Positions 1-64,000 of a DNA stretch of 64,000 nt are shown here, piece after piece. The notes beneath the pieces are model-generated. The model did not search any database, was not told where the DNA came from, and saw only the letters and a program-made list of their open reading frames with translations. The stretch spans positions 1 through 64,000 of the forward strand of contig CAJTCS010000005.1 in assembly GCA_910574995.1 (NCBI GenBank), written 5' to 3'. This DNA comes from Oscillospiraceae bacterium (GTDB taxonomy: Bacteria; Bacillota; Clostridia; Oscillospirales; Acutalibacteraceae). Both the position numbers and the translations under genes were made by a program. Within the stretch, counting starts at the first letter, position 1; the number at the start of each line of letters is the position of its first letter.

Positions 1-1566
1 CTCTTCGGCAACGTCGGTGTCGCGGATGGTGGACTCGGCGTCCTGGATGTTCTCGGCCATGACGCTCAGGTTGTTGGCGGTGTGCTCCAAACGGTTCTGG
101 GTTGCGCCCAGGTCGCCGCGCACGCCGGAAACATAGTTGATAGCGTCTTTAATGGTCTGGATAGCGGCGGAAGCACCGGAGGGGTTGCTAATGTCCACGC
201 TGTCAATGCCCAGCGCGCTGGTGTGCATATCGCCGATGACCACAGACAGCTGGTTGTAGCTGTCGCTGGTGTCGCCAATCTGCAGGGTCAGGCCGCCGCT
301 GCTGCCCAGGCTGCCGTTCTTGCCCCAGGTGACAAACGTGGTGGCGTCTTCACCGTCGGCATTCCAATCAGCGTCCTGAGCGGCGGAAGTGCCAACCATG
401 TTGTTCTTGTAAGGCCGGGCTTTGCCGTCAGCGCCGAACTTTTCGGTCAGATGGATGGTGCCATCATTGTTCTGCGTGGTCACCTTGAACCAGCTGTTGT
501 TTGCGGCAGCCTTGGACAGGGCGCGGCCAGCTTCCTTAACCAAGTCAGCGTCGCCGTCTTTCATATGTTTCAGGTCGATCACATTGCCGCCCTTGTACTT
601 GCTGTCCGCTCCCACAGCAAAGGTGTAGACGTCATTGCCGATCTTAATCTGGTTGCCGTCCTTTACCATCTCGTCTGTCAGGGTAAAGGTTGCGGAAGCA
701 AACTTCGAGTCTTCCTTGGCAATAGCGGCCTGTTCCACTTTGACAGCGCCGGAAACCGCGTTGTTTTCTGTGGCGTTTGCGCCTGTTTTGTTAACTGTAA
801 CGGACATGTTCTCGTCGAACTTGGTGGTGGGCACGCTCTTCATGGACAAAGTGATCTTGCCGTCGCCCTTTGTGACCTCGAACTTCACACCACCGATAGA
901 GACAGTCGCGGCAGCAATGGAGAACTTCGCTCCAGCCGCCACACCGTTGGCAGAAACGTTGGCCGTTGCAACGGTCACGTTGCCAATTACAATAGAGAAG
1001 CTAGCCGCAGCAGAGCCCGCGCTGCCAGACCACTTGGAAATATCAACGCTGTAAACGCCCTTTTGGCCTTCGCCGTTGCCGTTCACAGCGTCTGTATCCG
1101 CCGTCAGCGTAACAGCAGTGCCCGCGGTGGTAGTGGAGGCGCCCTGGGTGCCGTCCAGCAGCTTGATACCGTTGAAGTTGGCGGAGTCGGCAATACGGTT
1201 GATTTCAGACTTAAGCTGGTCCACTTCCTTCTGGAGGTTCAGGCGGTCCACTTCGTTGTCATAGGTGCCGTTGGCGGACTGGGTGGCCAGGTAGTCCATG
1301 CGGTTGAGCATGTCCTGGATCTCCTGCATGGCGCCTTCAGCGGTCTTTACCAGAGAAATGCCGTCCTTAACGTTCTTCTGGGCGGCGTTCAGGCCGGTGA
1401 TCTGGGCGCGCATCTTCTCAGAAATAGCCAGGCCGGCGGCGTCGTCGCCGGCGCGGTTGATCTTGTAGCCAGAGGACAGCTTCTCCAGGTTCTTCGCCAA
1501 AGCGGAGGTGTTGGTGTTGTAGTTGCGATAAGCGTTCATCGCCAGGATGTTGTGTTGGATACGCAT
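1..1566 (-). CDS. hag: flagellin, 3' end outside window
   Basis: Structural subunit of the flagellar filament. Translation from the ATG at 1566 gives 522 residues that reach the window edge without a stop. The start (MRIQHNILAMNAYRNY) and the D0/D1 block (LEKLSSGYKINRAGDDAAGL, then SEKMRAQI) are diagnostic of bacterial flagellin. The middle, about residues 170-430, is a long variable, surface-exposed D2/D3-like part. The end in view returns to the conserved C-terminal coiled region (RDTDVAEE). An AAGGAG ribosome site lies 9 bases before the start. The gene directly follows csrA on the same strand, the usual Gram-positive arrangement for CsrA control of flagellin translation. A 601-codon open frame on the opposite strand is a shadow of this GC-rich gene. 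Confidence 0.97.
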   Translation of the reverse strand, partial: MRIQHNILAMNAYRNYNTNTSALAKNLEKLSSGYKINRAGDDAAGLAISEKMRAQITGLNAAQKNVKDGISLVKTAEGAMQEIQDMLNRMDYLATQSANGTYDNEVDRLNLQKEVDQLKSEINRIADSANFNGIKLLDGTQGASTTTAGTAVTLTADTDAVNGNGEGQKGVYSVDISKWSGSAGSAAASFSIVIGNVTVATANVSANGVAAGAKFSIAAATVSIGGVKFEVTKGDGKITLSMKSVPTTKFDENMSVTVNKTGANATENNAVSGAVKVEQAAIAKEDSKFASATFTLTDEMVKDGNQIKIGNDVYTFAVGADSKYKGGNVIDLKHMKDGDADLVKEAGRALSKAAANNSWFKVTTQNNDGTIHLTEKFGADGKARPYKNNMVGTSAAQDADWNADGEDATTFVTWGKNGSLGSSGGLTLQIGDTSDSYNQLSVVIGDMHTSALGIDSVDISNPSGASAAIQTIKDAINYVSGVRGDLGATQNRLEHTANNLSVMAENIQDAESTIRDTDVAEE

Positions 1567-1711
1567 AATTTTTTCTCCTTAAAATTATTTTTTGCGTTTC
1601 GGAATGTAACCCACGTTCATCGTGGGGTTTGCGCTGATTGGTCAAACTGGCCAAGTTTTCCCGCCCAGCACTGTATATTTCAACTGATTCCGGAATCAGC
1701 AGAAATCAAAT
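1567..1711 (-). promoter_or_regulatory. flagellin leader with two hairpins and a GGA-bearing ribosome site
   Basis: The 145 bases between csrA and the flagellin gene contain a perfect 16-base palindrome (CTGATTCCGGAATCAG, 1684-1699) and a 6-bp hairpin (1610-1626). The ribosome site AAGGAG carries the GGA core that CsrA binds, and a second GGA lies near the tip of the palindrome. Two GGA sites about 115 bases apart fit the known CsrA mode of blocking Hag translation. No sigma-D (flagellar) promoter was recognised, so the flagellin gene may be read through from csrA. The CsrA link is inference from the family. Confidence 0.5.
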
Positions 1712-1939
1712 TTATCGTTTTGTGTTGCGCCGCAGTTCCGACGCGCGTTTATAGTTTTCATCGTGCAGCACATCCGGGCGGCTCCCCGTCTGCTCAAACA
1801 GCTTGCCCCGCAGGATGGGCAAATCCCGCGGCGCGTCTATGGCGACCTCGATGGAGTTGCCCCGGTCTTGAAAGACCTGCACCGTGATGTCTTTGCCGAT
1901 GGTGAAATATTCACCAGGTTTTAATCGTAAAGATAACAT
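1712..1939 (-). CDS. csrA: carbon storage regulator CsrA
   Basis: Small dimeric RNA-binding protein that represses translation by binding GGA motifs over ribosome sites; in motile Firmicutes it acts on flagellin mRNA and is antagonised by FliW. The 75-residue product starts MLSLRLKPGE, carries the IDAP motif and has Arg44, the key RNA-contact residue. An upstream in-frame ATG at 1957 would add six residues, but AAGGAG sits 6 bases before the ATG at 1939, so that start is used. The gene precedes flagellin by 145 bases. No fliW is in the window; it may lie beyond the left edge. Confidence 0.95.
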   Translation of the reverse strand: MLSLRLKPGEYFTIGKDITVQVFQDRGNSIEVAIDAPRDLPILRGKLFEQTGSRPDVLHDENYKRASELRRNTKR

Positions 1940-1962
1940 GTTGGGCTCCTTCCCCATTTCAT

Positions 1963-2550
1963 TTAATCGCGAACCTCCGCGCTTTCCACCCGCCGTACCG
2001 CATCATAAAAGGTAGACGCCGCCATACCGCAGCGTTCCGCCGCTTCTTTCATTTTCAGCTTGTGGCTTCTCCACAGCAGGCGGGATTCCTCAAAATTGGC
2101 TGGCAAAGGCTTTCGGTGGCATATACTGGTAGGATCCCCCATCCGCCTCACCGCATCGTAAAAAGTCGTTTCCGGCATGCCGCATAGCTTTGCGGCGTCT
2201 TTCAATTTCAGTTCGCGGCTAAGCCATAATTGCCGCGCCTCTTCAAAATTGTCAGGCAAGGGTTTCGATTTCCTTCCAAAACTCACGCCCTTTGCCCTCG
2301 CCTTGGCAATGCCCTCTGCCTGCTTTTTCCGGCGCTCTTCCTGGATCGCCTGTTTTGTAGCAGAGAGGAAAAGCTCTGAAACAAACGCGCTCAGCAGTTC
2401 CTGGCTGTTGGCAGGGGCATGCTCGTTTAAGCCGCTTACAATTTCCGCAGCCAGGTCATGAAGGCGCCGCCGAAGCTTCTCCTCCATCTCCTCTTCCGGA
2501 ACCGGACGGCTTCCCATGCCTCCAAACAAGTCTACAGTAAGATTAGACAA
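1963..2550 (-). CDS. resolvase-like DNA-binding protein with two C-terminal HTH units, no catalytic domain
   Basis: The 195-residue protein resembles the C-terminal half of a small serine recombinase. After a charged N-terminus it has an E-helix-like stretch (residues 50-85, KQAEGIAKARAKGVSFGR) and then two copies of the Hin-type DNA-binding unit (about 92-135 and 147-188), each PLPxNFEExRxLW followed by AAKLCGMPxTTFYDAVRR-type helices. The catalytic domain with the active serine is absent. The neighbouring recombinase has one such unit, so this looks like a paralogue that lost catalysis and duplicated its DNA-binding domain, plausibly a regulator. The TTG start at 2550 with a G-rich site ahead is the longest choice; internal ATGs are possible. 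It lies 23 bases upstream of csrA, so the two may be co-transcribed. Confidence 0.75.
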   Translation of the reverse strand: MSNLTVDLFGGMGSRPVPEEEMEEKLRRRLHDLAAEIVSGLNEHAPANSQELLSAFVSELFLSATKQAIQEERRKKQAEGIAKARAKGVSFGRKSKPLPDNFEEARQLWLSRELKLKDAAKLCGMPETTFYDAVRRMGDPTSICHRKPLPANFEESRLLWRSHKLKMKEAAERCGMAASTFYDAVRRVESAEVRD

Positions 2551-2678
2551 GCGCCATCCCCCCCTGGAATACGCAAATTTACGGGTTTGCGAAGCAAAGA
2601 TTTTTTCGGGTTTGACCTTATCTTTTTTGCAAACGAACCGATATCTAGTGTGTAAGGCTCAAAACAAGACACAAAAGC

Positions 2679-2712
2679 AGCACATCGGTTATCCGTAGGT
2701 TTCCGAAGTGCT
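2679..2712. terminator. hairpin terminator between the two recombinase-type genes
   Basis: A 10-bp stem with one mismatch (AGCACATCGG / CCGAAGTGCT) is followed on the plus strand by a T-rich tail and on the minus strand by a weak T run. It lies just after the stop of the recombinase gene on the minus strand. Confidence 0.5.
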
Positions 2713-2716
2713 CTTT

Positions 2717-3615
<899 letters not shown>

Positions 3616-3654
3616 AAAAACACCGCTTCGGCTTTTAAAGGAAGCGGTGTTTTT
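3616..3654. terminator. strong bidirectional terminator
   Basis: A perfect 14-bp stem (AAAAACACCGCTTC and its complement) with an 11-base loop and T runs on both strands. It insulates the recombinase/flagellin block from the ATP-grasp gene. Confidence 0.85.
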
Positions 3655-3843
3655 ATATTTGGTTGTTGTTCCACTGCTGTATACCCCTTTAGTAAGCATC
3701 CCACCCCCTCCGGCCTTTACAGGGCCATACCCTCTTTGCCTTATTTATGCATGGAAGCCTACGCCCAACATTTCGGGCCCCGTAACTTTTTAAAACCCCG
3801 GAGAAAACCCGGATAAGCAAAAGGATATCTGTTATAGTTAACG

Positions 3844-3923
3844 CGGTTCAAAAGAGGTATACTGCTTTTGAACCGGGCGGCAAAGCCGCCCAGCGTGGAA
3901 ATCGGCAGATACCGATTTCCACG
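3844..3923. repeat. three back-to-back perfect hairpins
   Basis: Three perfect stem-loops follow each other: 3844-3875 (11 bp, loop 10), 3876-3890 (GGCGGC AAA GCCGCC) and 3894-3923 (12 bp, loop 6). They lie in the 3' region of the ATP-grasp gene, which ends at 3978 on the minus strand, within a 320-base gap. None has a clear T tail, so simple termination does not explain them. Confidence 0.6.
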
Positions 3924-3977
3924 TGCGTTTACCATAGTACCCCCGGGGGAAGGCAAGGCCAACCGCCTTTTCTGCTT

Positions 3978-5003
3978 TTATAACTCTGGCAGCAGCTGCT
4001 GGTAGGTGGGCCAAAGGCCGATCCGGTCGGGGGTATGCTCTGGCTGCTGCCAGAAGTCGTAGCCGGGGTAATCGTTCCCCTCTACGATGGCTGGGCCCTG
4101 CGGCGTGATGCACACATCCCAGCCTAAGTAGCGCATGCGGGGCTCTACCAGGGCGGCCTTCTTGCACAGCTGAATGGCCTCCTGCACGTAGGGGATCTGG
4201 TAGCCCACCAATTCTATGCCTGTATCCGGATGATGGGTAAGGGTGGAAAGGTCGGCCCGGTGGGCTACGCCGCAAATGCGCCCGGTGCGCCTGTCCAGGG
4301 GGCAGAACAGCCCGCCGTTCTCCAGGTTATCCACCACCTTGCCCCCGGCCCCCATTTTGACCACCGCGTACACACAGTGGGCTTTCCAGGCCCCAGGCCC
4401 GCCTATCAGTAAGGTGACGATGCGCAGGGTGTTGGCGCTGTGGGGATATAGGCGCTTCATGTCCGGGTGCTGGGTAAGTTCCCCCTCCACCACGCCCAGG
4501 CGTTTTTTCTGCAGGTATAACAGCAGGTCTGCTGGGCCGGAAAAATCGGAGACCCGCAGGCGCTCGACCCCCTTGCCGCTCTCCCCTACGTCCGGCTTGG
4601 CGAAAACCGTGGCCTTGCCTTGCAGGAACCGGCCCAGCTTTTCCCTGTCGGTCTGGGATACGATCTGGAAATCCCGGCCCAAGTACTTCTGGAACAGAGG
4701 GTAAAACAAGGTTTTCCTGTCAAAAAGATCCGCAGCGCGGGGGTCGTTCACCAAGGTGACCAGGCGCTTGTTTTTCAGGCGGGTGACATAGGTGCCCCGC
4801 TGGGCCTTGCCCAGCTCGTAAAAATGGAACATGACATAATCATGGTAGCCGGCCCCATAACGGGCAGCGCACCACAGCATATCCAAAAATAACCGGGGCC
4901 TGCTCCAATCGCAGTGCTGCCGGGCGATGTCGATAGAGCTTTTCAAAGCCCTTGGCCGCACGCCGGAGAGCACCCGGGCAACGTACGAAAGCTTTACTTT
5001 CAC
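3978..5003 (-). CDS. ATP-grasp protein of the sugar-transfer-associated type
   Basis: A 341-residue ATP-grasp enzyme that would join a carboxylate to an amine or other nucleophile using ATP; members of this type (Pfam ATPgrasp_ST) often lie near polysaccharide genes. Visible signs are the ATP-binding lysine/glycine region VFAKPDVGESGKGVERL (about 160-176), the substrate-side SANTLRIVTL (about 207-216) and the metal-binding end GWDV-x8-IVEGNDYPG (about 309-325). The substrate cannot be told from sequence. It stands alone between two terminators. The GTG/ATG choice is settled by an AAGGAGGA site a few bases before the start at 5003. Two TGTAAGAA repeats lie about 190 bases upstream. Confidence 0.82.
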   Translation of the reverse strand: MKVKLSYVARVLSGVRPRALKSSIDIARQHCDWSRPRLFLDMLWCAARYGAGYHDYVMFHFYELGKAQRGTYVTRLKNKRLVTLVNDPRAADLFDRKTLFYPLFQKYLGRDFQIVSQTDREKLGRFLQGKATVFAKPDVGESGKGVERLRVSDFSGPADLLLYLQKKRLGVVEGELTQHPDMKRLYPHSANTLRIVTLLIGGPGAWKAHCVYAVVKMGAGGKVVDNLENGGLFCPLDRRTGRICGVAHRADLSTLTHHPDTGIELVGYQIPYVQEAIQLCKKAALVEPRMRYLGWDVCITPQGPAIVEGNDYPGYDFWQQPEHTPDRIGLWPTYQQLLPEL

Positions 5004-5296
5004 GCTGCGTCCTCCTTCTTAAAATAAAATCTATGGGAAACCGCCAGGACGGCCGCCGCCAGGGTAGCTTTTCTGGTGTTTGCCGAAGCGACAGCAGTAC
5101 CAGCGCCTTACTAGCTAGCAAGTCAAGTGGGTTTTTGTCTTCTTACATTAGACACCACTTTAACGGGAAAGGCAACGGCATGGGGCGATTTGTAAGAAAC
5201 CTGTAAGAAAACCATGAACGGATTCCAGAAAAAGGCAAAAATTGTCATTGTACGGCGCACATTCCACGGGAAAAGGGCAAAGCCCCAAAGAAACAG
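5004..5296. other. intergenic region carrying an 11-bp-phased direct repeat
   Basis: No gene seen. TGTAAGAA occurs at 5191-5198 and 5202-5209, 11 bases apart (one helical turn). This is the layout bound by OmpR/PhoP-type response regulators. A possible minus-strand -35 (TTGACT) lies between it and the ATP-grasp gene, with no good -10. Confidence 0.35.
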
Positions 5297-5333
5297 CAAA
5301 ACGCCCGGGCCCCTGAAGAGGGGGCCGGGCGTT
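5297..5333 (-). terminator. rnpB terminator
   Basis: GC-rich stem (AACGCCCGG…, minus strand) closing on GGGCGTTTT, immediately after the 3' end of the RNase P RNA. Confidence 0.75.
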
Positions 5334-5340
5334 CCTGTGC

Positions 5341-5693
5341 GACCAGGCCTGTAAGCCGGGTTCTGTCTTAGGCAGTCATCTATCTTGGCCTGCCGTTGCC
5401 GGCAGGCTCACGCCACCTCCATGGGACGCGCGGGGCTGCGCCGCAGCTTTTGCTGCTGTCCCTCCACGGTGTTGCTTCGGATAGGGTTTACAGGGCCGTG
5501 CGGTCTCCCGCACGCCGGTGAGCTCTTACCTCGCCTTTCCACCCTTACCGGGGAGACCCCGGCGGTATATCTCTGTTGCACTTTCCCTGGGGTCGCCCCC
5601 GGCGGCCGTTAGCCGTTATCCTTGCCCCTTGAAGCCCGGACTTTCCTCAGACGGGGGCTTTCGCCCCGCGCCCGCAACTGCCCGGCCTGGTCA
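5341..5693 (-). ncRNA. rnpB: RNase P RNA, bacterial type A
   Basis: Catalytic RNA that trims the 5' leader of tRNA precursors. Read on the minus strand, the 5' end GACCAGGCC (5684-5692) pairs with the 3' end GGCCTGGTC to form P1. The conserved GAGGAAAGTCCGGGC block follows about 50 bases later, and the gene ends with AGAACCCGGCTTACAGG, the universal 3' CR-V/P4 region. The length of about 353 bases is typical. Ends are set by the P1 helix. Several open frames across it are artefacts. Confidence 0.95.
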
Positions 5694-5738
5694 CATATCC
5701 CAAATTGTACCGGAAGCGCGTTTTTTTGTCAAGGCGCT

Positions 5739-7199
5739 TCAGTAAGACTTCTCCGACAGCAGGCGGTTCTTTTCCTCCCACAAGGGCTGGGACAGGTCTA
5801 CATAATAGGTATGGGGGTTCTCAAAACGGGTAACCTCCTCCCACAGGGTGTCCACCTGTGCCAGGCAATAGGCCTTGATGGCCTTCAAGGCCCGGGGGGT
5901 ATAGGTGCACTGGCCGCCCTTGAAGACCTGGGTCATCAAAGAGACGGCGTAGAAGCTGTCCAAGGTTTTGCGTTTCCAGGTATGGTTGGGGTCGAAGATG
6001 GTATAGGGCTTCGTGTCGTCGATGATCTCGTCGTGGAGGGTAACCACGTCGGCAATGGCCTTGTCGGTCTCCTTGTCGAAAAGGCGCCATACATTTTTGA
6101 AACAGGGCGTGGTGATCTTGGCCACGTTCTCGCTGATCTTGATCTTAGGGGTGACAGACCCATCCGGGTTCTCCACAGCCACCAGTTTGTACACACCGCC
6201 GAAGACGGGTTCGGAGGAGGAGGTGATCAGGCGCTCGCCCACGCCAAAGGAATCTACCCGGGCGCCCTGCATCAGCATATCCCGGATGATATATTCATCC
6301 AAGGAGTTAGAGGCGCAGATGGGGCAATCCTCAAAGCCGGCGTCATCCAGAAGCTTGCGGGCCTTGCGGGAAAGGTAGGTAATGTCGCCGCTGTCGATAC
6401 GGATGCCCGCCGGGCGGAAGCCCTGGGGGACCAGCACCTCGTTAAAGACCTTGATAGCGTTGGGCACGCCGGATTTCAGCACGTTGTAGGTATCCACCAG
6501 GAGGACGCAATTCTGGGGATAAGCCTGGGCGTAAGCCTTGAATGCCTCATATTCGCTGTCGAACAGCTGCACCCAGCTGTGCGCCATGGTGCCCAGGGCA
6601 GGCACGCCGAACATCTGGTCGCTAATCGTACAGGCCGTGCCGGCACAGCCGCCAATAAAAGCGGCCCTGGCCCCGTATACCGCGCCGTCGAAGCCTTGGG
6701 CCCGGCGTGAGCCGAACTCCATCACAGCCCGGCCCTGGGCCGCCCGCACGATGCGGTTGGTCTTGGTGGCGATGAGGCTTTGGTGGTTGATGCACAAAAG
6801 CACCATGGTCTCTACAAACTGGGCCTGGATGGCCGGGCCCCGCACGGTAACGATGGGCTCGCCGGGGAAGATAGGGGTGCCCTCGGGCACAGCCCACACG
6901 TCGCATTGGAAGCGGAAGCCCTTTAGGTAGTCTAAAAACTCTTGGCAGAAGATGTGCTTCCCGGCCAGATAGTCGATATCCTCCTGGGAGAAGCTGAGGT
7001 TTTTCAGGTAATCCACCAGCTGCTCGACCCCGGCCATGATGGCAAAGCCGCCGTTGTCGGGGACCTTGCGGAAGAACATATCGAAGTAACAAACGGTATC
7101 CTCGAAGCCGTTCTGGAAATAGCCGTTTGCCATGGTCAGCTCGTAGAAATCGGTCAACATGGTCAGGTTGCATTCTTTATCATAAAACGTTTTGCTCAT
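5739..7199 (-). CDS. pncB: nicotinate phosphoribosyltransferase
   Basis: Salvage enzyme of NAD synthesis: nicotinate + PRPP (+ ATP) to nicotinate mononucleotide. The 486-residue product has family landmarks: LTDFYELTMANGY near the N-terminus, FGSRRAQG (about 170), the GGCAGTACT loop (about 190), GTMAHSWVQ (about 213, the phosphohistidine region), IRIDSGD (about 280) and FGVGERLITS (about 330). An upstream start at 7244 is possible, but the MSKTFYDKE start at 7199 follows an AGGAAGG site and matches family N-termini. A TATAAT with extended TG lies at 7304-7309. The gene sits directly upstream of rnpB on the same strand, 45 bases apart. Confidence 0.95.
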   Translation of the reverse strand: MSKTFYDKECNLTMLTDFYELTMANGYFQNGFEDTVCYFDMFFRKVPDNGGFAIMAGVEQLVDYLKNLSFSQEDIDYLAGKHIFCQEFLDYLKGFRFQCDVWAVPEGTPIFPGEPIVTVRGPAIQAQFVETMVLLCINHQSLIATKTNRIVRAAQGRAVMEFGSRRAQGFDGAVYGARAAFIGGCAGTACTISDQMFGVPALGTMAHSWVQLFDSEYEAFKAYAQAYPQNCVLLVDTYNVLKSGVPNAIKVFNEVLVPQGFRPAGIRIDSGDITYLSRKARKLLDDAGFEDCPICASNSLDEYIIRDMLMQGARVDSFGVGERLITSSSEPVFGGVYKLVAVENPDGSVTPKIKISENVAKITTPCFKNVWRLFDKETDKAIADVVTLHDEIIDDTKPYTIFDPNHTWKRKTLDSFYAVSLMTQVFKGGQCTYTPRALKAIKAYCLAQVDTLWEEVTRFENPHTYYVDLSQPLWEEKNRLLSEKSY

Positions 7200-7303
7200 G
7201 GCGGGATAGCGCCTTCCTTTCCTGGGCTGGCGGGCGTTTGCCAAACGTGCTGGCCCGTCAGCCGCACAACAGAGCTCCAGCGCCTGCGCTGGCTTTCAAG
7301 GCT

Positions 7304-7332
7304 ATTATACCAGCTTTTATGGAAAAGTACAG
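7304..7332 (-). promoter_or_regulatory. pncB promoter
   Basis: Minus strand: weak -35 CTGTAC (7327-7332), 17-base spacer, TATAAT (7304-7309) preceded by TG one base away (extended -10). About 105 bases ahead of pncB. Confidence 0.55.
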
Positions 7333-7433
7333 AAGATTTTTCGTTTCTATGTAAGTCTGTAAAAAGTTACGGGCAGGGGAGGAAACAAACTGTACAACAT
7401 GAAAATTTTTCCTCCATTATTCTTTAAAGTAGA

Positions 7434-7467
7434 TTGATTTCCCCTCCCCCGCCCACTATAATAGTGG
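7434..7467 (+). promoter_or_regulatory. promoter with a palindromic operator over the -10
   Basis: TTGATT (7434-7439), 17-base spacer, TATAAT (7457-7462). The perfect palindrome CCACTATAATAGTGG (7453-7467) covers the -10, so a bound dimer would block RNA polymerase. The XRE regulator encoded 36 bases downstream is the obvious candidate for autorepression. Confidence 0.65.
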
Positions 7468-7502
7468 TAGCAACTCCATTTTTTGAGAAAGAGGGTATAG
7501 CT

Positions 7503-7754
7503 ATGAGATTGCGCAGCCAGCCCTTGGGCTCGAAAAACCTGGTAGGCGCCAGGGTAGAGTCTGCCAGGAAAAGCCAAGGCATGAAGCAAAAAGAGCTTCT
7601 CGCCCAGCTGCAGGTACGCGGCGTAGACATGAACGCTTCCGGTTTATCCAAGCTGGAAGGGCAGCTGCGTTTCGTCACCGATGTGGAACTGCTGGCCCTT
7701 TCCGAGATCTTGAACGTCTCGGTGGACTGGCTGCTGACCGGCAGGGAAGGGTAG
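7503..7754 (+). CDS. XRE-family transcriptional regulator
   Basis: An 83-residue helix-turn-helix protein. The Cro/C1-type domain fills most of it (VGARVESARKSQGMKQKELLAQL… LSKLEGQLRFVTDVELLALSEILNVSVDWLLTG). The ATG at 7503 has a GAGGG site; an upstream in-frame start at 7434 would lie inside the promoter and is rejected. The palindrome over its own -10 suggests autoregulation. It is followed by its own terminator, so it is monocistronic. Confidence 0.85.
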   Translation: MRLRSQPLGSKNLVGARVESARKSQGMKQKELLAQLQVRGVDMNASGLSKLEGQLRFVTDVELLALSEILNVSVDWLLTGREG

Positions 7755-7790
7755 CAGCCTTGTCAAACGCAAACCAAACACGCAACTATG

Positions 7791-7825
7791 GAATGCCCCG
7801 GGCCCTGTGGCTTGGGGCATTTTTT
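7791..7825 (+). terminator. terminator after the XRE regulator
   Basis: GAATGCCCC and its complement form the stem, followed by TTTTTT. It lies between the regulator and the AI-2E-family gene. Confidence 0.8.
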
Positions 7826-7870
7826 CCTGCCCGCAGGGCATACTCTACCCTATACGGGAGGTGGGACGTT

Positions 7871-8968
7871 ATGCTGGAAAAAGGGGAGCTGAAGCGCCTG
7901 AAGCCCTTGCTGGTGTTCTTTTGCGTGTATACCGTTGTATTCATCCTGTGGGTGAAAACATTTTTCTACACGCTGCCCTTCTTGCTGGGGCTGCTGATAG
8001 CCGCGGCCATCCAGCCAGCGGTGGGGTTTTTACAGCGCCGGTTCCGGTGGAACCGGGCGGCAGCTTCCGCCACGGTGGCCGCCCTGGCGCTGGCGACCGC
8101 GGCGGCCGGGATTACGCTGCTGGCTGTATATGGCGTCCGAGAGGCCGTATCCTTCCTGGTAAAAGCCTCTTCCGGGGGATTCCCGGAATTTACGCCGCCG
8201 GTAAAGGCATTTTTTGCCCGGGCTGGGGAATTCCTTGGCGGGCTGGACATGGACTTCCTGCGGCGGAACCAGGAAGAGCTGATGAAGCTGCTGCAGAACA
8301 GCATGGACCTGGTGCTCACCTTCCTGCGCGCCTTGCTGGGCGTGGTAACGTCTTTGCCCACCGTGCTGGCCATGGCCTTAACGCTGGTGTTCGCCACCTT
8401 AAGCTTTTCCCGGGGCTTCCCGGGGCTGAAGGCCTGGGCCCGTCATGTCCTCAGCGACACGGCGGTCTTCCATGTGAAAAGCGGCATCGAGAGCTCCTCT
8501 GGCACAGGGCGGAAATACATGCTGTCGTACCTGCTGCTATATTTCATCACCTTTTGCGAGACCTGTGTGATCATGGCTGTGCTGGGGGCCCCCTACCCCT
8601 TGACCATCGGACTAATCACAGCGGCGGCAGACCTGCTGCCTGTGCTGGGGCCTGGCGCTGTGTTCACGCCCCTCATCCTTTACCAGGTGCTTATTGGCCA
8701 GTATGCCCGGGCGCTGGGGATGTTTGTCGGCTGGCTGCTGATTACCTGCATACGGCAGGTGGTAGAACCCAAGCTGGTAGCCTCTACAGCAAAAGTACAC
8801 CCTCTGGCCATGCTGGCGGCGGTGTACTTCTCGCTGGTAAGCGGCAGCCTTTGGCTGCTGTTCTATGTGATGGGCTTTTGCCTGTTATACGCGGTATTTA
8901 AAGAAACCGGGGCCCTGCCCCCCCTGCTGCCAGAGGACACGGGGAAAGAGGGGGAGCGCGTTACGTGA
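7871..8968 (+). CDS. AI-2E family (YtvI/UPF0118) membrane transporter
   Basis: A 365-residue polytopic membrane protein with about seven to eight hydrophobic segments: residues 10-50, 57-80, a soluble central part about 95-150, then 155-175, 205-235, 240-265, 270-300 and 310-345. The conserved motif GxxTAAADLLPVLGPGAVFTP (about 245-265) and the following QVVEPKLVAS (about 297-306) identify the family. Members export signalling molecules or solutes; YtvI-type members in spore formers are of unclear substrate. The longer frame from 7760 crosses a terminator, so the ATG at 7871 with an AGGTGG site is chosen. Confidence 0.9.
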   Translation: MLEKGELKRLKPLLVFFCVYTVVFILWVKTFFYTLPFLLGLLIAAAIQPAVGFLQRRFRWNRAAASATVAALALATAAAGITLLAVYGVREAVSFLVKASSGGFPEFTPPVKAFFARAGEFLGGLDMDFLRRNQEELMKLLQNSMDLVLTFLRALLGVVTSLPTVLAMALTLVFATLSFSRGFPGLKAWARHVLSDTAVFHVKSGIESSSGTGRKYMLSYLLLYFITFCETCVIMAVLGAPYPLTIGLITAAADLLPVLGPGAVFTPLILYQVLIGQYARALGMFVGWLLITCIRQVVEPKLVASTAKVHPLAMLAAVYFSLVSGSLWLLFYVMGFCLLYAVFKETGALPPLLPEDTGKEGERVT

Positions 8969-8992
8969 CGGCGTTTTTGCCTCTGCCCCTTG

Positions 8993-9027
8993 AAACCCCG
9001 CGGCCTTTGAAAGGGCCGGCGGGGCTT
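8993..9027. terminator. terminator between convergent genes
   Basis: Hairpin CCCCGC-GGCC-TTTGAAA-GGGCC-GGCGGGG at the meeting point of the plus-strand permease and the minus-strand ATPase. It overlaps the ATPase stop codon. Confidence 0.55.
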
Positions 9028-9797
9028 CATACCGTTTCGCCGCCCAAAAGGTAATGGAACACCTGTTCTGGGTTGTCCAGGAAATCCTTTGTCAAGCGGA
9101 AATGCTCCGTCTCCCGGTAATCCACCGGGCGCATCCCCGCTTTGTCCAGCAAGTACACCCTTGCGCCGGGGAAGGCCATGAGGATGGGGGAATGGGTAGA
9201 GAGGATCAACTGCGAGCCCAGGCGGACCAGCCGGTCCATCTCCACCATCAGGGTAAGCAGCCGGCTGGGCGACAGGGCCGCTTCCGGTTCATCCAGAAGG
9301 TACAGCCCATCCCTGCCAAAGCGGTTCTGCACAAGGGCCAGGAAGCTTTCCCCGTGGGACATGCTGTGCAAGGAGCGGCCGCCGTAGCCGGCCAGGGCGT
9401 CCGGGTCGTCCTCCCCCAAGCGGTCCAGGTAAGAGGCGGCGTTGTAGAAGCTTTCGGCCCGCAGGAAAAAGCCGTCCTTACAGAAAGCCCGCCTGACCGG
9501 GGCCAGGTATCCCCCCAGAGGCGAATGGGTATCCTGGGTGGAAAAGCGGAAATTCCGGGAGCCGCCCTCTGGGTTGAAACCGCAGCAGACGGCTATGCCT
9601 TCCAGCAGCGTGGATTTCCCCACCCCGTTCTCCCCCACCAGGAAGGTGACGGGCCGGTCGAACCGCAGACGCCCGCCGCTTTCCAGGCGCCGCACCGGGG
9701 CCAGGCCATGGAGGTAAGAACCCCGGGGGATGGGCCTGCGGAGCTCTATACCGGTAAGGAATCCAGGCCCGGCCGGGGAAGCCGCGCCGCCGGTCAC
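9027..9797 (-). CDS. AAA-family ATPase (ABC-like fold, predicted ATPase COG3910 type)
   Basis: A 256-residue soluble ATPase with Walker A GENGVGKST (about 54-62), a signature-like SHGES (about 148-152), Walker B YLLDEPEAALS (about 166-176) and the H-loop STHSP (about 200-204). This is the full set of an SMC/ABC-type ATPase without a membrane domain. Its GTG start overlaps the stop codon of the aminotransferase gene (GTGA), so it is translationally coupled to it. The role is unknown; this type is usually annotated only as a predicted ATPase. Confidence 0.85.
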   Translation of the reverse strand: MTGGAASPAGPGFLTGIELRRPIPRGSYLHGLAPVRRLESGGRLRFDRPVTFLVGENGVGKSTLLEGIAVCCGFNPEGGSRNFRFSTQDTHSPLGGYLAPVRRAFCKDGFFLRAESFYNAASYLDRLGEDDPDALAGYGGRSLHSMSHGESFLALVQNRFGRDGLYLLDEPEAALSPSRLLTLMVEMDRLVRLGSQLILSTHSPILMAFPGARVYLLDKAGMRPVDYRETEHFRLTKDFLDNPEQVFHYLLGGETV

Positions 9798-11077
9798 GCC
9801 CGGTCTTCCAGCAGCTTTTCAGAGGCCGCCAGCTTCACGCAGATGCACAGCAGGTGCATCGCCTGGGAAAGCTCCTCCTCTGGGGGGAAGGAAGGGGCGA
9901 TGCGGATGTTGCTGTCGTTGGGGTCCGCGCCGTAGGGGAAGGTGGCGCCCGCGCCCGTGAGGGCGACGCCCCCCTCTTTGCACAGCTCTACCACCCGCTT
10001 GGCGCAGCCGTTCATCACGTCCAGGTTGACGAAGTAGCCGCCATGGGGGTCGCTCCACCGGGCAATGCCCATGTCCCCCAGCTCCTGCTGGAGGGTCTCC
10101 CGCACAATGCGGAACTTGGGGGCCAGAATCTCCCGGTGGCCCTTCATCAGGGTGTGCACGCCGTTGATATCGTGCAAAAACAAAATGTGCCGCAGCTGGT
10201 TCAGCTTATCCGGCCCGATGGTCTGGGTGGTGATACGCTTCTGGAACTCGGCAATATTTTTCGGGCTGGAGGCCAGGGCGGCCACCCCCGCCCCAGGGAA
10301 GGAGATCTTGGAGGTGGAGGCAAAGTGCAGCACCTGGTCCTCCGTACCCTGCCCCACGCATTCCTCATACAGGTTCAGCAGCCGGTCGGGGGTATCGGTC
10401 AGGTCGTGGACGCAGTAGGCGTTGTCCCACATGATGCGGAAATCCTTGGCCGCGGGCCGCAGGGCCGCAAAGCGCCGCACGGTTTCGTCGGAATAGGTGA
10501 CGCCGGTGGGATTGGAGTATTTGGGCACGCACCAGCAGCCCTTTATGCTGGCGTCGTCCTTTACCAGGCGCTCGATGATGTCCATGTCCGGGCCGGTTTT
10601 CAGCATGGGCACGGGGATCATCTCTATACCGAAATATTCGGTCACGGCAAAATGCCGGTCGTACCCTGGGGAGGGGCAGAGGAACTTCACCCTGCCCTGC
10701 CTGCCCCAGGGCTCATACCCGCCAAACCCCTTCACATAGCCCTGGCAAACCGCGTCGAACATCATTTGCAGGCTGGAATTGTTGCCCAGGACAATCTGCC
10801 CGGCAGGCACGCCCAGCATGTCGCTGAAAATGGCCCGCATCTCCGGCAGGCCGTTCCAGACGCCGTAATTACGGCAATCGTCGCCGTTGGAATTGGCGAA
10901 CTCGCTGCGGGCATGCAGGGCCTCCAGCACGCCCAAAGCCAGGTCCAGCTGCCTGGCGCTGGGAACGCCCCGGGCCATATTCAGGCTCATGCCCAAGGAC
11001 TTGAAATCTTCATACTGCCCGGCGGCCTCCCGGTTTACCCGCCGCAGCTGGGCGTTGTCCATCGCTGCCAGTTTCAT
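9794..11077 (-). CDS. PLP-dependent aminotransferase, aspartate aminotransferase type Ic
   Basis: A 427-residue fold-type I PLP enzyme. Family landmarks are NMARGVPS (substrate loop, about 35), NYGVWNGLPEMR (about 85), LGNNSSLQMMF (phosphate loop, about 98), PKYSNPTGVTYSDE (about 185) and the Schiff-base lysine in FASTSKISFPGAG (about 255). The sequence follows the Pfam Asp_aminotransf group rather than classical AspC. It probably transaminates aspartate or a related amino acid. Of two close ATGs, 11077 is preferred because AGGAG is 9 bases before it but abuts the upstream ATG. It forms an operon with the AAA ATPase. Confidence 0.88.
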   Translation of the reverse strand: MKLAAMDNAQLRRVNREAAGQYEDFKSLGMSLNMARGVPSARQLDLALGVLEALHARSEFANSNGDDCRNYGVWNGLPEMRAIFSDMLGVPAGQIVLGNNSSLQMMFDAVCQGYVKGFGGYEPWGRQGRVKFLCPSPGYDRHFAVTEYFGIEMIPVPMLKTGPDMDIIERLVKDDASIKGCWCVPKYSNPTGVTYSDETVRRFAALRPAAKDFRIMWDNAYCVHDLTDTPDRLLNLYEECVGQGTEDQVLHFASTSKISFPGAGVAALASSPKNIAEFQKRITTQTIGPDKLNQLRHILFLHDINGVHTLMKGHREILAPKFRIVRETLQQELGDMGIARWSDPHGGYFVNLDVMNGCAKRVVELCKEGGVALTGAGATFPYGADPNDSNIRIAPSFPPEEELSQAMHLLCICVKLAASEKLLEDRA

Positions 11078-11171
11078 GGGGAACATCTCCTAGTTCTAAA
11101 AATTTATTTTTGCATGTTTTTGAATGGCAAGATTACACAGTCTTCATTTTTAAAGGCTAAACTTTAAACAG

Positions 11172-11185
11172 TGTAATATATTACA
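11172..11185. promoter_or_regulatory. 14-base palindrome in a divergent promoter region
   Basis: TGTAATATATTACA is a perfect palindrome about 95 bases upstream of the aminotransferase gene, and a related half-site ATTACAC lies near 11134. It is a candidate operator; the regulator is unknown. Confidence 0.4.
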
Positions 11186-11327
11186 GCAAAAAATGCAAGC
11201 CGTTTTTAGGTTTCCTGCATTTTTTATGTTTTGCACCCATTCCCCCTCCGTCAAAGGGCCTTTTCTGTGCAACCCTATAAAAAAGGCGGATTTGGGGCCT
11301 GGGGCGGGGGTTTTTTGGAAAAGGAAA

Positions 11328-11356
11328 TTGTAGTTCTGGGGGAAATGTGGTAAAAT
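11328..11356 (+). promoter_or_regulatory. promoter of the PurF-like gene
   Basis: TTGTAG (11328-11333), 17-base spacer ending in TGG, TAAAAT (11351-11356). About 95 bases ahead of the start codon. Confidence 0.5.
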
Positions 11357-11451
11357 CAAAGGGGAAGGCGGCCTGGGGCGGGGCCGCAAGCAGACAAAAG
11401 GCATAGCCAGGCGGCCCGGGCGGCCTGGGAAAGAAAGGAACGTGTGACCTT

Positions 11452-12858
11452 ATGGGTGGATTTTTTGGCGTAGCGGCAAAGGAAGACTGCATGTTCGATC
11501 TGTTTTTCGGGACAGACTACCATTCGCACCTGGGCACCCGCCGGGCCGGCATGGCAGTGTACGACGCGGAAAAGGGATTCGACCGGGCCATACACAACAT
11601 TGAGAATTCGCCGTTCCGCACCAAGTTCGACAAGGATGTTTCGGAAATGCGGGGCAGGCTGGGCATCGGCTCTATCTCGGACTACGAGCCCCAGCCGCTG
11701 ATCGTGCGGTCCCACCATGGCACCTACGCCATCGTGACAGTGGGGAAGATCAACAATACAAGGGCTATTGTGGACAGCCTGTTCGCCTCGGGGCATTCCC
11801 ACTTCCTGGAGATGAGCGGCGGCGAGGTGAACGCCACCGAGCTGGTGGCCGCCGTGATCAACCAGAAGCAGAACCTGATCGAAGGGGTGCGGTATGCCCA
11901 GGAGACCATAGACGGCTCGATGACCATGCTGATCCTGACGCCCAAGGGCATCCTGGCAGCCCGGGACAGGCTGGGGCGCACGCCGGTCTCGGTAGGCATA
12001 AAGGACGGGGCCTGCTGCGTATCCTTCGAAGGGTTCGCCTATCTGAACCTGGGCTATACCCAGCTGCGGGAGCTGGGGCCTGGGGAAATTGCCATGGTCA
12101 CCCCGGAGGGGGCCCAGACCCTGGCCGCCCCCGGCAAGGAAATGCGCATCTGTACCTTCCTGTGGGTATATTATGGCTACCCCTCTTCCTCTTATGAAGG
12201 CATCAGCGTGGAGGAGATGCGTTACCGCTGCGGGGCCATGCTGGCAAAACGCGACGACGCCAAGCCTGACACCGTGGCCGGGGTGCCCGATTCCGGCACG
12301 GCCCACGCCGTGGGCTATGCCAACGCCTCGGGCATCCCCTTTTCCCGGCCCTTCATCAAGTATACGCCCACCTGGCCCCGTTCTTTCATGCCCACCATGC
12401 AAAGCCAGCGGGACCTGATTGCCCGGATGAAGCTGATTCCGGTGCATGAGCTGATTAAGGGCCGCAGCCTGCTGCTAATCGACGATTCCATCGTGCGCGG
12501 GACCCAGCTGCGGGAAACCACCGATTTCCTGTACCAAAGCGGCGCGCGGGAGGTGCACGTGCGCCCGGCCTGCCCCCCGCCCCTGTACAGCTGCCAATAT
12601 TTGAACTTCTCCCGCTCCACTTCCCAGGACGACCTGATTACCCGGCGGGTGATACGCGAGCTGGAAGGGAGCAGCGCGCCGGGCAATATAGACCGCTACG
12701 CAGACCCGGAATCCCCCCAATATGCGGCCATGCTGGAATATATCTGCAAAAAGCTGAATTTCACCTCTTTGCGGTACCACAGGCTGGACGACATGGTGGC
12801 CTCTGTGGGGCTGCCCAAATGCAGGCTGTGCACCTATTGCTGGGACGGGCGGAAGTAA
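11452..12858 (+). CDS. amidophosphoribosyltransferase homologue lacking the catalytic cysteine
   Basis: A 468-residue homologue of PurF, which makes phosphoribosylamine from PRPP and glutamine, the first step of purine synthesis. The PRPP loop LLLIDDSIVRGT (about 340-351) and PDSGTAHAVGYA (about 282-293) are intact. Cysteines at 234, 381, 457 and 460 (with one at 463) match the positions of the [4Fe-4S] ligands of the Bacillus enzyme. The N-terminal glutaminase domain, however, begins MGGFFGV where true PurF has MCGIFGI: the nucleophilic Cys is Gly. Glutamine hydrolysis by the normal mechanism is therefore not possible; it may use ammonia or do something else. No other purine gene is nearby, so a true purF may be elsewhere. 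Confidence 0.85.
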   Translation: MGGFFGVAAKEDCMFDLFFGTDYHSHLGTRRAGMAVYDAEKGFDRAIHNIENSPFRTKFDKDVSEMRGRLGIGSISDYEPQPLIVRSHHGTYAIVTVGKINNTRAIVDSLFASGHSHFLEMSGGEVNATELVAAVINQKQNLIEGVRYAQETIDGSMTMLILTPKGILAARDRLGRTPVSVGIKDGACCVSFEGFAYLNLGYTQLRELGPGEIAMVTPEGAQTLAAPGKEMRICTFLWVYYGYPSSSYEGISVEEMRYRCGAMLAKRDDAKPDTVAGVPDSGTAHAVGYANASGIPFSRPFIKYTPTWPRSFMPTMQSQRDLIARMKLIPVHELIKGRSLLLIDDSIVRGTQLRETTDFLYQSGAREVHVRPACPPPLYSCQYLNFSRSTSQDDLITRRVIRELEGSSAPGNIDRYADPESPQYAAMLEYICKKLNFTSLRYHRLDDMVASVGLPKCRLCTYCWDGRK

Positions 12859-12974
12859 GGCGCGGCCCGGGAAAAGCGGTTTTTTCAAAAAACCATCGGA
12901 AAGCCCTTCTTTTCCGTCTTTTTTTGTAGTATAATCGTTACTAGTGATCTTTGTGAGGAAGAGGAGTGGTATGG

Positions 12975-14882
12975 ATGGAAGCTGGGAAGCAAGAGGCCCA
13001 GGGGCGCAGCCTGCTGGCACGGGAGGTATACTGCGTGTGCTTCCCCCTGCGGGACGGGCTGGAAACGCTGCAGGGGGAACTGGCAGCAGCCCGGCGGAAA
13101 TTTTTCCAGGGCGGGAAAAAGACGGTGAAGGTTGGCCGGCACGAGGTGGTGAAGGGCTTTGACGGGGACCTGCGGGGAAAGCTTTCCCACTGGACCTTTT
13201 ACTGGAAGAAATGCGCCAAGAACGTAGCGGACGGGAAACGGCTGGCACTGGAGGAAGCCTACGACCAGAAGGGCGGCTACGTCCTGGTGATACGGGACTT
13301 CCAAGGGGTGATTGTAAGCCGGGTGTTCTTTGACAAAGGGCACGCCTGGCAGAAATCGGAATATTACGAGCCCTGGGATTCCGGCACCGCCCGGGTGCTG
13401 TTCAAGCCCGACCCCCTGGAGGACGCCGTCGAGCGGTTTGACTGGGATGGGGAAAAGCAGCTGTACCGTTCGGTTTTGCTGCGCCCCACCCCCTACCGTC
13501 CCGGTACGGCAGAGCAAGCCTTGGTGAACGCCCGGCTGGGGGAGCCCCAGCTGCTGGTATCGGTGGAAGAAGGCTGCCTGTGCTATTGCACGCCGGAGGA
13601 GGCGGAAGCACGGGAGAAAGCCTATGACGAGATACAGGGGGGCACCATGGTGCTGATGCCGGCCTGGGAAGTGAAGGAGGGCGCCTATGCCAAAGAGCCG
13701 CCCCCCGTCACCTTCCCCGGCCTGGACGCTTATGCCCATATAGACGCGCCGGAGGAAGAACGGCAAGAGCCCCCCTCCGCCTTGCCGCCACAGGCGCCAG
13801 GGGAAGAGGAAGAGCCTGACAGCGGGATGAGCCTGGAGCTGATTCTAGCGGACGCCGGGCAGGCGTCCCCCGCTTTGGAGGAGGAACAAGAGGCCCCCCC
13901 AACAAAGGAAGCGCCGCCTGCGCCGCCCCGGGACGAAGGGTTGATTTTGCGCGCGGCCCGGCGGGCCTTTGGGTGGACTGCCAAGGGCCGTCCAGCCCCC
14001 GGGGCCGCAGGGGAAGGCCTGCCAGGACAGGCCCCTGCGCCGGAAGCCCTGCCCCCGGCGGAACAGGACGACGTCCTAGAGGCGGCCCGGCGGGCTGCAG
14101 AGCCGCCTGAAGGCAGCCACGCTGGGGATATGGGCCAGCCATCCCCCACGCCCCGGCACACCGAAGGGCGCGGGCAGCCGGAAGAGGAACCCCCACCGCA
14201 GCCGGGCCCGGCCCAAGAGCCCCCGCAAATCCGGGTCTCCCCGCCTCCCGCCGCCATACGGATTACGCCGGAAGATGGCCCCGGGCCCCAGCACACGGGC
14301 CGCGGGCGGTCTGTACAGGAAAATGGGCTGACCGCTTATGAAGGGGATTACCAAGATGGGAAACGCCAGGGCTTTGGCAGCCACTATTACAAAAGCGGCG
14401 ACCTGAGTTACGCGGGCTTCTGGCAGGAAGGGAAAAAGGACGGCCTGGGCGCGTCCTTCCGGGAGGGCGACCATGCCCTGCACGTGTCCCGGTGGACAGA
14501 CGGGCGGCCCGGCAAGGTGGTCTCCCTGTTCGACAAGGGGGGCAGCCTGCGGTTTGGCGGGCGCATTGAAAACGGGAAAAAGCACGGGGCTGGGGTAAGC
14601 ATCAGCGCCGTGGACGGGTCGGTGCTGGTAAGCAAATGGGACCAGGGGGAAAACACGGGCTTGGCTTCGGCCTTTGACCCAGAGGGGAACCTGCTGTATT
14701 ATGGCAGCTGGAAAGACGGCAAACGCCATGGCCACGGCACGGAATTCGACCGCAGCGGCGGCATCGTTTTCGACGGCGAATGGCGGGACGACCAATATTT
14801 CAATGGGATCCTGTACCAAAGGCCCGATGCGGAACCGCCGGAAACGGAAGCGGAAGCCTTGGGCCCGGACTGGGAGCTGTAG
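12975..14882 (+). CDS. MORN-repeat protein with a long proline-rich linker
   Basis: About 635 residues in three parts. Residues 1-260 form an uncharacterised N-terminal domain. Residues 260-455 are a low-complexity Pro/Glu/Ala linker with two short repeats (LxAARRAFG / LEAARRAAE). Residues 460-620 hold about six MORN-like repeats (YEGDYQDGKRQGFGSHYY, YYGSWKDGKRHGHGTEF and degenerate copies). MORN repeats form beta-hairpin stacks that bind lipid or protein. There is no signal peptide or membrane segment, so it is probably cytosolic. ATG 12975 has a GAGGAG site 8 bases before it; a GTG at 12966 is an alternative. The linker's GC-rich, repetitive codons suggest expansion. Confidence 0.75.
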   Translation: MEAGKQEAQGRSLLAREVYCVCFPLRDGLETLQGELAAARRKFFQGGKKTVKVGRHEVVKGFDGDLRGKLSHWTFYWKKCAKNVADGKRLALEEAYDQKGGYVLVIRDFQGVIVSRVFFDKGHAWQKSEYYEPWDSGTARVLFKPDPLEDAVERFDWDGEKQLYRSVLLRPTPYRPGTAEQALVNARLGEPQLLVSVEEGCLCYCTPEEAEAREKAYDEIQGGTMVLMPAWEVKEGAYAKEPPPVTFPGLDAYAHIDAPEEERQEPPSALPPQAPGEEEEPDSGMSLELILADAGQASPALEEEQEAPPTKEAPPAPPRDEGLILRAARRAFGWTAKGRPAPGAAGEGLPGQAPAPEALPPAEQDDVLEAARRAAEPPEGSHAGDMGQPSPTPRHTEGRGQPEEEPPPQPGPAQEPPQIRVSPPPAAIRITPEDGPGPQHTGRGRSVQENGLTAYEGDYQDGKRQGFGSHYYKSGDLSYAGFWQEGKKDGLGASFREGDHALHVSRWTDGRPGKVVSLFDKGGSLRFGGRIENGKKHGAGVSISAVDGSVLVSKWDQGENTGLASAFDPEGNLLYYGSWKDGKRHGHGTEFDRSGGIVFDGEWRDDQYFNGILYQRPDAEPPETEAEALGPDWEL

Positions 14883-14937
14883 CCCCCAGCTTTCTATGTA
14901 CGAAGCGGGCCCGCAGGGCGTCCTGCACAAGCCCGGA

Positions 14938-14965
14938 AGGGGGCCCGCAAGGGCCCCCGTTTTTG
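14938..14965 (+). terminator. terminator after the MORN gene
   Basis: GGGGGCCC GCAA GGGCCCCC followed by GTTTTTG. Confidence 0.8.
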
Positions 14966-14989
14966 TTTTCCCCGCCATGCCGCCGCGCG

Positions 14990-15181
14990 TCAGCGCAGCA
15001 TCTTTTCCACGTCGCCGATCAGGTTCCCCACGGTATGGATGGCTTTCCCGGCGCTTTTCTTCATGTGGGCGGCTTTCCGGTGGGAACCGCCCATGGCCTT
15101 GGCGCTGATGGCCGCCACCGCCGTGCCTGCCAGCAAGCCCATGCCTATCCCTTTTGCCACGTTCATCGTCTGCTTGTACAT
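14990..15181 (-). CDS. small protein with one hydrophobic segment
   Basis: A 63-residue basic protein. The GGAGG site precedes the ATG at 15181; the longer frame from 15247 adds an unlikely N-terminus. One hydrophobic stretch at residues 11-28 (GIGMGLLAGTAVAAISA) is followed by a lysine/histidine-rich part. It resembles small YtxH-like membrane-associated proteins in layout only. The function is unknown, and it is convergent with the MORN gene. Confidence 0.6.
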   Translation of the reverse strand: MYKQTMNVAKGIGMGLLAGTAVAAISAKAMGGSHRKAAHMKKSAGKAIHTVGNLIGDVEKMLR

Positions 15182-15451
15182 AGCATCAAACCTCCATAAT
15201 ATGATGATCCACCTCAGCAGCCGCAACGCTGCCTTCAAGCTTATCATGCCCTTGCCTCCTCCCTATTATTCGCGGGAATCCTTTCCCCCGCGCCTATGGT
15301 TTAAGAGCATCCGCCAAAAGGGGCCCCAGCCGCTTGCCAGCCTGTCCCGGCCGGCGGGGGCTGGCAGACACAAAGGGCAAAGCCACGGCTTGCTCCAAAC
15401 GGGAATCCCCGCAAAAAATTGTTGAAAAAAGCAGAAAGGCGGCGCCGCGTT

Positions 15452-15985
15452 ATGGCATCCTTACATATCGTATTGGTAGAACCGGAGATCCCGCAAAACA
15501 CCGGGAACATCGCCCGCACCTGCGCCGTTACCGGCGCGCAGCTGCACCTGGTAGGGCCCATGGGCTTCCAGCTGGACGACAGGAAGCTGCGGCATGCCGG
15601 CCTGGACTATTGGCCATATCTGACTGTCTCTTATTACGATAGTCTGGACGGTTTTTTCGCAAAAAACACTGGCAATTTTTTCTTTTTCTCTACAAAGGCC
15701 CAAAACCGCCATTCGGACGCAGCCTATCCCGACGGGTGCTACCTATTTTTTGGGAAAGAGTCGGCCGGGCTGCCGGAAAGCCTATTGGCGCGCCATCCAG
15801 AAAGCTGTGTGCGCATCCCCATGCTGGAGGGCGCCCGCAGCCTGAACCTGGCCAATTCCGTGGCCATTGGGGCCTTCGAAGTGCTGCGGCAATGGGATTA
15901 CCCGGAATTGGCCTGTAAGGGCGAACTGCGGGATTATGACTGGGCAAAGGCAAAGAAGGGCTTGCCAGGGTCGGCGTACCTGTGA
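15452..15985 (+). CDS. trmL: tRNA (cytidine(34)-2'-O)-methyltransferase
   Basis: SPOUT-family methyltransferase that methylates the wobble ribose of tRNA-Leu. The 177-residue product has the N-terminal motif HIVLVEPEIPQNTGNIARTC, the mid-protein FGKESAGLPESLL (about 100) and the knot segment IPMLEGARSLNLANSVAIGAFEVLRQ (about 122-147), which binds S-adenosylmethionine. The ATG at 15452 matches family N-termini; an upstream TTG start would add 11 basic residues. It stands alone. Confidence 0.93.
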   Translation: MASLHIVLVEPEIPQNTGNIARTCAVTGAQLHLVGPMGFQLDDRKLRHAGLDYWPYLTVSYYDSLDGFFAKNTGNFFFFSTKAQNRHSDAAYPDGCYLFFGKESAGLPESLLARHPESCVRIPMLEGARSLNLANSVAIGAFEVLRQWDYPELACKGELRDYDWAKAKKGLPGSAYL

Positions 15986-16138
15986 CGGCCGGCGGCTTGG
16001 GCGCCCCCCAGCGCCTGGACCCGGAGGCTTCCGTATTGGTAAAGAATTGTTCATATTTATGTGAAACTGCCTTCACACATCTTGTCTATATTTTATGTAT
16101 GTCATTTTGCAAAAAAGGAACAGCAGGAGGAGAGCGGC

Positions 16139-16843
16139 ATGCCCCATTTCATTGAATTTGAGGACGTGTGCAAGTTTTATACCATGGGCGGCAATACCAT
16201 CGCCGCGGCGGACCATATCAGCTTTTTTGTAGAGCGGGGGGAGTTCTGCGTCATCGTGGGGCCTTCAGGCGCTGGAAAGACCACGGTATTGAACATGCTG
16301 GGAGGCATGGACACCTGTGACGAAGGGCGCATCACCCTGGACGGCAACGACATAAGCGGCTATGACGCGAAAAGGCTGACCGCCTACCGCAGGCACGACG
16401 TGGGGTTCGTGTTCCAGTTTTATAACCTGGTGCAGAACCTGACGGCCCTGGAGAACGTGGAACTGGCCAGCGAGATCTGTAAAGACCCCCTGGACGCGGC
16501 CCAAACCCTGCGGGACGTGGGCCTGGGGGACCGTATGCGGAACTTCCCGGCGCAGCTTTCCGGGGGCGAGCAGCAGCGGGTGGCCATTGCCCGGGCGCTG
16601 GCCAAAAACCCCAAGCTATTGCTGTGCGACGAGCCCACCGGCGCGCTGGATTACAACACGGGCAAGGCGGTGCTGGGGCTTTTGCAGGACACCTGCCGCC
16701 GCACCGGCCGCACGGTGCTGATCATCACCCACAATGGGGCCCTGACAGCCATGGCCGACCGGGTGATACGCATCAAAAGCGGGAAAGCCATCTCGAACCA
16801 AGTAAACCCCACCCCTGTGCCGGTGGAGGAGATCGAATGGTAA
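16139..16843 (+). CDS. ABC transporter ATP-binding protein, MacB/LolD type
   Basis: A 234-residue nucleotide-binding subunit that powers the permease encoded 16 bases downstream. Walker [10 protein letters not shown] (about 41-49), Q-loop FQFYNL, signature LSGGEQQR (about 142-149), Walker [13 protein letters not shown] (about 162-173) and H-loop ITHN are all present. The ATG at 16139 follows AGGAGG; the longer frame from 16061 is rejected. This subfamily pairs with FtsX-like permeases in peptide or lipoprotein export or resistance, not classical import. Confidence 0.93.
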
Positions 16844-16859
16844 GGGGGCGCGGGGACAG

Positions 16860-19800
16860 ATGAAAAAGGCATACATCAAATCCGTGGCGCGCACCGTACG
16901 CAGTACCCTTTCCCGGTTTTTGGCCATTTTTGCCATTGTGGCCCTGGGCGTGGGTTTCCTGGCCGGGCTGCTTTCCTCCCCAGACGACATGCGCCTTTCC
17001 GCGGAGGATTATTATGACAGCACCGATATGTACGACCTGCGGGCCGTATCCACCCTGGGGCTGACCCAGGAGGACGCAGAGCGGGTGCGGGGCATGCCCG
17101 GCGTGGAAGCCGTGATGCCCGTACGGGATATGGACCTGGTGCTGGTGTCAGAGGAGGGGGACGCCCTGACCACCCGGATGCTCACGCTGCCAGAGGAAGG
17201 GGACCCCAACCTGAACGCCCCGGTCCTGCTTTCGGGCAGGCTGCCGGAAAAACCCGGGGAATGCGCCGTCCTGCTGAATAAGTCCTTGGGGGCGGGCCGG
17301 GAGTGGGTTGGCGAGAAGCTGGCGCTGGAAGCCGGCCAGGACCTGGGCGACGGCGTGCCGGAGACCTTTACCGTGGTGGGTACAGCCAAAACCTCTTCCT
17401 ATTTCTCCATGGAGCAAGAGCATACCACCGCAGGAAGCGGCGTGGTGCGCCTGCTGGCGGTGACGGTGCCGGAATCGTTTGACATAGACTATTATACCGG
17501 GCTGTACCTGACCCTGGAGGGGGCTGAGGAACTGCCTTCTTATGGCGGGGCATACGAAAGGCTGCGGGACGAAGCGGGGGCCCGGCTGGAAGACCTGGGC
17601 GAAGAACGGGCCCAGGCCCGGTATGAAGAGATCGTGGGGGAAGCCCAGGCCGAGCTGGACGACGCCAAGGGGGAATATGAGGACGGCAAGGCCGAAGCGG
17701 AACAAGAGCTGGCCGAGGCCCGGCAAAAGCTGGAGGACGGGCGCAAGGAGATTGAAGAGAACGAGAAGAAGCTGGCGGACGCCAAACAGCAGATAGCGGA
17801 AGGGCGGGCAGAACTGGCAGACGGGCGGGCCTCTTTCGAAGCGGAGACCGCCTCTGCCCGGCAACAGATCGACAATGGCTATGGGCAGGTCAACACCTAC
17901 CAGGCCCAGCTGGACGCAGGCCGGAAGCAGATCGAAGACGCCCAGAAACAGATTACGGACGGGCGCAAGCAGCTAGACGCCGCCGACCAGGAGTTGGCCC
18001 AAGCAAAGGCCCAGCTGGACGCACAGGAAGCCAGCCTGGCCGCGCTGGAAAACGGCAAGGCCATGCTGTGGCAGGCGGCCCAGCAGCTGGGCCTGCCTGT
18101 AGAGGACACCTCGGACGCGGGGGCGCTGGCGCTGATTGGGCAGATCGCCCAGGCCTCCCCGGAAGCGGGGCAACAGTTCGCGCCCCTGCAGGCGGGGCTG
18201 CAGGCCTTGGCCGCCCAGGGCACGGATACCGCCGGGGCCCGGCTGGCCTTGGAAGCCGGGAAAACGGAATATCAGCAAGGCCTGGCGAAAGCCCAGGACA
18301 GCCGGGCGGAACTGGACAAGAACCAGCGGCAGCTGAGTGCCCAACTTACCACCCTGCTGGAGCAGCAGGACACCCTGAACGCCCAGAAGTCCCAGCTGGA
18401 TAACAGCCAGGCGGCTTTGCAGGCGGGCATTTGGGAGGCGGAAAACCAGTTTGCCTCGGCGGAGGCCGAATTGGCAGACGCCCAGGCCCAATATGAGGAG
18501 GGCCTGGAACAGCTGGAAGAGGGCAAGAAAGAGCTGGCGGAGGGCCAGGCCGAATATGAAAAGGGCAAGGCTGAAGCTGACGAGGAACTGGCCGACGCCT
18601 GGGAACAGATACAGGATGCGCAAGCCCAGATCCGGGAAATCGAAGAGGGCCAGTGGTATATATTCGACCGGGATGACAACACCAGCTACAGCAGCTACGC
18701 GGGCAACGCGGACAAGATCGCGGCCATTGCGGCGGTATTCCCGGTGTTCTTTTTCCTGGTGGCGGCGCTGGTGGCCCTGACCACCATGACCCGCATGGTG
18801 GAGGAAGACCGGCAGCAGATCGGCACTTTGAAAGCCCTGGGGTATTCCAACGGGCACATTGCGGCGAAGTATTTGCTGTATGCCGCCGCGGCCAGCCTGG
18901 CCGGGTGCGCGGTGGGCCTGGCGGTGGGGTCGTGGCTGTTCCCGTCCATCATTATCAGGGCATACAACATCATGTACGACGTACCCCGTGTGTTGACGCC
19001 TTTTAACCTGCTGTATTCCGGCATAGCTTCCGGCGCGGCGGTGCTGTGTACCCTGTCGGCCACGCTGAACGCCTGCTGGGGGGCTTTGCGGGAATCCCCG
19101 GCGCGGCTGATGCTGCCCAAAGCGCCCAAGGCGGGCAAACGCATCCTGCTGGAATACGTTACCCCTTTGTGGAGCCGGATGAAGTTTACACAGAAGGTGA
19201 CCGCCCGGAACCTGATCCGCTATAAAAAACGGTTCTTCATGACCATAACGGGCATAGCCGGGTGCACGGCCCTGCTGTTGACCGGCTTTGGGGTGAAGGA
19301 TTCCATCTCAGACATTGTGGCCAAACAGTTTGACCAGCTGACCCAGTATGAGTTGACGGTGGGATTGCAGGACGAGAGCGCCCTGGAGGGCCGGGACCTG
19401 CAGGCCATCCTGGAAGACGGGGACCGGGTGGCCTCTTTCCTGCCGGTGATGCAGGACGAGGGGAAGGTCCTGCCGGAAGACGGCAAGCCCCAGGACAGCC
19501 TTACCATCTTCACCCCCTCCGACGTACCGGCCATGGGGGCGTATTTCACGTTCCGGCACCGGACGGACGGGGAGGCCGTAGCGTTTACAGAGGATTCGGT
19601 GATCATTACCGAGAAGCTTTCCAAGCGGCAAGGGCTGCAGATAGGCGACAGCATCACCCTGGAAAACCACGGGGGCGAACAAGCCGTGCTGACCATAACG
19701 GATATCTGTGAAAATTATGTATACCATTATATATACCTCTCCCCCGCCGCCTATGAAGAAGCTTTCGGCGTGCCCGCCAAAATGAATTCCGTGCTGTGCA

Positions 19801-20330
19801 TGCTGCCAGAGGACGGCCCCCAGGGAGGGGAGGACGCCCTGACCACAGCCCTGCTGCAATGCCGGGACGTGGCCATGACCAGCTTCAGCACGGAGATCTC
19901 CCGCAGCTTTGAAAATACCATACAAGCCCTGAACCTGATCGTCATCGTGCTTATCGTATCGGCGGGGGCGCTGGCCTTCGTGGTGCTGTATAACCTGACT
20001 AATATCAACATCACCGAGCGGGAAAAGGAGCTGGCCACCATCAAGGTGCTGGGGTTCTATGACCGGGAAGTGTCGGCCTATGTATACCGGGAGACGGCTG
20101 TGCTGACAGTCATCGGGACTTTGGCAGGCCTGGGGCTGGGGGTGGCACTGCACCAGTTCGTCATCTGCACGGCCGAGGTGGACATGGTGATGTTTGGGCG
20201 GAGCGTATACCCCTTAAGCTACCTGTGGTCCGCCCTGTTGACGTTCCTGTTCAGCCTGCTGGTAAACCTGGTGATGAACCGGAAGCTGAAAAATATCAGC
20301 ATGGTGGAAAGCATGAAAGCCCCGGAATAG
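16860..20330 (+). CDS. FtsX-like ABC permease with a large coiled-coil insert
   Basis: A 1156-residue membrane protein. Order: N-terminal membrane segment (17-40), extracytoplasmic MacB-like domain (about 45-220), a very long heptad-rich coiled coil (about 235-605, full of LxEGKxELAxG and QAQLDA patterns), a first FtsX domain with three membrane segments (about 620-740), a second extracytoplasmic domain (about 815-1010) and a final FtsX domain (about 1020-1150). This is the Firmicute type of mechanotransmitting permease; the coiled coil probably reaches into or across the cell wall. It forms an operon with the ATPase just upstream. The substrate is unknown. Confidence 0.9.
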   Translation: MKKAYIKSVARTVRSTLSRFLAIFAIVALGVGFLAGLLSSPDDMRLSAEDYYDSTDMYDLRAVSTLGLTQEDAERVRGMPGVEAVMPVRDMDLVLVSEEGDALTTRMLTLPEEGDPNLNAPVLLSGRLPEKPGECAVLLNKSLGAGREWVGEKLALEAGQDLGDGVPETFTVVGTAKTSSYFSMEQEHTTAGSGVVRLLAVTVPESFDIDYYTGLYLTLEGAEELPSYGGAYERLRDEAGARLEDLGEERAQARYEEIVGEAQAELDDAKGEYEDGKAEAEQELAEARQKLEDGRKEIEENEKKLADAKQQIAEGRAELADGRASFEAETASARQQIDNGYGQVNTYQAQLDAGRKQIEDAQKQITDGRKQLDAADQELAQAKAQLDAQEASLAALENGKAMLWQAAQQLGLPVEDTSDAGALALIGQIAQASPEAGQQFAPLQAGLQALAAQGTDTAGARLALEAGKTEYQQGLAKAQDSRAELDKNQRQLSAQLTTLLEQQDTLNAQKSQLDNSQAALQAGIWEAENQFASAEAELADAQAQYEEGLEQLEEGKKELAEGQAEYEKGKAEADEELADAWEQIQDAQAQIREIEEGQWYIFDRDDNTSYSSYAGNADKIAAIAAVFPVFFFLVAALVALTTMTRMVEEDRQQIGTLKALGYSNGHIAAKYLLYAAAASLAGCAVGLAVGSWLFPSIIIRAYNIMYDVPRVLTPFNLLYSGIASGAAVLCTLSATLNACWGALRESPARLMLPKAPKAGKRILLEYVTPLWSRMKFTQKVTARNLIRYKKRFFMTITGIAGCTALLLTGFGVKDSISDIVAKQFDQLTQYELTVGLQDESALEGRDLQAILEDGDRVASFLPVMQDEGKVLPEDGKPQDSLTIFTPSDVPAMGAYFTFRHRTDGEAVAFTEDSVIITEKLSKRQGLQIGDSITLENHGGEQAVLTITDICENYVYHYIYLSPAAYEEAFGVPAKMNSVLCMLPEDGPQGGEDALTTALLQCRDVAMTSFSTEISRSFENTIQALNLIVIVLIVSAGALAFVVLYNLTNINITEREKELATIKVLGFYDREVSAYVYRETAVLTVIGTLAGLGLGVALHQFVICTAEVDMVMFGRSVYPLSYLWSALLTFLFSLLVNLVMNRKLKNISMVESMKAPE

Positions 20331-20331
20331 G

Positions 20332-20460
20332 CCTGTGGGGCTGCGCCCCACACCCCGCTATAGTATCTATTTGTTGGAGGGCTTCGCCCCAAACCCCCAC
20401 CAGGGTTTTCATCCCTGGACCCGGCCAAAGGGACCTGTCCCTTTGGAAACCCTTTATGCT
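20332..20460. repeat. intergenic repeat element, copy 1
   Basis: Modular GC-rich element: GGGGCTGCGCCCC, then GGGCTTCGCCCC, CCCAC…GGTTTTCATCCCTGGACCC and a stem AAAGGGACCTGTCCCTTT. Related modules occur at 22588-22800 and 23644-23725. There is no gene here; the open frame through it is chance. Confidence 0.55.
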
Positions 20461-20509
20461 TGCCGGTTTACCTTACCTTGCCTATCTTGCTTTCGTGAAA
20501 GGAGCGCCT

Positions 20510-21088
20510 ATGACAAAGCATATCATCATCTCTGGTGTGCCCCGGGCTGGGAAAAGCACGGTTTCCCGGATGATTGCCAAACGGTACGGGTATCAGCACA
20601 TCAGCATGGATTCCATCGTATCGGGATTCGAGGCATGCTTCCCGGAGACAGGGGTGGGTTCCTATGTTAAGCCCACCCCGGAGGGCAGTATGCGGGCCGT
20701 AAGCCGGAAGCTGGCCCCCTTTTTGCGGGCCATGATGGACAGCGGCGAATATGACGAGCTGGACTATGGCATGGTCATCGACATGTACCGGCTGCTGCCG
20801 GAGGATTACGTCCAGTATATCGACCCGGCAAAGTGCGCCGCCTATTATTTCGTTACAGCGGAGGTGACCGTGGAAGAGCGGCTTCAGACGCTGAAGCAGT
20901 ATGATACGCCCAACGACTACACCTTTTTTGACACAGAGGAAAAAAGACGGGCCCGGTGCGAGGAGATTGTGGCGCACAGCCGGCTTTTGCAGGAGCAGTG
21001 CAAACGGTTTTGCCTGCCCTGCTATGAGACCAGCCGGGAGCGGGCACGGGTGCTGGAGGCTTTTGTGGCGGGGCTGGGGCAGGGGTAA
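20510..21088 (+). CDS. P-loop kinase-like protein
   Basis: A 192-residue nucleoside/shikimate kinase-like protein. It starts KHIIISGVPRAGKST, a Walker A motif (residues 8-16), then HISMDSIVSGFE, typical of small-molecule kinases with an Asp base. The lid-like region FFDTEEKRRARCEEIVAHS lies at about 143-161. The substrate is unknown. The ATG at 20510 has AAAGGAG ahead; the longer frame starting at 20225 crosses the end of the permease gene and the repeat element and is rejected. Confidence 0.75.
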   Translation: MTKHIIISGVPRAGKSTVSRMIAKRYGYQHISMDSIVSGFEACFPETGVGSYVKPTPEGSMRAVSRKLAPFLRAMMDSGEYDELDYGMVIDMYRLLPEDYVQYIDPAKCAAYYFVTAEVTVEERLQTLKQYDTPNDYTFFDTEEKRRARCEEIVAHSRLLQEQCKRFCLPCYETSRERARVLEAFVAGLGQG

Positions 21089-21157
21089 AAAAACGCTACC
21101 GGTTGTGCCACATGGAAAAAAATATTCAAAAATGTGGCGGGTTTCCTAAATTTTGGC

Positions 21158-21186
21158 TTGAAAAGAGCCGCGCTGTGTACTATAAT
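21158..21186 (+). promoter_or_regulatory. pgk promoter
   Basis: TTGAAA (21158-21163), 17-base spacer, TATAAT (21181-21186): a near-consensus sigma-A promoter about 60 bases before pgk. Confidence 0.85.
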
Positions 21187-21247
21187 TTTATGTGGTGATT
21201 TGTGCATACCCATCCACCATTTCCAAATATAAAGGAGTGTACTGAAC

Positions 21248-22546
21248 ATGAACTATCTCAACAAGAAAACCGTCGAGGACATCGACGTCAGCGGCAAGCG
21301 GGTGCTGGTGCGCTGCGACTTCAACGTGCCCATGAAAGACGGCGCCATCACCGACACCAAGCGTATCGTGGGCGCGCTGCCCACCGTGAAGTATCTGGCC
21401 GACCACGGCGCAAGGGTTATCCTTTGCTCCCATATGGGCCGCCCCCACAACATTTTCAACGAGACCGTGAAGCTGGACAAGAAAGAGAAGAAGAAGATCG
21501 ACGCCATGCCCGAGGCCGAGCAAGCCGAGGCCACCGCCAAGGCCCTGGAGGCAGCCAAGGGCGACGTGCAGAAGTTCTCCCTGGCCCCCGTGGCCGCCGA
21601 GCTGGGCAAGCTGCTGGGCAAAGAGGTTGTCATGGCCAAGGACGTGATTGGCCCCGACGCAAAGGCCAAGGCCGCCGCCCTGCAGGACGGCGATGTGATG
21701 ATCATTGAGAATATCCGTTTCCACGCCGAGGAGACCAAAAACGACCCCGAATTTGCCAAGGAGTTGGCCTCTATGGCTGAAATTTATGTAAACGACGCGT
21801 TCGGCACCGCCCACCGGGCCCATGCCTCTACCGAGGGCGTTTCCCATTACCTGCCCGCCGTGTGCGGCTACCTGATCCAGAAGGAGATTACCGTGATGGG
21901 CGGCGCCTTGACCGAGCCCAAGCGCCCCTTTGTGGCCATCCTGGGCGGGGCCAAGGTCTCCGACAAGATCGGCGTTATCGACAACCTGCTGGGCAAGGTG
22001 GACACCCTGATCATCGGCGGCGGCATGGCCTATACCTTCTTCAAGGCCCAGGGCTATGATATCGGCACTTCCCTGTGCGAGGAGGACAAGATCGACCTGG
22101 CCAAGGGCACCCTGGAGAAAGCCGAAAAGGCCGGCGTGAAGTTCCTGCTGCCTATCGACACCAAGGTTGGCAAGGCTTTCGAGCCCGACACCGAAAGCCA
22201 GGTGGTGGATTCCACCGCTATCCCCGAAGGCTGGATGGGCCTGGACATTGGCCCCAAGACCATCGAACTGTTCTCGGAAGCAGTGAAGGACGCGGGCACC
22301 GTGGTATGGAACGGCCCCATGGGCGTTTCCGAGTGGGAGAACTTTGCGGCCGGCACCATCGGCGTGGCCAAGGCTGTGGCTGAAAGCGGCGCTATCTCCA
22401 TCATCGGCGGCGGCGACTCTGCGGCGGCTGTGGAGAAGCTGGGCTTTGCCGAGAAGATGACCCACATCTCCACCGGCGGCGGCGCTTCCCTGGAGTTCCT
22501 GGAGGGCAAGGAGCTGCCCGGCATCGCCTGCCTGAACGAGAAATAA
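21248..22546 (+). CDS. pgk: phosphoglycerate kinase
   Basis: Glycolytic enzyme: 1,3-bisphosphoglycerate + ADP to 3-phosphoglycerate + ATP. Landmarks are [15 protein letters not shown] (about 18-32), the SHMGRP substrate loop (about 62-67), ENIRFHAEE (about 157), [11 protein letters not shown] (about 183), [10 protein letters not shown] (about 237) and the C-terminal nucleotide loop GGGDSAAAV plus [13 protein letters not shown]. At 432 residues it is about 35 longer than usual. The excess is a Lys/Glu/Ala-rich insertion (about 69-105) between the SHMGRP loop and KFSLAPVA. It follows a strong promoter and ends at its own terminator; tpiA and gpmI follow. Confidence 0.97.
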
Positions 22547-22554
22547 GCATCTTT

Positions 22555-22587
22555 AAGGAGGGCGGGGGTTTCTCCGCCCTCCTTTTA
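22555..22587 (+). terminator. pgk terminator
   Basis: AAGGAGGGCGG and its complement, 8-base loop, then TTTT. Confidence 0.8.
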
Positions 22588-22835
22588 ACCCCCGGCGGCT
22601 TAGGGACCTGCCCTAAGAACCCGCCAGAAACCAAATGTTTCTGGACTCCGCCCTGTTTGTCAACCCATCCAAACCGACGGGGATTGGCAAACAGATGGGA
22701 TTCTTAAGGGCCCTCGGCCCTTAAGCGGGGTCCAGGGGCGGAGCCCCCGGTGGGGTTTGGGGGCGCTGGTCTCCTGTGGAGACCGTCCAGCGCCGACCGA
22801 ACCGGCAGGTGAGACTGATCCCCAATAGCGCAACG
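22588..22835. repeat. intergenic repeat element, copy 2 (long)
   Basis: Related to the elements at 20332 and 23644: a stem TTAGGGACCTGCCCTAA, then CTTAAGGGCCCTCGGCCCTTAAG and GGGGTCCAGGGGCGGAGCCCC, ending with GGTCTCCTGTGGAGACC. The stems keep pairing while their bases differ from the other copies. No gene is present between pgk and tpiA. Confidence 0.55.
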
Positions 22836-22872
22836 AAGTGAGCAAATCGTAAAAAAGAAAGGATGTATTACC

Positions 22873-23643
22873 ATGAATAAATCTGTGCGCAAGGCTGTTA
22901 TCGCTGGCAACTGGAAAATGAACAAGAACCCCGAGGAGGCTAAGGAACTCATCTCCGCCATCGCGCCGCTGGTAAAGGACGCTGGCTGCGACGTAGTGGC
23001 CTGCACCCCCTATGTGGACCTGTGGGCCGCCCAGGAGGCCGCCAAGGGCACCAATATCCAAATTGGCGCGGAGAACTGCCACTGGGCCAAGTCCGGCGCC
23101 TTTACCGGCGAGATCGCCGCCGACATGCTGGCCTCTATGGGCGTGAATATCGTCATCATCGGCCACAGCGAACGCCGCCAGTACTTTGGCGAGACCGACG
23201 TGACCGTGCACGACCGCACCCGCGCCGCCCTGGACGCCGGGCTGACCGTCATCCTGTGCGTGGGCGAGACCCTGGAGCAGCGGGAGCAGGGCATTACCAG
23301 CGAACTGGTGGCCATGCAGACGAAAATCGCCCTGGGCGGCGTAAGCGCCGAAGAGCTTAAGCGCGTCATCATCGCTTACGAACCCGTATGGGCCATTGGC
23401 ACCGGCAAAACCGCCACTGCGGAACAGGCCAACGAGGTGTGCGCTGTCATCCGCAAGACCATCAAAGAGCTCTATGACTGCGCTGCGGGCGAGGGCATCA
23501 CCATCCAGTACGGCGGCTCTATGAACGCTGCTAACGCCGCTGAGCTGCTGGCCCAGCCCGACGTAGACGGCGGGCTTATTGGCGGCGCTTCCCTGAAGCC
23601 CGCTGACTTTGCGGCTATTGTTGAAGCGGCTACGAAAGGCTGA
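22873..23643 (+). CDS. tpiA: triosephosphate isomerase
   Basis: Interconverts dihydroxyacetone phosphate and glyceraldehyde 3-phosphate. The 256-residue TIM barrel carries GNWKMN with the catalytic Lys (residue 15), IGHSERR with the electrophilic His (about 98), AYEPVWAIGTG with the catalytic Glu and loop 6 (about 170-180), and the phosphate-binding YGGSM (about 217) and GLIGGASL (about 237). An AAAGGA site precedes the ATG. It lies between pgk and gpmI, a common glycolytic order in Clostridia. Confidence 0.97.
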   Translation: MNKSVRKAVIAGNWKMNKNPEEAKELISAIAPLVKDAGCDVVACTPYVDLWAAQEAAKGTNIQIGAENCHWAKSGAFTGEIAADMLASMGVNIVIIGHSERRQYFGETDVTVHDRTRAALDAGLTVILCVGETLEQREQGITSELVAMQTKIALGGVSAEELKRVIIAYEPVWAIGTGKTATAEQANEVCAVIRKTIKELYDCAAGEGITIQYGGSMNAANAAELLAQPDVDGGLIGGASLKPADFAAIVEAATKG

Positions 23644-23725
23644 TTGGGGTTCCACCCCAAACCCCGCTCAGGGGATTTTTTGAAAAAAGTCCCCTGGGAA
23701 CCCTTAAAAACTTTCCCTGCGCCTG
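23644..23725. repeat. intergenic repeat element, copy 3 (short)
   Basis: Begins GGGGTTCCACCCC, then AACCCCGCTCAGGGG and TGAAAAAAGTCCCCTGGGAACCC: the same modular plan as the elements at 20332 and 22588, in a shortened form. Confidence 0.45.
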
Positions 23726-23759
23726 CGGCGCGGGTACAATGTTTCTGAAATTATAGCCC

Positions 23760-23925
23760 ATTACGTGGGCGGCGTGGATGCAACGGCACGTTGCCGCCTG
23801 TGGCACGGGACGAGGTATGCGTTATGGTATCCGTTCGAGATAACTGCCCGGTGCGGGTTTTGCCTGACAGCCGCGCCGGGCGCAGGGCCCGTCAGGCAGC
23901 CTGCACCGTTTTTAGAGGATGAATC
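23760..23925 (+). other. structured leader ahead of the methyltransferase gene
   Basis: These 165 bases hold a nested hairpin (GGCGGC … AACG GCA CGTT GCCGCC, 23767-23797) and a long terminator-like stem (GCCTGAC / GTCAGGC with flanking GTGC/GCAC, about 23850-23910) followed by GTTTTTAG. The layout of folded domain plus terminator plus short gap to a ribosome site is that of an attenuator or riboswitch. No known riboswitch class was recognised. Confidence 0.4.
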
Positions 23926-23949
23926 ATCTAAAAAAAGGAGCGGGATCAT

Positions 23950-24762
23950 ATGGACGGGATTTTTTATCAGGTTTGGAAAGCAGAAGAGGCGGCCGCCCGC
24001 ATACATGGGTGGGATTTTTCCCACATACGGGGGCACTATGAGGAAGAGGGCGGCCTGCCCTGGGATTTCCGGGAGGCCATTGGGGAATACCTGAAGCCGG
24101 AACACCGTTTGCTGGACATGGACACCGGCGGCGGGGAATTTTTGCTGGGGCTGGGCCATCCCCATTGCCTGACAAGCTGCACAGAGGGCTATCCGCCCAA
24201 TGTGGCGCTGTGTAGGCAGGCCCTCTCCCCTCTTGGCATCGACTTCCGGGAAGCCGGCAACCCCGCGGCGCTGCCCTTTGCGGACGGCATGTTTGACGTT
24301 GTCACCAACCGCCACGGGGACTTTGACCCAGTAGAATTATACCGGGTTTTAAAGCCCGGCGGGATATTCCTTACCCAGCAGGTAGGCGAGGATAACGACC
24401 GGGAACTGGTGGAGCTGCTGCTGCCCGGCACGTCCAAGCCTTTTCCGGGGCTGAACCTGCCACAGCAGGGCAGGCGTTTTCAAAAGGCTGGCTTTGCCCT
24501 TTTGCGGGGGGAAGAGTTCCGGGGGCCTATCCGGTTTTTTGATGTGGGGGCGCTGGTATGGTTTGCCCGGGTCATCCCGTGGGAGTTCCCTGGGTTTTCC
24601 GTGGATGGGTGCCTGCCCCGGCTGGAACAGGCCCAGGCCATTTTAGAAGGAATGGGCTGGGTAGAGGGCACGATCCACCGGTATCTCATTGTGGCGCAAA
24701 AGCCCGCGTTCTTGAAAAAAGGATGCGAAAATCAGCATTTCCCTATGCAAAATTCCAAGTAA
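23950..24762 (+). CDS. class I SAM-dependent methyltransferase
   Basis: A 270-residue Rossmann-fold methyltransferase. Motif I is LLDMDTGGGEFLL (about 54-66), motif II is around LPFADGMFDVVTNRHG (about 109-124), and motif IV/V is ELYRVLKPGGIFLTQQVG (about 129-146). The order matches small-molecule methyltransferases of the UbiE-like group. The substrate is unknown. AAAAAAGGAG precedes the ATG. The partial gene at the right edge of the window has the same RVLxPGGxxLTEQ motif and is a relative. Confidence 0.85.
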   Translation: MDGIFYQVWKAEEAAARIHGWDFSHIRGHYEEEGGLPWDFREAIGEYLKPEHRLLDMDTGGGEFLLGLGHPHCLTSCTEGYPPNVALCRQALSPLGIDFREAGNPAALPFADGMFDVVTNRHGDFDPVELYRVLKPGGIFLTQQVGEDNDRELVELLLPGTSKPFPGLNLPQQGRRFQKAGFALLRGEEFRGPIRFFDVGALVWFARVIPWEFPGFSVDGCLPRLEQAQAILEGMGWVEGTIHRYLIVAQKPAFLKKGCENQHFPMQNSK

Positions 24763-24774
24763 GGTGGTATTCAC

Positions 24775-26289
24775 TTGAAAAAACCTTTAGTATTGATGAT
24801 TTTAGACGGCTTCGGCATTGCCGGGAAAGAGGGCAACGCCATTGTGGCCGCCAACACGCCGGAACTTGACAAGATTTTGAAGGAGAACCCCGTAACGAAA
24901 ATCGGGGCCTCTGGCATGGACGTGGGCCTGCCCGACGGCCAGATGGGCAATTCTGAGGTAGGCCACACCAACATTGGCGCGGGCCGGGTGGTCTATCAGG
25001 AGTTGACCCGCATCACCAAGTCGGCCCAGGAAGGGGACATGGACAAGAACCCCGCTTTGGTAAAGGCCATGGAATCTGCCAAAGCAAACGGCAAGGCCCT
25101 GCACTTCATGGGGCTGCTGTCCGATGGCGGCGTACACAGCCACAACACCCATTTGTATGCCCTGCTGGGCATGGCCAAGCGCATGGGCCTTGAGAAGGTA
25201 TTTGTACACTGCTTTTTGGACGGCCGGGACGTGCCCCCCAGCAGCGGCAAGGACTATGTAGCCGAATTGATGGAAAAGCTCTCTGAGATTGGCGTGGGCA
25301 AGGTGGCCACGGTAATGGGCCGCTATTACGCCATGGACCGGGACAACCGCTGGGAGCGGGTGGAAAAAGCCTATGCCGCCATGGTGTACGGCGAGGGTGA
25401 AAAAGCTGAGTGCCCCGTGTGCGCGGTACAGAACTCTTATGGCAAAGAAGTGACGGACGAATTTGTGGCGCCCACCGTGTGCGACGGCGCCGAGCCCATC
25501 GAGGCGGGGGATTCGGTAATTTTCTACAACTTCCGGCCCGACCGGGCCAGGGAGATCACCCGCACGCTGGTAGACCCGGACTTTGCCGGGTTTGAGCGGA
25601 AAAAGGGTTTCTTCCCCCTGACCTATGTGTGCATGACCCAGTATGACGCCACTATGCCCAACGTAGAGGTGGCCTACAAGCCGGAGTCTTTGGAGAACAC
25701 CTTTGGGGAATACATCTCCCAGAAGGGCCTGACCCAGCTGCGCATTGCCGAAACAGAAAAATATGCCCATGTGACATTCTTCTTCAACGGCGGCGTGGAG
25801 AAGCAGTACCCCGGCGAAGACCGCATTTTGGTGAAGTCCCCTGCCGTGGCTACCTATGACCTGCAGCCCGAGATGAGCGCCTATGAGGTCACGGACAAGA
25901 TGGTGGAGGCTGTGAAGTCCGGCAAGTACGACGCGCTGATACTCAACTATGCCAACTGCGACATGGTGGGCCACACCGGCGTATTCGAGGCCGCCGTGAA
26001 GGCTGTGGAGGCCGTGGACACCTGTGTGGGCCGCGTGGTGGAAGCTGTGAAAGAGATGGGCGGCTGCGTGCTGCTGACAGCCGACCACGGCAATGCGGAC
26101 AAGATGGTGGAGGACGACGGGGTCTCCCCCTTTACCGCCCACACCACCAACCCGGTGCCCTTCTGCGTCATCAACCACCCCTGCACCCTGCGTCAGGGCG
26201 GCCGCTTGGCAGACATTGCCCCCACCATGCTGAAGGTGCTGGGCCTGCCCCAGCCCGCCGAGATGACCGGGGAGAGCATCATCCAATAA
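24775..26289 (+). CDS. gpmI: 2,3-bisphosphoglycerate-independent phosphoglycerate mutase
   Basis: Mn-dependent enzyme that moves phosphate from C3 to C2 of phosphoglycerate. The 504-residue product is standard length. The metal-binding N-terminus is VLMILDGFG. The phospho-Ser lies in DGQMGNSEVGHTNIGAGR (Ser60). The transferase domain has HCFLDGRDVPP and GRYYAMDRDNRWER, and the C-terminal metal motifs are NYANCDMVGHTG and LTADHGNADKM. Translation starts at TTG (24775) behind AAGGTGG. It lies 12 bases after the methyltransferase gene, so the two are probably co-transcribed. Confidence 0.97.
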   Translation: MKKPLVLMILDGFGIAGKEGNAIVAANTPELDKILKENPVTKIGASGMDVGLPDGQMGNSEVGHTNIGAGRVVYQELTRITKSAQEGDMDKNPALVKAMESAKANGKALHFMGLLSDGGVHSHNTHLYALLGMAKRMGLEKVFVHCFLDGRDVPPSSGKDYVAELMEKLSEIGVGKVATVMGRYYAMDRDNRWERVEKAYAAMVYGEGEKAECPVCAVQNSYGKEVTDEFVAPTVCDGAEPIEAGDSVIFYNFRPDRAREITRTLVDPDFAGFERKKGFFPLTYVCMTQYDATMPNVEVAYKPESLENTFGEYISQKGLTQLRIAETEKYAHVTFFFNGGVEKQYPGEDRILVKSPAVATYDLQPEMSAYEVTDKMVEAVKSGKYDALILNYANCDMVGHTGVFEAAVKAVEAVDTCVGRVVEAVKEMGGCVLLTADHGNADKMVEDDGVSPFTAHTTNPVPFCVINHPCTLRQGGRLADIAPTMLKVLGLPQPAEMTGESIIQ

Positions 26290-26316
26290 GCACCGTACCA
26301 GGGAGGTCTTGCGGCT

Positions 26317-26652
26317 ATGGAGTCAGAAGAACTGTTCGGTTTGATTGTGTTCGGCCTGGTCAGCCTGGGCCTGGTCGGCCTGTCTATCCCCCTGATGCTG
26401 GGCAAGTGCACGGGGCTTATCGCCGGGTACAACACCATGACCCCAGAGAAGAAGGCGCGGTACAATGGCCCGGCGCTGGCCCGGTTTACCGGGAAGATCC
26501 TGCTGGTTATCGGGCTGGCCACAGCCCTGTATGACGTGGGGCTTTTCTGCTTTGCCCTGAAATGGCTGACTTGGGCCTACCTGGCCCTGGTAACCGGCCT
26601 GGGCGCTTTCGCGGTAATCTGGTGCAACACCGGCGGGCGGTTCAAACAATAA
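26317..26652 (+). CDS. DUF3784-like small membrane protein
   Basis: A 111-residue protein with an N-terminal membrane segment (8-27), the motif GKCTGLIAGYNTM (about 29-41) and two further segments (about 58-78 and 82-103). This plan and motif match DUF3784 proteins, whose role is unknown. A GGGAGG site precedes the ATG. It follows gpmI by 27 bases and ends at a terminator, so it is the last gene of that unit. Confidence 0.75.
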   Translation: MESEELFGLIVFGLVSLGLVGLSIPLMLGKCTGLIAGYNTMTPEKKARYNGPALARFTGKILLVIGLATALYDVGLFCFALKWLTWAYLALVTGLGAFAVIWCNTGGRFKQ

Positions 26653-26677
26653 GCGGGGAAAACCTGCGCACAGGGAA

Positions 26678-26707
26678 GGCCCGGGTGCTGATACACCCGG
26701 GCCTTTT
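26678..26707. terminator. bidirectional terminator
   Basis: Perfect stem GGCCCGGGTG / CACCCGGGCC with TTTT on the plus strand and an A/T-flanked mirror on the minus strand. It separates the convergent gpmI and sigma-factor units. Confidence 0.85.
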
Positions 26708-26718
26708 GCCGTGCTGTT

Positions 26719-27249
26719 TTATCCCGCGTTGGAGGCGGCCCGCTGGGCGCTCTCCGCTTCTACATTGGGCTGGCTGGCGGCGCTGTCCTGCCCCGCTCCG
26801 CCGCCGTACACCGCGCCGTCCTTTTCAATGGTTATTTCTTTGTCCATGTCCATCTCTTCGGTGATGATGTTGCCGTTCTTATCTCTGTAGGTGATATAGC
26901 TTTTCCGGCCGTCACCGGTATCCCTAACCGTGAACACCATGCCGTCTTCCGTGATAGCCCCCAGGTCCGCCGTCACTTCTATCTCCATTTCCCCATCCAC
27001 TGTGGTGGTAACGAAAGTGACGACATGGTTAAAGAATTCACCATTGGTGGCGGCGTTGGCCCCCATGGCCAGGGCCGCGGCCAGGGCCAGCACCAGGGCG
27101 GCCACCACCAGCCTGCGTACAATAAACCTTTTGGGCTTTCTCTGTTCTGTCATACGGATTACCTCCTGATACATTTTGGGAGATGCCTTTACTTTGGAAA
27201 ACGTTTTTTGGAACAGTTCCCTGTCCAATCCGCCCACATTGCGTCCCAT
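26719..27249 (-). CDS. membrane-anchored protein, putative anti-sigma factor
   Basis: About 176 residues: a cytoplasmic N-terminus of about 45 residues, one membrane segment (about 45-67, VVAALVLALAAALAMGANAA) and an extracellular part rich in short beta-type repeats (FTVRDTGDGRKSYITYRDKNG). The gene directly follows and nearly overlaps an ECF sigma gene, the classic place for its anti-sigma factor, but no zinc-binding HxxxCxxC anti-sigma motif is present. The ATG at 27249 has AAGGAG 8 bases ahead; a GTG two codons earlier overlaps the sigma stop. Confidence 0.6.
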   Translation of the reverse strand: MGRNVGGLDRELFQKTFSKVKASPKMYQEVIRMTEQRKPKRFIVRRLVVAALVLALAAALAMGANAATNGEFFNHVVTFVTTTVDGEMEIEVTADLGAITEDGMVFTVRDTGDGRKSYITYRDKNGNIITEEMDMDKEITIEKDGAVYGGGAGQDSAASQPNVEAESAQRAASNAG

Positions 27250-27251
27250 AG

Positions 27252-27731
27252 TCACCTCTCCTTTTCATCGGTCAGTTTCTTTTTCAACCTCTCCCGCGCC
27301 CTTTGCAGGCGGGTCTGCATGGTAGAAACCTTTATGCCGCACAGGGCGGCCGCCTCTTTGGCCGGGTATCCCTCGTAGTAATACAGGTAGATGGGCACCC
27401 GGTATTTTTTGGGCAGTTCCATCACCGCCAGGAACAGGGCGCTTTCCTCTGGGGTGGAAAACTCCAGGCTTTCAGCGTACTCCTCCAGGGGCACGCTGCG
27501 GCGGAACCAGGCCGAGCACACCAGCTTTTTCGACTCGTTCACCGCCACCCGGATCACCCACCGGCGCAGGTGTTCCTCGCTTTCAAACTCCTTATCCGCG
27601 CGGTAGAGCTTTAGAAGCACGTTCTGCACGATATCCTCCGCGTCCGCCGCGTTTTTGCAGGTATGGAACGCTATGCGGTAGATGGTATCGGCAAACTGCT
27701 GCGCGCGCGCCGCGAACTCACCGTCCCCCAC
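27252..27731 (-). CDS. ECF-type RNA polymerase sigma factor
   Basis: A 159-residue sigma-70 family factor with region 2 (about 5-70, including the DAEDIVQNVLLKLYR core) and region 4 (about 105-155, LPKKYRVPIYLYYYEGYPAKEAAALCGIKVSTMQTRLQRAR). The region 4 helix-turn-helix is complete. It would direct transcription to stress or envelope genes, controlled by the coupled membrane protein. The GTG at 27731 is spaced correctly from AAGGGGG; a GTG three codons earlier abuts the site. Confidence 0.9.
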   Translation of the reverse strand: MGDGEFAARAQQFADTIYRIAFHTCKNAADAEDIVQNVLLKLYRADKEFESEEHLRRWVIRVAVNESKKLVCSAWFRRSVPLEEYAESLEFSTPEESALFLAVMELPKKYRVPIYLYYYEGYPAKEAAALCGIKVSTMQTRLQRARERLKKKLTDEKER

Positions 27732-27838
27732 AGGCCCCACCCCCTTCTGAAAAGCTTTTCATCCATAATACCATTTTCTGCGGCGGAAAATCTCAGGGTT
27801 GAAAAAAATTTTTTCCCAATCCGCAGGGAACACCCCAG

Positions 27839-28052
27839 ATGTTCCCCAGGGGGCCTGGCAGGGGATCATTCCTCTATGCTTTGCGGCTGGACGCTGGCCT
27901 TACCCAGAAACAGCCTGCCGAACCGCCCCGCGTCAGCCAGACTACCTATCCCCCCTATGGAAGCGGCGCCTTGGACATCCCCAGCCTTTCGCTGGTAAAA
28001 CCGGCCCGTTTCTATAAAACCAGCGTAGACTGCCCGCTGGGCCTAACCAACG
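27839..28052 (+). pseudogene. decayed XRE-family regulator
   Basis: One frame reads LRLDAGLTQKQ, then …VSQTTY…SGALDIPSL and ARFYKTSVDC-LGLT: clearly a Cro/C1-type HTH. Residues that are normally Leu, Ser, Glu or Tyr in the helices are changed to Pro, Gly or Cys: QPAEPP for QLAELL, YPPYGSG for YSxYESG, VKPARF for VKLARF and DCPLG for DYLLG. Such a protein could not fold. No ribosome site or good start is visible. The frame has no stops or frameshifts, so decay has been by substitution. Confidence 0.65.
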
Positions 28053-28123
28053 GCAAATCCCAAATAAAAGGCGGGGAAATGCCAGCAGTATCTGGCAAGG
28101 GATCAAAAAATTTGAAAAAAGCC

Positions 28124-28152
28124 TTGCATTTTGGGGCTGTCCCTGCTATAAT
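28124..28152 (+). promoter_or_regulatory. rpmB promoter
   Basis: TTGCAT (28124-28129), 17-base spacer, TATAAT (28147-28152), 100 bases before rpmB. Confidence 0.75.
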
Positions 28153-28251
28153 TCTATATGTTGCACGATTATGTGTTTTCTTGTGTTACCCCCAGGGTAT
28201 TGCAAAACGGTAAGACATATCGATCTTTTGGCCTGAAGGAGGTGCAGATAT

Positions 28252-28440
28252 ATGGCAAAATGTGACTTCTGTGGCAAGGGCGTTTCCTTTGGCATCAAGG
28301 TGTCCCATTCACACAGACGCTCGAACCGGACCTGGAAGCCCAATATCAGGCGTGTGAAAGCGATTGTCGATGGTACCCCAAAGCGTGTTTACGCCTGCAC
28401 CCGTTGCTTGCGTTCCGGCAAGGTGACCCGCGCAGTCTAA
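28252..28440 (+). CDS. rpmB: 50S ribosomal protein L28
   Basis: A 62-residue ribosomal protein of the large subunit. It begins MAKCDFCGKGVSFG, contains VSHSHRRSNRTWKPN and ends with a second CxxC (ACTRCLRSGKV), so it is the zinc-binding (C+) form. A GAAGGAGGTG site lies ahead. It has its own promoter and is followed by a terminator shared with glyA. Confidence 0.97.
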   Translation: MAKCDFCGKGVSFGIKVSHSHRRSNRTWKPNIRRVKAIVDGTPKRVYACTRCLRSGKVTRAV

Positions 28441-28627
28441 AAAATGGCGCACATAAGTTTCCAGCAGATGGCAGGCGGCCTGTTTTAGGGCGGCCTGTTT
28501 GCTTTGTTGTGCCGGACGCTTCAATCCCCCTGTGTGTGTGACGGCCTTCTGTGAGGGCCCATGGCAAAAACCCCGCCAACAGCTTCTGTCACGGCGGCAT
28601 GGAAGCGCGGGCCCCGTAAATAAGCCG

Positions 28628-28667
28628 AAGAAAGCCGCGGCCCTATACAAGGGGCCGCGGCTTTCTT
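28628..28667. terminator. bidirectional terminator between rpmB and glyA
   Basis: Stem AAGAAAGCCGCGGCCC / GGGGCCGCGGCTTTCTT, T-rich on both strands, between convergent genes. The 187 bases from rpmB to here hold nothing else I can support. Confidence 0.85.
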
Positions 28668-28759
28668 CCCGCCCATAACAGGGCCTGGGGATCCTAATAA
28701 ACCGGCGCTTGGAAACCGGATAGGCCGCAAGGGCCACAGCCGTACAATTTGGCAAATCT

Positions 28760-30016
28760 TCAGGCATACAAGGGGTATTTCTGGCAGATTGCGTCCACCA
28801 TGCCCTGTATCTTCCCCTTCCCCTCTTCAAAACCATCCTCCATGCACAGGGAAATGCAGGCGGCGACCTGATCCATATCAGCCTCCGTAAGGCCCCGCGT
28901 GGTGACGGCCGGGGTGCCCAGCCGCACGCCGCTGGTGACAAAGGGGCTGCGCTGCTCACCAGGGACGGTGTTCTTATTGGCGGTGATAAACACCTCGTCC
29001 AGGCGGCGTTCCAGTTCTTTCCCGGTCAGTTCCAAACCGGTCAGGTCAATCAGCATCAGGTGGTTGTCCGTGCCGCCCGAGACCAGCTTTATCCCCCGGC
29101 CGAGAAGCCCCTGGGCCAGGGCGGCGGCGTTTTTCACCACCTGTTCCCCATAGGCTTTAAAAGCGGGCTGCAGGGCCTCGCCCAAACACACGGCTTTGGC
29201 GGCGATGACGTGCATCAGGGGGCCGCCCTGGGTGCCGGGGAAAATAGCCTTGTCAATGGCCTTGGCATATTGCTCTTTACAAAGGATCAGCCCGCCCCGG
29301 GGGCCCCGCAGGGTTTTGTGGGTGGTAGTGGTCACTACATCGGCATAGGGGACGGGGTTCTGGTGCACGCCCGCGGCTACCAGGCCGGCAATGTGGGCCA
29401 TATCCACCATCAGCATCGCGCCGCAGGCGTCGGAAATCTCCCGGAACTTGGCAAAATCGATGGCCCGGGGATAGGCGCTGGCCCCTGCCACGATGAGCTT
29501 GGGCTTTACCTCCATGGCCTGGTCCATCAGTTTGTCATAGTCGATGCGCCCGGTCCCCGGGTCTACGCCGTATGGCACAAAGTTGTACAGCGCGCCGGAC
29601 ATGTTTACCGGCGAGCCATGGGTCAGGTGGCCGCCCTCGGCCAGGTTCATACCCAGCACTGTGTCGCCGGGCTGCAGCAGGGCAAAGTAAACGGCCAGGT
29701 TGGCCTGGGCGCCCGAATGCGGCTGTACGTTGGCGTGGTCAGCAGAGAAAAGCTGGCAGGCCCGGTCACGGGCAATGTCTTCCACGATATCCACCCGCTG
29801 GCAGCCGCCGTAATACCGCTTGCCAGGGTATCCCTCGGCATATTTGTTGGTCAGCACCGAACCCATGGCCGCCATGACGGCAGGCGAGACAATGTTTTCA
29901 GAGGCGATCAGTTCCAGGTTCCTCCGCTGGCGGGCAAGCTCTTGGCCCATGGCCTCCCCTACCGCAGGGTCTGCGGCCGTGACAAAGCCGATGGTATCCA
30001 TCAGGTCGTTGAACAT
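28760..30016 (-). CDS. glyA: serine hydroxymethyltransferase
   Basis: PLP enzyme that converts serine and tetrahydrofolate to glycine and methylene-tetrahydrofolate, the main one-carbon source. The 418-residue protein has [12 protein letters not shown] (about 30), [16 protein letters not shown] (about 52), QPHSGAQAN (about 94), [14 protein letters not shown] (about 198) and the PLP lysine in [14 protein letters not shown] (about 225). The long N-terminal extension from 30238 has no homology; the MFNDLMD start at 30016 follows GGAAAGGGG. It has a good promoter (30085-30113) and stands alone. Confidence 0.97.
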
Positions 30017-30084
30017 AGGGTATCCCCTTTCCAAAATTGATATAGTGTAAAACTGGCAGCCCGCTGTGCGCGGCCCTATTGATA

Positions 30085-30113
30085 AGTATACCACGCAGGC
30101 GCTGTTTGTACAA
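30085..30113 (-). promoter_or_regulatory. glyA promoter
   Basis: Minus strand: TTGTAC (30108-30113), 17-base spacer, TATACT (30085-30090), about 70 bases ahead of glyA. No riboswitch was recognised in the short leader. Confidence 0.7.
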
Positions 30114-30239
30114 GTACGGCCTGCCCGGGTGCATGGCAAAAAATGCGGGCCGCCGAATCTCCGGGGAACCATTTTGGAAAAGGGCGGGCCGCATGGGCGC
30201 AAGGGCAAAGCCGGCGCGCGCCAAAATCTTCTGGGCATA

Positions 30240-30269
30240 TTGCAATGTGTATGGGTCTTATGCTATAAT
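30240..30269 (+). promoter_or_regulatory. ychF promoter
   Basis: TTGCAA (30240-30245), 18-base spacer, TATAAT (30264-30269), about 165 bases ahead of the gene. Confidence 0.65.
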
Positions 30270-30434
30270 AATATGCCGCAAAAAGTTCTCCCACACACCG
30301 CGCCCGTTAGGAGCGGTTTACCGGCCAGCGCCGTGCGGCGGATGGAAGGAAACGCCCATATCCCCCAGCCAATTGGTGCGGAAATAAAAGCAGAACGTCG
30401 AAAATCCAGTCATAGCAAGGAGTCGTGAACATAT

Positions 30435-31529
30435 ATGAAATTAGGCATAGTCGGCCTGCCCAACGTGGGCAAAAGCACGCTGTTCAATGCCATTACCGAC
30501 GCGGGGGCCCAGTCGGCCAATTACCCCTTCTGCACCATCGAGCCCAACGTGGGCGTGGTGGCCGTGCCGGACAAGCGCCTGGACAAGCTGGCGGAAATGT
30601 ACCAGCCGGAAAAATTCACCCCGGCTACCATCGAGTTTGTAGACATCGCGGGCCTTGTGAAGGGGGCCTCCCAGGGGGAGGGCCTGGGGAACAAGTTCCT
30701 CTCCAACATCCGGGAGGTAGACGCGGTGGTACACGTGGTGCGCTGCTTTGAAAACGACGACATCATCCATGTAGAGGGCAGCGTGGATCCCCGCCGGGAC
30801 ATCGAGACCATCGACCTGGAATTGGTCTTGGCAGACATCGAGGTGCTGGACCGGCGCATCGACAAAACCCGCAAGCTGCTGAAAGCAGACAAGAAATACC
30901 AGGCCGAGCTGGACTTCTTCCTGCGGGTGCGGGAAGCCCTGGAGGCGGGGCGTTCGGCCCGCAGCGTAGAATGCGGCGAAGAAGAGAAAGAGCTGCTGGC
31001 CAGCGTCTCCCTGTTGACCAACAAGCCCATTATCTTCGCGGCCAACATGAGCGAGGAGGACTTCCAGAACGGTGTGGAAAACAGCCCGCATTTCCAGGCG
31101 GTACAGGCCCTTGCCGCCCAGGAACACGCCGCTGTGCTGCCCATCTGCGCCCAGACCGAGGCGGAGATCTCCGGCCTGGACCCGGAGGAGAAGCAGCTGT
31201 TTTTAAGCGACATGGGTCTTACAGAGTCTGGCCTGGACCGGCTGATCACCGCCTGCTACTCCCTTTTGGGGCTCATCTCATACCTGACGGCGGGCAAGCC
31301 CGAGGTACGGGCCTGGACCATCCAAAAGGGCACCAAAGCCCCCCAGGCGGCCGGGAAAATCCACACCGATTTTGAGCGGGGATTCATCCGGGCCGAAGTG
31401 GTGGCTTTCGACGACCTGATGGCCTGCGGCACGATGGCCGCCGCCAAGGAAAAAGGGCTGGTGCGCTCGGAGGGCAAGGAGTATGTCATGCAGGACGGGG
31501 ACATCGTCCTGTTCCGGTTTAATGTATAA
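30435..31529 (+). CDS. ychF: redox-regulated ATPase YchF (Obg family)
   Basis: A 364-residue P-loop NTPase of the Obg/HflX class that binds ribosomes and prefers ATP over GTP. G1 is GLPNVGKST (residues 7-15), G3 is DIAGLVKGAS (about 69-78), and the noncanonical G4 is in the NMSEED region (about 205). The C-terminal TGS domain (about 275-362) includes VRAWTIQKGTKAPQAAGKIHTDFERGFIRAEV. Length and order are standard. Confidence 0.96.
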   Translation: MKLGIVGLPNVGKSTLFNAITDAGAQSANYPFCTIEPNVGVVAVPDKRLDKLAEMYQPEKFTPATIEFVDIAGLVKGASQGEGLGNKFLSNIREVDAVVHVVRCFENDDIIHVEGSVDPRRDIETIDLELVLADIEVLDRRIDKTRKLLKADKKYQAELDFFLRVREALEAGRSARSVECGEEEKELLASVSLLTNKPIIFAANMSEEDFQNGVENSPHFQAVQALAAQEHAAVLPICAQTEAEISGLDPEEKQLFLSDMGLTESGLDRLITACYSLLGLISYLTAGKPEVRAWTIQKGTKAPQAAGKIHTDFERGFIRAEVVAFDDLMACGTMAAAKEKGLVRSEGKEYVMQDGDIVLFRFNV

Positions 31530-31774
31530 CGGCTTTTGGGCTTGTTTGAAACTAGGGGAGTGCCGGATTTCTGTCTCGGACGAGGCGGCTTCAAGGCGGG
31601 AACCGCAAGAAAGGCTGTCTCCTTTCGAGGATTCCCAACACAGAAACCCGCCCGGGTTGGGCAAAAGACGGTGTCCGCGTTTTTTCAAACATGCCCCAGA
31701 GGTCTGCCCACACAGAATCGCCCCAAATTGCCCGGGAAAATGCGTATAGATGTTTTGTGTGGACAATCCCCAGC
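31530..31774. other. unexplained non-coding stretch after ychF
   Basis: Holds no gene I can support. An open frame (31536-31883) runs through the following terminator and shows no family features. It could be a long 3' region or a small RNA; nothing identifies it. Confidence 0.3.
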
Positions 31775-31816
31775 AAAAAGGGGGGTTGCCGCGGCTGCGC
31801 GGCGCCCCCCTTTTTT
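31775..31816 (+). terminator. strong terminator
   Basis: AAAAAGGGGGG … CCCCCCTTTTTT with an inner GCCGCG / CGCGGC stem; effective in either direction. Confidence 0.85.
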
Positions 31817-31936
31817 AATCCTTAAAGGGCTTTTGGCATGGCCCATCGCCGAGACCCGCCTATACCCCTTCAGGGGGGGATAGGGAACGCGGCCCACAAG
31901 AGGGAATCCCCTTATGGGCTGCGTAATGGTAACGCC

Positions 31937-34729
31937 TTATTCTGTCCGCAAAGCAGCCACCGGGTCTTTCCGTGCGGCGCTTTTGGCCGGGATCAGCCCG
32001 GCGACCACCGTGATGCCCACACTCAATAGGACAAGCAGCACAGCCGCAGGTATAGGCAGGGAGGCGGACAGCTCTGCCGCCCCCAACAGGCTTTGCAGCA
32101 AGGAGTTGATGGGGATGGCCAGCAGTTCCGTAACCCCCACGCCAAGGACGCCCGCAAACAGCCCGATGATCACGGTCTCCGCATTGAACACATGGGAGAC
32201 GTTGCGCTTGGACGCGCCCATGGCCCGGAGGATCCCGATCTCTTTGGTGCGCTCCAGTACAGAGATATGGGTGATGATGCCGATCATGATGCTGGAAACC
32301 ACCAGCGACACGGCCACGAACGCAATCAGCACATAGGAGATCACATCCACGATGGTGGTGATAGAGCCGGTCAGGATGGCAACATAGTCGGTATAGGTGA
32401 TCTGCTCCTCTTGGGGCCTGCCTTCGTTGTACCGCTCGATGCAGGCGGAAACAGCCTCTTTGCCCTCAAAGCTGTCGGTATACAGGCTGATAGAACTGGG
32501 CGCGTCGTAGCTCGCCTTACCAAAGGCTTTCATATTATCGGCATAGCTGCCCCCGGCGATATACTGCCCATAGACAGATAAAAGCAGGTCTTGGTCCGGC
32601 GACCCGGCCAGCCATTGGTCCAGCATGGCTGCCATGGCCGCCTCGTCCATTTGGCCGCCGGGGGCCATGCCCTGCGCGGCCTGCTGCTGGCCGGGGGCCT
32701 GGGGCGCTTCCTGGCCGGTCGGGCCCTCTTGGGCCTGGAAATACAGCACCAGGCTATAAAAGCCCGCCTTATCCGATACCCCCAGCCCGGAAAGGTACTC
32801 TGCCGCTATAGCGGCCTTCTCCTCATCCGTTACCGCTTCAAAGGGCATGCCGTTCAGGACGTTTACAGCCCCGTCCCGCTCTTGTGCCAACACCACGGGG
32901 CTTTGGCTGGTCTCTTGTATGATATAGTCCGTCAACAGGGAGGTATACCCCACCGTTCCAGCCAGGTTGGCGTTGGCGGCGTCCTCTTTCGGGCGGATGA
33001 TGCCGGTGACCTTCAGCTCCAGCGCATCCTCCAACAGGCCTTCCACCTGCATCGGGTCGCCGCCCATATAGGCGAAAGTGCCGTCCTCGCCCTCCACATA
33101 GTGGGCGCTGGCGGGAAGCACATAGAAGGTATGGCCGGTTACTTCTTCATAATCCCAGCCCAGCTCTTCCACCTCTTGGCCTTCCCCCACCCGCTGGGTC
33201 ATGTCCCGGTACGCGCTTCCGGCGACGAACCCCAACTGGTACAGCGTATCCACTGGGATGGCATTGCCCTCGTCCAGCACCAGAACCACTTCGTCGTACT
33301 TTTCCGGCCACGCGCCATACAAAACGTCATAGCTGCCTGTCAGGATGGGGCTGACCACCTCCCCCGCGCCGGGCATCAGCTCTACAAAATTCTCCGCCCC
33401 AGAGGAGCCCCCGTTCAGTAGCGCGCCCATGCGCTCCATGTTGGCCATGGGCATGCCCATGGCCTGGACGCTCTCGCTGGAAAGGGACGGGTCTGTAACC
33501 TCTTCCGTGTCCGCATCCGAGGCGACCAGCTCCCCGTCCGGGCCATACGAGTATGCCTGGAAGCTGACCCCATAGCTGTACACCACGCCGTTCTCCCCCA
33601 GGTATTGATGTATCTCGCTGCCCGGGTCGTCCAGGTACCGCTTGAACGCCGTCAGGTCGTTCTCCTTGAAGCTGCCCGCCATGGCCCTGGCCGCCTCCAG
33701 CATGCGGTAATCCGCAAAAATACCCGTGCGCCCCTCCTGCTTCTCCCTGCCCGCGCGCACCCCGCCATGCATGCCCGCTACGGCCTCCATGTCCAAAGCC
33801 TGGCCACTGAGGGTGATGGGGTACGAGGTCATGGCCTCCCGTTGGATGCCCGCGATATACGCGTCTACCCCGCTGGACAAGGCCAGGATCAGCGCGATTC
33901 CAATGATGCCGATGGACCCGGCAAAGGCTGTCAGGACAGTGCGGCCCTTCTTAGTACGCAGGTTATGGAAGCTTAGCGAGAGGGATGTGGAAAAGGACAT
34001 TTTCGCCTTGCCCGCAGGCCTCCCCTCTGGGGCCTGGGCCGCGCCCTCCGGCTGGAAGGGGGCGCTGTCGTCCACCACCCTCCCGTCCCGCAGCTTCACG
34101 ATGCGGGTAGAATACCGCTCGGCCAGCTCTGGGTTGTGGGTGACCATCACCACCAGCCGGTCCTTGGCAACCTGTTTCAGCAGTTCCATCACCTGGATGC
34201 TGGTCTCGCTGTCCAGGGCTCCGGTGGGCTCGTCGGCCAGCAAAATATCCGGGCCGTTCACCAGCGCCCGGGCAATGGCAACCCGCTGCATCTGCCCGCC
34301 AGAAAGCTGGTTGGGCCTTTTATGCAGCTGTTCGCCCAGCCCCACTTCAGCCAGGGCCTTTGCCGCCCGCTCCCGGCGCTCGCCGCGGGAGACGCCGCCA
34401 ATGGTCAGCGCCAGCTCTACGTTGGCCAGGATGGACTGGTGTGGGATGAGGTTGTAGCTTTGGAACACGAACCCAATGCTGTGGTTGCGGTAGGCGTCCC
34501 AATCCCGGTCCTTGTACTGTTTGGTAGAGGTGCCGTTGATGACCAGGTCCCCGCTGTCGTAACGGTCCAGCCCGCCGATGATGTTCAACAGCGTGGTCTT
34601 GCCAGAGCCGCTGGGCCCCAAAACCGAAACGAATTCGTTGTCCCGCAGGCACAGGCTCACCCCGTCCAGCGCCCGCTGCACCAGTTCCCCGGTACGGAAT
34701 TCTTTTTGGATGTTTTTAATCTGCAGCAT
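31937..34729 (-). CDS. fused ABC transporter, ATPase plus FtsX-like permease
   Basis: A 930-residue MacB-like exporter in one chain. Residues 1-225 are the ATPase (Walker [43 protein letters not shown]). A membrane segment follows at about 280-300, then a large extracytoplasmic domain (about 305-790), then three membrane segments of the FtsX domain (about 805-925). Such exporters handle antimicrobial peptides or lipid-linked molecules and are often controlled by a nearby two-component system; one is encoded divergently 187 bases away. Start 34729 has AAAGGA ahead; the longer frame from 34774 is rejected. Confidence 0.92.
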   Translation of the reverse strand: MLQIKNIQKEFRTGELVQRALDGVSLCLRDNEFVSVLGPSGSGKTTLLNIIGGLDRYDSGDLVINGTSTKQYKDRDWDAYRNHSIGFVFQSYNLIPHQSILANVELALTIGGVSRGERRERAAKALAEVGLGEQLHKRPNQLSGGQMQRVAIARALVNGPDILLADEPTGALDSETSIQVMELLKQVAKDRLVVMVTHNPELAERYSTRIVKLRDGRVVDDSAPFQPEGAAQAPEGRPAGKAKMSFSTSLSLSFHNLRTKKGRTVLTAFAGSIGIIGIALILALSSGVDAYIAGIQREAMTSYPITLSGQALDMEAVAGMHGGVRAGREKQEGRTGIFADYRMLEAARAMAGSFKENDLTAFKRYLDDPGSEIHQYLGENGVVYSYGVSFQAYSYGPDGELVASDADTEEVTDPSLSSESVQAMGMPMANMERMGALLNGGSSGAENFVELMPGAGEVVSPILTGSYDVLYGAWPEKYDEVVLVLDEGNAIPVDTLYQLGFVAGSAYRDMTQRVGEGQEVEELGWDYEEVTGHTFYVLPASAHYVEGEDGTFAYMGGDPMQVEGLLEDALELKVTGIIRPKEDAANANLAGTVGYTSLLTDYIIQETSQSPVVLAQERDGAVNVLNGMPFEAVTDEEKAAIAAEYLSGLGVSDKAGFYSLVLYFQAQEGPTGQEAPQAPGQQQAAQGMAPGGQMDEAAMAAMLDQWLAGSPDQDLLLSVYGQYIAGGSYADNMKAFGKASYDAPSSISLYTDSFEGKEAVSACIERYNEGRPQEEQITYTDYVAILTGSITTIVDVISYVLIAFVAVSLVVSSIMIGIITHISVLERTKEIGILRAMGASKRNVSHVFNAETVIIGLFAGVLGVGVTELLAIPINSLLQSLLGAAELSASLPIPAAVLLVLLSVGITVVAGLIPAKSAARKDPVAALRTE

Positions 34730-34777
34730 ACTGTCAGGTTCCTTTCTCACAAGATACCCATAGCTTAATGCCAAAAC

Positions 34778-34822
34778 CTCAACCCAATCTCAACAACGGC
34801 CTGTTTCACAAATAATTCACAA
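34778..34822. promoter_or_regulatory. candidate response-regulator operator: two 11-bp-phased repeats
   Basis: TTCACA-N5-TTCACA (34805-34821) has exactly the shape of a PhoP-type box (TTnACA, 5-base gap, TTnACA). A second pair, CTCAAC at 34778 and 34789, is also 11 bases apart. They lie in the shared divergent region between the ABC exporter and the two-component genes. Binding by the encoded regulator is inference. Confidence 0.55.
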
Positions 34823-34853
34823 TTGGGCGGGCGCCCCAATCCCAGCGCGGCCC

Positions 34854-34882
34854 TTGCGGCAGGCCCCAGTTTGCGGTATACT
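34854..34882 (+). promoter_or_regulatory. promoter of the two-component operon
   Basis: TTGCGG (34854-34859), 17-base spacer, TATACT (34877-34882), 34 bases ahead of the start. The TTCACA repeats sit just upstream, the right place for activation. Confidence 0.6.
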
Positions 34883-34915
34883 CTATAGCAAGAATGCAAA
34901 GGAGGGGAACGCCGC

Positions 34916-35593
34916 ATGTTCCAGATCGCAGTAGTGGAAGACGACCAGGAGCTGCGCGAGCTGTTTTGCGCGGTGCTGGCCGAGAACGGCTATCGGGTGC
35001 TGCCAGCGGCAGACGGCCTGGAGGCTTTTGACGTGCTGGAGAAGAATGCCGTCGACCTGGTTGTCTCCGATGTGATGATGCCCCGGATGGACGGCTTCGA
35101 GATGACCCAGGCCCTGCGCCGGGCGGGGTATACCCTGCCTGTTTTGCTTGTCACCGCCAAAGAAAGCGCCGCCGACAAGCGGGAGGGCTTCCGCGCCGGG
35201 ACGGACGACTACATGGTAAAGCCTATCGACGTCAACGAGATGGTGTGGCGGGTAGAGGCGCTGCTGCGGCGCAGCCAGCTAGTCAGCCAGCGCCGGGCCA
35301 GGCTGGGCCAGACAGAGCTGGACTGCGACGCCTTGTCTGTGCGCGCCGGGGGCGGGACCGTGGAACTGCCGCAAAAGGAATTCTACCTGCTTTATAAGCT
35401 GGCGGCCTCGCCTGGCCGCATTTTTACCCGCCGCCAGCTTATGGACGACATATGGGGCCCGGATAGCGAAGCCGGCCCGCACACGCTGGACGTACACATC
35501 AGCCGGCTGCGGGAACGCTTCCGGGAAAACGCGGATTTTGAGATTGTCACAGTACGGGGCCTGGGCTATAAGGTGGTGGAACGGCATGGTTAA
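34916..35593 (+). CDS. OmpR/PhoB-family response regulator
   Basis: A 225-residue DNA-binding regulator. The receiver domain (1-115) has the acidic pair EDD (8-10), the phosphoacceptor Asp52 in LVVSDVMMPRMDG, T/S at LLVTAKE and Lys at KPIDVNE. The C-terminal winged helix (about 130-222) includes LPQKEFYLLYKLAASPGRIFTR and the recognition helix HTLDVHISRLRERF. The stop overlaps the kinase start by 8 bases, so the pair is coupled. It probably controls the divergent exporter gene. Confidence 0.93.
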   Translation: MFQIAVVEDDQELRELFCAVLAENGYRVLPAADGLEAFDVLEKNAVDLVVSDVMMPRMDGFEMTQALRRAGYTLPVLLVTAKESAADKREGFRAGTDDYMVKPIDVNEMVWRVEALLRRSQLVSQRRARLGQTELDCDALSVRAGGGTVELPQKEFYLLYKLAASPGRIFTRRQLMDDIWGPDSEAGPHTLDVHISRLRERFRENADFEIVTVRGLGYKVVERHG

Positions 35594-36641
35594 AATGGGC
35601 AAGGGGCGGGCCCGCCGCAAACGCCTGCCCGTGATGTTCTCCCTGCTGATTTTCTTCACATTGGTGCTGACCATACTCCTCTCCGGCCTGTTGGCGTTCC
35701 TGCTGTCAAGGTCCGGGTTCCTGGTGGAGCACAACTGGTGGGCCGTGCTGGGCGGCGTGGCCCTTGCCAGCGGCCTGATGGGCACGGCCCTTTCCCGGTT
35801 TGTGGGGCGCCACCCTTTAAGCACCATTGCCGATATCAGCCAAGCCACAAAGGCCATGGCAAAGGGCGACTTCCAGGTGCGCATCCGTGAAGACATTGCC
35901 ATCGACGAGCTGCGGGAAATGGCCCGCTCCTTCAACCGCATGGCAGGGGAACTGGCCAGCACCGAGCTGCTGCGCAACGACTTTATTGAGAACGTCTCCC
36001 ACGAATTCAAAACGCCCCTTTCGGCTATCGAGGGGTATGCCGCCCTGCTGCAAAAGCCCGGCCTTACCGAAGAAAAACGCCGGGAATACACGCGGAAGAT
36101 CCTGCACAATACCCGCAGGCTGTCTGCCCTGACCGGCAATATCCTACTGTTGTCCCGGCTGGAAAGCCAAGGCCTAAACGTATCTACCGGGTGGTTTTGC
36201 TTAGACGAGCAGCTTCGGGAGGCCATCCTCTCCCTGGAAGAGGGATGGACGGCCAAGGAATTAGACCTGGACATCCAGCTGGACAGCGCGGACTGCTGGG
36301 GGAACAAGGACCTGCTGGCCCATGTGTGGCAGAACCTTTTAAGCAACGCTGTCAAATTTGCGCCGCAAAAAGGCGCCGTACGGGTGCTGCTGCGCCGGGA
36401 TGAAGGCGGGCTGGCCGTCGCTATAGAAGACAACGGCCCCGGCATGACCCAGGAGGTCCAGTGCCGGGTATTCGAAAAATTCTACCAGGGCGACACGACC
36501 CGCTCGACCGAGGGCAACGGCCTGGGCCTGGCCCTGGCAAAGCGGATCGTAGACCTACACAAGGGCGGGATCACGGTAGACAGCAAAGCGGGGCACGGGG
36601 CGCGCTTTACAGTCCGGCTGCCAGCAGACGGCGGGTGCTGA
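35586..36641 (+). CDS. sensor histidine kinase
   Basis: A 351-residue kinase with two membrane segments (about 17-41 and 53-71) around a very short outer loop of about 11 residues, so it probably senses within the membrane or through the exporter rather than by a large sensor domain. HAMP follows (about 72-125), then HisKA with His139 in ENVSHEFKTPLSAIEG, and HATPase with NLLSNAVKFAP, EDNGPGM and GNGLGLALAKRI. The ATG at 35586 lies in the regulator's last codons and has AAGGTGG ahead. Confidence 0.92.
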   Translation: MVKMGKGRARRKRLPVMFSLLIFFTLVLTILLSGLLAFLLSRSGFLVEHNWWAVLGGVALASGLMGTALSRFVGRHPLSTIADISQATKAMAKGDFQVRIREDIAIDELREMARSFNRMAGELASTELLRNDFIENVSHEFKTPLSAIEGYAALLQKPGLTEEKRREYTRKILHNTRRLSALTGNILLLSRLESQGLNVSTGWFCLDEQLREAILSLEEGWTAKELDLDIQLDSADCWGNKDLLAHVWQNLLSNAVKFAPQKGAVRVLLRRDEGGLAVAIEDNGPGMTQEVQCRVFEKFYQGDTTRSTEGNGLGLALAKRIVDLHKGGITVDSKAGHGARFTVRLPADGGC

Positions 36642-36715
36642 GCCACCCCTCCCCTGCCCGCATGCAGGCGCTGTATCCCCGCCAGCTTAGAAACCTTGGT
36701 GGGGCAACGCGGCAA

Positions 36716-36749
36716 AAAGGCCCGCAGTACCTAAAGTACCGCGGGCCTT
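36716..36749 (+). terminator. terminator after the two-component operon
   Basis: AAGGCCCGCAGTAC / GTACCGCGGGCCTT around a CTAAA loop. The following 190 bases to the next gene hold one more hairpin (ACCCCCT … AGGGGGT, 36842-36863) and no gene. Confidence 0.7.
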
Positions 36750-36939
36750 CCTCCTCTTATTACAAAACAACCCCTTATCCCTTCAAAGGAAAGCTTGCAT
36801 AAGAACACTTTGAAAAGAACTGGTGATTCCGATACAAATGTACCCCCTTGCCGCATAGGGGGTGCAGATTTTCTGTTGTTCGAGACAAGGTAGCGAGGGG
36901 TGTGCAAGCCTATAAAGCGGGATAGTCAAAGCAACAAAT

Positions 36940-37149
36940 TTACTTTCGCTTACACTTGAATGGATAATCCAAACCACAAATTGGACATTTTAGGTTTATT
37001 CGTATATCAGTCCCAACATCAAGATGATCTGTAGCGTTATGTGTATCTTTCCCAGTAAAGGTAATGCGTCCAGGAACATCTTCTATTTTGTAGCACCATG
37101 TGAACATACCACATTTTGGGCACTTATAACTTCCTTCATAAATTGGCAT
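36940..37149 (-). CDS. small zinc-ribbon protein
   Basis: A 69-residue protein with two Cys pairs (YKCPKCG at 8-14 and LKCPICG at 53-59) and extra cysteines (19, 65), enough for a zinc ribbon. The core between is beta-rich (RITFTGKDTHNATDHLDV). GGAGAG precedes the ATG. It is AT-rich unlike the genes before it, and lies 13 bases after the frameshifted membrane gene on the same strand. The function is unknown. Confidence 0.65.
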   Translation of the reverse strand: MPIYEGSYKCPKCGMFTWCYKIEDVPGRITFTGKDTHNATDHLDVGTDIRINLKCPICGLDYPFKCKRK

Positions 37150-37162
37150 GAAATACTCTCCT

Positions 37163-37769
37163 TTATGCTACGCTTTCGATAATCTGTTTCTGCAAACGAA
37201 GGTACTGTTTAAGACTAAGAAGGTTTCCGCCGCTATTATGGGTAGGAGCAGAAAGGCTCTCCGCATTTACGGAGGTAGCTGCTGCCAGCTTATTTGTGTA
37301 TTCATAAATCTGCATGAGCAGAGTGGTCAGTTCCTCAGTGGAAAAGTCTATTGTGACTGTCCCGTTTTGAGTAGCTTCTAATTCGTCAAGCGTCTCAAGT
37401 AGACTGTTGATAGTATCAACATTGAGATTGCCTTTTTTTGCCTCTTTCAAATATGTACGAAACAGGTCCTGAAACCGAATAACACTCTCAGGTATCTCCA
37501 CATCAGATTTTTCGTTGGCTTTCTTCACTATGATGGTAATCAACCCACCGACAACGATTACAGCGGCGGTAAGGCCAACGGCAAGACGAACTTTTTTATT
37601 GCTGAGTAACTGCACAGCCTCATTCTTGACAGCAGGCAACAAATCAATATGTTTTTGAATTTTTCCGTCCCTTTGCGGCGCGAACAACGGCCTTAGTGAT
37701 TACCAAGGAACCATCTAAAAAACCGTCAACATATTCTGTTGGAATGTCCAGTTGAACTGGAACCAGCAT
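37163..37769 (-). pseudogene. single-span membrane protein gene with a one-base frameshift
   Basis: The ATG at 37769 behind GAGGAGGG opens a 41-codon frame (MLVPVQLDIPTEYVDGFLDG…AAKGRK) that stops at 37644. A second frame from about 37687 continues RDGKIQKHIDLLPAVKNEAV and runs 174 residues with a membrane segment (VGLTAAVIVVGGLITIIV). Removing one A from the AAAAA run near 37660 joins them into one protein of about 200 residues that reads sensibly across the join. The second frame has no ATG, GTG or good ribosome site of its own. This could be decay, slippage or sequence error. The function is unknown. Confidence 0.6.
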
Positions 37770-37800
37770 AGTCATCCCTCCTCGTAAAGCGCATACTGGC

Positions 37801-37806
37801 ATTATA
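37801..37806 (-). promoter_or_regulatory. -10 element ahead of the membrane gene
   Basis: TATAAT on the minus strand, 31 bases before the ATG at 37769; the -35 is weak. Confidence 0.4.
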
Positions 37807-37885
37807 TCATTAGCTTAAGGTGAGCTTGCCCTAACTCCACAGGGAAAGGCAAATAGGCCAAAAAGGATCGCTATGTGAACTCATG

Positions 37886-38761
37886 CTATACAATAGTTTC
37901 TCGAACTAAATTCACTACATCCAAGTTTTTGCTCTGAATATCAGAATCCTTTTCCATATCAGAAATTGTCATCCAGCAATACTGCTTGCCATCAATGTTG
38001 AACTGACGTCTTTTTAACTTATCAGTAAATGGAATTGTCACATAATATACCTTGTGTTCGTAGCATTTAAAGACTTGATCGCTCACAGAAAACTTACGTT
38101 GGATTCTTTCTGTTACATATTTTACAGCAATTTGATTCGCAGGTATTTTCAATTCATTTGATAACCTGTTGCAAATATTCTGCTCGTTATCGGCACCAGT
38201 GCCGGTACTTGTTCGATAGTTAATGAAAAGCCGACATTTCCATCGGTTATCATAATATAATAAAAAACGATTAGGGTATTGCTGAAAGGAATCTTTAATC
38301 ACGATGATAGAAAAAGGATGGTTGATTTTATTAATGTTTCCAATATCCTCTAATAACATGGTGTGACCGTATTTTCTTTTCCGGCTCTTTACTATCATAT
38401 AAATCCCCCTCAAAGAAAATACGAATCCCAAAATAAAGCAAATAACTTTGATGCTCCATTCAGACAAAACACCTTTTTTATCATAACTTGCAAATATCGT
38501 TGAGATTAAAAATGTAATTCCAGAAAACAGTGTATCGATACCTTCGATGCTGTTGTGCCCAATTCGGTCTTTATTCTTCTCAAGTAACAACTCTAATTGA
38601 TTGTGGTCAATGAGCAAGTTCACAATAATATCCTCCCAGCTACACGTTTCCTTTTTTTCACATATTTGGGAGAATATTGAAACTTCTGCACGATTTAATA
38701 ACATATTATACCACTGAAATTCCAGAAAGTAAAGTAGGCAAGTTGCTATCATCCAAGTCAT
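37886..38761 (-). CDS. membrane protein with a C-terminal degenerate NUDIX-like domain
   Basis: About 291 residues, unlike the host in composition. There is a hydrophobic N-terminus, two close membrane segments (about 77-94 and 103-121), then a soluble part (about 140-290) with a NUDIX-like pattern: FSIIVIKDSF, RFLLYYDNRWKCRLFINY, then ICNRLSNELKI where the NUDIX helix would be, and KVYYVTIPFTDK near the end. The catalytic REUxEE motif is absent. This plan recalls the SMODS-associated 2TM and NUDIX effectors of CD-NTase (CBASS-like) systems. No nucleotide cyclase is nearby. The 5' end abuts a recombination junction, so the start is uncertain. Confidence 0.5.
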   Translation of the reverse strand: MTWMIATCLLYFLEFQWYNMLLNRAEVSIFSQICEKKETCSWEDIIVNLLIDHNQLELLLEKNKDRIGHNSIEGIDTLFSGITFLISTIFASYDKKGVLSEWSIKVICFILGFVFSLRGIYMIVKSRKRKYGHTMLLEDIGNINKINHPFSIIVIKDSFQQYPNRFLLYYDNRWKCRLFINYRTSTGTGADNEQNICNRLSNELKIPANQIAVKYVTERIQRKFSVSDQVFKCYEHKVYYVTIPFTDKLKRRQFNIDGKQYCWMTISDMEKDSDIQSKNLDVVNLVRETIV

Positions 38762-38793
38762 CCAAGTAAAACACAATGCACCTCGCCAGCCAT

Positions 38794-38883
38794 CTCGTAT
38801 TCAGCGTCCCCCGGCTTGAGGTCTTTCCGGGGGTTATAGTCGGCGGGGAGAAGCTCCGCCGTGTGTTTCCTCTCGATTACCAT
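38794..38883 (-). pseudogene. ParB-like phage protein, N-terminal fragment
   Basis: ATG at 38883 and about 30 codons (MVIERKHTAELLPADYNPRK…GDAEYE) match the start of ParB-N-terminal-domain/DNA-methylase proteins found next to phage terminases. The homology ends abruptly at about 38794 and the frame runs into unrelated AT-rich sequence. This marks a deletion or insertion junction. Confidence 0.65.
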
Positions 38884-38897
38884 GCTGGACTTTCTTC

Positions 38898-39440
38898 TCA
38901 AATCTTGCCCTTCCGGGCTTGGAGCAGCCGCTCCATGACATCGTCCTGGGGCGTAGCTCCGCCGTACTCCCCGGTGCAGTTCTCCTTGACGATTTGGTAA
39001 ATCTCCATCCACAGCCGGTTAGTCTGGGACATGAAATTCTGGCTCATAGCCACATAGGGGCTTTGAATGGCGTTGCCAGTGGTGGGGTGCTTGGCGCGGA
39101 AGCCGTACTCGGTGATGGCCTCCTCGCACTGAATCCACCGGGCCACGCTCATGGCGTACCGCTCCAGTAGCTGCGGGGACACCAGCGAGGCACACTTCCG
39201 CTGGGCCAGCCAGTTCCAGGTGGCCTCATAGATTTCGGCGGCGATGAGCGGTTTGCCGTCCTTCTGGGTGGCGGAGGGCTTGGACATGGGCTGGCCCTCC
39301 AAATCGGCAGTGGTGTCGAAGTCGGTGACGGTCAGCCGCCTCCTGCCGGGATTGCCCTCGGCGATCTTGTCCGCCAGGGGCTTTTTCTTGGCCCCCGCGC
39401 CCACACGAGCGCCGTCCCGGTTGGTGCCGTCCTTCGCCAT
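38898..39440 (-). CDS. phage terminase small subunit, P27 family
   Basis: DNA-recognition subunit of the phage packaging motor. The 180-residue product begins MAKDGTNRDGARVGAGAKKKPL and contains EGNPGRRRLTV, WNWLAQRKCASLVSP, LERYAMSVARWIQCEEAI and YVAMSQNFMSQTNRLWMEIYQIVKENC, all typical of the family. GGAGGTGAATCC precedes the ATG at 39440; the much longer frame upstream is a shadow. No large subunit follows; the next gene is a truncated fragment, so packaging function is lost. Confidence 0.88.
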   Translation of the reverse strand: MAKDGTNRDGARVGAGAKKKPLADKIAEGNPGRRRLTVTDFDTTADLEGQPMSKPSATQKDGKPLIAAEIYEATWNWLAQRKCASLVSPQLLERYAMSVARWIQCEEAITEYGFRAKHPTTGNAIQSPYVAMSQNFMSQTNRLWMEIYQIVKENCTGEYGGATPQDDVMERLLQARKGKI

Positions 39441-39558
39441 GGATTCACCTCCGTTCTGGTGTGGGGTATATACCTCGTTTGAAACCGCGATTTTGCGCAA
39501 ATGACCCCGCGCCGTTCCCCACGGGGTAGGGCTGTAGAGATTTGACCCGCCCCTTGGG

Positions 39559-39933
39559 TCAGTAGGTGTACTCCTTGTTCTGCGGCCAGCGGTCGCCCAT
39601 CTCCACCGTAATGCGGGAGTGGCATGGTTTGCATAGCACCATGAGATTGTCCTCCGCATGGGTGCCGCCGTGGGACAGCGGAACGATGTGGTGGATTTCC
39701 TCGGTAGGGGTGAGGACGCCGCGCTTATAGCACTCCTCGCAGAAGGGATGGGCGGCGGCGTATCGGTCACGGATGCGCTGCCACGCTCTGCCGTATCTCC
39801 GCTTGGTAGCGGGGTCCCGCTGGTAGCGTTCGTAGCGGCGGTTCTCCTGTTTGGCGTGTGCCTCGCAGAACCGCCCATCGGTCAGGTTGGGACAGCCGGG
39901 GAAACCGCAGGGGCGCTTTGGCATCTTTGGCAT
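39559..39933 (-). CDS. phage HNH endonuclease
   Basis: A 124-residue HNH nuclease of the type that lies beside the terminase in HK97-like phages and helps packaging. It has Cys pairs for zinc (CGFPGCPN; FCEECY), the HNH core EEIHHIVPLSHGGTHAEDNLMVLCKPCHSRIT (His-His about 85, second Asn, final His). GGAGGTGAACACC settles the ATG at 39933. It is transcribed with the small terminase. Confidence 0.88.
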   Translation of the reverse strand: MPKMPKRPCGFPGCPNLTDGRFCEAHAKQENRRYERYQRDPATKRRYGRAWQRIRDRYAAAHPFCEECYKRGVLTPTEEIHHIVPLSHGGTHAEDNLMVLCKPCHSRITVEMGDRWPQNKEYTY

Positions 39934-40129
39934 GGTGTTCACCTCCATCTGGGCAAAAGAAAAGCCACCGCAGGATCACTCCCACGATGGCTGTCCTTCA
40001 TTTTGTTCCAAGTCTAATGATAGCAGAATCCCCTACTGTATTTCTCTCTATTTTACTGTAAAGTTTCCGGGATGTCCGTCTTTTTCAGGGCTTTGCTGTG
40101 CAGCCGGTAGATGTTGTCGATGCCGGTAC

Positions 40130-40582
40130 ACAAGCGTCACCCGGCAGAGCGGTGTTCTCTCCATCGGAGGCAAGGTGTATCCGTACACCTACAATTACGC
40201 CTACGCCGAGGTGTCCCAGAACACGCTGGTCATCGAGAGCGACAGCTACGAGGACAGCCCCTGCAAGGTCACCATCTTCGGCCCCTGCCTCAACCCGGTC
40301 TGGAAGCACTATGTGGACAATGAACTGTTCGAGACGGGCCGGTACGAGGGGCTTATCATGGCGGACCACAAGCTGGTGGTGGACGCCACCGGCATCCCGT
40401 ACAGCATCACCGAGCGCGGGGCGGCGGACGATATCGTGGCGGACCGCTACCAGCTCTGCGACTTTACCACGGAGCGGTTCTTCCATTTGAAACATGGCTC
40501 AAACCGCCTCTCTGTTTCCCACGATGGGCTGAACACGGTCAAGATGATGGTAGAAGGGAAGATTTCGTATGAAACCGTATAG
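40130..40582 (+). pseudogene. phage distal tail protein, C-terminal fragment
   Basis: The frame from about 40130 reads GVLSIGGKVYPYTYNYAYAEVS … NRLSVSHDGLNTVKMMVEGKISYETV, the C-terminal part of a siphophage tail protein. No start codon or ribosome site exists; upstream sequence in frame is unrelated. Its last codons overlap the next tail gene as in intact phages. Confidence 0.6.
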
Positions 40583-41648
40583 CGTAGAGATTTTCCGGCC
40601 TGACTTCACCATGGTGGGCAGCACCAATGTCAACGAGGTCACCTACAAGGAGGACTACCTTTCATCGGACGAGAACACCGTCACGGTGCTGGCCCTCCCC
40701 GGAATCGAAAAGCAGGACTTCATCCGCATCATCCGGGGCAACGAAGAGTACGCCGGGGTGGTCACCGAGATCGGCTACGGCACCGACCACTCCAAGCGGC
40801 TCCAGACCATCTCCTACAAACCGCTGGTGAAACTGCTCAGTACGAGCATTTTATTTGATGTGGATTTGCAGAATACTGGCACCCTGGAGGAGTTCATCTG
40901 TGACCGGGTGCGTGAGACCTTCATTGAAAACCCGGACACGCTCCAGAACATCCACGGCCTGTCCGTGGTTCACACCAGCGCCACCGCCGACTGGAGCCTG
41001 CACATCACCCCGGCGGAGAGCGGAGGCCATTACAACATCGTCAACCTGATGGACTCGGTCATCGTCCCCGCCATGCAGAAATACGGCATTCTGGTAAAGG
41101 CCGCGCTGGACATCCAGAACCGGGAGATACACCTCACGGTGGGCCGGGCCAGTGACAGCATCCTTACCATCGAGGCAGACCTTCCGAACATCATCAAGAA
41201 AAGCGTCACCATCAAGCAGGTCAGCGCCGATGTGAACAAGCTGGTGCTGTACGACTCCGCCGACTATGCTACCACACGCATCTACTACCTCCACCCGGAT
41301 TTGGGCTACGACACCTACGACCGGGACCGCATCACCCCGGTGGTCTGCGAACTGCAAGCGGTGCAGCATGAGGAGGGCAGCTCTTTTGAGTTCGCCGCCA
41401 TCCGCGCCGCCCATGACAAGTTCTCAGGGCTGGCCTACTCCAACCTCATCGAGCTGACCATGGCGAACGATGATGGGCTGGTGAAGCCGGGGCGGATGGA
41501 GTTCGGACAGGAGGTGGAGATCATTTCAGACGGGGTGGCTTATCGGAGCATCCTCACCGGGCGGGAGCGCGGGAAGAACACCAAGCTGGTGTTCGGCACC
41601 GTTCGGCTGGACCTCACAAAAATACTCAGGAGGAGCGGCAATGGCTAA
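40569..41648 (+). CDS. phage tail protein, minor structural type
   Basis: A 359-residue tail component: KPYSVEIFRPDFTMVGSTNVNEVTYKEDY at the start, then NEEYAGVVTEIGYG and a C-terminal RMEFGQEVEIISDGVAYRSILTGRERGKNTKLVFGTVRLDLTK. This layout fits the siphophage tail-associated baseplate/tail-lysin family. It is complete at both ends and overlaps its neighbours by 14 and 8 bases, keeping the original phage order. Confidence 0.75.
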   Translation: MKPYSVEIFRPDFTMVGSTNVNEVTYKEDYLSSDENTVTVLALPGIEKQDFIRIIRGNEEYAGVVTEIGYGTDHSKRLQTISYKPLVKLLSTSILFDVDLQNTGTLEEFICDRVRETFIENPDTLQNIHGLSVVHTSATADWSLHITPAESGGHYNIVNLMDSVIVPAMQKYGILVKAALDIQNREIHLTVGRASDSILTIEADLPNIIKKSVTIKQVSADVNKLVLYDSADYATTRIYYLHPDLGYDTYDRDRITPVVCELQAVQHEEGSSFEFAAIRAAHDKFSGLAYSNLIELTMANDDGLVKPGRMEFGQEVEIISDGVAYRSILTGRERGKNTKLVFGTVRLDLTKILRRSGNG

Positions 41649-42165
41649 CAACATCGTTTTGAAAACCTTTCGCGGCGGCAGCGTGACCCCGCTGGACGAT
41701 GCCATCATCCAGCAGACAGTCATCAGCACCAATGGCATCTTCAAGGGCTGCAACGTCACCTACGCCAGAGGCAATGTCCTCCATGTGTCCCAGGGCTTCG
41801 GTATGATCAAGGGGCGGTTCTTCGAGGTGTACGACTGCGAGGTGGGTGTCATCCTCAACAGCGGCTCCGGCACCCTCCAGGGGCGGCTCTACATCAGTAT
41901 GGACATTTCCGAGCGCCGCAATTTTCTCCACGGCAGCGACTTCGGCCCCGCCCAGCGCCAGGGGACGGTCAAGCGCACCTCTGTCTCCAGCATGGAGATT
42001 TGGTGTGAGTGCTTTGGCAAAGACCGCTCCAACCTGCGCCGCTCCGACAGCAACGAGATCACCGGCATCCTCAAGCGGATTGGCTGGCAGCGGGCGGAGA
42101 GCAAGGTGCGCATTCCCCTCTACGGGCCGCAGTACATTTTTGTTCCGAAGGGGTGTTCCGAATGA
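41641..42165 (+). pseudogene. chimera of a phage tail gene and a VapE-type primase gene
   Basis: Residues 1-90 (MANNIVLKTFRGGSVTPLDD … GRLYISMDIS) are a tail/receptor-binding N-terminus. Residues from about 91 (RRNFLHGSDF … VSSMEIWCECFGKDRSNLRR … IGWQR … YGPQYIF) are the C-terminal end of a virulence-associated E (VapE) protein, which in an intact phage lies far upstream of the tail genes. The junction is near 41911 and stays in frame. The product could be made but is a deletion scar. Confidence 0.65.
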
Positions 42166-42275
42166 AAAGACCAATTTGTGCCGGACACAGGAACAAGTTC
42201 CCAGGGAGATGTTTACAGCGGATGTTTTCGCCGGGAAACCTGGGAGGAATACATCCAGAGAAAGGAGCTGATTTT

Positions 42276-44206
42276 TTGAGCAGTGATTTACAGACAATGG
42301 ACAAGCAGAATCAGAAGGTGGATAGTTCGGAGCAGTACGCCATTAACGTGATGGGCGAGCGGGCCTTGCAGTCGGCTGATTATGTGATAAAAAAGAGTAA
42401 GGAGGCCGTGAAAAGGACGTTTACAGGGAAATCCACGGCCCAGCAGTTCAAAAGAGGGCGGCAGGGAGCCTTTTCCCCTGCGCCACAACAGGGGGGCAAT
42501 GGAGCGGGCCAGAAACGCCTCCCCTTTTACATACCCCGGAGCATGGGGACAATCCTCCCAAAAGCGCGGGTACGCAAATCCAGGTCGAGCCTCCCCGCCA
42601 GCCTACCGCTGACAGTCCAGACAGGGAAGCCGCTGGGCTATGTGAGGACTACACAAAACCGGCCCCGGCTATCTCCGGGCATGAATCCTCTGTTGAGCTG
42701 CCCAGATTTTCCTTGGAAGAACATCCCATTTTCCTGCACAGTCCGACTGCAAATCCCAGCCCTAGCGCTGCCCCGGCATCCGCACAAATGCAGGGCCGCA
42801 ATTCCCAGCCCAAACATACCAGCCAGCAAAATGGCCCTAAGAATTTACAACTTGCACAAGCAGCCCCCCATTCAGAGCCAGAAGAACCTCCCCATATGCG
42901 GACCATCGATAACAATTTGTCATTGCGTGAGGAACATTCCCTTAACGCTTGGCAAAACAATCCGGTCACGAACAGCTTGCGGAACCAGGGTGCGGCAATC
43001 CATACCGCTGAAACTTCCGGCGCGGCCTTGCAGACCTTCCAGGCTGCGGGACAGTCGGCTGGCAGTGCCGGGGCCTCTGCCGCTGCCAATGCCGCCGCTC
43101 CGGGGGTGGGGGCCGCGATTCAGGCCACAGAGAAAGCAGTGGAAAAAATCAAGGACACCATAGAAAACATAGCCGCCAGCGTTCCCCGCAGTTCATCGTC
43201 CTGGGGAGCACTGGCGGCACTTTTTCTTATGCCCTTGCTGGTGATCGCCGTCATTGCCGGAGCGTTCCGGGGCGGCGGCTCCGCTAAAAACGTAAATCTT
43301 TCGGCAGACGTGATTGCTCTCATGCCCCAAATCAGCGCGGCTTGTCAGACACACGGCATCCCAGAGTATGCCCCTCTCGTTGCGGCTGTTATGATGCAGG
43401 AATCCGGGGGCCGGGTGGACGATGTGGGCGGGGACGTGATGCAGTGCGCGGAGGGGATGGGCTTGCCTGTAGGTACGCCGGTAAGCGTGGAGGAATCCAT
43501 AAACTTCGGTACAGGGATTATCGCCAGGAATCTGCGGGAGGCCGGGGCCGCTGGGCCTACGGATATTCCAGCAATCGGTCTGGCCTTGCAGGGCTATAAC
43601 TTCGGAAACGGCTACATATCCTGGGCGCTGGCGCGGGGCGGTTACTCCAAAGAAAACGCAAGGGAGTTTTCTGAATGGCAGGCCGGTTTGCACGGCTGGA
43701 GCGGCTACGGCGATATTGACTATGTAGACCATGTGCTGAGATATTATCAGGTATCGGTGGGCAGTATGGGCGATGCCAGCGCCATCGCAGATGGGCGGTT
43801 TGCCTATCCGCTCCCCGGCCACGCCTGGGATACATACCCTGGGCACAATGGGATTGACATTTCTTTTCCTAACTGTTATGGGGAGCCGGTCTATGCGGTA
43901 GCTGCTGGAACCGTGCGATACACCCAGGATGGATGGACGCCTGCTCACGGTGTTGGTGGTATGTGGTCATTTGGCAACAGCGTTTTCATTGAGCATGGGG
44001 ACGGTTGGATTTCCGCTTATGGACACCTTTCCGCACTAGCAGTAGCAAGTGGGGAAACTGTCACCCAGGGACAGCTTATTGGGTATATTGGCAGTACTGG
44101 TAACTCTACCGGGCCGCATCTGCATTTGGCTCTCTATCACAATGGGGACGCTGGGATTGGTGGGCAGAATTTTGCGGAGCTGGCTTGGCCGCAACTTAGT
44201 ATGTAA
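42276..44206 (+). pseudogene. conjugative-element lysozyme/M23 peptidase with a one-base frameshift
   Basis: Cell-wall hydrolase used by conjugative elements to pass DNA through peptidoglycan. A TTG start (42276) behind AAAGGAG opens SSDLQTMDKQNQKVDSSEQYAINV…FKRGRQGAF. The frame then shifts near the GGGGGG run at 42491-42496 into the 497-codon frame that ends at 44206. Restoring a seventh G joins both into about 643 residues. The second part has a membrane segment (WGALAALFLMPLLVIAVIAGAF), a lysozyme-like domain (LVAAVMMQESGGR) and an M23 domain with zinc ligands HNGID and HLHLAL. ATG 42713 could allow a shortened product. No other conjugation gene is present. Confidence 0.7.
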
Positions 44207-44344
44207 TCTGAATTTTTGATGTATCCGTTAAATGCTCTATATATGAAAAGGCGCTTGCAGCATCATGCGGCAAGCACCCTTTATAACTACGGAAATGAAC
44301 CTTATTTTAAACGCTACATATCACTGGAAAAAGAAACGCTGTGC

Positions 44345-44938
44345 TCACTCGCAAACTTTGCGTGTAATTCTGCCAAGAATTGTTTGGATATTCCCGGCAA
44401 TATCATCTTCGTCATGCAGGCGGAGATGACTGTCCAATAACTCGAACAGGTCATCCAGATCCTCTGCTTGAAAAAGCGGGCAATCTCTCATATAAAGGTT
44501 CCAGTCCCCCAGCTTTCTTGCGGTGTCGGTTGGCCCGCAGGATATGATCAGTGCGTTTTCGTCAAGAGTGAAAAGAGAAAGTTTGCACAAACCCAAAGTG
44601 TCCATCATTTGGTCTTCGGAAATCATCCCCATTTCCCTCATGGTGTCAACCGCTTCAATCCGTTGGAATATGGAAAGGTCGCCGGAGAAATTCTCTTTCA
44701 GATATGCAAGATTTTCCTCTGTGACCCCCTGGGAATCCGGTAATTCCCGTGCCGGTTGCTGTGCTTTCCATTCCTTGTAGTCGCTCCAAATTTGAAACTT
44801 AGGCACATTGGCATTTTCCGTACTTCCAATGGAAGATTGCAGAAGCTGTTCATACGATATTTCCTGCACATTGCCGGTCTGGTTCTTTGTGTAGTATTGA
44901 TACACGTTTTCCGTAAATGACATATTACCTATTCGCAT
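44345..44938 (-). CDS. cytoplasmic partner protein B2 of a duplicated gene pair
   Basis: A 197-residue protein without signal peptide or membrane segment, acidic, beginning MRIGNMSFTENVYQYYTKN. It is a clear paralogue of the 195-residue protein at 45845-46432. Shared blocks include FQIWSDYKEWKAQQPAR, FQRIEAVDTMREMG, a DQMM element and DLDDLFELLDSHLR. GGAGGAAAC precedes the ATG. It lies 21 bases after the secreted protein A2, so the two are co-transcribed. I recognise no known domain; a chaperone or immunity role for the secreted partner is a guess. Confidence 0.7.
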   Translation of the reverse strand: MRIGNMSFTENVYQYYTKNQTGNVQEISYEQLLQSSIGSTENANVPKFQIWSDYKEWKAQQPARELPDSQGVTEENLAYLKENFSGDLSIFQRIEAVDTMREMGMISEDQMMDTLGLCKLSLFTLDENALIISCGPTDTARKLGDWNLYMRDCPLFQAEDLDDLFELLDSHLRLHDEDDIAGNIQTILGRITRKVCE

Positions 44939-44959
44939 AAGTTTCCTCCGGCAATATAA

Positions 44960-45663
44960 TCAGGCATCCCAGTTGAAGTATGTGGTAGCGTGTACTCCCT
45001 GACTAAGGTCCTTATGCGCTTTTATATTGTAGTACCAAAAGCCACCCGAAAGAGCAATATTATATCTTCCTGTGGTGGAAGAGGGGATTGAAAACACAGA
45101 TGTCAAGATATAGTCCTGATCTACGACTGTACGGTCAAGGTCATATCTTACTTTCCCGTTAGATTGCGCCTCGGGAAGTATGATATTCCCATCGGGAGTA
45201 AACTCAAAGTATTTGCCATAGGAACCCCACCGGTCATTGATAACATTGAACCTCGTCTGCATCAACCACATCGTAGGAGCTACACCTGTGCCGTTACGGA
45301 ATATGTTGATCATTTCCTGTGTTCTGGCTGAGGAAACGCGAAGGGTCCCTCCAGACGTGTTGCCGACAAATGAGGTCATTTCGTATAATTCTGGAGCGTA
45401 TCTGATTTTGCCATCAATGTACGCTGCGGGATACACCACAGTATTGATAATAAAAGCATTTGCGCCTTCATAGACGGTAATCTGAGGGTCAATCCCATCT
45501 TCTGCTGATGTGACAGACATCTCAGTGTTGCTCGAAGCAAGACCTATATCCTCAGCGGAGATCGTCTCCAGCTTTATGGGCTGAACATCCTCTGCAGAGG
45601 CAGAAGGAATGCAGACGACTAGCGTCATGCAGATGGCCAGCAAAAGGCTAAACATTTTTTCAT
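44960..45663 (-). CDS. secreted protein A2 of a duplicated gene pair, start out of frame
   Basis: About 231 residues with a signal peptide core (LLLAICMTLVVCIPSASA) and a mature part whose C-terminal half is shared with A1 (46458-47162): VINDRWGSYGKYFEF, GKVRYDL, LSGGFWYYNIKA. The ATG with a properly spaced AAAGGA lies at 45663, but ATG-AAAAAA-TG puts it out of frame with the rest. The paralogue has ATGAAAAAAGTG in frame (MKKVISLILAIC). One more A would restore MKKMFSLLLAIC. Translation may otherwise begin at the second ATG (45655), giving a signal peptide without its positive start. Confidence 0.65.
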
Positions 45664-45844
45664 TTCAATCTTTCCTTTCTTGTTACGCGAGGCAAAAAGC
45701 CTTGCCGGGTTATAAAGTTAATGCACTTGGATAGAATCAAACTAATTCTTTCCGAGCAGCATCACCGCTAACCTAAGATTCAGTTCTGCAGAATCTTAGT
45801 GCATTTACTATATCTCACTTAAAATGGGGCTGACACGCTTTTGA
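45664..45844 (-). other. structured gap between the two gene pairs
   Basis: About 180 bases with a 9-bp hairpin (CTAAGATTC / GAATCTTAG, 45773-45799) inside a wider TAATGCAC / GTGCATTA pairing. There is no T run. It may be a processing site or a weak attenuator between copy 1 and copy 2. Confidence 0.35.
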
Positions 45845-46432
45845 TCAGTGGACTTTGTGAGTTACCTTATCCAAAACTGCTTGGATTCTTCCGGCTACAT
45901 CAACTTCTCCATCAAATCGCAACTGAGAGTCCAGCAATTCAAACAGAGCATCTAGATCACACGCCTTCATAAGCGGTGCGCCAGAAAAGAAAAGATTCCA
46001 AGAATGAAGATATTGGTCATTTCCAGGAGCTCCGGTGCAGATGACAGGGTTATCCATATCCACAGTGTAGAGGCTGTACTTTCCAAATCCAAGGGATTTC
46101 ATCATTTGATCTTCCGTGATGATACCCATCTCTCGCATAGTGTCTACCGCTTCAATACGCTGGAACATGGAAAGCTCTCCAGCATAATTTTCACGTAAAT
46201 ATGCCATATTCTCATCTGTTGCCCCATGAGAAGCAGGCAATTTTCGCGCTGGCTGCTGGCCTTTCCACTCCTGATAGTCAATCCAAATCTGAAGTTTTGG
46301 CTCCTGCGCATTTTGGACATCGCCTACTGCGTTTTGCAGCAAGTCTTGGTATGTTGTCTCTTGCGGCGTACCAGATTGATTTTTCTGGTAGAGGTGATAT
46401 ACATTTTCGGTGAAAGAAGCACCAATCCTCAT
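45845..46432 (-). CDS. cytoplasmic partner protein B1 of a duplicated gene pair
   Basis: A 195-residue soluble protein, paralogue of B2. It begins MRIGASFTENVYHLYQKN and contains LQIWIDYQEWKGQQPAR, FQRIEAVDTMREMG, EDQMMKSLG, DLDALFELLDSQLRF and a C-terminal VDVAGRIQAVLDKV. Its gene follows secreted protein A1 by 25 bases with GGAGGG upstream. No domain is recognised. Keeping the A-B order in both copies argues that the two products work together. Confidence 0.72.
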   Translation of the reverse strand: MRIGASFTENVYHLYQKNQSGTPQETTYQDLLQNAVGDVQNAQEPKLQIWIDYQEWKGQQPARKLPASHGATDENMAYLRENYAGELSMFQRIEAVDTMREMGIITEDQMMKSLGFGKYSLYTVDMDNPVICTGAPGNDQYLHSWNLFFSGAPLMKACDLDALFELLDSQLRFDGEVDVAGRIQAVLDKVTHKVH

Positions 46433-46457
46433 ACTTTATTATTCACCCTCCCATGCC

Positions 46458-47162
46458 TTAGAGGGTTGAATTCAAGTAAGCAGATGCATGGGCGGCGTGA
46501 TTAAGTGTTTTGTTTGCCTTAATGTTGTAATACCAGAAACCGCCACTCAGACCGATCTCATATTCCCCCGTTGCATTTTGGGGAATAGTATACGCAGAAA
46601 TAAGGCTGTAGCCGGTATCAACATTCGTTTTCTTTAGGTCATATCTCACTTTTCCGGTTGAGGTTTTTTCTGGAAATACCAGATTTCCCTCGGGAGAAAA
46701 TTCAAAGTACTTGCCATATGAACCCCACCGGTCGTTAATAACATCATAATGTACTTCCATCAGCCACAACTCTGCAGGACGGCCGACACCATTTTGAAAC
46801 TGGTTGAGCCTATCATTTGTTACAGCAGGAGAGGCACGCAGGGTTCCACCAGTCCAATTGCCCGGGAATGTTTGCGTAATTGCAAGGCTTGATGCAAACT
46901 TAATTTCTCCTGCATCAACTATTGCAGGGTACACCGAGATTCGTGTGATAAAGGCATTGGTTCCTTCTGAAACAACGATTTGGGGGGCAATCCCGTTTTC
47001 CACGGACTCAGTGGACAGTGTGCTACTTTCCTCAGTTAAACCCATATCAGCGATAGAAACGCTATCCAACTCAATATGCTGGGGCTCTGTGGCAAAAGCC
47101 GAAGGTACACAGATAACCATCGTCATGCAGATGGCCAAAATAAGACTAATCACTTTTTTCAT
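46458..47162 (-). CDS. secreted protein A1 of a duplicated gene pair
   Basis: A 234-residue exported protein: Sec signal peptide MKKVISLILAICMTMVICV with likely cleavage after SAFA (residue 24). The mature protein is neutral to acidic. The N-terminal third is variable against A2. The C-terminal half is conserved (VINDRWGSYGKYFEFSPEGN, TGKVRYDL, LSGGFWYYNIKA, then HA-SAY), suggesting a folded beta-rich domain. No cell-wall anchor, catalytic motif or cysteine pair is visible. AAAGGAACG precedes the ATG. It is the first gene of the four-gene operon; a palindromic element lies about 120 bases upstream. Confidence 0.75.
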   Translation of the reverse strand: MKKVISLILAICMTMVICVPSAFATEPQHIELDSVSIADMGLTEESSTLSTESVENGIAPQIVVSEGTNAFITRISVYPAIVDAGEIKFASSLAITQTFPGNWTGGTLRASPAVTNDRLNQFQNGVGRPAELWLMEVHYDVINDRWGSYGKYFEFSPEGNLVFPEKTSTGKVRYDLKKTNVDTGYSLISAYTIPQNATGEYEIGLSGGFWYYNIKANKTLNHAAHASAYLNSTL

Positions 47163-47555
47163 TTTGTTCGTTCCTTTCTACTTATCACGCAAGGCCCAAA
47201 AGCCTTACTACGGTTTATCCCATTTCATAATGGGGCCTACACAGTTATAAATTGAAAAAACACCCCTTTATACTATACTCCACGCGCAAAAAAATTTTTG
47301 TGCGTACTATACTGCTCTGCACAATCGAACGAGCAGGCACATAAAGAAACCGTAATTTCTGGGAACGTTCACAATGCTTAATGGAGACACTATGTGACAT
47401 GTCTCATTAAACTAAACAGTTTCTTTATAAAAATAGTTTAGCACACATTCCAGATGAAATCAGGAGTTTTGCGTAAACTGTTGATTTTGCTGCGTGAATT
47501 GCTTGTTGAAAGTGTATGTCCAAGAGGGTAAAAGGGAAATATATTATCAAATAAT
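47163..47555. other. regulatory region between the secreted-protein operon and the XRE regulator
   Basis: About 390 AT-rich bases with no gene. A near-perfect dyad at 47282-47305 (ACGCGCAAAAA AA TTTTTGTGCGT) is flanked on both sides by CTATACT-type sequences that could serve as -10 elements. Its GCGCAAAA core also occurs in the palindrome inside the agr-operon promoter (48175-48186). AACAGTTT-like words (47415, 47473) recall AgrA half-sites but their spacing does not fit the known pair. Confidence 0.45.
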
Positions 47556-47603
47556 AAAAAAGGAAGAATAGCGCAATCCCTTTGCACTATTCTTCCTTTT
47601 TTT
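47556..47603. terminator. strong bidirectional terminator
   Basis: AAAAAAGGAAGAATAG and its complement with a 15-base loop, ending TTTTTTT on the plus strand and T-rich on the minus strand. It follows the XRE gene (minus). Confidence 0.8.
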
Positions 47604-47750
47604 CGCCCATTTTCAATTCGATACAGAAAGATCGTCAATTCAGACAAAGTTAAACAAAAAAATAAAAAACATGCTATAATAGAGGTATCCATAAATCAAG
47701 CTCATAAGGAGGATAGACTGCAGCTAAGGTGAACACTAAAATAGCAAAAA

Positions 47751-48086
47751 TCATGTAGAATCGCTATCATTCCCTGTAAACTCCATTATTCCATGTGCCA
47801 TATACAGAAGAAGCCGCTGTTGGTCCAAGGACATCCGTTTCATTGCCTGCACAACTTCCTCAACAATCACGTTTTCTGGTAACATGACATCTGGAGTTAC
47901 AAAAAAACTGTTTTCATCTATTTGCAATGTAGCCGCCAGTAACACCCGATGTTTTCGTATGGGTGTTGATCGATTGCTTTCCCATCGAGAGACTGTAGAA
48001 ATGGAAACGTTACAGCTTTCCGCCACTTGCTCTTGCGTCAGTTCTCTCATTGTTCTCAATTCTTTTATCCTATCGCCCAAAGCCAT
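47751..48086 (-). CDS. XRE-family regulator of the agr/secreted-protein region
   Basis: A 111-residue DNA-binding protein. A Cro/C1 HTH fills residues 1-60 (IKELRTMRELTQEQVAESCNVSISTVSRWESNRSTP). The rest (60-111) is helical with VIVEEVVQAMKRMSLDQQRLLLYMAHGI, probably for dimerisation. AAAGGAGGTG lies ahead. It is divergent from the agr operon, and a perfect palindrome in the shared region makes it the likely repressor of that promoter. Confidence 0.85.
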   Translation of the reverse strand: MALGDRIKELRTMRELTQEQVAESCNVSISTVSRWESNRSTPIRKHRVLLAATLQIDENSFFVTPDVMLPENVIVEEVVQAMKRMSLDQQRLLLYMAHGIMEFTGNDSDST

Positions 48087-48169
48087 CTTTGTTAGGCACC
48101 TCCTTTCCCCTACCTTAATATTTTACCAAGGAATAGGGAACCATTCCATTACCCAAAGTGCTTACTATA

Positions 48170-48198
48170 TTGCATTTTGCGCAAAACAAGCTTATAAT
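48170..48198 (+). promoter_or_regulatory. agr-operon promoter with a palindrome in the spacer
   Basis: TTGCAT (48170-48175), 17-base spacer, TATAAT (48193-48198). The perfect 12-base palindrome TTTTGCGCAAAA (48175-48186) fills the spacer, ideally placed for repression. It shares GCGCAAAA with the dyad at 47282. Confidence 0.75.
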
Positions 48199-48251
48199 AC
48201 ACATGTTAGGCAATATTATAGACGCGCGGCTGAGAAAGGAATAGTGATATA

Positions 48252-48740
48252 ATGAATTATATGCTTCGGTGCACATCGAAAAGCACGATTGAAGAACTTG
48301 TAAAGAGCCTATCCAGTGAAAATCACAGCTTGTTACTGGAGACTTTCCAAATTCTTTGCAAATCTGGAGTGGATTACTATGATATCCTCGCTCTATATTC
48401 AACACTTAGTCACTATTCCGAGAATGACCTTAAAGAAATTCTATCGTACGCTCCAAATTCTATGTCTGCTTTATCATTGTCAAGGAACAATATCCGTAAA
48501 GTTATTCCAAGGTGGACTGCCTCGAGGTATCACTCCGCTACAATTGAGTCAGTTATTGGTGATATCCATGAGAAGATATTATCCGAGACCTTGGGGATTT
48601 TTTGTTACAACAGCAACTTGAATCCCAAAAGCCAAAGAAGTCTGAATGATTTATATATACTCATAATTGTCGGTAACGAGACCCGCTGGTTTGATATAAA
48701 CAGGAAATGCACCTATCGATTTTTACAGGGAGGAATGTAG
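48252..48740 (+). CDS. unknown protein, first gene of the agr-like operon
   Basis: A 162-residue soluble, mostly helical protein (IEELVKSLSSENHSLLLETFQILCKSGVDYYDILALYS…). No domain is recognised. Its stop overlaps into the response regulator start (2 bases apart), so it is co-transcribed with it. It is AT-rich like the rest of the locus. It could be a regulator specific to this element. Confidence 0.6.
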   Translation: MNYMLRCTSKSTIEELVKSLSSENHSLLLETFQILCKSGVDYYDILALYSTLSHYSENDLKEILSYAPNSMSALSLSRNNIRKVIPRWTASRYHSATIESVIGDIHEKILSETLGIFCYNSNLNPKSQRSLNDLYILIIVGNETRWFDINRKCTYRFLQGGM

Positions 48741-48741
48741 A

Positions 48742-49455
48742 ATGCTAAAGTTTGCTATTGTCGATGACGACCAGAAGACATTAAAGCGTGTGGAAGACTT
48801 TGCACGAGCTTATATGCAGAATGCAGACGATTCGTTCCAAATTAAAAGCTTTACAAAGTCCATCAATCTGATCTCATCCATACTTGACGGCGACCGCTTT
48901 GACCTCTACCTGCTGGACGTAGAGATGCCCGGTTCCAGCGGGATTGAGACAGCGGAAGTCATCCGCAAGCTTCAACCTGTAGCGGTGATTATCTTTCTCA
49001 CCTCCTACCTGCAATACGCTCCCAAGGGATATCCGGTCCATGCGCTGCGGTACATCCTGAAGGAGAAGATGGATGAAGAACTGCCGGAAGCCCTTGGGAA
49101 AGCGCTAGAGAACCTGGCGGAGATGGACCACTCCTGCCTGATGGTCACCCACTACGGAAACGTGACCCGGGTCCGGCATAAGGACATCATCTATGTACGC
49201 AAGGATTTCCGTAGTGTGTGCATTGTTACCACGGAACAGGGCTCCCTCCAGGACAAACGGGGAATTAAGGTGCTTTTTGAGGAACTGAATGACATCCGGT
49301 TTACATTTACGGACCGGAGCTGCTTTATTAACTTAAATTTTGCATTGGGGATTGAAGGCAACTGGATGGTCATGAAGAATGGAGAGCGCCTGCCTATCAG
49401 CCGACCTATGATGCCGAAAGTAAAAGATGCCATTATGCAGCTTTGGGGAGGATGA
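48742..49455 (+). CDS. AgrA-like LytTR response regulator
   Basis: A 237-residue regulator. The receiver (1-125) has the acidic group DDD (8-10), phosphoacceptor Asp59 (YLLDVEMPGSSG) and a switch Thr in FLTSYLQ. A LytTR DNA-binding domain (about 135-235) has DIIYVRKDFRSVCIVT, FTFTDRSCFINLNFALGI and LPISRPMMPKVKDAI. This is the AgrA plan. GC content rises from the middle of this gene compared with the gene before it. It forms an operon with the kinase, 3 bases apart. Confidence 0.9.
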   Translation: MLKFAIVDDDQKTLKRVEDFARAYMQNADDSFQIKSFTKSINLISSILDGDRFDLYLLDVEMPGSSGIETAEVIRKLQPVAVIIFLTSYLQYAPKGYPVHALRYILKEKMDEELPEALGKALENLAEMDHSCLMVTHYGNVTRVRHKDIIYVRKDFRSVCIVTTEQGSLQDKRGIKVLFEELNDIRFTFTDRSCFINLNFALGIEGNWMVMKNGERLPISRPMMPKVKDAIMQLWGG

Positions 49456-49458
49456 AAT

Positions 49459-50844
49459 ATGGAGCTTCTTTGTTCAGCCATCGAGATATTGGCAAGCTTC
49501 ACAGAGGGTATTTTAATTCTCAGCACAATTATTACCGCCGCAGGGCCTAAATACGGAAAAGTAAAAACGTATTGGCTCACATTCTTTTGTGCGGTTTTAA
49601 CAACGGGATACCTTATCGTTATGAATGCGTGGTCAGCTTTTTCCTTTATTACTCCAATTGGCGGTATTCTTTTCTATATCTTTTTTGCTGGAAAGTGGCT
49701 CTCGAAGGGAAAGCTTGCGTTGCGAGCTATTTCCTGCGTTCTAGCTTTCTTTGTGGTACAAACCATCGACTATATACTCATTATAGGGGAAGCGTTGCTA
49801 TATGGAAACCCTCAAAACTTCTTCTACCACTGCCTACAGCCTGGCTGGCCAAGAATAGGCTATTTATTTCTTGATAAAGGCTGTGACATAGTTTTCTTTT
49901 ACCTGTTGCGGAAGCATCTAACAAAGTTATCTATCTTACGGAATAACACGATGATACGGTTATGTGTTTGTACTGCGCTTTCCTATGGAGCAATGCAATA
50001 TTTATTTGCGATGGTTTTATATGGTGATTTCATTCAGTTGCAGGGTGCCGCAATGATTTCCTTCTTCATTTTGTTGTGCTTCCTCTTTATTTTGGTGTTT
50101 TCCATGATTACCTTAACGGCCTCTGAAAAGGAAAAAGCCACCAACCTGATGCTGGGAAAGCTGAATCAGATGATGGAGGAGAACTATTATATGCTGAATC
50201 AGACCATTCTGGACCACGCAAAGGTTGTCCATGATTTCCATCATCATCTTTCCGCTATCAGCACGCTGTCCCAAAATGGGGAGTGCGCCCAAATTCCGGA
50301 GTACATCCACTCCCTGCTGAGTACCTCCTTCATTCCCGCCAAGCTCTGCCGCAGCGGGAGCAGTATTGTGGATGCCGTAATCAACTCCAAGCTGAGCGAG
50401 GCCGGGCAGAAGGAGATACAGGCTGAGTATGAAATTCATATAAATGACCTCTCCTCATTTGAGTCAGCCGATATCTGCGCGATTCTGTCAAACCAGATTG
50501 AAAACGCCTTTGAAGCCTGCGAAAAGCTGGAACAGGGCCGCAAGGTTCAAATCGACATCCGGCAGCAGGGGAACTTTGTGCTGTTCCGAGTGGTAAACCC
50601 CGTGGCCCAGGACCCCTTCATCGCCAACAAGGGCCTTGCCTCCACGAAAAGCGACACCTCAAGGATGCACGGGATGGGGCTGAAAAATTTGCAGGACATC
50701 TCGGGCAAATATAACGGCTCCTTGAAGAACGAATATGCGAATGGACGCTTTATTTCGACGGTTTTGCTCTGTGTTGATACAGTTAAATACATAAAAACCT
50801 ACAATTCGCGCAAAAAGCCTGCTTTTTTGATTTTTCTGCTGTAG
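49459..50844 (+). CDS. AgrC-like GHKL sensor kinase
   Basis: A 461-residue quorum-sensing kinase: six to seven membrane segments (about 6-28, 37-58, 62-80, 88-110, 135-152, 165-190, 197-220), a coiled linker, the phosphoacceptor region LDHAKVVHDFHHHLSAIS (His258), and a GHKL ATPase without F box: LSNQIENAFEAC (N box) and HGMGLKNLQDISGKYNGSL (G box). The last 20 residues beyond the fold (KYIKTYNSRKKPAFLIFLL) look like a read-through tail. It would detect the AgrD-derived peptide. Confidence 0.92.
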   Translation: MELLCSAIEILASFTEGILILSTIITAAGPKYGKVKTYWLTFFCAVLTTGYLIVMNAWSAFSFITPIGGILFYIFFAGKWLSKGKLALRAISCVLAFFVVQTIDYILIIGEALLYGNPQNFFYHCLQPGWPRIGYLFLDKGCDIVFFYLLRKHLTKLSILRNNTMIRLCVCTALSYGAMQYLFAMVLYGDFIQLQGAAMISFFILLCFLFILVFSMITLTASEKEKATNLMLGKLNQMMEENYYMLNQTILDHAKVVHDFHHHLSAISTLSQNGECAQIPEYIHSLLSTSFIPAKLCRSGSSIVDAVINSKLSEAGQKEIQAEYEIHINDLSSFESADICAILSNQIENAFEACEKLEQGRKVQIDIRQQGNFVLFRVVNPVAQDPFIANKGLASTKSDTSRMHGMGLKNLQDISGKYNGSLKNEYANGRFISTVLLCVDTVKYIKTYNSRKKPAFLIFLL

Positions 50845-50888
50845 AATATAAACATCAGCCAGAGAATTTAGATAGGGAGGCGGCTGCC

Positions 50889-51478
50889 ATGCTGGAAAAA
50901 CCTCGATTGCATTAACAGAGTTCTTTTGCCGCAAAGGGGCCATTGATGCCTCAAAAAAGCCAATCTTTATTTACGGCTTCCAACTGGCGTTATCAACATT
51001 GTGTTCTCTTATCTCTATTTCTATTCTTTCTGTCTGCTTGGGCACGCCCTTGTCTGCCCTTATGTTTTTCCTTGTCTTCTTTTGCACGAGGCTCTTTTCC
51101 GGCGGCTATCATGCCAGTTCTTACCACAGGTGTTTCCTTCTGACGAATACGGTATATCTTGCAATCGTATTGTTTGCAGGGCTTTTTGCTCGAACATCAT
51201 CTTTCCTTTTTCACATATTTATTCAAGCAATTGCTGGTGTTGTTATCTTAGTGTTGGCACCAATCCGGCACCCTAATCACCCCTTATCTGAAACTATATA
51301 CCAGAGAAACCAGAAAACTGCCAGGTGGATGGTAGTTCTATTTGAGCTGTCGTTTCCGCTCCTATACTATTTGAGTGGAAACTTGTATTTGATGTCTCTT
51401 TTTTCCGCATCACTTATGGCTGTAGCCATATTGATGATAATTCCCAAATATCAGGAAAGGAGAGGTCACCATGAGTAG
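50889..51478 (+). pseudogene. agrB: AgrB-like peptide-processing protease, one-base frameshift near the start
   Basis: Membrane endopeptidase that cleaves and cyclises AgrD. GGGAGG then ATGCTGGAAAAACC gives an immediate stop after MLEKPRLH. With a sixth A it reads MLEKTSIALTEFFCRKGAIDASKKP and continues without break into the AgrB body: FFCTRLFSGGYHASSYHRCF holds the active-site His (GGYHA) and Cys (HRC). Several membrane segments follow to 51478. No other start exists before a TTG at 50999, which would delete the N-terminus. It is either inactive, phase-variable through the A run (50896-50900), or a sequence error. Confidence 0.75.
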
Positions 51479-51590
51479 TATATGGGCTGCAATCGCTTCT
51501 ATCATTGAGGCCTTTGCAAATCTGGGTGCTGGACTCACCTCGTTTGGTACGGGGTATGAGCCAAAATTGCCCAAAGAGCTCCAGAAGTAA
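51471..51590 (+). CDS. agrD: AgrD-like autoinducer precursor with Ser instead of Cys
   Basis: A 39-residue precursor too short for routine gene calling. An amphipathic N-terminus (MSSIWAAIASIIEAFANLG) is followed by GAGLTSFGTG and the charged tail YEPKLPKELQK. Aligned to S. aureus AgrD by its PKEL tail, the five-residue ring would be S-F-G-T-G, cut before Tyr29, with Ser24 in place of the usual Cys. The signal would thus be a lactone, not a thiolactone. It overlaps the AgrB stop by 8 bases and has AAAGGAGAGG ahead. A terminator follows. Confidence 0.8.
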   Translation: MSSIWAAIASIIEAFANLGAGLTSFGTGYEPKLPKELQK

Positions 51591-51603
51591 GCTCTAAAGA
51601 AAT

Positions 51604-51641
51604 AGCTGGTCAGGAGACACACCTGGCCGGCTTTTCTTTTT
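51604..51641 (+). terminator. agr-operon terminator
   Basis: AGCTGGTCAGG … CCTGGCCGGC with G-U pairs, then TTTTCTTTTT. Confidence 0.75.
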
Positions 51642-51732
51642 AGATGAGCCCCTATGTATCATAACGCTGCCTCTTTCACAGCAAAATCCACTCCGGTCAG
51701 CGTAGAGGTATGCCCAAAAATAGTTTACCGTG

Positions 51733-51772
51733 AAAAGAGATATGATTTTTTCATATCTCTTTTATTTTTTTG
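51733..51772. terminator. second terminator-like hairpin
   Basis: AAAAGAGATATGA / TCATATCTCTTTT with a T5 loop and T-rich tail. The surrounding 200 bases hold no gene. Confidence 0.65.
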
Positions 51773-51844
51773 CTTTTTTCGCCTGTAAAAGCACTAAAGA
51801 ACACTTTTAGACAGGCTCATTGGCCTTTGGGCCCACGCGCCCCA

Positions 51845-51884
51845 CCTCCAGGATTTGATTTTCAACAAATTCAAATCCTGGAGG
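51845..51884 (+). promoter_or_regulatory. perfect inverted repeat that would mask a ribosome site
   Basis: A 14-bp arm beginning CCTCCAGGATTTGA pairs with 51871-51884 across a 12-base loop. The right arm ends in GGAGG, the ribosome site of the ATG at 51892. In RNA the site would be sequestered, so translation would need unfolding. Confidence 0.6.
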
Positions 51885-51891
51885 AATCAAA

Positions 51892-52662
51892 ATGAACAAA
51901 CAGAAAAAGTGGTACATATCCAAGGTGTTCCCTTTCTTGGGAGTGCGCTTTATTGCCGTAAACGATGGAATTGACAGCATCCGGCCCAGCGACATTGACA
52001 GTCTGGACACCTCATTCAAGGCGCTGCTTTATGACCTCTACAGCCGTGACTTGTCCCGCAAAACGCGCAGTGCCAGACGGTTCCGGGCGCAGAAAGGCGA
52101 GTACCTGGGGGCGCGTCCTCTGTACGGATATGTGAAAGACCCGGAGCGGAAGAATCACTTGATTATTGACCCGCCCGCCGCTGAAATCGTTCGACATATC
52201 TTCTCCATGGTAGGCGGCGGGATGTCCATAGCACAAACTGCAAAGACGCTAAATCAGCAGCAAATTCCCACCCCTATGCAATACAAAATCTCCGCAGGGA
52301 CTTTCGTTAATTGGCACTGCGTTTCAAAAGAGAATTTCTGGACGGAGGCGGCGGTTCTGCGGGTTGTCCGCGATGAGCAGTATACCGGTTCGACTGTGTA
52401 CGGCAGACGGTACTATGACATTATAGGCCAAAAACACAGCGTGAAGGTCAGCAAAAAGGACTGGATCGTTGTGCCGGATGTCCATGAACCTATCGTTTCC
52501 CGAGAGGAATATGACCAGGCGCAGGCCGCTTTGAAAGAGTATAAGGAGCGGGATGTGGTAGCCGGGACGAAAACAAAAATCCGGTGTGGGGGTTGCGGCC
52601 ATGCCATGGAGCGGCACAACACAAAACAGCCCTACTATGACTGCCGGACCCTGCGGGTAACA
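51892..52662 (+). pseudogene. large serine recombinase fragment
   Basis: From about residue 10 the frame is a large serine recombinase: VFPFLGVRFIAVNDGIDS, the recombinase domain (GARPLYGYVKDPERK … AAEIVRHIF … LNQQQIPTP … YTGSTVYGRR) and the start of the zinc ribbon (IRCGGCGHAMERHN). The N-terminal catalytic domain with the nucleophilic serine is missing, and the C-terminus is cut at the join to an IS200-like fragment. It is a dead remnant of the enzyme that moved an element here. Confidence 0.8.
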
Positions 52663-52854
52663 GATATGGATATGGTCCGGGCACACTTCTGCTTCTATGA
52701 TTTTGACCTTCTTCCACTCACACAGTGTTCGCAAAATTTCTCCTATCTCTCTCCTCTTTTCTCCATAGAAGACTTTTCTGCGATATTTCGGCGCAAATAC
52801 TATGTGATATTTGCAATTCCATTTCGTGTGTGATAAACTATTTACGTCATTCAC
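52663..52854 (-). pseudogene. tnpA: IS200/IS605-type TnpA transposase, N-terminal fragment
   Basis: A GTG start at 52854 opens NDVNSLSHTKWNCKYHIVFAPKYRRK, then EVCPDHIHI: the start of a Y1 transposase up to the HUH motif (HIH). The homology then stops at the recombinase fragment, and the catalytic Tyr is absent. The frame that continues further is the recombinase read backwards. Confidence 0.8.
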
Positions 52855-52863
52855 TTTGGATGA

Positions 52864-52924
52864 CCTCCCTTTGCTTATTTGGTGCAGCTGCCAGACCGCA
52901 CCTGTATTCTATTGCAAAGGGAGG
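52864..52924 (-). promoter_or_regulatory. IS200 leader hairpin masking the tnpA ribosome site
   Basis: CCTCCCTTTGC (52864-52874) pairs perfectly with GCAAAGGGAGG (52914-52924), with an inner GGTGC / GCACC stem. On the minus strand the 3' arm ends AAGGGAGG just before the GTG start. This matches the known IS200 strategy of hiding the tnpA ribosome site. Confidence 0.65.
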
Positions 52925-52960
52925 TTTTTTGTCTTCATCATCGCCATTAGGCTTTTTTTG

Positions 52961-52983
52961 AACCACTCGCCTTGCGAGTGGTT
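52961..52983. repeat. short perfect hairpin, probable IS200 end
   Basis: AACCACTCGC CTT GCGAGTGGTT followed by TT. Compact imperfect or perfect hairpins mark the ends of IS200/IS605 elements; it could also act as a plus-strand terminator. Confidence 0.5.
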
Positions 52984-53008
52984 TTCTGATTACAATAAAA
53001 CGCCCGGC

Positions 53009-53036
53009 TTGACATTGCCGGAGCGTATGCTATAAT
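53009..53036 (+). promoter_or_regulatory. strong promoter of the antisense RNA
   Basis: TTGACA (53009-53014), 16-base spacer, TATAAT (53031-53036). Both hexamers are perfect. It fires toward the 3' end of the hydrophobic-peptide gene on the other strand. Confidence 0.8.
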
Positions 53037-53042
53037 AAATAT

Positions 53043-53135
53043 AAAGAGGGCGTTGCTACATGGCGGTCAGCCCCTAACTAACACAAATGTCTATGTTAGC
53101 CGTTCGGGTACCAGCCGAGCGGCTAACACGCTTTT
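53043..53135 (+). ncRNA. candidate antitoxin RNA, antisense to the small hydrophobic peptide mRNA
   Basis: About 90 bases from the predicted start of transcription to a perfect 9-bp hairpin (TGTTAGCCG / CGGCTAACA, 53094-53128) followed by CGCTTTT. It contains no open frame longer than five codons. It overlaps the end of the peptide gene on the minus strand. Its 5' part (AGAGGGCGTTGCTACAT-GGCGGTCAGC) resembles the 5' leader of the facing mRNA (AGAGGACGTTGCTGCAT…GGCGGTTAGC). Strong promoter, hairpin end and convergent overlap are the plan of type I antitoxins. Confidence 0.6.
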
Positions 53136-53221
53136 ATGGGTGCTATGTAGGCTAGCAGCAAAGCTACTATTGCCAACACCAGCACGAACCGCAGGGCTTT
53201 CGCCCAACGAGAACTTCCCAT
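53123..53221 (-). CDS. 32-residue hydrophobic peptide, candidate type I toxin
   Basis: An ATG at 53221 behind a perfect AAGGAGGGAGG site encodes MGSSRWAKALRF, a membrane span VLVLAIVALLLAYIA and a short PIKAC tail. A basic N-terminus with one helix across the membrane is the hallmark of type I toxins, which depolarise the membrane when over-made. The mRNA starts from a consensus promoter (53347-53374), has a leader of about 120 bases with a second unused ribosome-like site (AGGAGGTGAT near 53262-53275), and ends in the hairpin shared with the antisense RNA. No homologue is claimed. Confidence 0.6.
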   Translation of the reverse strand: MGSSRWAKALRFVLVLAIVALLLAYIAPIKAC

Positions 53222-53346
53222 CAGCGTCACCTCCCTCCTTGTTGAAAGTAGGGAAAGTGTATCACCTCCTCTCTATGAGGAAGTGAGCTAACCGCCTTTT
53301 ATGCAGCAACGTCCTCTTGCCTGGCACATTGTGCCGGGCACTTTTT

Positions 53347-53374
53347 ATTATAGCAGGCTGTCGGTTTTTGTCAA
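53347..53374 (-). promoter_or_regulatory. strong promoter of the hydrophobic-peptide mRNA
   Basis: Minus strand: TTGACA (53369-53374), 16-base spacer, TATAAT (53347-53352). It has the same hexamers and spacing as the facing promoter at 53009. It lies directly after the small gene ending at 53380. Confidence 0.8.
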
Positions 53375-53379
53375 TTCCT

Positions 53380-53706
53380 TTAAGACTCTTCCTGCACGGA
53401 GCCGTCCGGCGTTTCGGACTTGGAAAGGGAAAGGCTTATTTGCTTGTCGCCGGTGGGCAGCAGGCGCTGGGAAAGGAAGTTTATTTTACTGTACCCGGCG
53501 GCCTCCAGGCAGGGCTTTTCGCCCAGCAGCACCTGGATGTTGTCCAGCGCGCCCTCTTCCTGTAAAAGCCCCAGGTACCAGGCCAGAGGGTGGGCCGCGG
53601 GCGTGGCTTCCATCCGCAGGGTCAGGCCCAGGGAATCCAGGCCGTAGACCTCCTCCACGGCGGTGGCGGTAAACGTCTTGCAGGTAGCTAATTTCACTGT
53701 AAACAT
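53380..53706 (-). CDS. unknown small protein
   Basis: A 108-residue soluble protein beginning MFTVKLATCKTFTATAVEEVYG, with later LTLRMEATPAAHPLAWYLGLLQEEGALDNIQVLL. It is mixed alpha/beta by pattern with no known motif. It starts one base after the stop of the 70-residue gene, so it is the last gene of a tightly packed three-gene operon. The composition is host-like (GC-rich), unlike the accessory region to its left. Confidence 0.6.
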   Translation of the reverse strand: MFTVKLATCKTFTATAVEEVYGLDSLGLTLRMEATPAAHPLAWYLGLLQEEGALDNIQVLLGEKPCLEAAGYSKINFLSQRLLPTGDKQISLSLSKSETPDGSVQEES

Positions 53707-53919
53707 TTAAAATTCCTCCAATCGTTTCAGGTTCTGCCATTCTTCTTTTGGGATGATTTCCAGCGCCCATTCCTCCGGGACGTGGATGGTAAAGCGCTTG
53801 CCCATCCCCCGGGCCCTGTAAAACCTATTCCAATAATAAGCATTGGCCAGGGCACGGGCCTTGTGCATTACGCAGATAAAAGTGGCCCGCTTATTTACGT
53901 GTACGCCGAGATTAGGCAT
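53707..53919 (-). CDS. unknown small basic protein
   Basis: A 70-residue protein (MPNLGVHVNKRATFICVMHKARALANAYYWNRFYRARGMGK…) rich in Arg/Tyr/Trp, with an acidic C-terminus (WALEIIPKEEWQNLKRLEEF). Its ATG overlaps the stop of the gene before it (ATGCCTAA), so it is translationally coupled. No domain is recognised. Confidence 0.6.
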   Translation of the reverse strand: MPNLGVHVNKRATFICVMHKARALANAYYWNRFYRARGMGKRFTIHVPEEWALEIIPKEEWQNLKRLEEF

Positions 53920-54085
53920 GCATCAACGCCTCCTTGCTGGCTTTGCTCTGGTCCTCCAGCAGTTCTTTTTGCAGCTTCTGGTAATGGACGTCGCCATCGC
54001 CGCCCCGCACAAAGTGGTTGATATTCTTGGTATAGCGCAGGAAGTCGCCCGAGACAATACGGTGGGCTTGTTTGTTTTGATCCAT
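53912..54085 (-). CDS. unknown 57-residue protein
   Basis: Short frame MDQNKQAHRIVSGDFLRYTK…HFVRGGDGDVHYQKLQKELLEDQSKASKEALMHA, charged and mostly helical. Its last codons overlap the start of the 70-residue gene, which supports it as real. The ribosome site is weak (AAGG close to ATG). It is the first gene of the small operon. Confidence 0.5.
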   Translation of the reverse strand: MDQNKQAHRIVSGDFLRYTKNINHFVRGGDGDVHYQKLQKELLEDQSKASKEALMHA

Positions 54086-54106
54086 TGCCTTACAGGATAG
54101 GCAAAG

Positions 54107-54146
54107 AAAAAAGATCCGCAGCCTACGTAAAAGCTTCGGATCTTTT
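54107..54146 (-). terminator. terminator of the phosphorelay operon
   Basis: Minus strand: AAAAGATCCG … CGGATCTTTTTT, 60 bases after the last kinase gene. Confidence 0.8.
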
Positions 54147-54206
54147 CATCCTTTATGGCTTTGTTATCTATGCGCATTTGCGCCACATGGCGTCCAACAG
54201 GCCGCC

Positions 54207-56918
54207 TTACTGCGCCTCTACCTGCTCTGGGACATGGAAAAAAGAAACGGCCGCATCATCTTTCCTCATGAATAATAGGCCGAAGGAACCTGGCCCACAG
54301 TTGCTTGCGATGGCCGAAGAGGCTTTTTGCAGATAGACCCGGTCAAACCGGCAGTACTGCTGCACCAGGCTTTGGATATATTGCAGCTTCTTTTCATCCA
54401 TCCCCGAGTAAGTGATGAACAGGATGCGCCGGTCAATATTCCGGGTGTCCATCAGCGCCTGCCTGACATAGCTTTTTGCCATGCGGTAAAAATTACCCAT
54501 CTTCATGCCCTGGACGACCATCTTGCTTCTTTTCAGCACAAGCACTGGATGCAGCAGAAGCGAATCACAGAGGATCTGTACTTTCTTTGAAATCCGCCCA
54601 GCCTGACGGAGCATGCTGGTATCGTTGATAATAAAAGCAGAGGAGATAAACCGTTTCATCCGCTTTACCGTCTCTACAATCTCCTCCTTGCCGGCATGGC
54701 GCTCTGCCATATAGGCCGCGCACAGCACAATCAGCCCCATGCTGCTGGACAGGTGGCCGGAATCGACCACGGTAACATTTTCAAAGGATTTTGCCGCCTC
54801 GCAGGCATTTTCATACCCCATGCTGACATGCTTCGCCATTGTGATGTGGATTACATTCTGGGCCTCTGTCAGCTTCTCCGCAAAAAACCGTTCATAATCT
54901 TCCACCTCTGGCGCCTGGGAATACCCCTTCCGGCCCTCGGCGATATGCATCAGCAGTTCATCCGGCTTCAGCTCCTGCTCATCCAAGAAGCGCCCGTCGT
55001 CTGTACAGACATAGTAAGGGCATACGGGGATGCCGAATTTCTTCCGAAGGGACCCTGGCAGGTCGCACACGCTGTCTGTTGTGACCAGGATGGAGCGCCG
55101 TTTTTCTTGTTCGAAAATCAATATATCCTTTTCGATGTCCGCCTGGCTTACCTCCTCGTTCAGCTGTACCAGCTCTTTTGGCAAGACGCTGAGCACGGCT
55201 GCCTCCAGCAGCGCCCCGCTGACCGGCTTGGCCAGATACCCACTGAACCCTTCCTTCCGGTATAAGAGTTGGTTGTCGCTGCCCGCATTGGCTGTCAAGG
55301 CCACCACAGGCACGTTCTGGCACAAGCCCACCGGCTGCGCCCGCAGGGCATGCAGGCACTCTATCCCGTCCATCTCTGGCATCATGTGGTCCATAAGGAT
55401 GCAGTCATACTGGTGGTTCTGGGTCAGCTTCAGGCATTCCGCGCCGCTTTTGGCCGTATCAATCTGGATTTTCGTCCCAGAAAGCAGCTTGCTTACCACC
55501 ATCAGGTTCATATCGTTGTCGTCCACGACAAGGATGTGGGCGTCCGGCGCCTCAAAGCTTTGCCGGTACGCCTCCCCCGCGTGGCTTTTGGCCCGGGAAG
55601 CCAGCGTAAAGGTTCCCAAATCCTTCTCGTCCACGATGTCCTGTTCCAGCATGACAATAAAGGTAGACCCCTTTGTATACACGCTGTTTACGCTGATCTC
55701 CCCTCCCATCATTTCCACCAGCTGCTGGACAATGCTTAGCCCCAGCCCGGTGCCCTCGATATAGCGGTTCTTTTCCTCGTCTACCCGCCGGAAGGCATTG
55801 AAAATATAGGGGATGTTCTCCTTCTTCACCCCCTGCCCGGTGTCCTCTACAGAATACCACACCCGCACCCGGTTGAGTGACAGGCGTTCGCACCGCACCG
55901 AAAGTGTGACCGACCCCTCGCTGGTATACTTCACCGCGTTGTTCAGCAGGTTTATCAGGATCTGCTTGATGCGCACCTCGTCCCCGCAAAGCATGCTGGG
56001 GATAGAGGGGTCTACATGGAGCTTGAACTCCAGGCCCTTTTCCCTGGCCTTTATCCATATCATATTGACGATCTCTGAAAAGAGCGCCCCTGTTTCATAC
56101 GAGACATTGACGATCTCCATCTTCCCCGATTTGATCTTGGACAGGTCCAGCGTATCGTTGATCAGCGTAAGCAGCAGCTTGCTGGCGCCCTGGATGTTCC
56201 GGGCGTTCTCCGCCACATCCTCTGGGACCTCCCCCCGCAGGATGATCTCATTAAGCCCGATGATGGTGTTAATGGGCGTGCGTATCTCATGGCTCATGCT
56301 GGAAAAAAAGTGGTTTTCCGCGCGGTTCAGCTCTTCAATCTCTTTCTTCTGCTGCTGGGAAAGCTTATTCTCCTCTTCATACATCTTGTTCAAAAACATC
56401 AACAGGATACTGACCAACAGCCCCACCATAATCACGGAAAAGGCCGAGTCAAAAAAAGAGGACTGCTGGGTGCTGCGCGCGGCAAGCTCGGGAAAGTAAA
56501 AGGCGGCGCCATAGCAAAGCAGCGTCTCCAGCATGCAAAGCCCGAAAAACACAATCATGCGCCTGCCCCGCAGGGTGATGCAGACATAGATGAAACAAAA
56601 GATGAACCACTCTGGCACCCCGCTGTAAAACCCGCCCGCTGTAAAAAAGCTGATGGGGAACAGTAAAAGCAGCAGCAGGGAAATGGCCGTGGCCCCGGTC
56701 TGGATACGCTCTTTTTTGATGCTGACCCGCACAATCATCCCTATGGCTACAAGGCTTACCGCCAGCGCCAGGATATTCCAAATACTCCTGCCCATGGGCA
56801 TAATCAACAGCAGCGCCGCCATGCAGATGACCGTTACGATACGGAACATGCGGTCATGCAGGCTGATTCTGTGGTCGTTGATAAGTGCAAACCATTTTTT
56901 TATCACGTGCTCTTCCAT
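54207..56918 (-). CDS. hybrid histidine kinase with receiver and C-terminal DegV domain
   Basis: About 903 residues. Six to seven membrane segments occupy residues 24-180. Then a coiled linker, HisKA with His210 (FFSSMSHEIRTPINTIIG) and HATPase (about 310-430; NLLNNAVKYTS, EDTGQGV, GTGLGLSIVQQL). A receiver follows at about 462-580 (VVDDND, Asp510 in DCILMDHMMPEMDG, KPVSG). Residues about 608-898 are a DegV-type lipid-binding domain: LVTTDSVCDLP, VTVVDSGHLSSSMG, INDTSMLRQAGRISK, LFITYSGMDEKKL. DegV proteins bind fatty acids. It is the last gene of the receiver/kinase/kinase operon. The start is uncertain: ATG 56918 is close to GGAAGG, with a TTG at 56939. Confidence 0.88.
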   Translation of the reverse strand: MEEHVIKKWFALINDHRISLHDRMFRIVTVICMAALLLIMPMGRSIWNILALAVSLVAIGMIVRVSIKKERIQTGATAISLLLLLLFPISFFTAGGFYSGVPEWFIFCFIYVCITLRGRRMIVFFGLCMLETLLCYGAAFYFPELAARSTQQSSFFDSAFSVIMVGLLVSILLMFLNKMYEEENKLSQQQKKEIEELNRAENHFFSSMSHEIRTPINTIIGLNEIILRGEVPEDVAENARNIQGASKLLLTLINDTLDLSKIKSGKMEIVNVSYETGALFSEIVNMIWIKAREKGLEFKLHVDPSIPSMLCGDEVRIKQILINLLNNAVKYTSEGSVTLSVRCERLSLNRVRVWYSVEDTGQGVKKENIPYIFNAFRRVDEEKNRYIEGTGLGLSIVQQLVEMMGGEISVNSVYTKGSTFIVMLEQDIVDEKDLGTFTLASRAKSHAGEAYRQSFEAPDAHILVVDDNDMNLMVVSKLLSGTKIQIDTAKSGAECLKLTQNHQYDCILMDHMMPEMDGIECLHALRAQPVGLCQNVPVVALTANAGSDNQLLYRKEGFSGYLAKPVSGALLEAAVLSVLPKELVQLNEEVSQADIEKDILIFEQEKRRSILVTTDSVCDLPGSLRKKFGIPVCPYYVCTDDGRFLDEQELKPDELLMHIAEGRKGYSQAPEVEDYERFFAEKLTEAQNVIHITMAKHVSMGYENACEAAKSFENVTVVDSGHLSSSMGLIVLCAAYMAERHAGKEEIVETVKRMKRFISSAFIINDTSMLRQAGRISKKVQILCDSLLLHPVLVLKRSKMVVQGMKMGNFYRMAKSYVRQALMDTRNIDRRILFITYSGMDEKKLQYIQSLVQQYCRFDRVYLQKASSAIASNCGPGSFGLLFMRKDDAAVSFFHVPEQVEAQ

Positions 56919-56954
56919 CCTTCCAACACGGTAATTCAACAGAGGGCGCCGGCG

Positions 56955-59501
56955 TTACACACCGGCAAGCTGCCCGCACAGCTCTTCGTGGGCGTGCAGC
57001 AGGGCCGCGTGGTGTTCGCGGATAAAATCCCCGTCGCCCGCTTTCCCCGCCAGCTCCAGCGCCTTTGCCTGGGCGGAAAACCCTTCCGCCCCGATCGTCA
57101 GGGAAGTGCTTTTCAACGCGTGGACCTTCACCGCGTATTCCGCCCAGTCTCCGCTTTCATATAGGGAAACGATCTCGTCCCGCTTCCCCTGGCCCTGGTC
57201 CCGGAACATCCGCAGCATTTCCCGGTAAAAATCCTGGTCCCCCGCGCAATAGTCCAGCCCCAGGTCCACATTGAAACCAGCCTGGGCCAGCGCCTCGAAG
57301 GGGGCCGCCCCACCCTCGGCTTCCGGCTGGGCTTCCGCCCCAGCCGCCGCGTTGGCTTTTACATCCCCCGCCTCTTCCGGCGCCGCCTCAACCGGGGAGA
57401 GCTCTTCTGCCTCTGCAGGGGCGCCCTTCCCCCCAGGCTTTGCGCTGTATTGGATGCGGCTTTTGGGCAGCACCTTCCGCAGCACACGTTCCAAGACGGT
57501 GCGTTCAATGGGCTTCGGGACAAATTCCGTAAAGCCTTCGCTGCGGAACATCTCCCTCGCGCCGCTTAACGTGTTGGCCGTCAGCGCGATCATCGGCAGG
57601 TTTTTATACTTGCCCCCCCGCAGCCCGCGGATCCGTTTCAGGGTTTCCACACCGTCAAAGCCTGGCATCATGTGGTCAAGAAAAACAATGTCATACACCG
57701 TGCTTTCACACCGGGCTATGGCCTCCCGGCCGCTTAGGCAGGTGTCCACCTCAATCCCATAGCTGCCCAGCACACCCTTGGCTACCACCAGGTTCATCTC
57801 TTCATCGTCCACCGTCAAAGCCCGCACGCCTACGCAGGTAAAGGGCTTGCGGCCCGCGGCCTGGTCCTCTGCAAAGCCCCGCTCGCCCAGTTCCCCGTTA
57901 AGCAGGTTTGCCACAGAAAGGGCGGAAAAGGGCTTATGTATCACCAGCAGCTTACTTCCGCTGTCCAAAACAAACTCCCGCTCTGCTATTACGATGACCC
58001 GCAGGGTCCCCGCCAGCTCTTCATAATAGGCGGGGTTCTCTTCATATTCCGGCTGGGCGATAAACACATGGGTTAAGGGCTGGCTACGCTGCAGCCGCAG
58101 CAGGCCCTCGAAATTATGGGCCTGATATCCCCGTATCGTAAACCCTTCCATCAGCCTCAAGATCAGCCCGTCGTAATAGTCCCGCACCTCGTCCCGCGTA
58201 TATTTTTCCGGCTTAAAATAGCAAGCGATGCATAGGTTCTCCGGATGGGCCAGCACGATGCAGGGGCGCGGATCTGCCACGCCCTGCGGGATCACAATGT
58301 GGGCATGCAGGCCCTCCTTGTCCTTGCTGTCAAAATGGATAAAACCGCCCATGGCAATCAAAAGCCCCCGGGCAATGGGAAGCCCCAGGCCCAGGCCGCC
58401 CGCAAAGCGGTTGCTCCCGCTGTCGGCCTGGTAGAAATCGTCGTACATTTTGACCAGCTGGGCGTCTGTCATGCCAATGCCCGTATCACGGATATCTATG
58501 ACCAGGTTGATGCCGTAGCCTTCCTGCCGGTACCCGATACGGATATTTACGCCGCCCTCTTCTGTAAACTTGACAGAGTTTTCCACCAAAATCTTAAGCA
58601 CATGGGAAATTTTCTCCGCATCCCCAATGAGCACGGCCGGCGTCTTGGGGTCAATGTCAAACACCAACTCTAAATGCTGCCGGTTGGTCTGCAGGGCAGT
58701 GGACGTGATCACGTCGTTGAGCACGGAGGTGATCATGTACTCTTCCCGCGCCGGGGTCAGCGTGCCGGCCACAATCTCCGTATAGTCCATCATGTTGCTG
58801 ATCTGGCTGGAAAGGCGCTTCCCCGCTATTCGAATGGAGTTCATATCCGCGCGCACATCCGCGGGAAGGGATTTCCCCAGCGCCACGTCGCTGATGCCGA
58901 TGACCATATTGATAGGGGTGCGCAGCTCGTGGGAGACATTGGACAAAAAGACGGCATTCTGTTTCCCCACCGTCTGCAGCTCTTCGAATAAGCGTTCATA
59001 CCACTGCCGCTGGAGGTTGCGCTTGTTGATCCAATACCGGGCCAGCACCGTCCCCCAAAAGACCACCGTTGCGCCAAGCCCCAGGCGCAGCAGTTCCTGG
59101 GCCGTCATAGCAGGGGTAATCGTGCGCAGGACCAGGACGTGGTACAGCAGCGCCACTATATATAGGGAAACCATCACATACAAAATCCATTTCTTATTCA
59201 GCGTGAACAGGGAGAAGACCAAGATCCCTGCCATGGCGGGGATATCGAAAAGGCTGGTCTCATGCACGCAATAGAAAAAGAATTCCAGCAGCAGCAGCCC
59301 GGCGCACAGGCTTTCGTACAGCGTGGCCGGGCCAATCCTGGCAATGTGCAGGACCCACACGCCAAGGCACCCCGCCACCACCAACGGGAGGATCCATAGC
59401 TCCCAGGCCATAATTATAGTAACCAAGGCCAGCATGCTGCTGAAAATCGTGGTGATGACAGCCAGCAGCAAATGTTTGCCTGTTTGCTCCTCCACCCTCA
59501 T
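56955..59501 (-). CDS. hybrid histidine kinase with receiver and HPt domain
   Basis: An 848-residue membrane phosphorelay protein. Five to six membrane segments (about 10-155), HisKA with His191 (FLSNVSHELRTPINMVIG), HATPase (about 290-405; RDTGIGM, GGLGLGLPIARG), a degenerate receiver-like part (about 410-530), a true receiver (about 560-680; LTVDDEEMN, IVFLDHMMPGFDG, KPIERT), an Ala/Glu/Pro linker (about 695-745) and a C-terminal HPt (about 750-845) with the phosphoacceptor His in VHALKSTSLTIGA. Its ATG overlaps the stop of the receiver gene before it (ATGA). Together the operon can run a full multistep phosphorelay. Confidence 0.92.
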   Translation of the reverse strand: MRVEEQTGKHLLLAVITTIFSSMLALVTIIMAWELWILPLVVAGCLGVWVLHIARIGPATLYESLCAGLLLLEFFFYCVHETSLFDIPAMAGILVFSLFTLNKKWILYVMVSLYIVALLYHVLVLRTITPAMTAQELLRLGLGATVVFWGTVLARYWINKRNLQRQWYERLFEELQTVGKQNAVFLSNVSHELRTPINMVIGISDVALGKSLPADVRADMNSIRIAGKRLSSQISNMMDYTEIVAGTLTPAREEYMITSVLNDVITSTALQTNRQHLELVFDIDPKTPAVLIGDAEKISHVLKILVENSVKFTEEGGVNIRIGYRQEGYGINLVIDIRDTGIGMTDAQLVKMYDDFYQADSGSNRFAGGLGLGLPIARGLLIAMGGFIHFDSKDKEGLHAHIVIPQGVADPRPCIVLAHPENLCIACYFKPEKYTRDEVRDYYDGLILRLMEGFTIRGYQAHNFEGLLRLQRSQPLTHVFIAQPEYEENPAYYEELAGTLRVIVIAEREFVLDSGSKLLVIHKPFSALSVANLLNGELGERGFAEDQAAGRKPFTCVGVRALTVDDEEMNLVVAKGVLGSYGIEVDTCLSGREAIARCESTVYDIVFLDHMMPGFDGVETLKRIRGLRGGKYKNLPMIALTANTLSGAREMFRSEGFTEFVPKPIERTVLERVLRKVLPKSRIQYSAKPGGKGAPAEAEELSPVEAAPEEAGDVKANAAAGAEAQPEAEGGAAPFEALAQAGFNVDLGLDYCAGDQDFYREMLRMFRDQGQGKRDEIVSLYESGDWAEYAVKVHALKSTSLTIGAEGFSAQAKALELAGKAGDGDFIREHHAALLHAHEELCGQLAGV

Positions 59502-59860
59502 TGCTTTGCAAGCTCCTGCGCAACCCGCCTTAACAATTCTTGCGGCAGGAAAGGCTTTTTCAGGTAATTGACCGCGCCCAGCTTGATGGCGCTGACCACA
59601 TCGTCTTCCAGCCCCGAGGCCGTTAAAAAAATAACCGGTATCTCACCGACCAATTCCTTCATCCGCCTAAAGGTCACAAAGCCGTTCATCTTGGGCATTT
59701 CGATATCAAGCAAAACCAAATCTACCTTCTCTTGGTTCAGTACGTGCAGCGCCTCCATCCCGGAATTTGCCAGAAGGACGTCATAATCCTTCTTCAGGAT
59801 GATCCTTGACCTTGTCAAGTTCATTTCGTCGTCATCTACCACTAGTATGCGTTTCTGCAT
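59498..59860 (-). CDS. single-domain response regulator (CheY-like)
   Basis: A 120-residue stand-alone receiver: acidic pair VVDDDE (8-13), phosphoacceptor Asp52 (LVLLDIEMPKMNG), switch Thr in FLTASG and Lys in LKKPFLP. There is no output domain, so it passes phosphate to or from the two kinases encoded next. AAGGAGG precedes the ATG at 59860; the longer frame from 59905 is rejected. It is the first gene of the operon. Confidence 0.93.
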   Translation of the reverse strand: MQKRILVVDDDEMNLTRSRIILKKDYDVLLANSGMEALHVLNQEKVDLVLLDIEMPKMNGFVTFRRMKELVGEIPVIFLTASGLEDDVVSAIKLGAVNYLKKPFLPQELLRRVAQELAKQ

Positions 59861-60070
59861 GCTATTTGCCTCCTTATTCTCGTTGCCGGGTAAACCCCAG
59901 TCCATACATATGTTTATTATAATATAAGAAGCGTAAAAAAATCAAGCCTGTATTTGCGCTGGGAAGGGCTGGTTTGCACATTTCCCCGCCCTTGTCTGTA
60001 AATTTTCTTTTGCCATGTGCAGGGCCATCCTGTAACCGGCGTTATGGGGCGTGGCGCAAAAGGGGCACAA

Positions 60071-60098
60071 AAAGAAAAAGGCCCCAAAAGGGGCCCTT
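60071..60098 (-). terminator. terminator of the small lipoprotein gene
   Basis: Minus strand: AAGGGCCCC TTTT GGGGCC followed by TTTTTCTTTTT. Confidence 0.8.
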
Positions 60099-60115
60099 CA
60101 TATGGGTCTTCCGGT

Positions 60116-60262
60116 TTATTCGGCGGCTGCGGAGGAAGCCGGGGCGGAGGCCGCGCCCCCTGTGGAAGAGGCCGGGGCGCTGGAGGGCTTCTCCTCCTGG
60201 CTGCAAGCGGCCATCGTCAGGGCCATTAACAGGGCACAAACAGCTAATACGATTTTTTTCAT
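60116..60262 (-). CDS. small lipoprotein
   Basis: A 48-residue product: signal peptide MKKIVLAVCALLMALTM, lipobox MAAC with the acylated Cys at about residue 20, and a short Ser/Ala/Pro-rich mature part (SQEEKPSSAPASSTGG…). GAGGAC precedes the ATG, and a strong terminator follows. Such short lipid-anchored peptides may be precursors of signal peptides or membrane anchors; the role is unknown. Confidence 0.7.
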   Translation of the reverse strand: MKKIVLAVCALLMALTMAACSQEEKPSSAPASSTGGAASAPASSAAAE

Positions 60263-60461
60263 TTTCGTTGTCCTCTTTTCTTTCAAAGTTTGTTTTGGGC
60301 CTGTAGCCAGGCTCCCTTATCCATACGCAGTATAACCCCCGGATATTACCAAAACCTGGAGGAGTCCCTCACAGATTCCTTAAAAAACCTTACAGGAATA
60401 TGACGCGCCTTTCTAATTTATTACATCCCCTTGCTGGGATGATTTTTTTGTGGGAGATCCC

Positions 60462-60490
60462 TTGACAAAGCCCGGACTTGATATTATAAT
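60462..60490 (+). promoter_or_regulatory. promoter of the SPFH gene
   Basis: TTGACA (60462-60467), 17-base spacer, TATAAT (60485-60490): perfect sigma-A consensus, 37 bases ahead of the start. Confidence 0.9.
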
Positions 60491-60526
60491 GATATCAACA
60501 TGAAATCTGAAAGGGGAATGTTTCGT

Positions 60527-61522
60527 ATGGATGGGAAAGAGAGCATCGTAAACCGCTATAGGGAAAAGGAGGCCAAATGCCACAGCGGCTTTGGCGCGCT
60601 GGTGTTTATCCTGGCGGCGTTCGCGGCCTGCGTGCTGGCCATCGTCTTTGGCGGCATCTGCATCGAGTCTTATAATGTGGCCCTGGGCGTGGCGTTGCTG
60701 GTGGCGGGCGTCCTGGCCCTTGTGGCGGACTGTATCTGTATCGCAGGCTTCAAGGTGCTGAACCCCAACGAAGCCGCCGTGCTGACCCTGTTCGGCAAGT
60801 ATTACGGCACCATCAAGAAGGACGGGTTCTACTGGGTAAACCCCTTCTGCGCCTGCATCAACCCCGGCAGCGGCCGCACTGTGGCCACCAATTCCAACGG
60901 CGGCATCACCGTAAGCGGCGGCGGAGGCGGGAAAATCAGCCTGAAAACCATGACCCTGAACAACGAAAAGCAGACCGTCAACGACGAGCGGGGCAACCCC
61001 ATCGTCATCGATACCGTGGTCATCTGGAGGGTGGTGGACACCACCAAGGCTGTGTTCAACGTGCAGAACTACCGCACGTTCCTGTCCATCCAGTGCGATT
61101 CCGCTACGCGGAACATTGCCCGCAAATACCCCTATGACCTGATGGAAGACAACGATGTGGCGGAAAAGACCCTGCGGGGCAGCAGCCAGGAGATTGCGGA
61201 CATGATGCGCACCGACCTGCAAGAGCGGGTGCGGGACGCGGGCCTGGAGATTTTAGAGGTGCGCATACGCCAGTTAAGCTACGCCCCAGAGATTGCGGCG
61301 GCCATGTTGCAAAGGCAGCAAGCCGAGGCTGTGGTGGCGGCCCGGAAGAAGATTGTCGAAGGGGCTGTGGGCATGGTGGAAATGGCGCTGGAGCAGCTGA
61401 AGGAAGACGGCGTGGTAAGCCTGGACGAAGAGCGCAAGGCTGCCATGGTCTCCAACCTGCTGGTGGTGCTGTGTGGCAGCAAAGACGCCCAGCCCATCGT
61501 CAACAGCGGCTCCATCTATTAA
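60527..61522 (+). CDS. SPFH/band-7 domain membrane protein
   Basis: A 331-residue stomatin/flotillin-like protein. Two N-terminal membrane segments (about 22-45 and 52-75) are followed by the band-7 domain (about 78-285): VLNPNEAAVLTLFGKYYGTIKKDGFYWVNP, IDTVVIWRVVDTTKAVFNV, then LQERVRDAGLEILEVRIRQLSYAPEIAAAMLQRQQAEA. Such proteins form oligomeric rings that order membrane microdomains. ATG 60527 is correctly spaced from AAAGGGG; two earlier ATGs are not. It is followed by two hairpins and a small DNA-binding protein gene. Confidence 0.92.
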   Translation: MDGKESIVNRYREKEAKCHSGFGALVFILAAFAACVLAIVFGGICIESYNVALGVALLVAGVLALVADCICIAGFKVLNPNEAAVLTLFGKYYGTIKKDGFYWVNPFCACINPGSGRTVATNSNGGITVSGGGGGKISLKTMTLNNEKQTVNDERGNPIVIDTVVIWRVVDTTKAVFNVQNYRTFLSIQCDSATRNIARKYPYDLMEDNDVAEKTLRGSSQEIADMMRTDLQERVRDAGLEILEVRIRQLSYAPEIAAAMLQRQQAEAVVAARKKIVEGAVGMVEMALEQLKEDGVVSLDEERKAAMVSNLLVVLCGSKDAQPIVNSGSIY

Positions 61523-61584
61523 ACCTATTACCATGGCCCGCCCCATATGCCCTCTATAAAAACCGCTTGTGGATAGATGCCCAT

Positions 61585-61646
61585 GATGGTTCCCCTGCAA
61601 GGGGAACCATCGGGCAGGCTATCTCTATTAAGATAGCCTGCCTTTT
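61585..61646 (+). terminator. two adjacent perfect hairpins, the second a terminator
   Basis: Hairpin 1 (61585-61611): 12-bp stem GATGGTTCCCCT, loop GCA. Hairpin 2 (61613-61642): 12-bp stem GGCAGGCTATCT, loop CTATTA, followed by TTTT. Only hairpin 2 looks like a terminator; the role of hairpin 1 is unknown. Confidence 0.75.
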
Positions 61647-61692
61647 GGCAAGCCTGGCAACCCCGCAAAACTTTGACAAGGCTGGTGATGGT

Positions 61693-61881
61693 TTGGCAGA
61701 AAAGGACAAAAAGCAGATTTTGCTGCGCATCTCCGCTTCCCTGTGGAAAGACCTGGCCGCCTGGGCTGAAGACGATTTCCGCTCTATCAACGGGCAGATC
61801 GAATACCTATTGACGGAAGCTGTGCGCAAGCGTAAAAAAGCACCGCCCCCAGGCAAAGGGGACGGCGGCGAAACGCATTGA
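61693..61881 (+). CDS. Arc-like ribbon-helix-helix DNA-binding protein
   Basis: A 62-residue protein: AEKDKKQILLRISASLWKDL, then WAEDDFRSINGQIEYLLTEAV, the beta-strand/helix/helix of Arc/MetJ repressors, and a basic tail KRKKAPPPGK. A TTG start at 61693 with AAGG upstream is the best choice; the longer frame crosses the two hairpins. It follows the SPFH gene, an association seen often in related bacteria. Confidence 0.75.
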   Translation: MAEKDKKQILLRISASLWKDLAAWAEDDFRSINGQIEYLLTEAVRKRKKAPPPGKGDGGETH

Positions 61882-61889
61882 CAAGCTAT

Positions 61890-61919
61890 AAGGGGTGGCG
61901 CTTTGCCGCCCCTTTTTTT
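61890..61919 (+). terminator. terminator after the RHH gene
   Basis: AAGGGGTGGCG CTTT GCCGCCCC then TTTTTTT. Confidence 0.85.
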
Positions 61920-62037
61920 GCATGGGCCCATAACACACGTTCCCCATGCAGATTGTCCGGGGAAAGGCCCGCGCAGCACCCAGGCTTGCCCTGAAACAAG
62001 GCCCCTGGCAGGGGTTCCAGGGCAAGCCATACACGCC

Positions 62038-63657
62038 CTATAGGCTGGGGGATTCCGGGTCTACCCGGCACACCAGCACAAAAGGCCGGGGGCTTTCCAG
62101 CATTTCCCGGGCCAAAGCGGCCGCCTGGGCGTTATTGCCCGCCAGGGCGGCGGGGATGCCATAGGCCTGGCACAGCATCACAAAATCCGGGTTGCCGCCC
62201 ATATGGGTGGCGCTATGGCGGCCCCCATAGTGCAAGTTCTGCTGTTCCCGCACCATGCCCAGGCGGCGGTTGTCCATCACCACCATTTTCAAAGGGACGT
62301 TACAGGCGCACACCGTTGCCAGCTCGCACAGGCTCATCTGGAAAGCCCCGTCCCCGCAAACCGATACCACCTGCCGGCGGGGCTTGGCCAATTTCGCCCC
62401 CAGGGCGGCGGGCAGGGCATACCCCATGGTGCCTAAGCCCCCGCTGGTCAGGAACCGGCCTTCTTTCTGCGTAAAATGGCTGGCCGCCCAAATCTGGCTT
62501 TGCCCGGGGTCGGCTGCTAAAATGGCGTCCTCTTCCATCATGGCGGAAAGGGCCCGGATGAACGAACGGGGCTCTACAAAATCCTCCCGGTCCAGGCCCC
62601 GGGGCACGTGCGCCTGCTTATATCCCAACACCCGGCTGGCCCAGGCGCCGCACCCAGCGGCCTGGGCTTGCTCTGTAAGGCTGGCCAGCACCTGGCGGAC
62701 ATCCCCTACAATGGGGATATCTACCCGCATGTTTTTGCCAATCTCCGCCGGGTCGATATCAATGTGGACAATCCGGGCCTGCTCCGCAATCTGATGGGGC
62801 GCGGCAATGGCCCTGTCCCCCACCCGGGCCCCGCACAGCAGAACAAGGTCGGCCTCCACCATGGCCCGGTTGGCATAGGGGCGGCCAAATTTGCCGATCA
62901 TCCCTAGATAGACAGGGCTGCCCATGGGCATAGCCCCCAGGCCCATCATGGTGGAAACCACCGGGATGCCGGTTTTCTGGGCAAAGGCAGACAGCTCCTC
63001 CCGTGCGCCGGCCAATACCACGCCCCCGCCGCAGCAAAGGACGGGGCGGCGGGCCTGGGCGATGGCTTGGGCCGCTTTTTTGATCTGCATGGGATGCCCG
63101 GCTGTATTGGGCTTATAGCCAGGTATCTCCGCTTTCTCAGGATAGGCGAAGCCCTCTGCCGCTTGCTCCTGCACGTCCTGTGGCACGTCGATGAGCACAG
63201 GGCCGGGCCTGCCGGTGGTGGCAATGTGGAAGGCCTCTTTGAAGATACGGGGCAGGTCTTTGGCGTTGGAAACCAGGTAGCTGTGCTTGGTAAAGGATTC
63301 GCATGCGCCGGTCACATCCGCCTCCTGGAATACGTCCCGGCCCAGCTGCTCCAAATGCACCTGCCCGGTAATGGCCACTATGGGTATAGAGTCCATATAG
63401 GCGGTGGCAATGCCGGTAATCAGGTTCGTGGCCCCCGGGCCAGAGGTGGCCACGCATACCCCCGGCCTGCCAGAGGCCCGGGCATAGCCGCTGGCCATAT
63501 GGGCGGCGTTCTGCTCTGAGCGCACCAGCACATGCCGCAAGGGCGAATCGTACAGGGCGTCGTAAAAAGGGCAGATGGCCGCGCCGGGATAGCCAAAAAG
63601 CATCTCCACGCCTTCGGCCTCCAGGCATTTCACCATGATCTGCGCGCCTGTATACAC
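62038..63657 (-). CDS. ilvB: acetolactate synthase, large (catalytic) subunit
   Basis: Thiamine diphosphate enzyme that joins two pyruvates (or pyruvate and 2-oxobutyrate), the first common step to valine, leucine and isoleucine. The 539-residue product has the catalytic Glu region VEMLFGYPGAAICPFYDAL, SGPGATNLITGIATAYMDS, QEADVTGACESFTKHSY, GLGTMGYALPAALGAKLA and the ThDP motif VSVCGDGAFQMSLCELATV … VVMDNRRLGMVREQ. The GTG at 63657 follows AAAGGAGGTG; the longer frame from 63774 is rejected. No regulatory subunit (ilvN/ilvH) lies downstream, so it may be catabolic or have its partner elsewhere. Confidence 0.93.
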   Translation of the reverse strand: MYTGAQIMVKCLEAEGVEMLFGYPGAAICPFYDALYDSPLRHVLVRSEQNAAHMASGYARASGRPGVCVATSGPGATNLITGIATAYMDSIPIVAITGQVHLEQLGRDVFQEADVTGACESFTKHSYLVSNAKDLPRIFKEAFHIATTGRPGPVLIDVPQDVQEQAAEGFAYPEKAEIPGYKPNTAGHPMQIKKAAQAIAQARRPVLCCGGGVVLAGAREELSAFAQKTGIPVVSTMMGLGAMPMGSPVYLGMIGKFGRPYANRAMVEADLVLLCGARVGDRAIAAPHQIAEQARIVHIDIDPAEIGKNMRVDIPIVGDVRQVLASLTEQAQAAGCGAWASRVLGYKQAHVPRGLDREDFVEPRSFIRALSAMMEEDAILAADPGQSQIWAASHFTQKEGRFLTSGGLGTMGYALPAALGAKLAKPRRQVVSVCGDGAFQMSLCELATVCACNVPLKMVVMDNRRLGMVREQQNLHYGGRHSATHMGGNPDFVMLCQAYGIPAALAGNNAQAAALAREMLESPRPFVLVCRVDPESPSL

Positions 63658-63730
63658 GCTGCCACCTCCTTTTTCGTTGAAAGCCCGCCCCCGCGAACGT
63701 CCCGTTTGGCCGCCGCGGCATGGTAAAGCG

Positions 63731-64000
63731 TCACACCGCCTTGCCCACCAGAAGGAACCGGTGGGCAAAACCATATCCCTTCTCTTGATAGTGCTGGTTT
63801 TGGTACTGGATGCGGAAGCCAGCCTTTTGGAACAAGGGGGCCTGGTTCTCCAGGTTGTAATGGGGAGGCAGGCTCTGGGCGCCGCTATCCCGCGCCCCCA
63901 GCTGCTCTGTCAGGCAGAAGCCGCCCGGCCGCAATACCCGGCGGACCTCCCCATATGGGCAAGGCCCATACCTATGCAGCACCAGGCCAAAGCTGCCGTC
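63731..64000 (-). CDS. SAM-dependent methyltransferase, C-terminal part (gene runs off the right edge)
   Basis: Ninety codons are open to the window edge: DGSFGLVLHRYGPCPYGEVRRVLRPGGFCLTEQLGARDS and then FQKAGFRIQYQNQHYQEKGYGFAHRFLLVGKAV. The RVLRPGGFCLTEQ motif is motif V/VI of class I methyltransferases and resembles the gene at 23950-24762. It lies 73 bases upstream of ilvB on the same strand. Confidence 0.75.
   Translation of the reverse strand, partial: DGSFGLVLHRYGPCPYGEVRRVLRPGGFCLTEQLGARDSGAQSLPPHYNLENQAPLFQKAGFRIQYQNQHYQEKGYGFAHRFLLVGKAV

Follow-up and report, generated by a model that had tools for sequence, protein, structure and literature searches.

The window, a 64,000-nt stretch forming the first part of contig CAJTCS010000005.1 of an Oscillospiraceae genome (GCA_910574995.1), carries at 53009–53374 a compact element made of two facing, putative transcription units. 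On the minus strand, a promoter at 53347–53374 (TTGACA at 53374–53369, 16 bp, TATAAT at 53352–53347) is followed by a stem–loop at the predicted mRNA 5′ terminus (P0, 53318–53340), a leader (53287–53317), two Shine–Dalgarno (SD) hairpins, and an open reading frame at 53123–53221 (ATG at 53221, TAG ending at 53123) for a 32-residue peptide, MGSSRWAKALRFVLVLAIVALLLAYIAPIKAC, plus stop. P0 was recognized by eye, without a formal count, and in many relatives its arms vary in sequence and keep their complementarity (also by eye). SD hairpin 1 (53261–53285) contains an "unused" ribosome-like site, AGGAGGTGAT (53270–53261), and SD hairpin 2 (53228–53259) contains the start-proximal SD site, GGAGGGAGGTG (53238–53228). 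On the plus strand, a second promoter (53009–53036; TTGACA at 53009–53014, 16 bp, TATAAT at 53031–53036) precedes a leader hairpin (P1, 53045–53073), a hypervariable segment referred to here as the tag, or barcode (53074–53094), and a terminator (53094–53135) composed of hairpin P3 (53094–53128) and GCTTTT (53130–53135). Pairing of the tag with the terminator's 5′ arm would give a further helix, P2. We call the peptide the toxin and the plus-strand RNA the antitoxin, for reasons developed below.

The two leaders mirror each other, with the pattern AGAGG.CGTTGCT.CAT..GGCGGT.AGC occurring at 53045–53073 on the plus strand and at 53317–53287 on the minus strand. The toxin mRNA is predicted to end within 53039–53073 (minus strand), in a segment made up of the P1 complement and, after it, a U-rich stretch, and this end would form the 3′ strand of a panhandle whose 5′ strand is the toxin leader. 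A sequence-only reading of this DNA had proposed a type I toxin–antitoxin locus from the two promoters, the 32-residue frame with its SD site, the hairpin at 53094–53128, and the similar leaders, and we located every one of these parts where it had been placed. The proposed overlap between the antisense RNA and the peptide mRNA was likewise borne out, as the antisense terminator overlaps the peptide stop codon.

A DNA search of the element's own genome (3.45 Mb, 54 contigs) returned 11 matches at nine places: seven full-length copies including that of the window, one with the antitoxin only, and one without the antitoxin. The six other full or nearly full copies (C10, C6, C21, C4, C17, and C12) show 75%–81% identity; the incomplete ones are located at C5:248 kb, broken into three pieces, and on C8 (partial). 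Across 99 near genomes, 17 had DNA matches (own genome included; 15 same-genus), and one of these matches (G081, locus L024) is probably a chance hit that the profile does not support. Pattern scans matched 24 viral contigs and 69 genome contigs, with hosts among Acutalibacter, Neglectibacter, Oscillibacter, Pseudoflavonifractor, Lawsonibacter, Evtepia, Agathobaculum, and many further gut Clostridia. NCBI taxonomy places Acutalibacter in Acutalibacteraceae and Oscillibacter in Oscillospiraceae; in GTDB, both belong to Oscillospirales. These scans preset part of the terminator and AAAGCGT, so the conservation of these bases is partly built in for pattern-scan loci; the own-genome and 99-genome searches did not fix them.

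A nucleotide profile backs 120 of 128 loci, and the eight without a profile match (L024, L052, L067, L068, L086, L087, L098, and L117) were taken as chance. The 108 full hits condense into 84 non-redundant elements (68 from genomes, 16 from viral contigs). A covariance model built on the antisense RNA (R1; match threshold E 0.001) matched 33 out of 394 genomes of the order and seven out of 391 of the class (own genome in both), five of the latter seven lying outside the order. Several genomes have multiple copies, and one (G314) has nine, some in a row. At curated cut-offs, an Rfam search of the whole window found no family at the locus, and a lax search of 1001 bases gave eight matches, all below the cut-offs, of which only a neighboring STnc490 match was worth noting. 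BLAST of the element against phage and plasmid records gave no match, and neither did the peptide of a relative against phage records.

Of the 84 assigned peptides, 78 are 23–33 residues long, with a basic start and a single hydrophobic span; the remaining six, which include wrongly chosen starts and broken frames, were omitted from the codon test and the peptide counts. A 17-residue hydrophobic window is present in all 78, the first 11 residues have a mean net charge of +2.5, and the C terminus reads KAC in 64, KAY in 12, and KAR in two. The codon test (78 peptides, 288 pairs, last three codons excluded) gave a pN/pS of 0.56 in frame versus 0.73 and 1.49 in the other frames, with 2271, 1127, and 2442 differences at codon positions 1, 2, and 3, the second changing half as often. 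This pattern indicates a short, hydrophobic, single-span peptide kept by selection, as is required of a type I toxin gene; lack of conservation of the frame in relatives, which the sequence-only reading had named as the outcome that would tell against it, is not what we observed. A few elements, L018 and L100 among them, have a damaged frame or SD site. Comparison of the window peptide with Pfam, NCBIfam, and PHROGs matched no known toxin profile, with zero Pfam families at E up to 1; a PHROGs hit at E 0.17 was dismissed as noise.

Both promoters recur throughout the family. The best promoter score was at least 11 out of 12 on the toxin side of 68 and on the antitoxin side of 81 of the 84 elements, a level reached by 12 of 5000 90-nt windows drawn at random from the non-element parts of these loci (spacers of 16–18 were allowed in this control and of 15–19 in the element scan, where the best promoters all had 16–18). 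Perfect promoters were more frequent on the antitoxin side (71/84) than on the toxin side (35/84), in line with an excess of antitoxin. The predicted antitoxin RNA is ∼100 nt long and consists of the P1 leader hairpin, the variable segment, the P3 terminator hairpin, and CGCTTTT. In an alignment of 67 antitoxins (A2; eight of 75 representatives removed by hand), 99.7% of the P3 cells are paired and seven of 13 pairs carry compensatory changes, and shifting the partners abolishes the pairing; P1 is paired in 93.4% of cells. The count of further pair types in P3 showed no excess over shuffles (428 out of 500 equally high), and the count of double-changed pairs was reached by 19 out of 500. By sequence, the element holds an antisense RNA gene with its own promoter and with a terminator that overlaps the toxin mRNA, as type I antitoxins do.

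One P3 pair is U·G in 60 of the 67 antisense sequences, and since its equivalent on the toxin strand is an A·C mismatch, P3 appears to be kept for the antisense RNA. The earlier suggestion that both RNAs stop at this hairpin therefore stands for the antisense RNA and is not confirmed for the peptide mRNA, whose strand has the mismatch and no U-run after the hairpin; the shared hairpin looks like a terminator of the antitoxin only. The antitoxin U-run is the complement of the toxin's Lys–Ala codons, so two constraints act on the conserved KA end. The variable segment shows a tendency to base-pair with P3's 5′ arm, with a mean longest stem of 4.4 compared to 2.7 when shuffled (the maximum of 200 shuffle means was 3.2), and segments from foreign loci gave 4.7 where the arm was the same and 3.5 where it was another. 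A helix between the variable segment and this arm is incompatible with the base of P3 and may be the earlier of the two to form as the RNA is transcribed.

The toxin leader starts in many elements with a small 5′ hairpin, after which comes the repeat of antitoxin P1. Short forms of the family have a single hairpin that hides the SD site (CACUUCCCU-loop-AGGGAGGUG), and long forms, the window included, have two, the first of which corresponds to the sole hairpin of the short forms and carries the unused ribosome-like site. This site had been likened to those of standby-controlled toxins. It is present, and because it sits within that corresponding SD hairpin, sequestration is no less likely than standby; no start codon follows this first SD-like site in the sequences examined. 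In the long-form alignment, SD hairpin 1 contains two pieces with only 59% and 35% of cells paired. The SD site is predicted to be <30% unpaired in 70 out of 78 loci for the full-length mRNA and in 75 out of 78 when the mRNA is cut behind P3. Since the SD sites are predicted to pair whether or not the 3′ end is present, the panhandle is not necessarily the main switch.

The peptide mRNA probably ends ∼55 nt beyond the hairpin, inside the antitoxin leader, so that the ∼100-nt antitoxin would be complementary throughout to its 3′ part. The U-run at this supposed end is only moderate, and the panhandle requires toxin transcription beyond the antitoxin terminator. Full-length toxin mRNAs are predicted to form a 5′–3′ panhandle in 76 of 78 loci, and the predicted window mRNA with its panhandle folds 9.3 standard deviations below shuffles (z −9.3). 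Folding alone is no proof of a panhandle, because mirrored leaders must pair. Independent support comes from the lean of the leader differences described below and from covariation, which was assessed in hand-chosen alignments of 25 out of 42 short forms (A4) and 22 out of 34 long forms (A3), where 10 of 20 and seven of 26 panhandle pairs, respectively, showed compensatory changes; further pair types were not in excess over shuffles (497/500 for short forms, 475/500 for long forms).

Leader similarity was higher within loci (27.3) than across loci (19.8), a value that 0 out of 5000 permutations reached (78 loci; six of the 84 elements were dropped from the leader tests). Measured against the three nearest relatives, a locus's own leader was better in 164 pairs, worse in 53, and tied in 17, these pairs not being independent. 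Where the two leaders of a locus differ, the differences tolerated as wobble in the toxin mRNA outnumber the opposite kind 133 to 52 (T/C 84 vs. C/T 12; G/A 49 vs. A/G 40). The comparisons indicate that the mirrored leaders co-evolve, giving the predicted peptide mRNA a covarying 5′–3′ panhandle of the kind known from hok-like and aapA-like mRNAs. The leader similarity noted by the sequence-only reading is thus real, although it is not a mere relic of duplication, since toxin and antitoxin leaders evolve together. The leaders could also be alike through binding of a common protein, such as an RNase or chaperone, with no pairing within the toxin mRNA, and P1 being itself a hairpin in the antitoxin (the 93.4% of paired cells above) speaks for this. 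We consider it unlikely: Leaders differ across loci yet match within a locus, which a shared binding site would not require, and the lean of their differences toward those tolerated as wobble in the toxin mRNA is a further argument against it.

Among the seven own-genome copies, the tag is 63% alike (55% is expected from shuffled tags), compared to 93% for P1, 93% for P3, and 89% for the coding region. Two of them (L002 and L005) are identical in P3 and 98% alike in the coding region but only 61% alike in the tag. The six copies with 27-residue peptides differ at 0–3 of about 23 synonymous sites, so drift alone is no easy explanation of the tag, unless conversion homogenizes everything else. 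Two copies (L003 and L005) have an identical tag and the window copy is one base different from another (L004), which argues against tags being strictly private to each copy. In three other genomes, with nine, six, and five copies, 0 out of 61 pairs have a common tag; P1 and P3 also differ there (tags were extracted with R1 for 20 out of 20 loci). Three of 82 antitoxins were left unparsed in the tag comparison. These data suggest that the 19- to 25-nt antitoxin segment, close to random in sequence among own-genome copies, is a specificity tag. Zor/Orz of Escherichia coli O157 offers a parallel, in that a short variable antitoxin region picks the homologous toxin mRNA; in the account of that system, the region that sets the specificity of Orz RNAs (V1) comprises 3 nt of an 18-nt complementary stretch (PMC3919570), whereas here the segment is 19–25 nt and the RNA is complementary throughout. 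Type I antitoxins of Clostridioides difficile are described as acting mainly on the cognate toxin, though some mismatches are tolerated (PMC7699646).

Model R1 also finds loci that have, by eye, the same RNA layout with different peptides. One such locus in the window's own genome (L145, G000:C4:300008–300103) encodes a 30-residue peptide, MSAYETLSITMMVLSIVVMLLIAYINSTKK, of holin-like look and with no match in Pfam, and the peptide of another (L176) matches Hol_Tox weakly (E 0.095). Further loci include three (L166, L168, and L173) that encode cationic peptides of about 22–27 residues lacking a clear membrane span, which might represent another toxin type. Hol_Tox (PF16935) loci occur in six out of 147 genomes of the order and show, by eye, the SD hairpin, the stop in or beside a hairpin, the facing promoter, and the mirrored leaders, that is, the layout of the window family. 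Their upstream and downstream leaders score 27.3 within and 18.0 across loci (0/5000 permutations; nine of 10 loci, one at a contig end being omitted), with the own leader best or tied at six out of nine; the outer flanks showed no within-locus likeness in seven testable loci. An earlier test of 11 Hol_Tox-type loci, with leader segments picked by eye, had the own leader best or tied at 10. A Hol_Tox peptide searched against phage records gave weak Brevibacillus hits only. One RNA layout hence carries unrelated candidate toxins, Hol_Tox included. To our knowledge, mirrored leaders are not a defining feature of Hol_Tox in print. The window peptide itself has no match to the Hol_Tox/TxpA–BsrG profile and ends in KAC, not in a lysine tail.

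The genomic setting of the element is that of a prophage, in agreement with the mobile-element home proposed earlier. All eight other KAC-type copies in the own genome have an r1t-type holin gene 357–687 bp away; an amidase gene is near six of the eight, a radical SAM gene or remnant is within a few kilobases of six, and a tail-fiber gene is near two. These neighbors place the copies between the tail and lysis genes of related prophages. Radical SAM genes were seen by prophage tail genes at L195:6744–8048 and L198:8998–10356, and L198:10346–11689 is similar by eye. In the window, the element is adjoined by a 108-residue prophage ORF (53383–53706, minus strand), which has matches at comparable spacing beside three of the other eight copies (L193, L195, and L197), and then by a remnant of a prophage radical SAM protein (53716–53895, minus strand; residues 374–433 of 435). 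The side that holds the lysis genes in the other copies is missing and is occupied by a partial serine recombinase ORF (51892–52833, plus strand), matching only the middle of phrog_95 (181–406 of 651), and by the sub-threshold STnc490 match (52868–52983, minus strand; 50.7 bits, cut-off 56), which we take to be a possible IS200-type remnant. The window element thus reads as an intact copy inside a decayed prophage.

Elsewhere in the window, we noted an agr-like quorum-sensing set at 48742–51590 (LytTR regulator, GHKL kinase, and AgrB), in which a 39-residue ORF at 51471–51590 could be a signal precursor. Beside the prophage remnant, two large ORFs at 54207–59501 have histidine-kinase-like motifs by eye, and a class A RNase P RNA is found at 5336–5693 on the minus strand.

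Multiple copies of about 350 bp with mirrored ends would also be expected of a MITE-like mobile inverted-repeat element, with the mirrored ends being those of a transposon and the peptide only incidental. The eight other KAC-type copies hold a like prophage position near a holin gene, which indicates that prophages have spread and not the element; moreover, the mirrored ends lie within the inward-pointing promoters and co-evolve at each locus, and codon selection acts on the peptide. We regard this explanation as highly improbable. A phage regulatory locus, in which the peptide is a lysis or membrane accessory and the antisense RNA times its expression in the lytic cycle, fits the nearby holin (8/8) and amidase (6/8) genes and the small, single-span peptide. 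Against it are the two promoters near the sigma-70 consensus, which suit steady transcription in a lysogen, and the unrelated peptides on the same RNA layout, and we judge it improbable.

The start-codon loss of the antitoxin-less copy and the elements found in a row fit an addiction toxin better than a lysis accessory. The copy at C5:248 kb (L199), which has no antitoxin, reads ATA for the toxin's ATG and has insertions in the promoter and leader. Its insertions contain inverted repeats. In the copy at C8:178.5 kb (L200), the end of a large ORF stands where the toxin start would be, and the whole antitoxin is kept, with a tag of its own. Decay of this kind, in two cases, suits what is expected of a toxin and its antitoxin.

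Among known systems, hok/sok and aapA/IsoA have long-distance 5′–3′ pairing in their toxin mRNAs, as predicted for the window family, which is unlike them in that the panhandle strand copies the antitoxin leader and in its unrelated peptides and hosts. The window antitoxin faces the toxin from the 3′ side, and the gene arrangement of hok and aapA differs. At aapA3/IsoA3, two successive SD hairpins are reported to guard the nascent mRNA, and a 5′–3′ interaction locks the full-length mRNA until 3′ trimming frees it (PMC6733600), which makes this locus, by analogy, the nearest working model for ours. The convergent, 3′-overlapping arrangement is that described for Gram-positive type I loci (PMC4147584, PMC6563280). 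Fst/par_pAD1 has convergent RNAs, a 3′ overlap, and a shared hairpin, and its direct repeats are described as mediating the pairing of both RNAs (PMC4147584); at the window locus the leader repeats are inverted and not direct, so the leaders are alike in both RNAs, only one of the RNAs seems to end at the hairpin, and the peptide, without a Pfam match, is not of Fst type. C. difficile loci such as CD0977.1–RCd11 share the prophage home, the convergent overlap, and, as described, several co-resident homologs with mostly specific antitoxins (PMC6563280, PMC7699646); their toxins, which by description have 34–59 residues and a charged, lysine-rich C terminus, are unlike the window peptide. We therefore file the locus by its layout as a putative type I toxin–antitoxin system, and not under Hol_Tox, Fst, or hok.

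That layout makes a strong case for the type I reading advanced earlier, backed by the selected peptide, the convergent consensus promoters, the covarying antisense terminator, the prophage home, and the loss of the start codon in the antitoxin-less copy. We think it probable that the locus is a prophage-borne type I toxin–antitoxin system with an undescribed toxin family, whose panhandle mRNA is inert by default and whose antitoxin recognizes it by the tag. In the mechanism we infer, the toxin promoter would yield a ∼300-nt mRNA encoding the 32-residue membrane peptide, and the facing promoter, closer to consensus family-wide, a ∼100-nt antisense RNA ending at the hairpin over the stop codon. 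The mRNA would be inert by default, with local hairpins holding its SD sites and with the 5′ leader, which nearly duplicates that of the antitoxin, paired to the mRNA's 3′ terminus. Once trimmed there, the mRNA would open (cf. hok and aapA) to both translation and antitoxin. Initial recognition of the cognate mRNA would be by the variable tag, after which the antitoxin would pair along its full length, and the mRNA would be cut or silenced. Upon loss of the prophage, the presumably short-lived antitoxin would be the first to disappear, leaving the peptide to damage the membrane.

A title search of the open-access literature found no description of type I toxin–antitoxin loci from these gut Clostridia, where toxin–antitoxin loci seem hardly described. 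If the panhandle is real, hok/aapA-style 5′–3′ control exists in Gram-positive type I loci and has a simple origin, with the mRNA copying the leader of its own antitoxin. The RNA layout, through model R1, also provides a search handle for toxin peptides too short to annotate. More tentatively, and with the odds somewhat against it, the tag may be a diversifying self/non-self code, private to each prophage, on a mirrored-leader RNA chassis common to unrelated Clostridia toxins; as one chassis serves several of these, toxin and tag would be exchangeable cargo. The antitoxin of a resident related prophage could then not neutralize an incoming toxin, and each prophage would be addictive on its own. 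With the tag, a long-standing question becomes testable, namely how several near-identical toxin loci coexist in one genome without cross-neutralizing.
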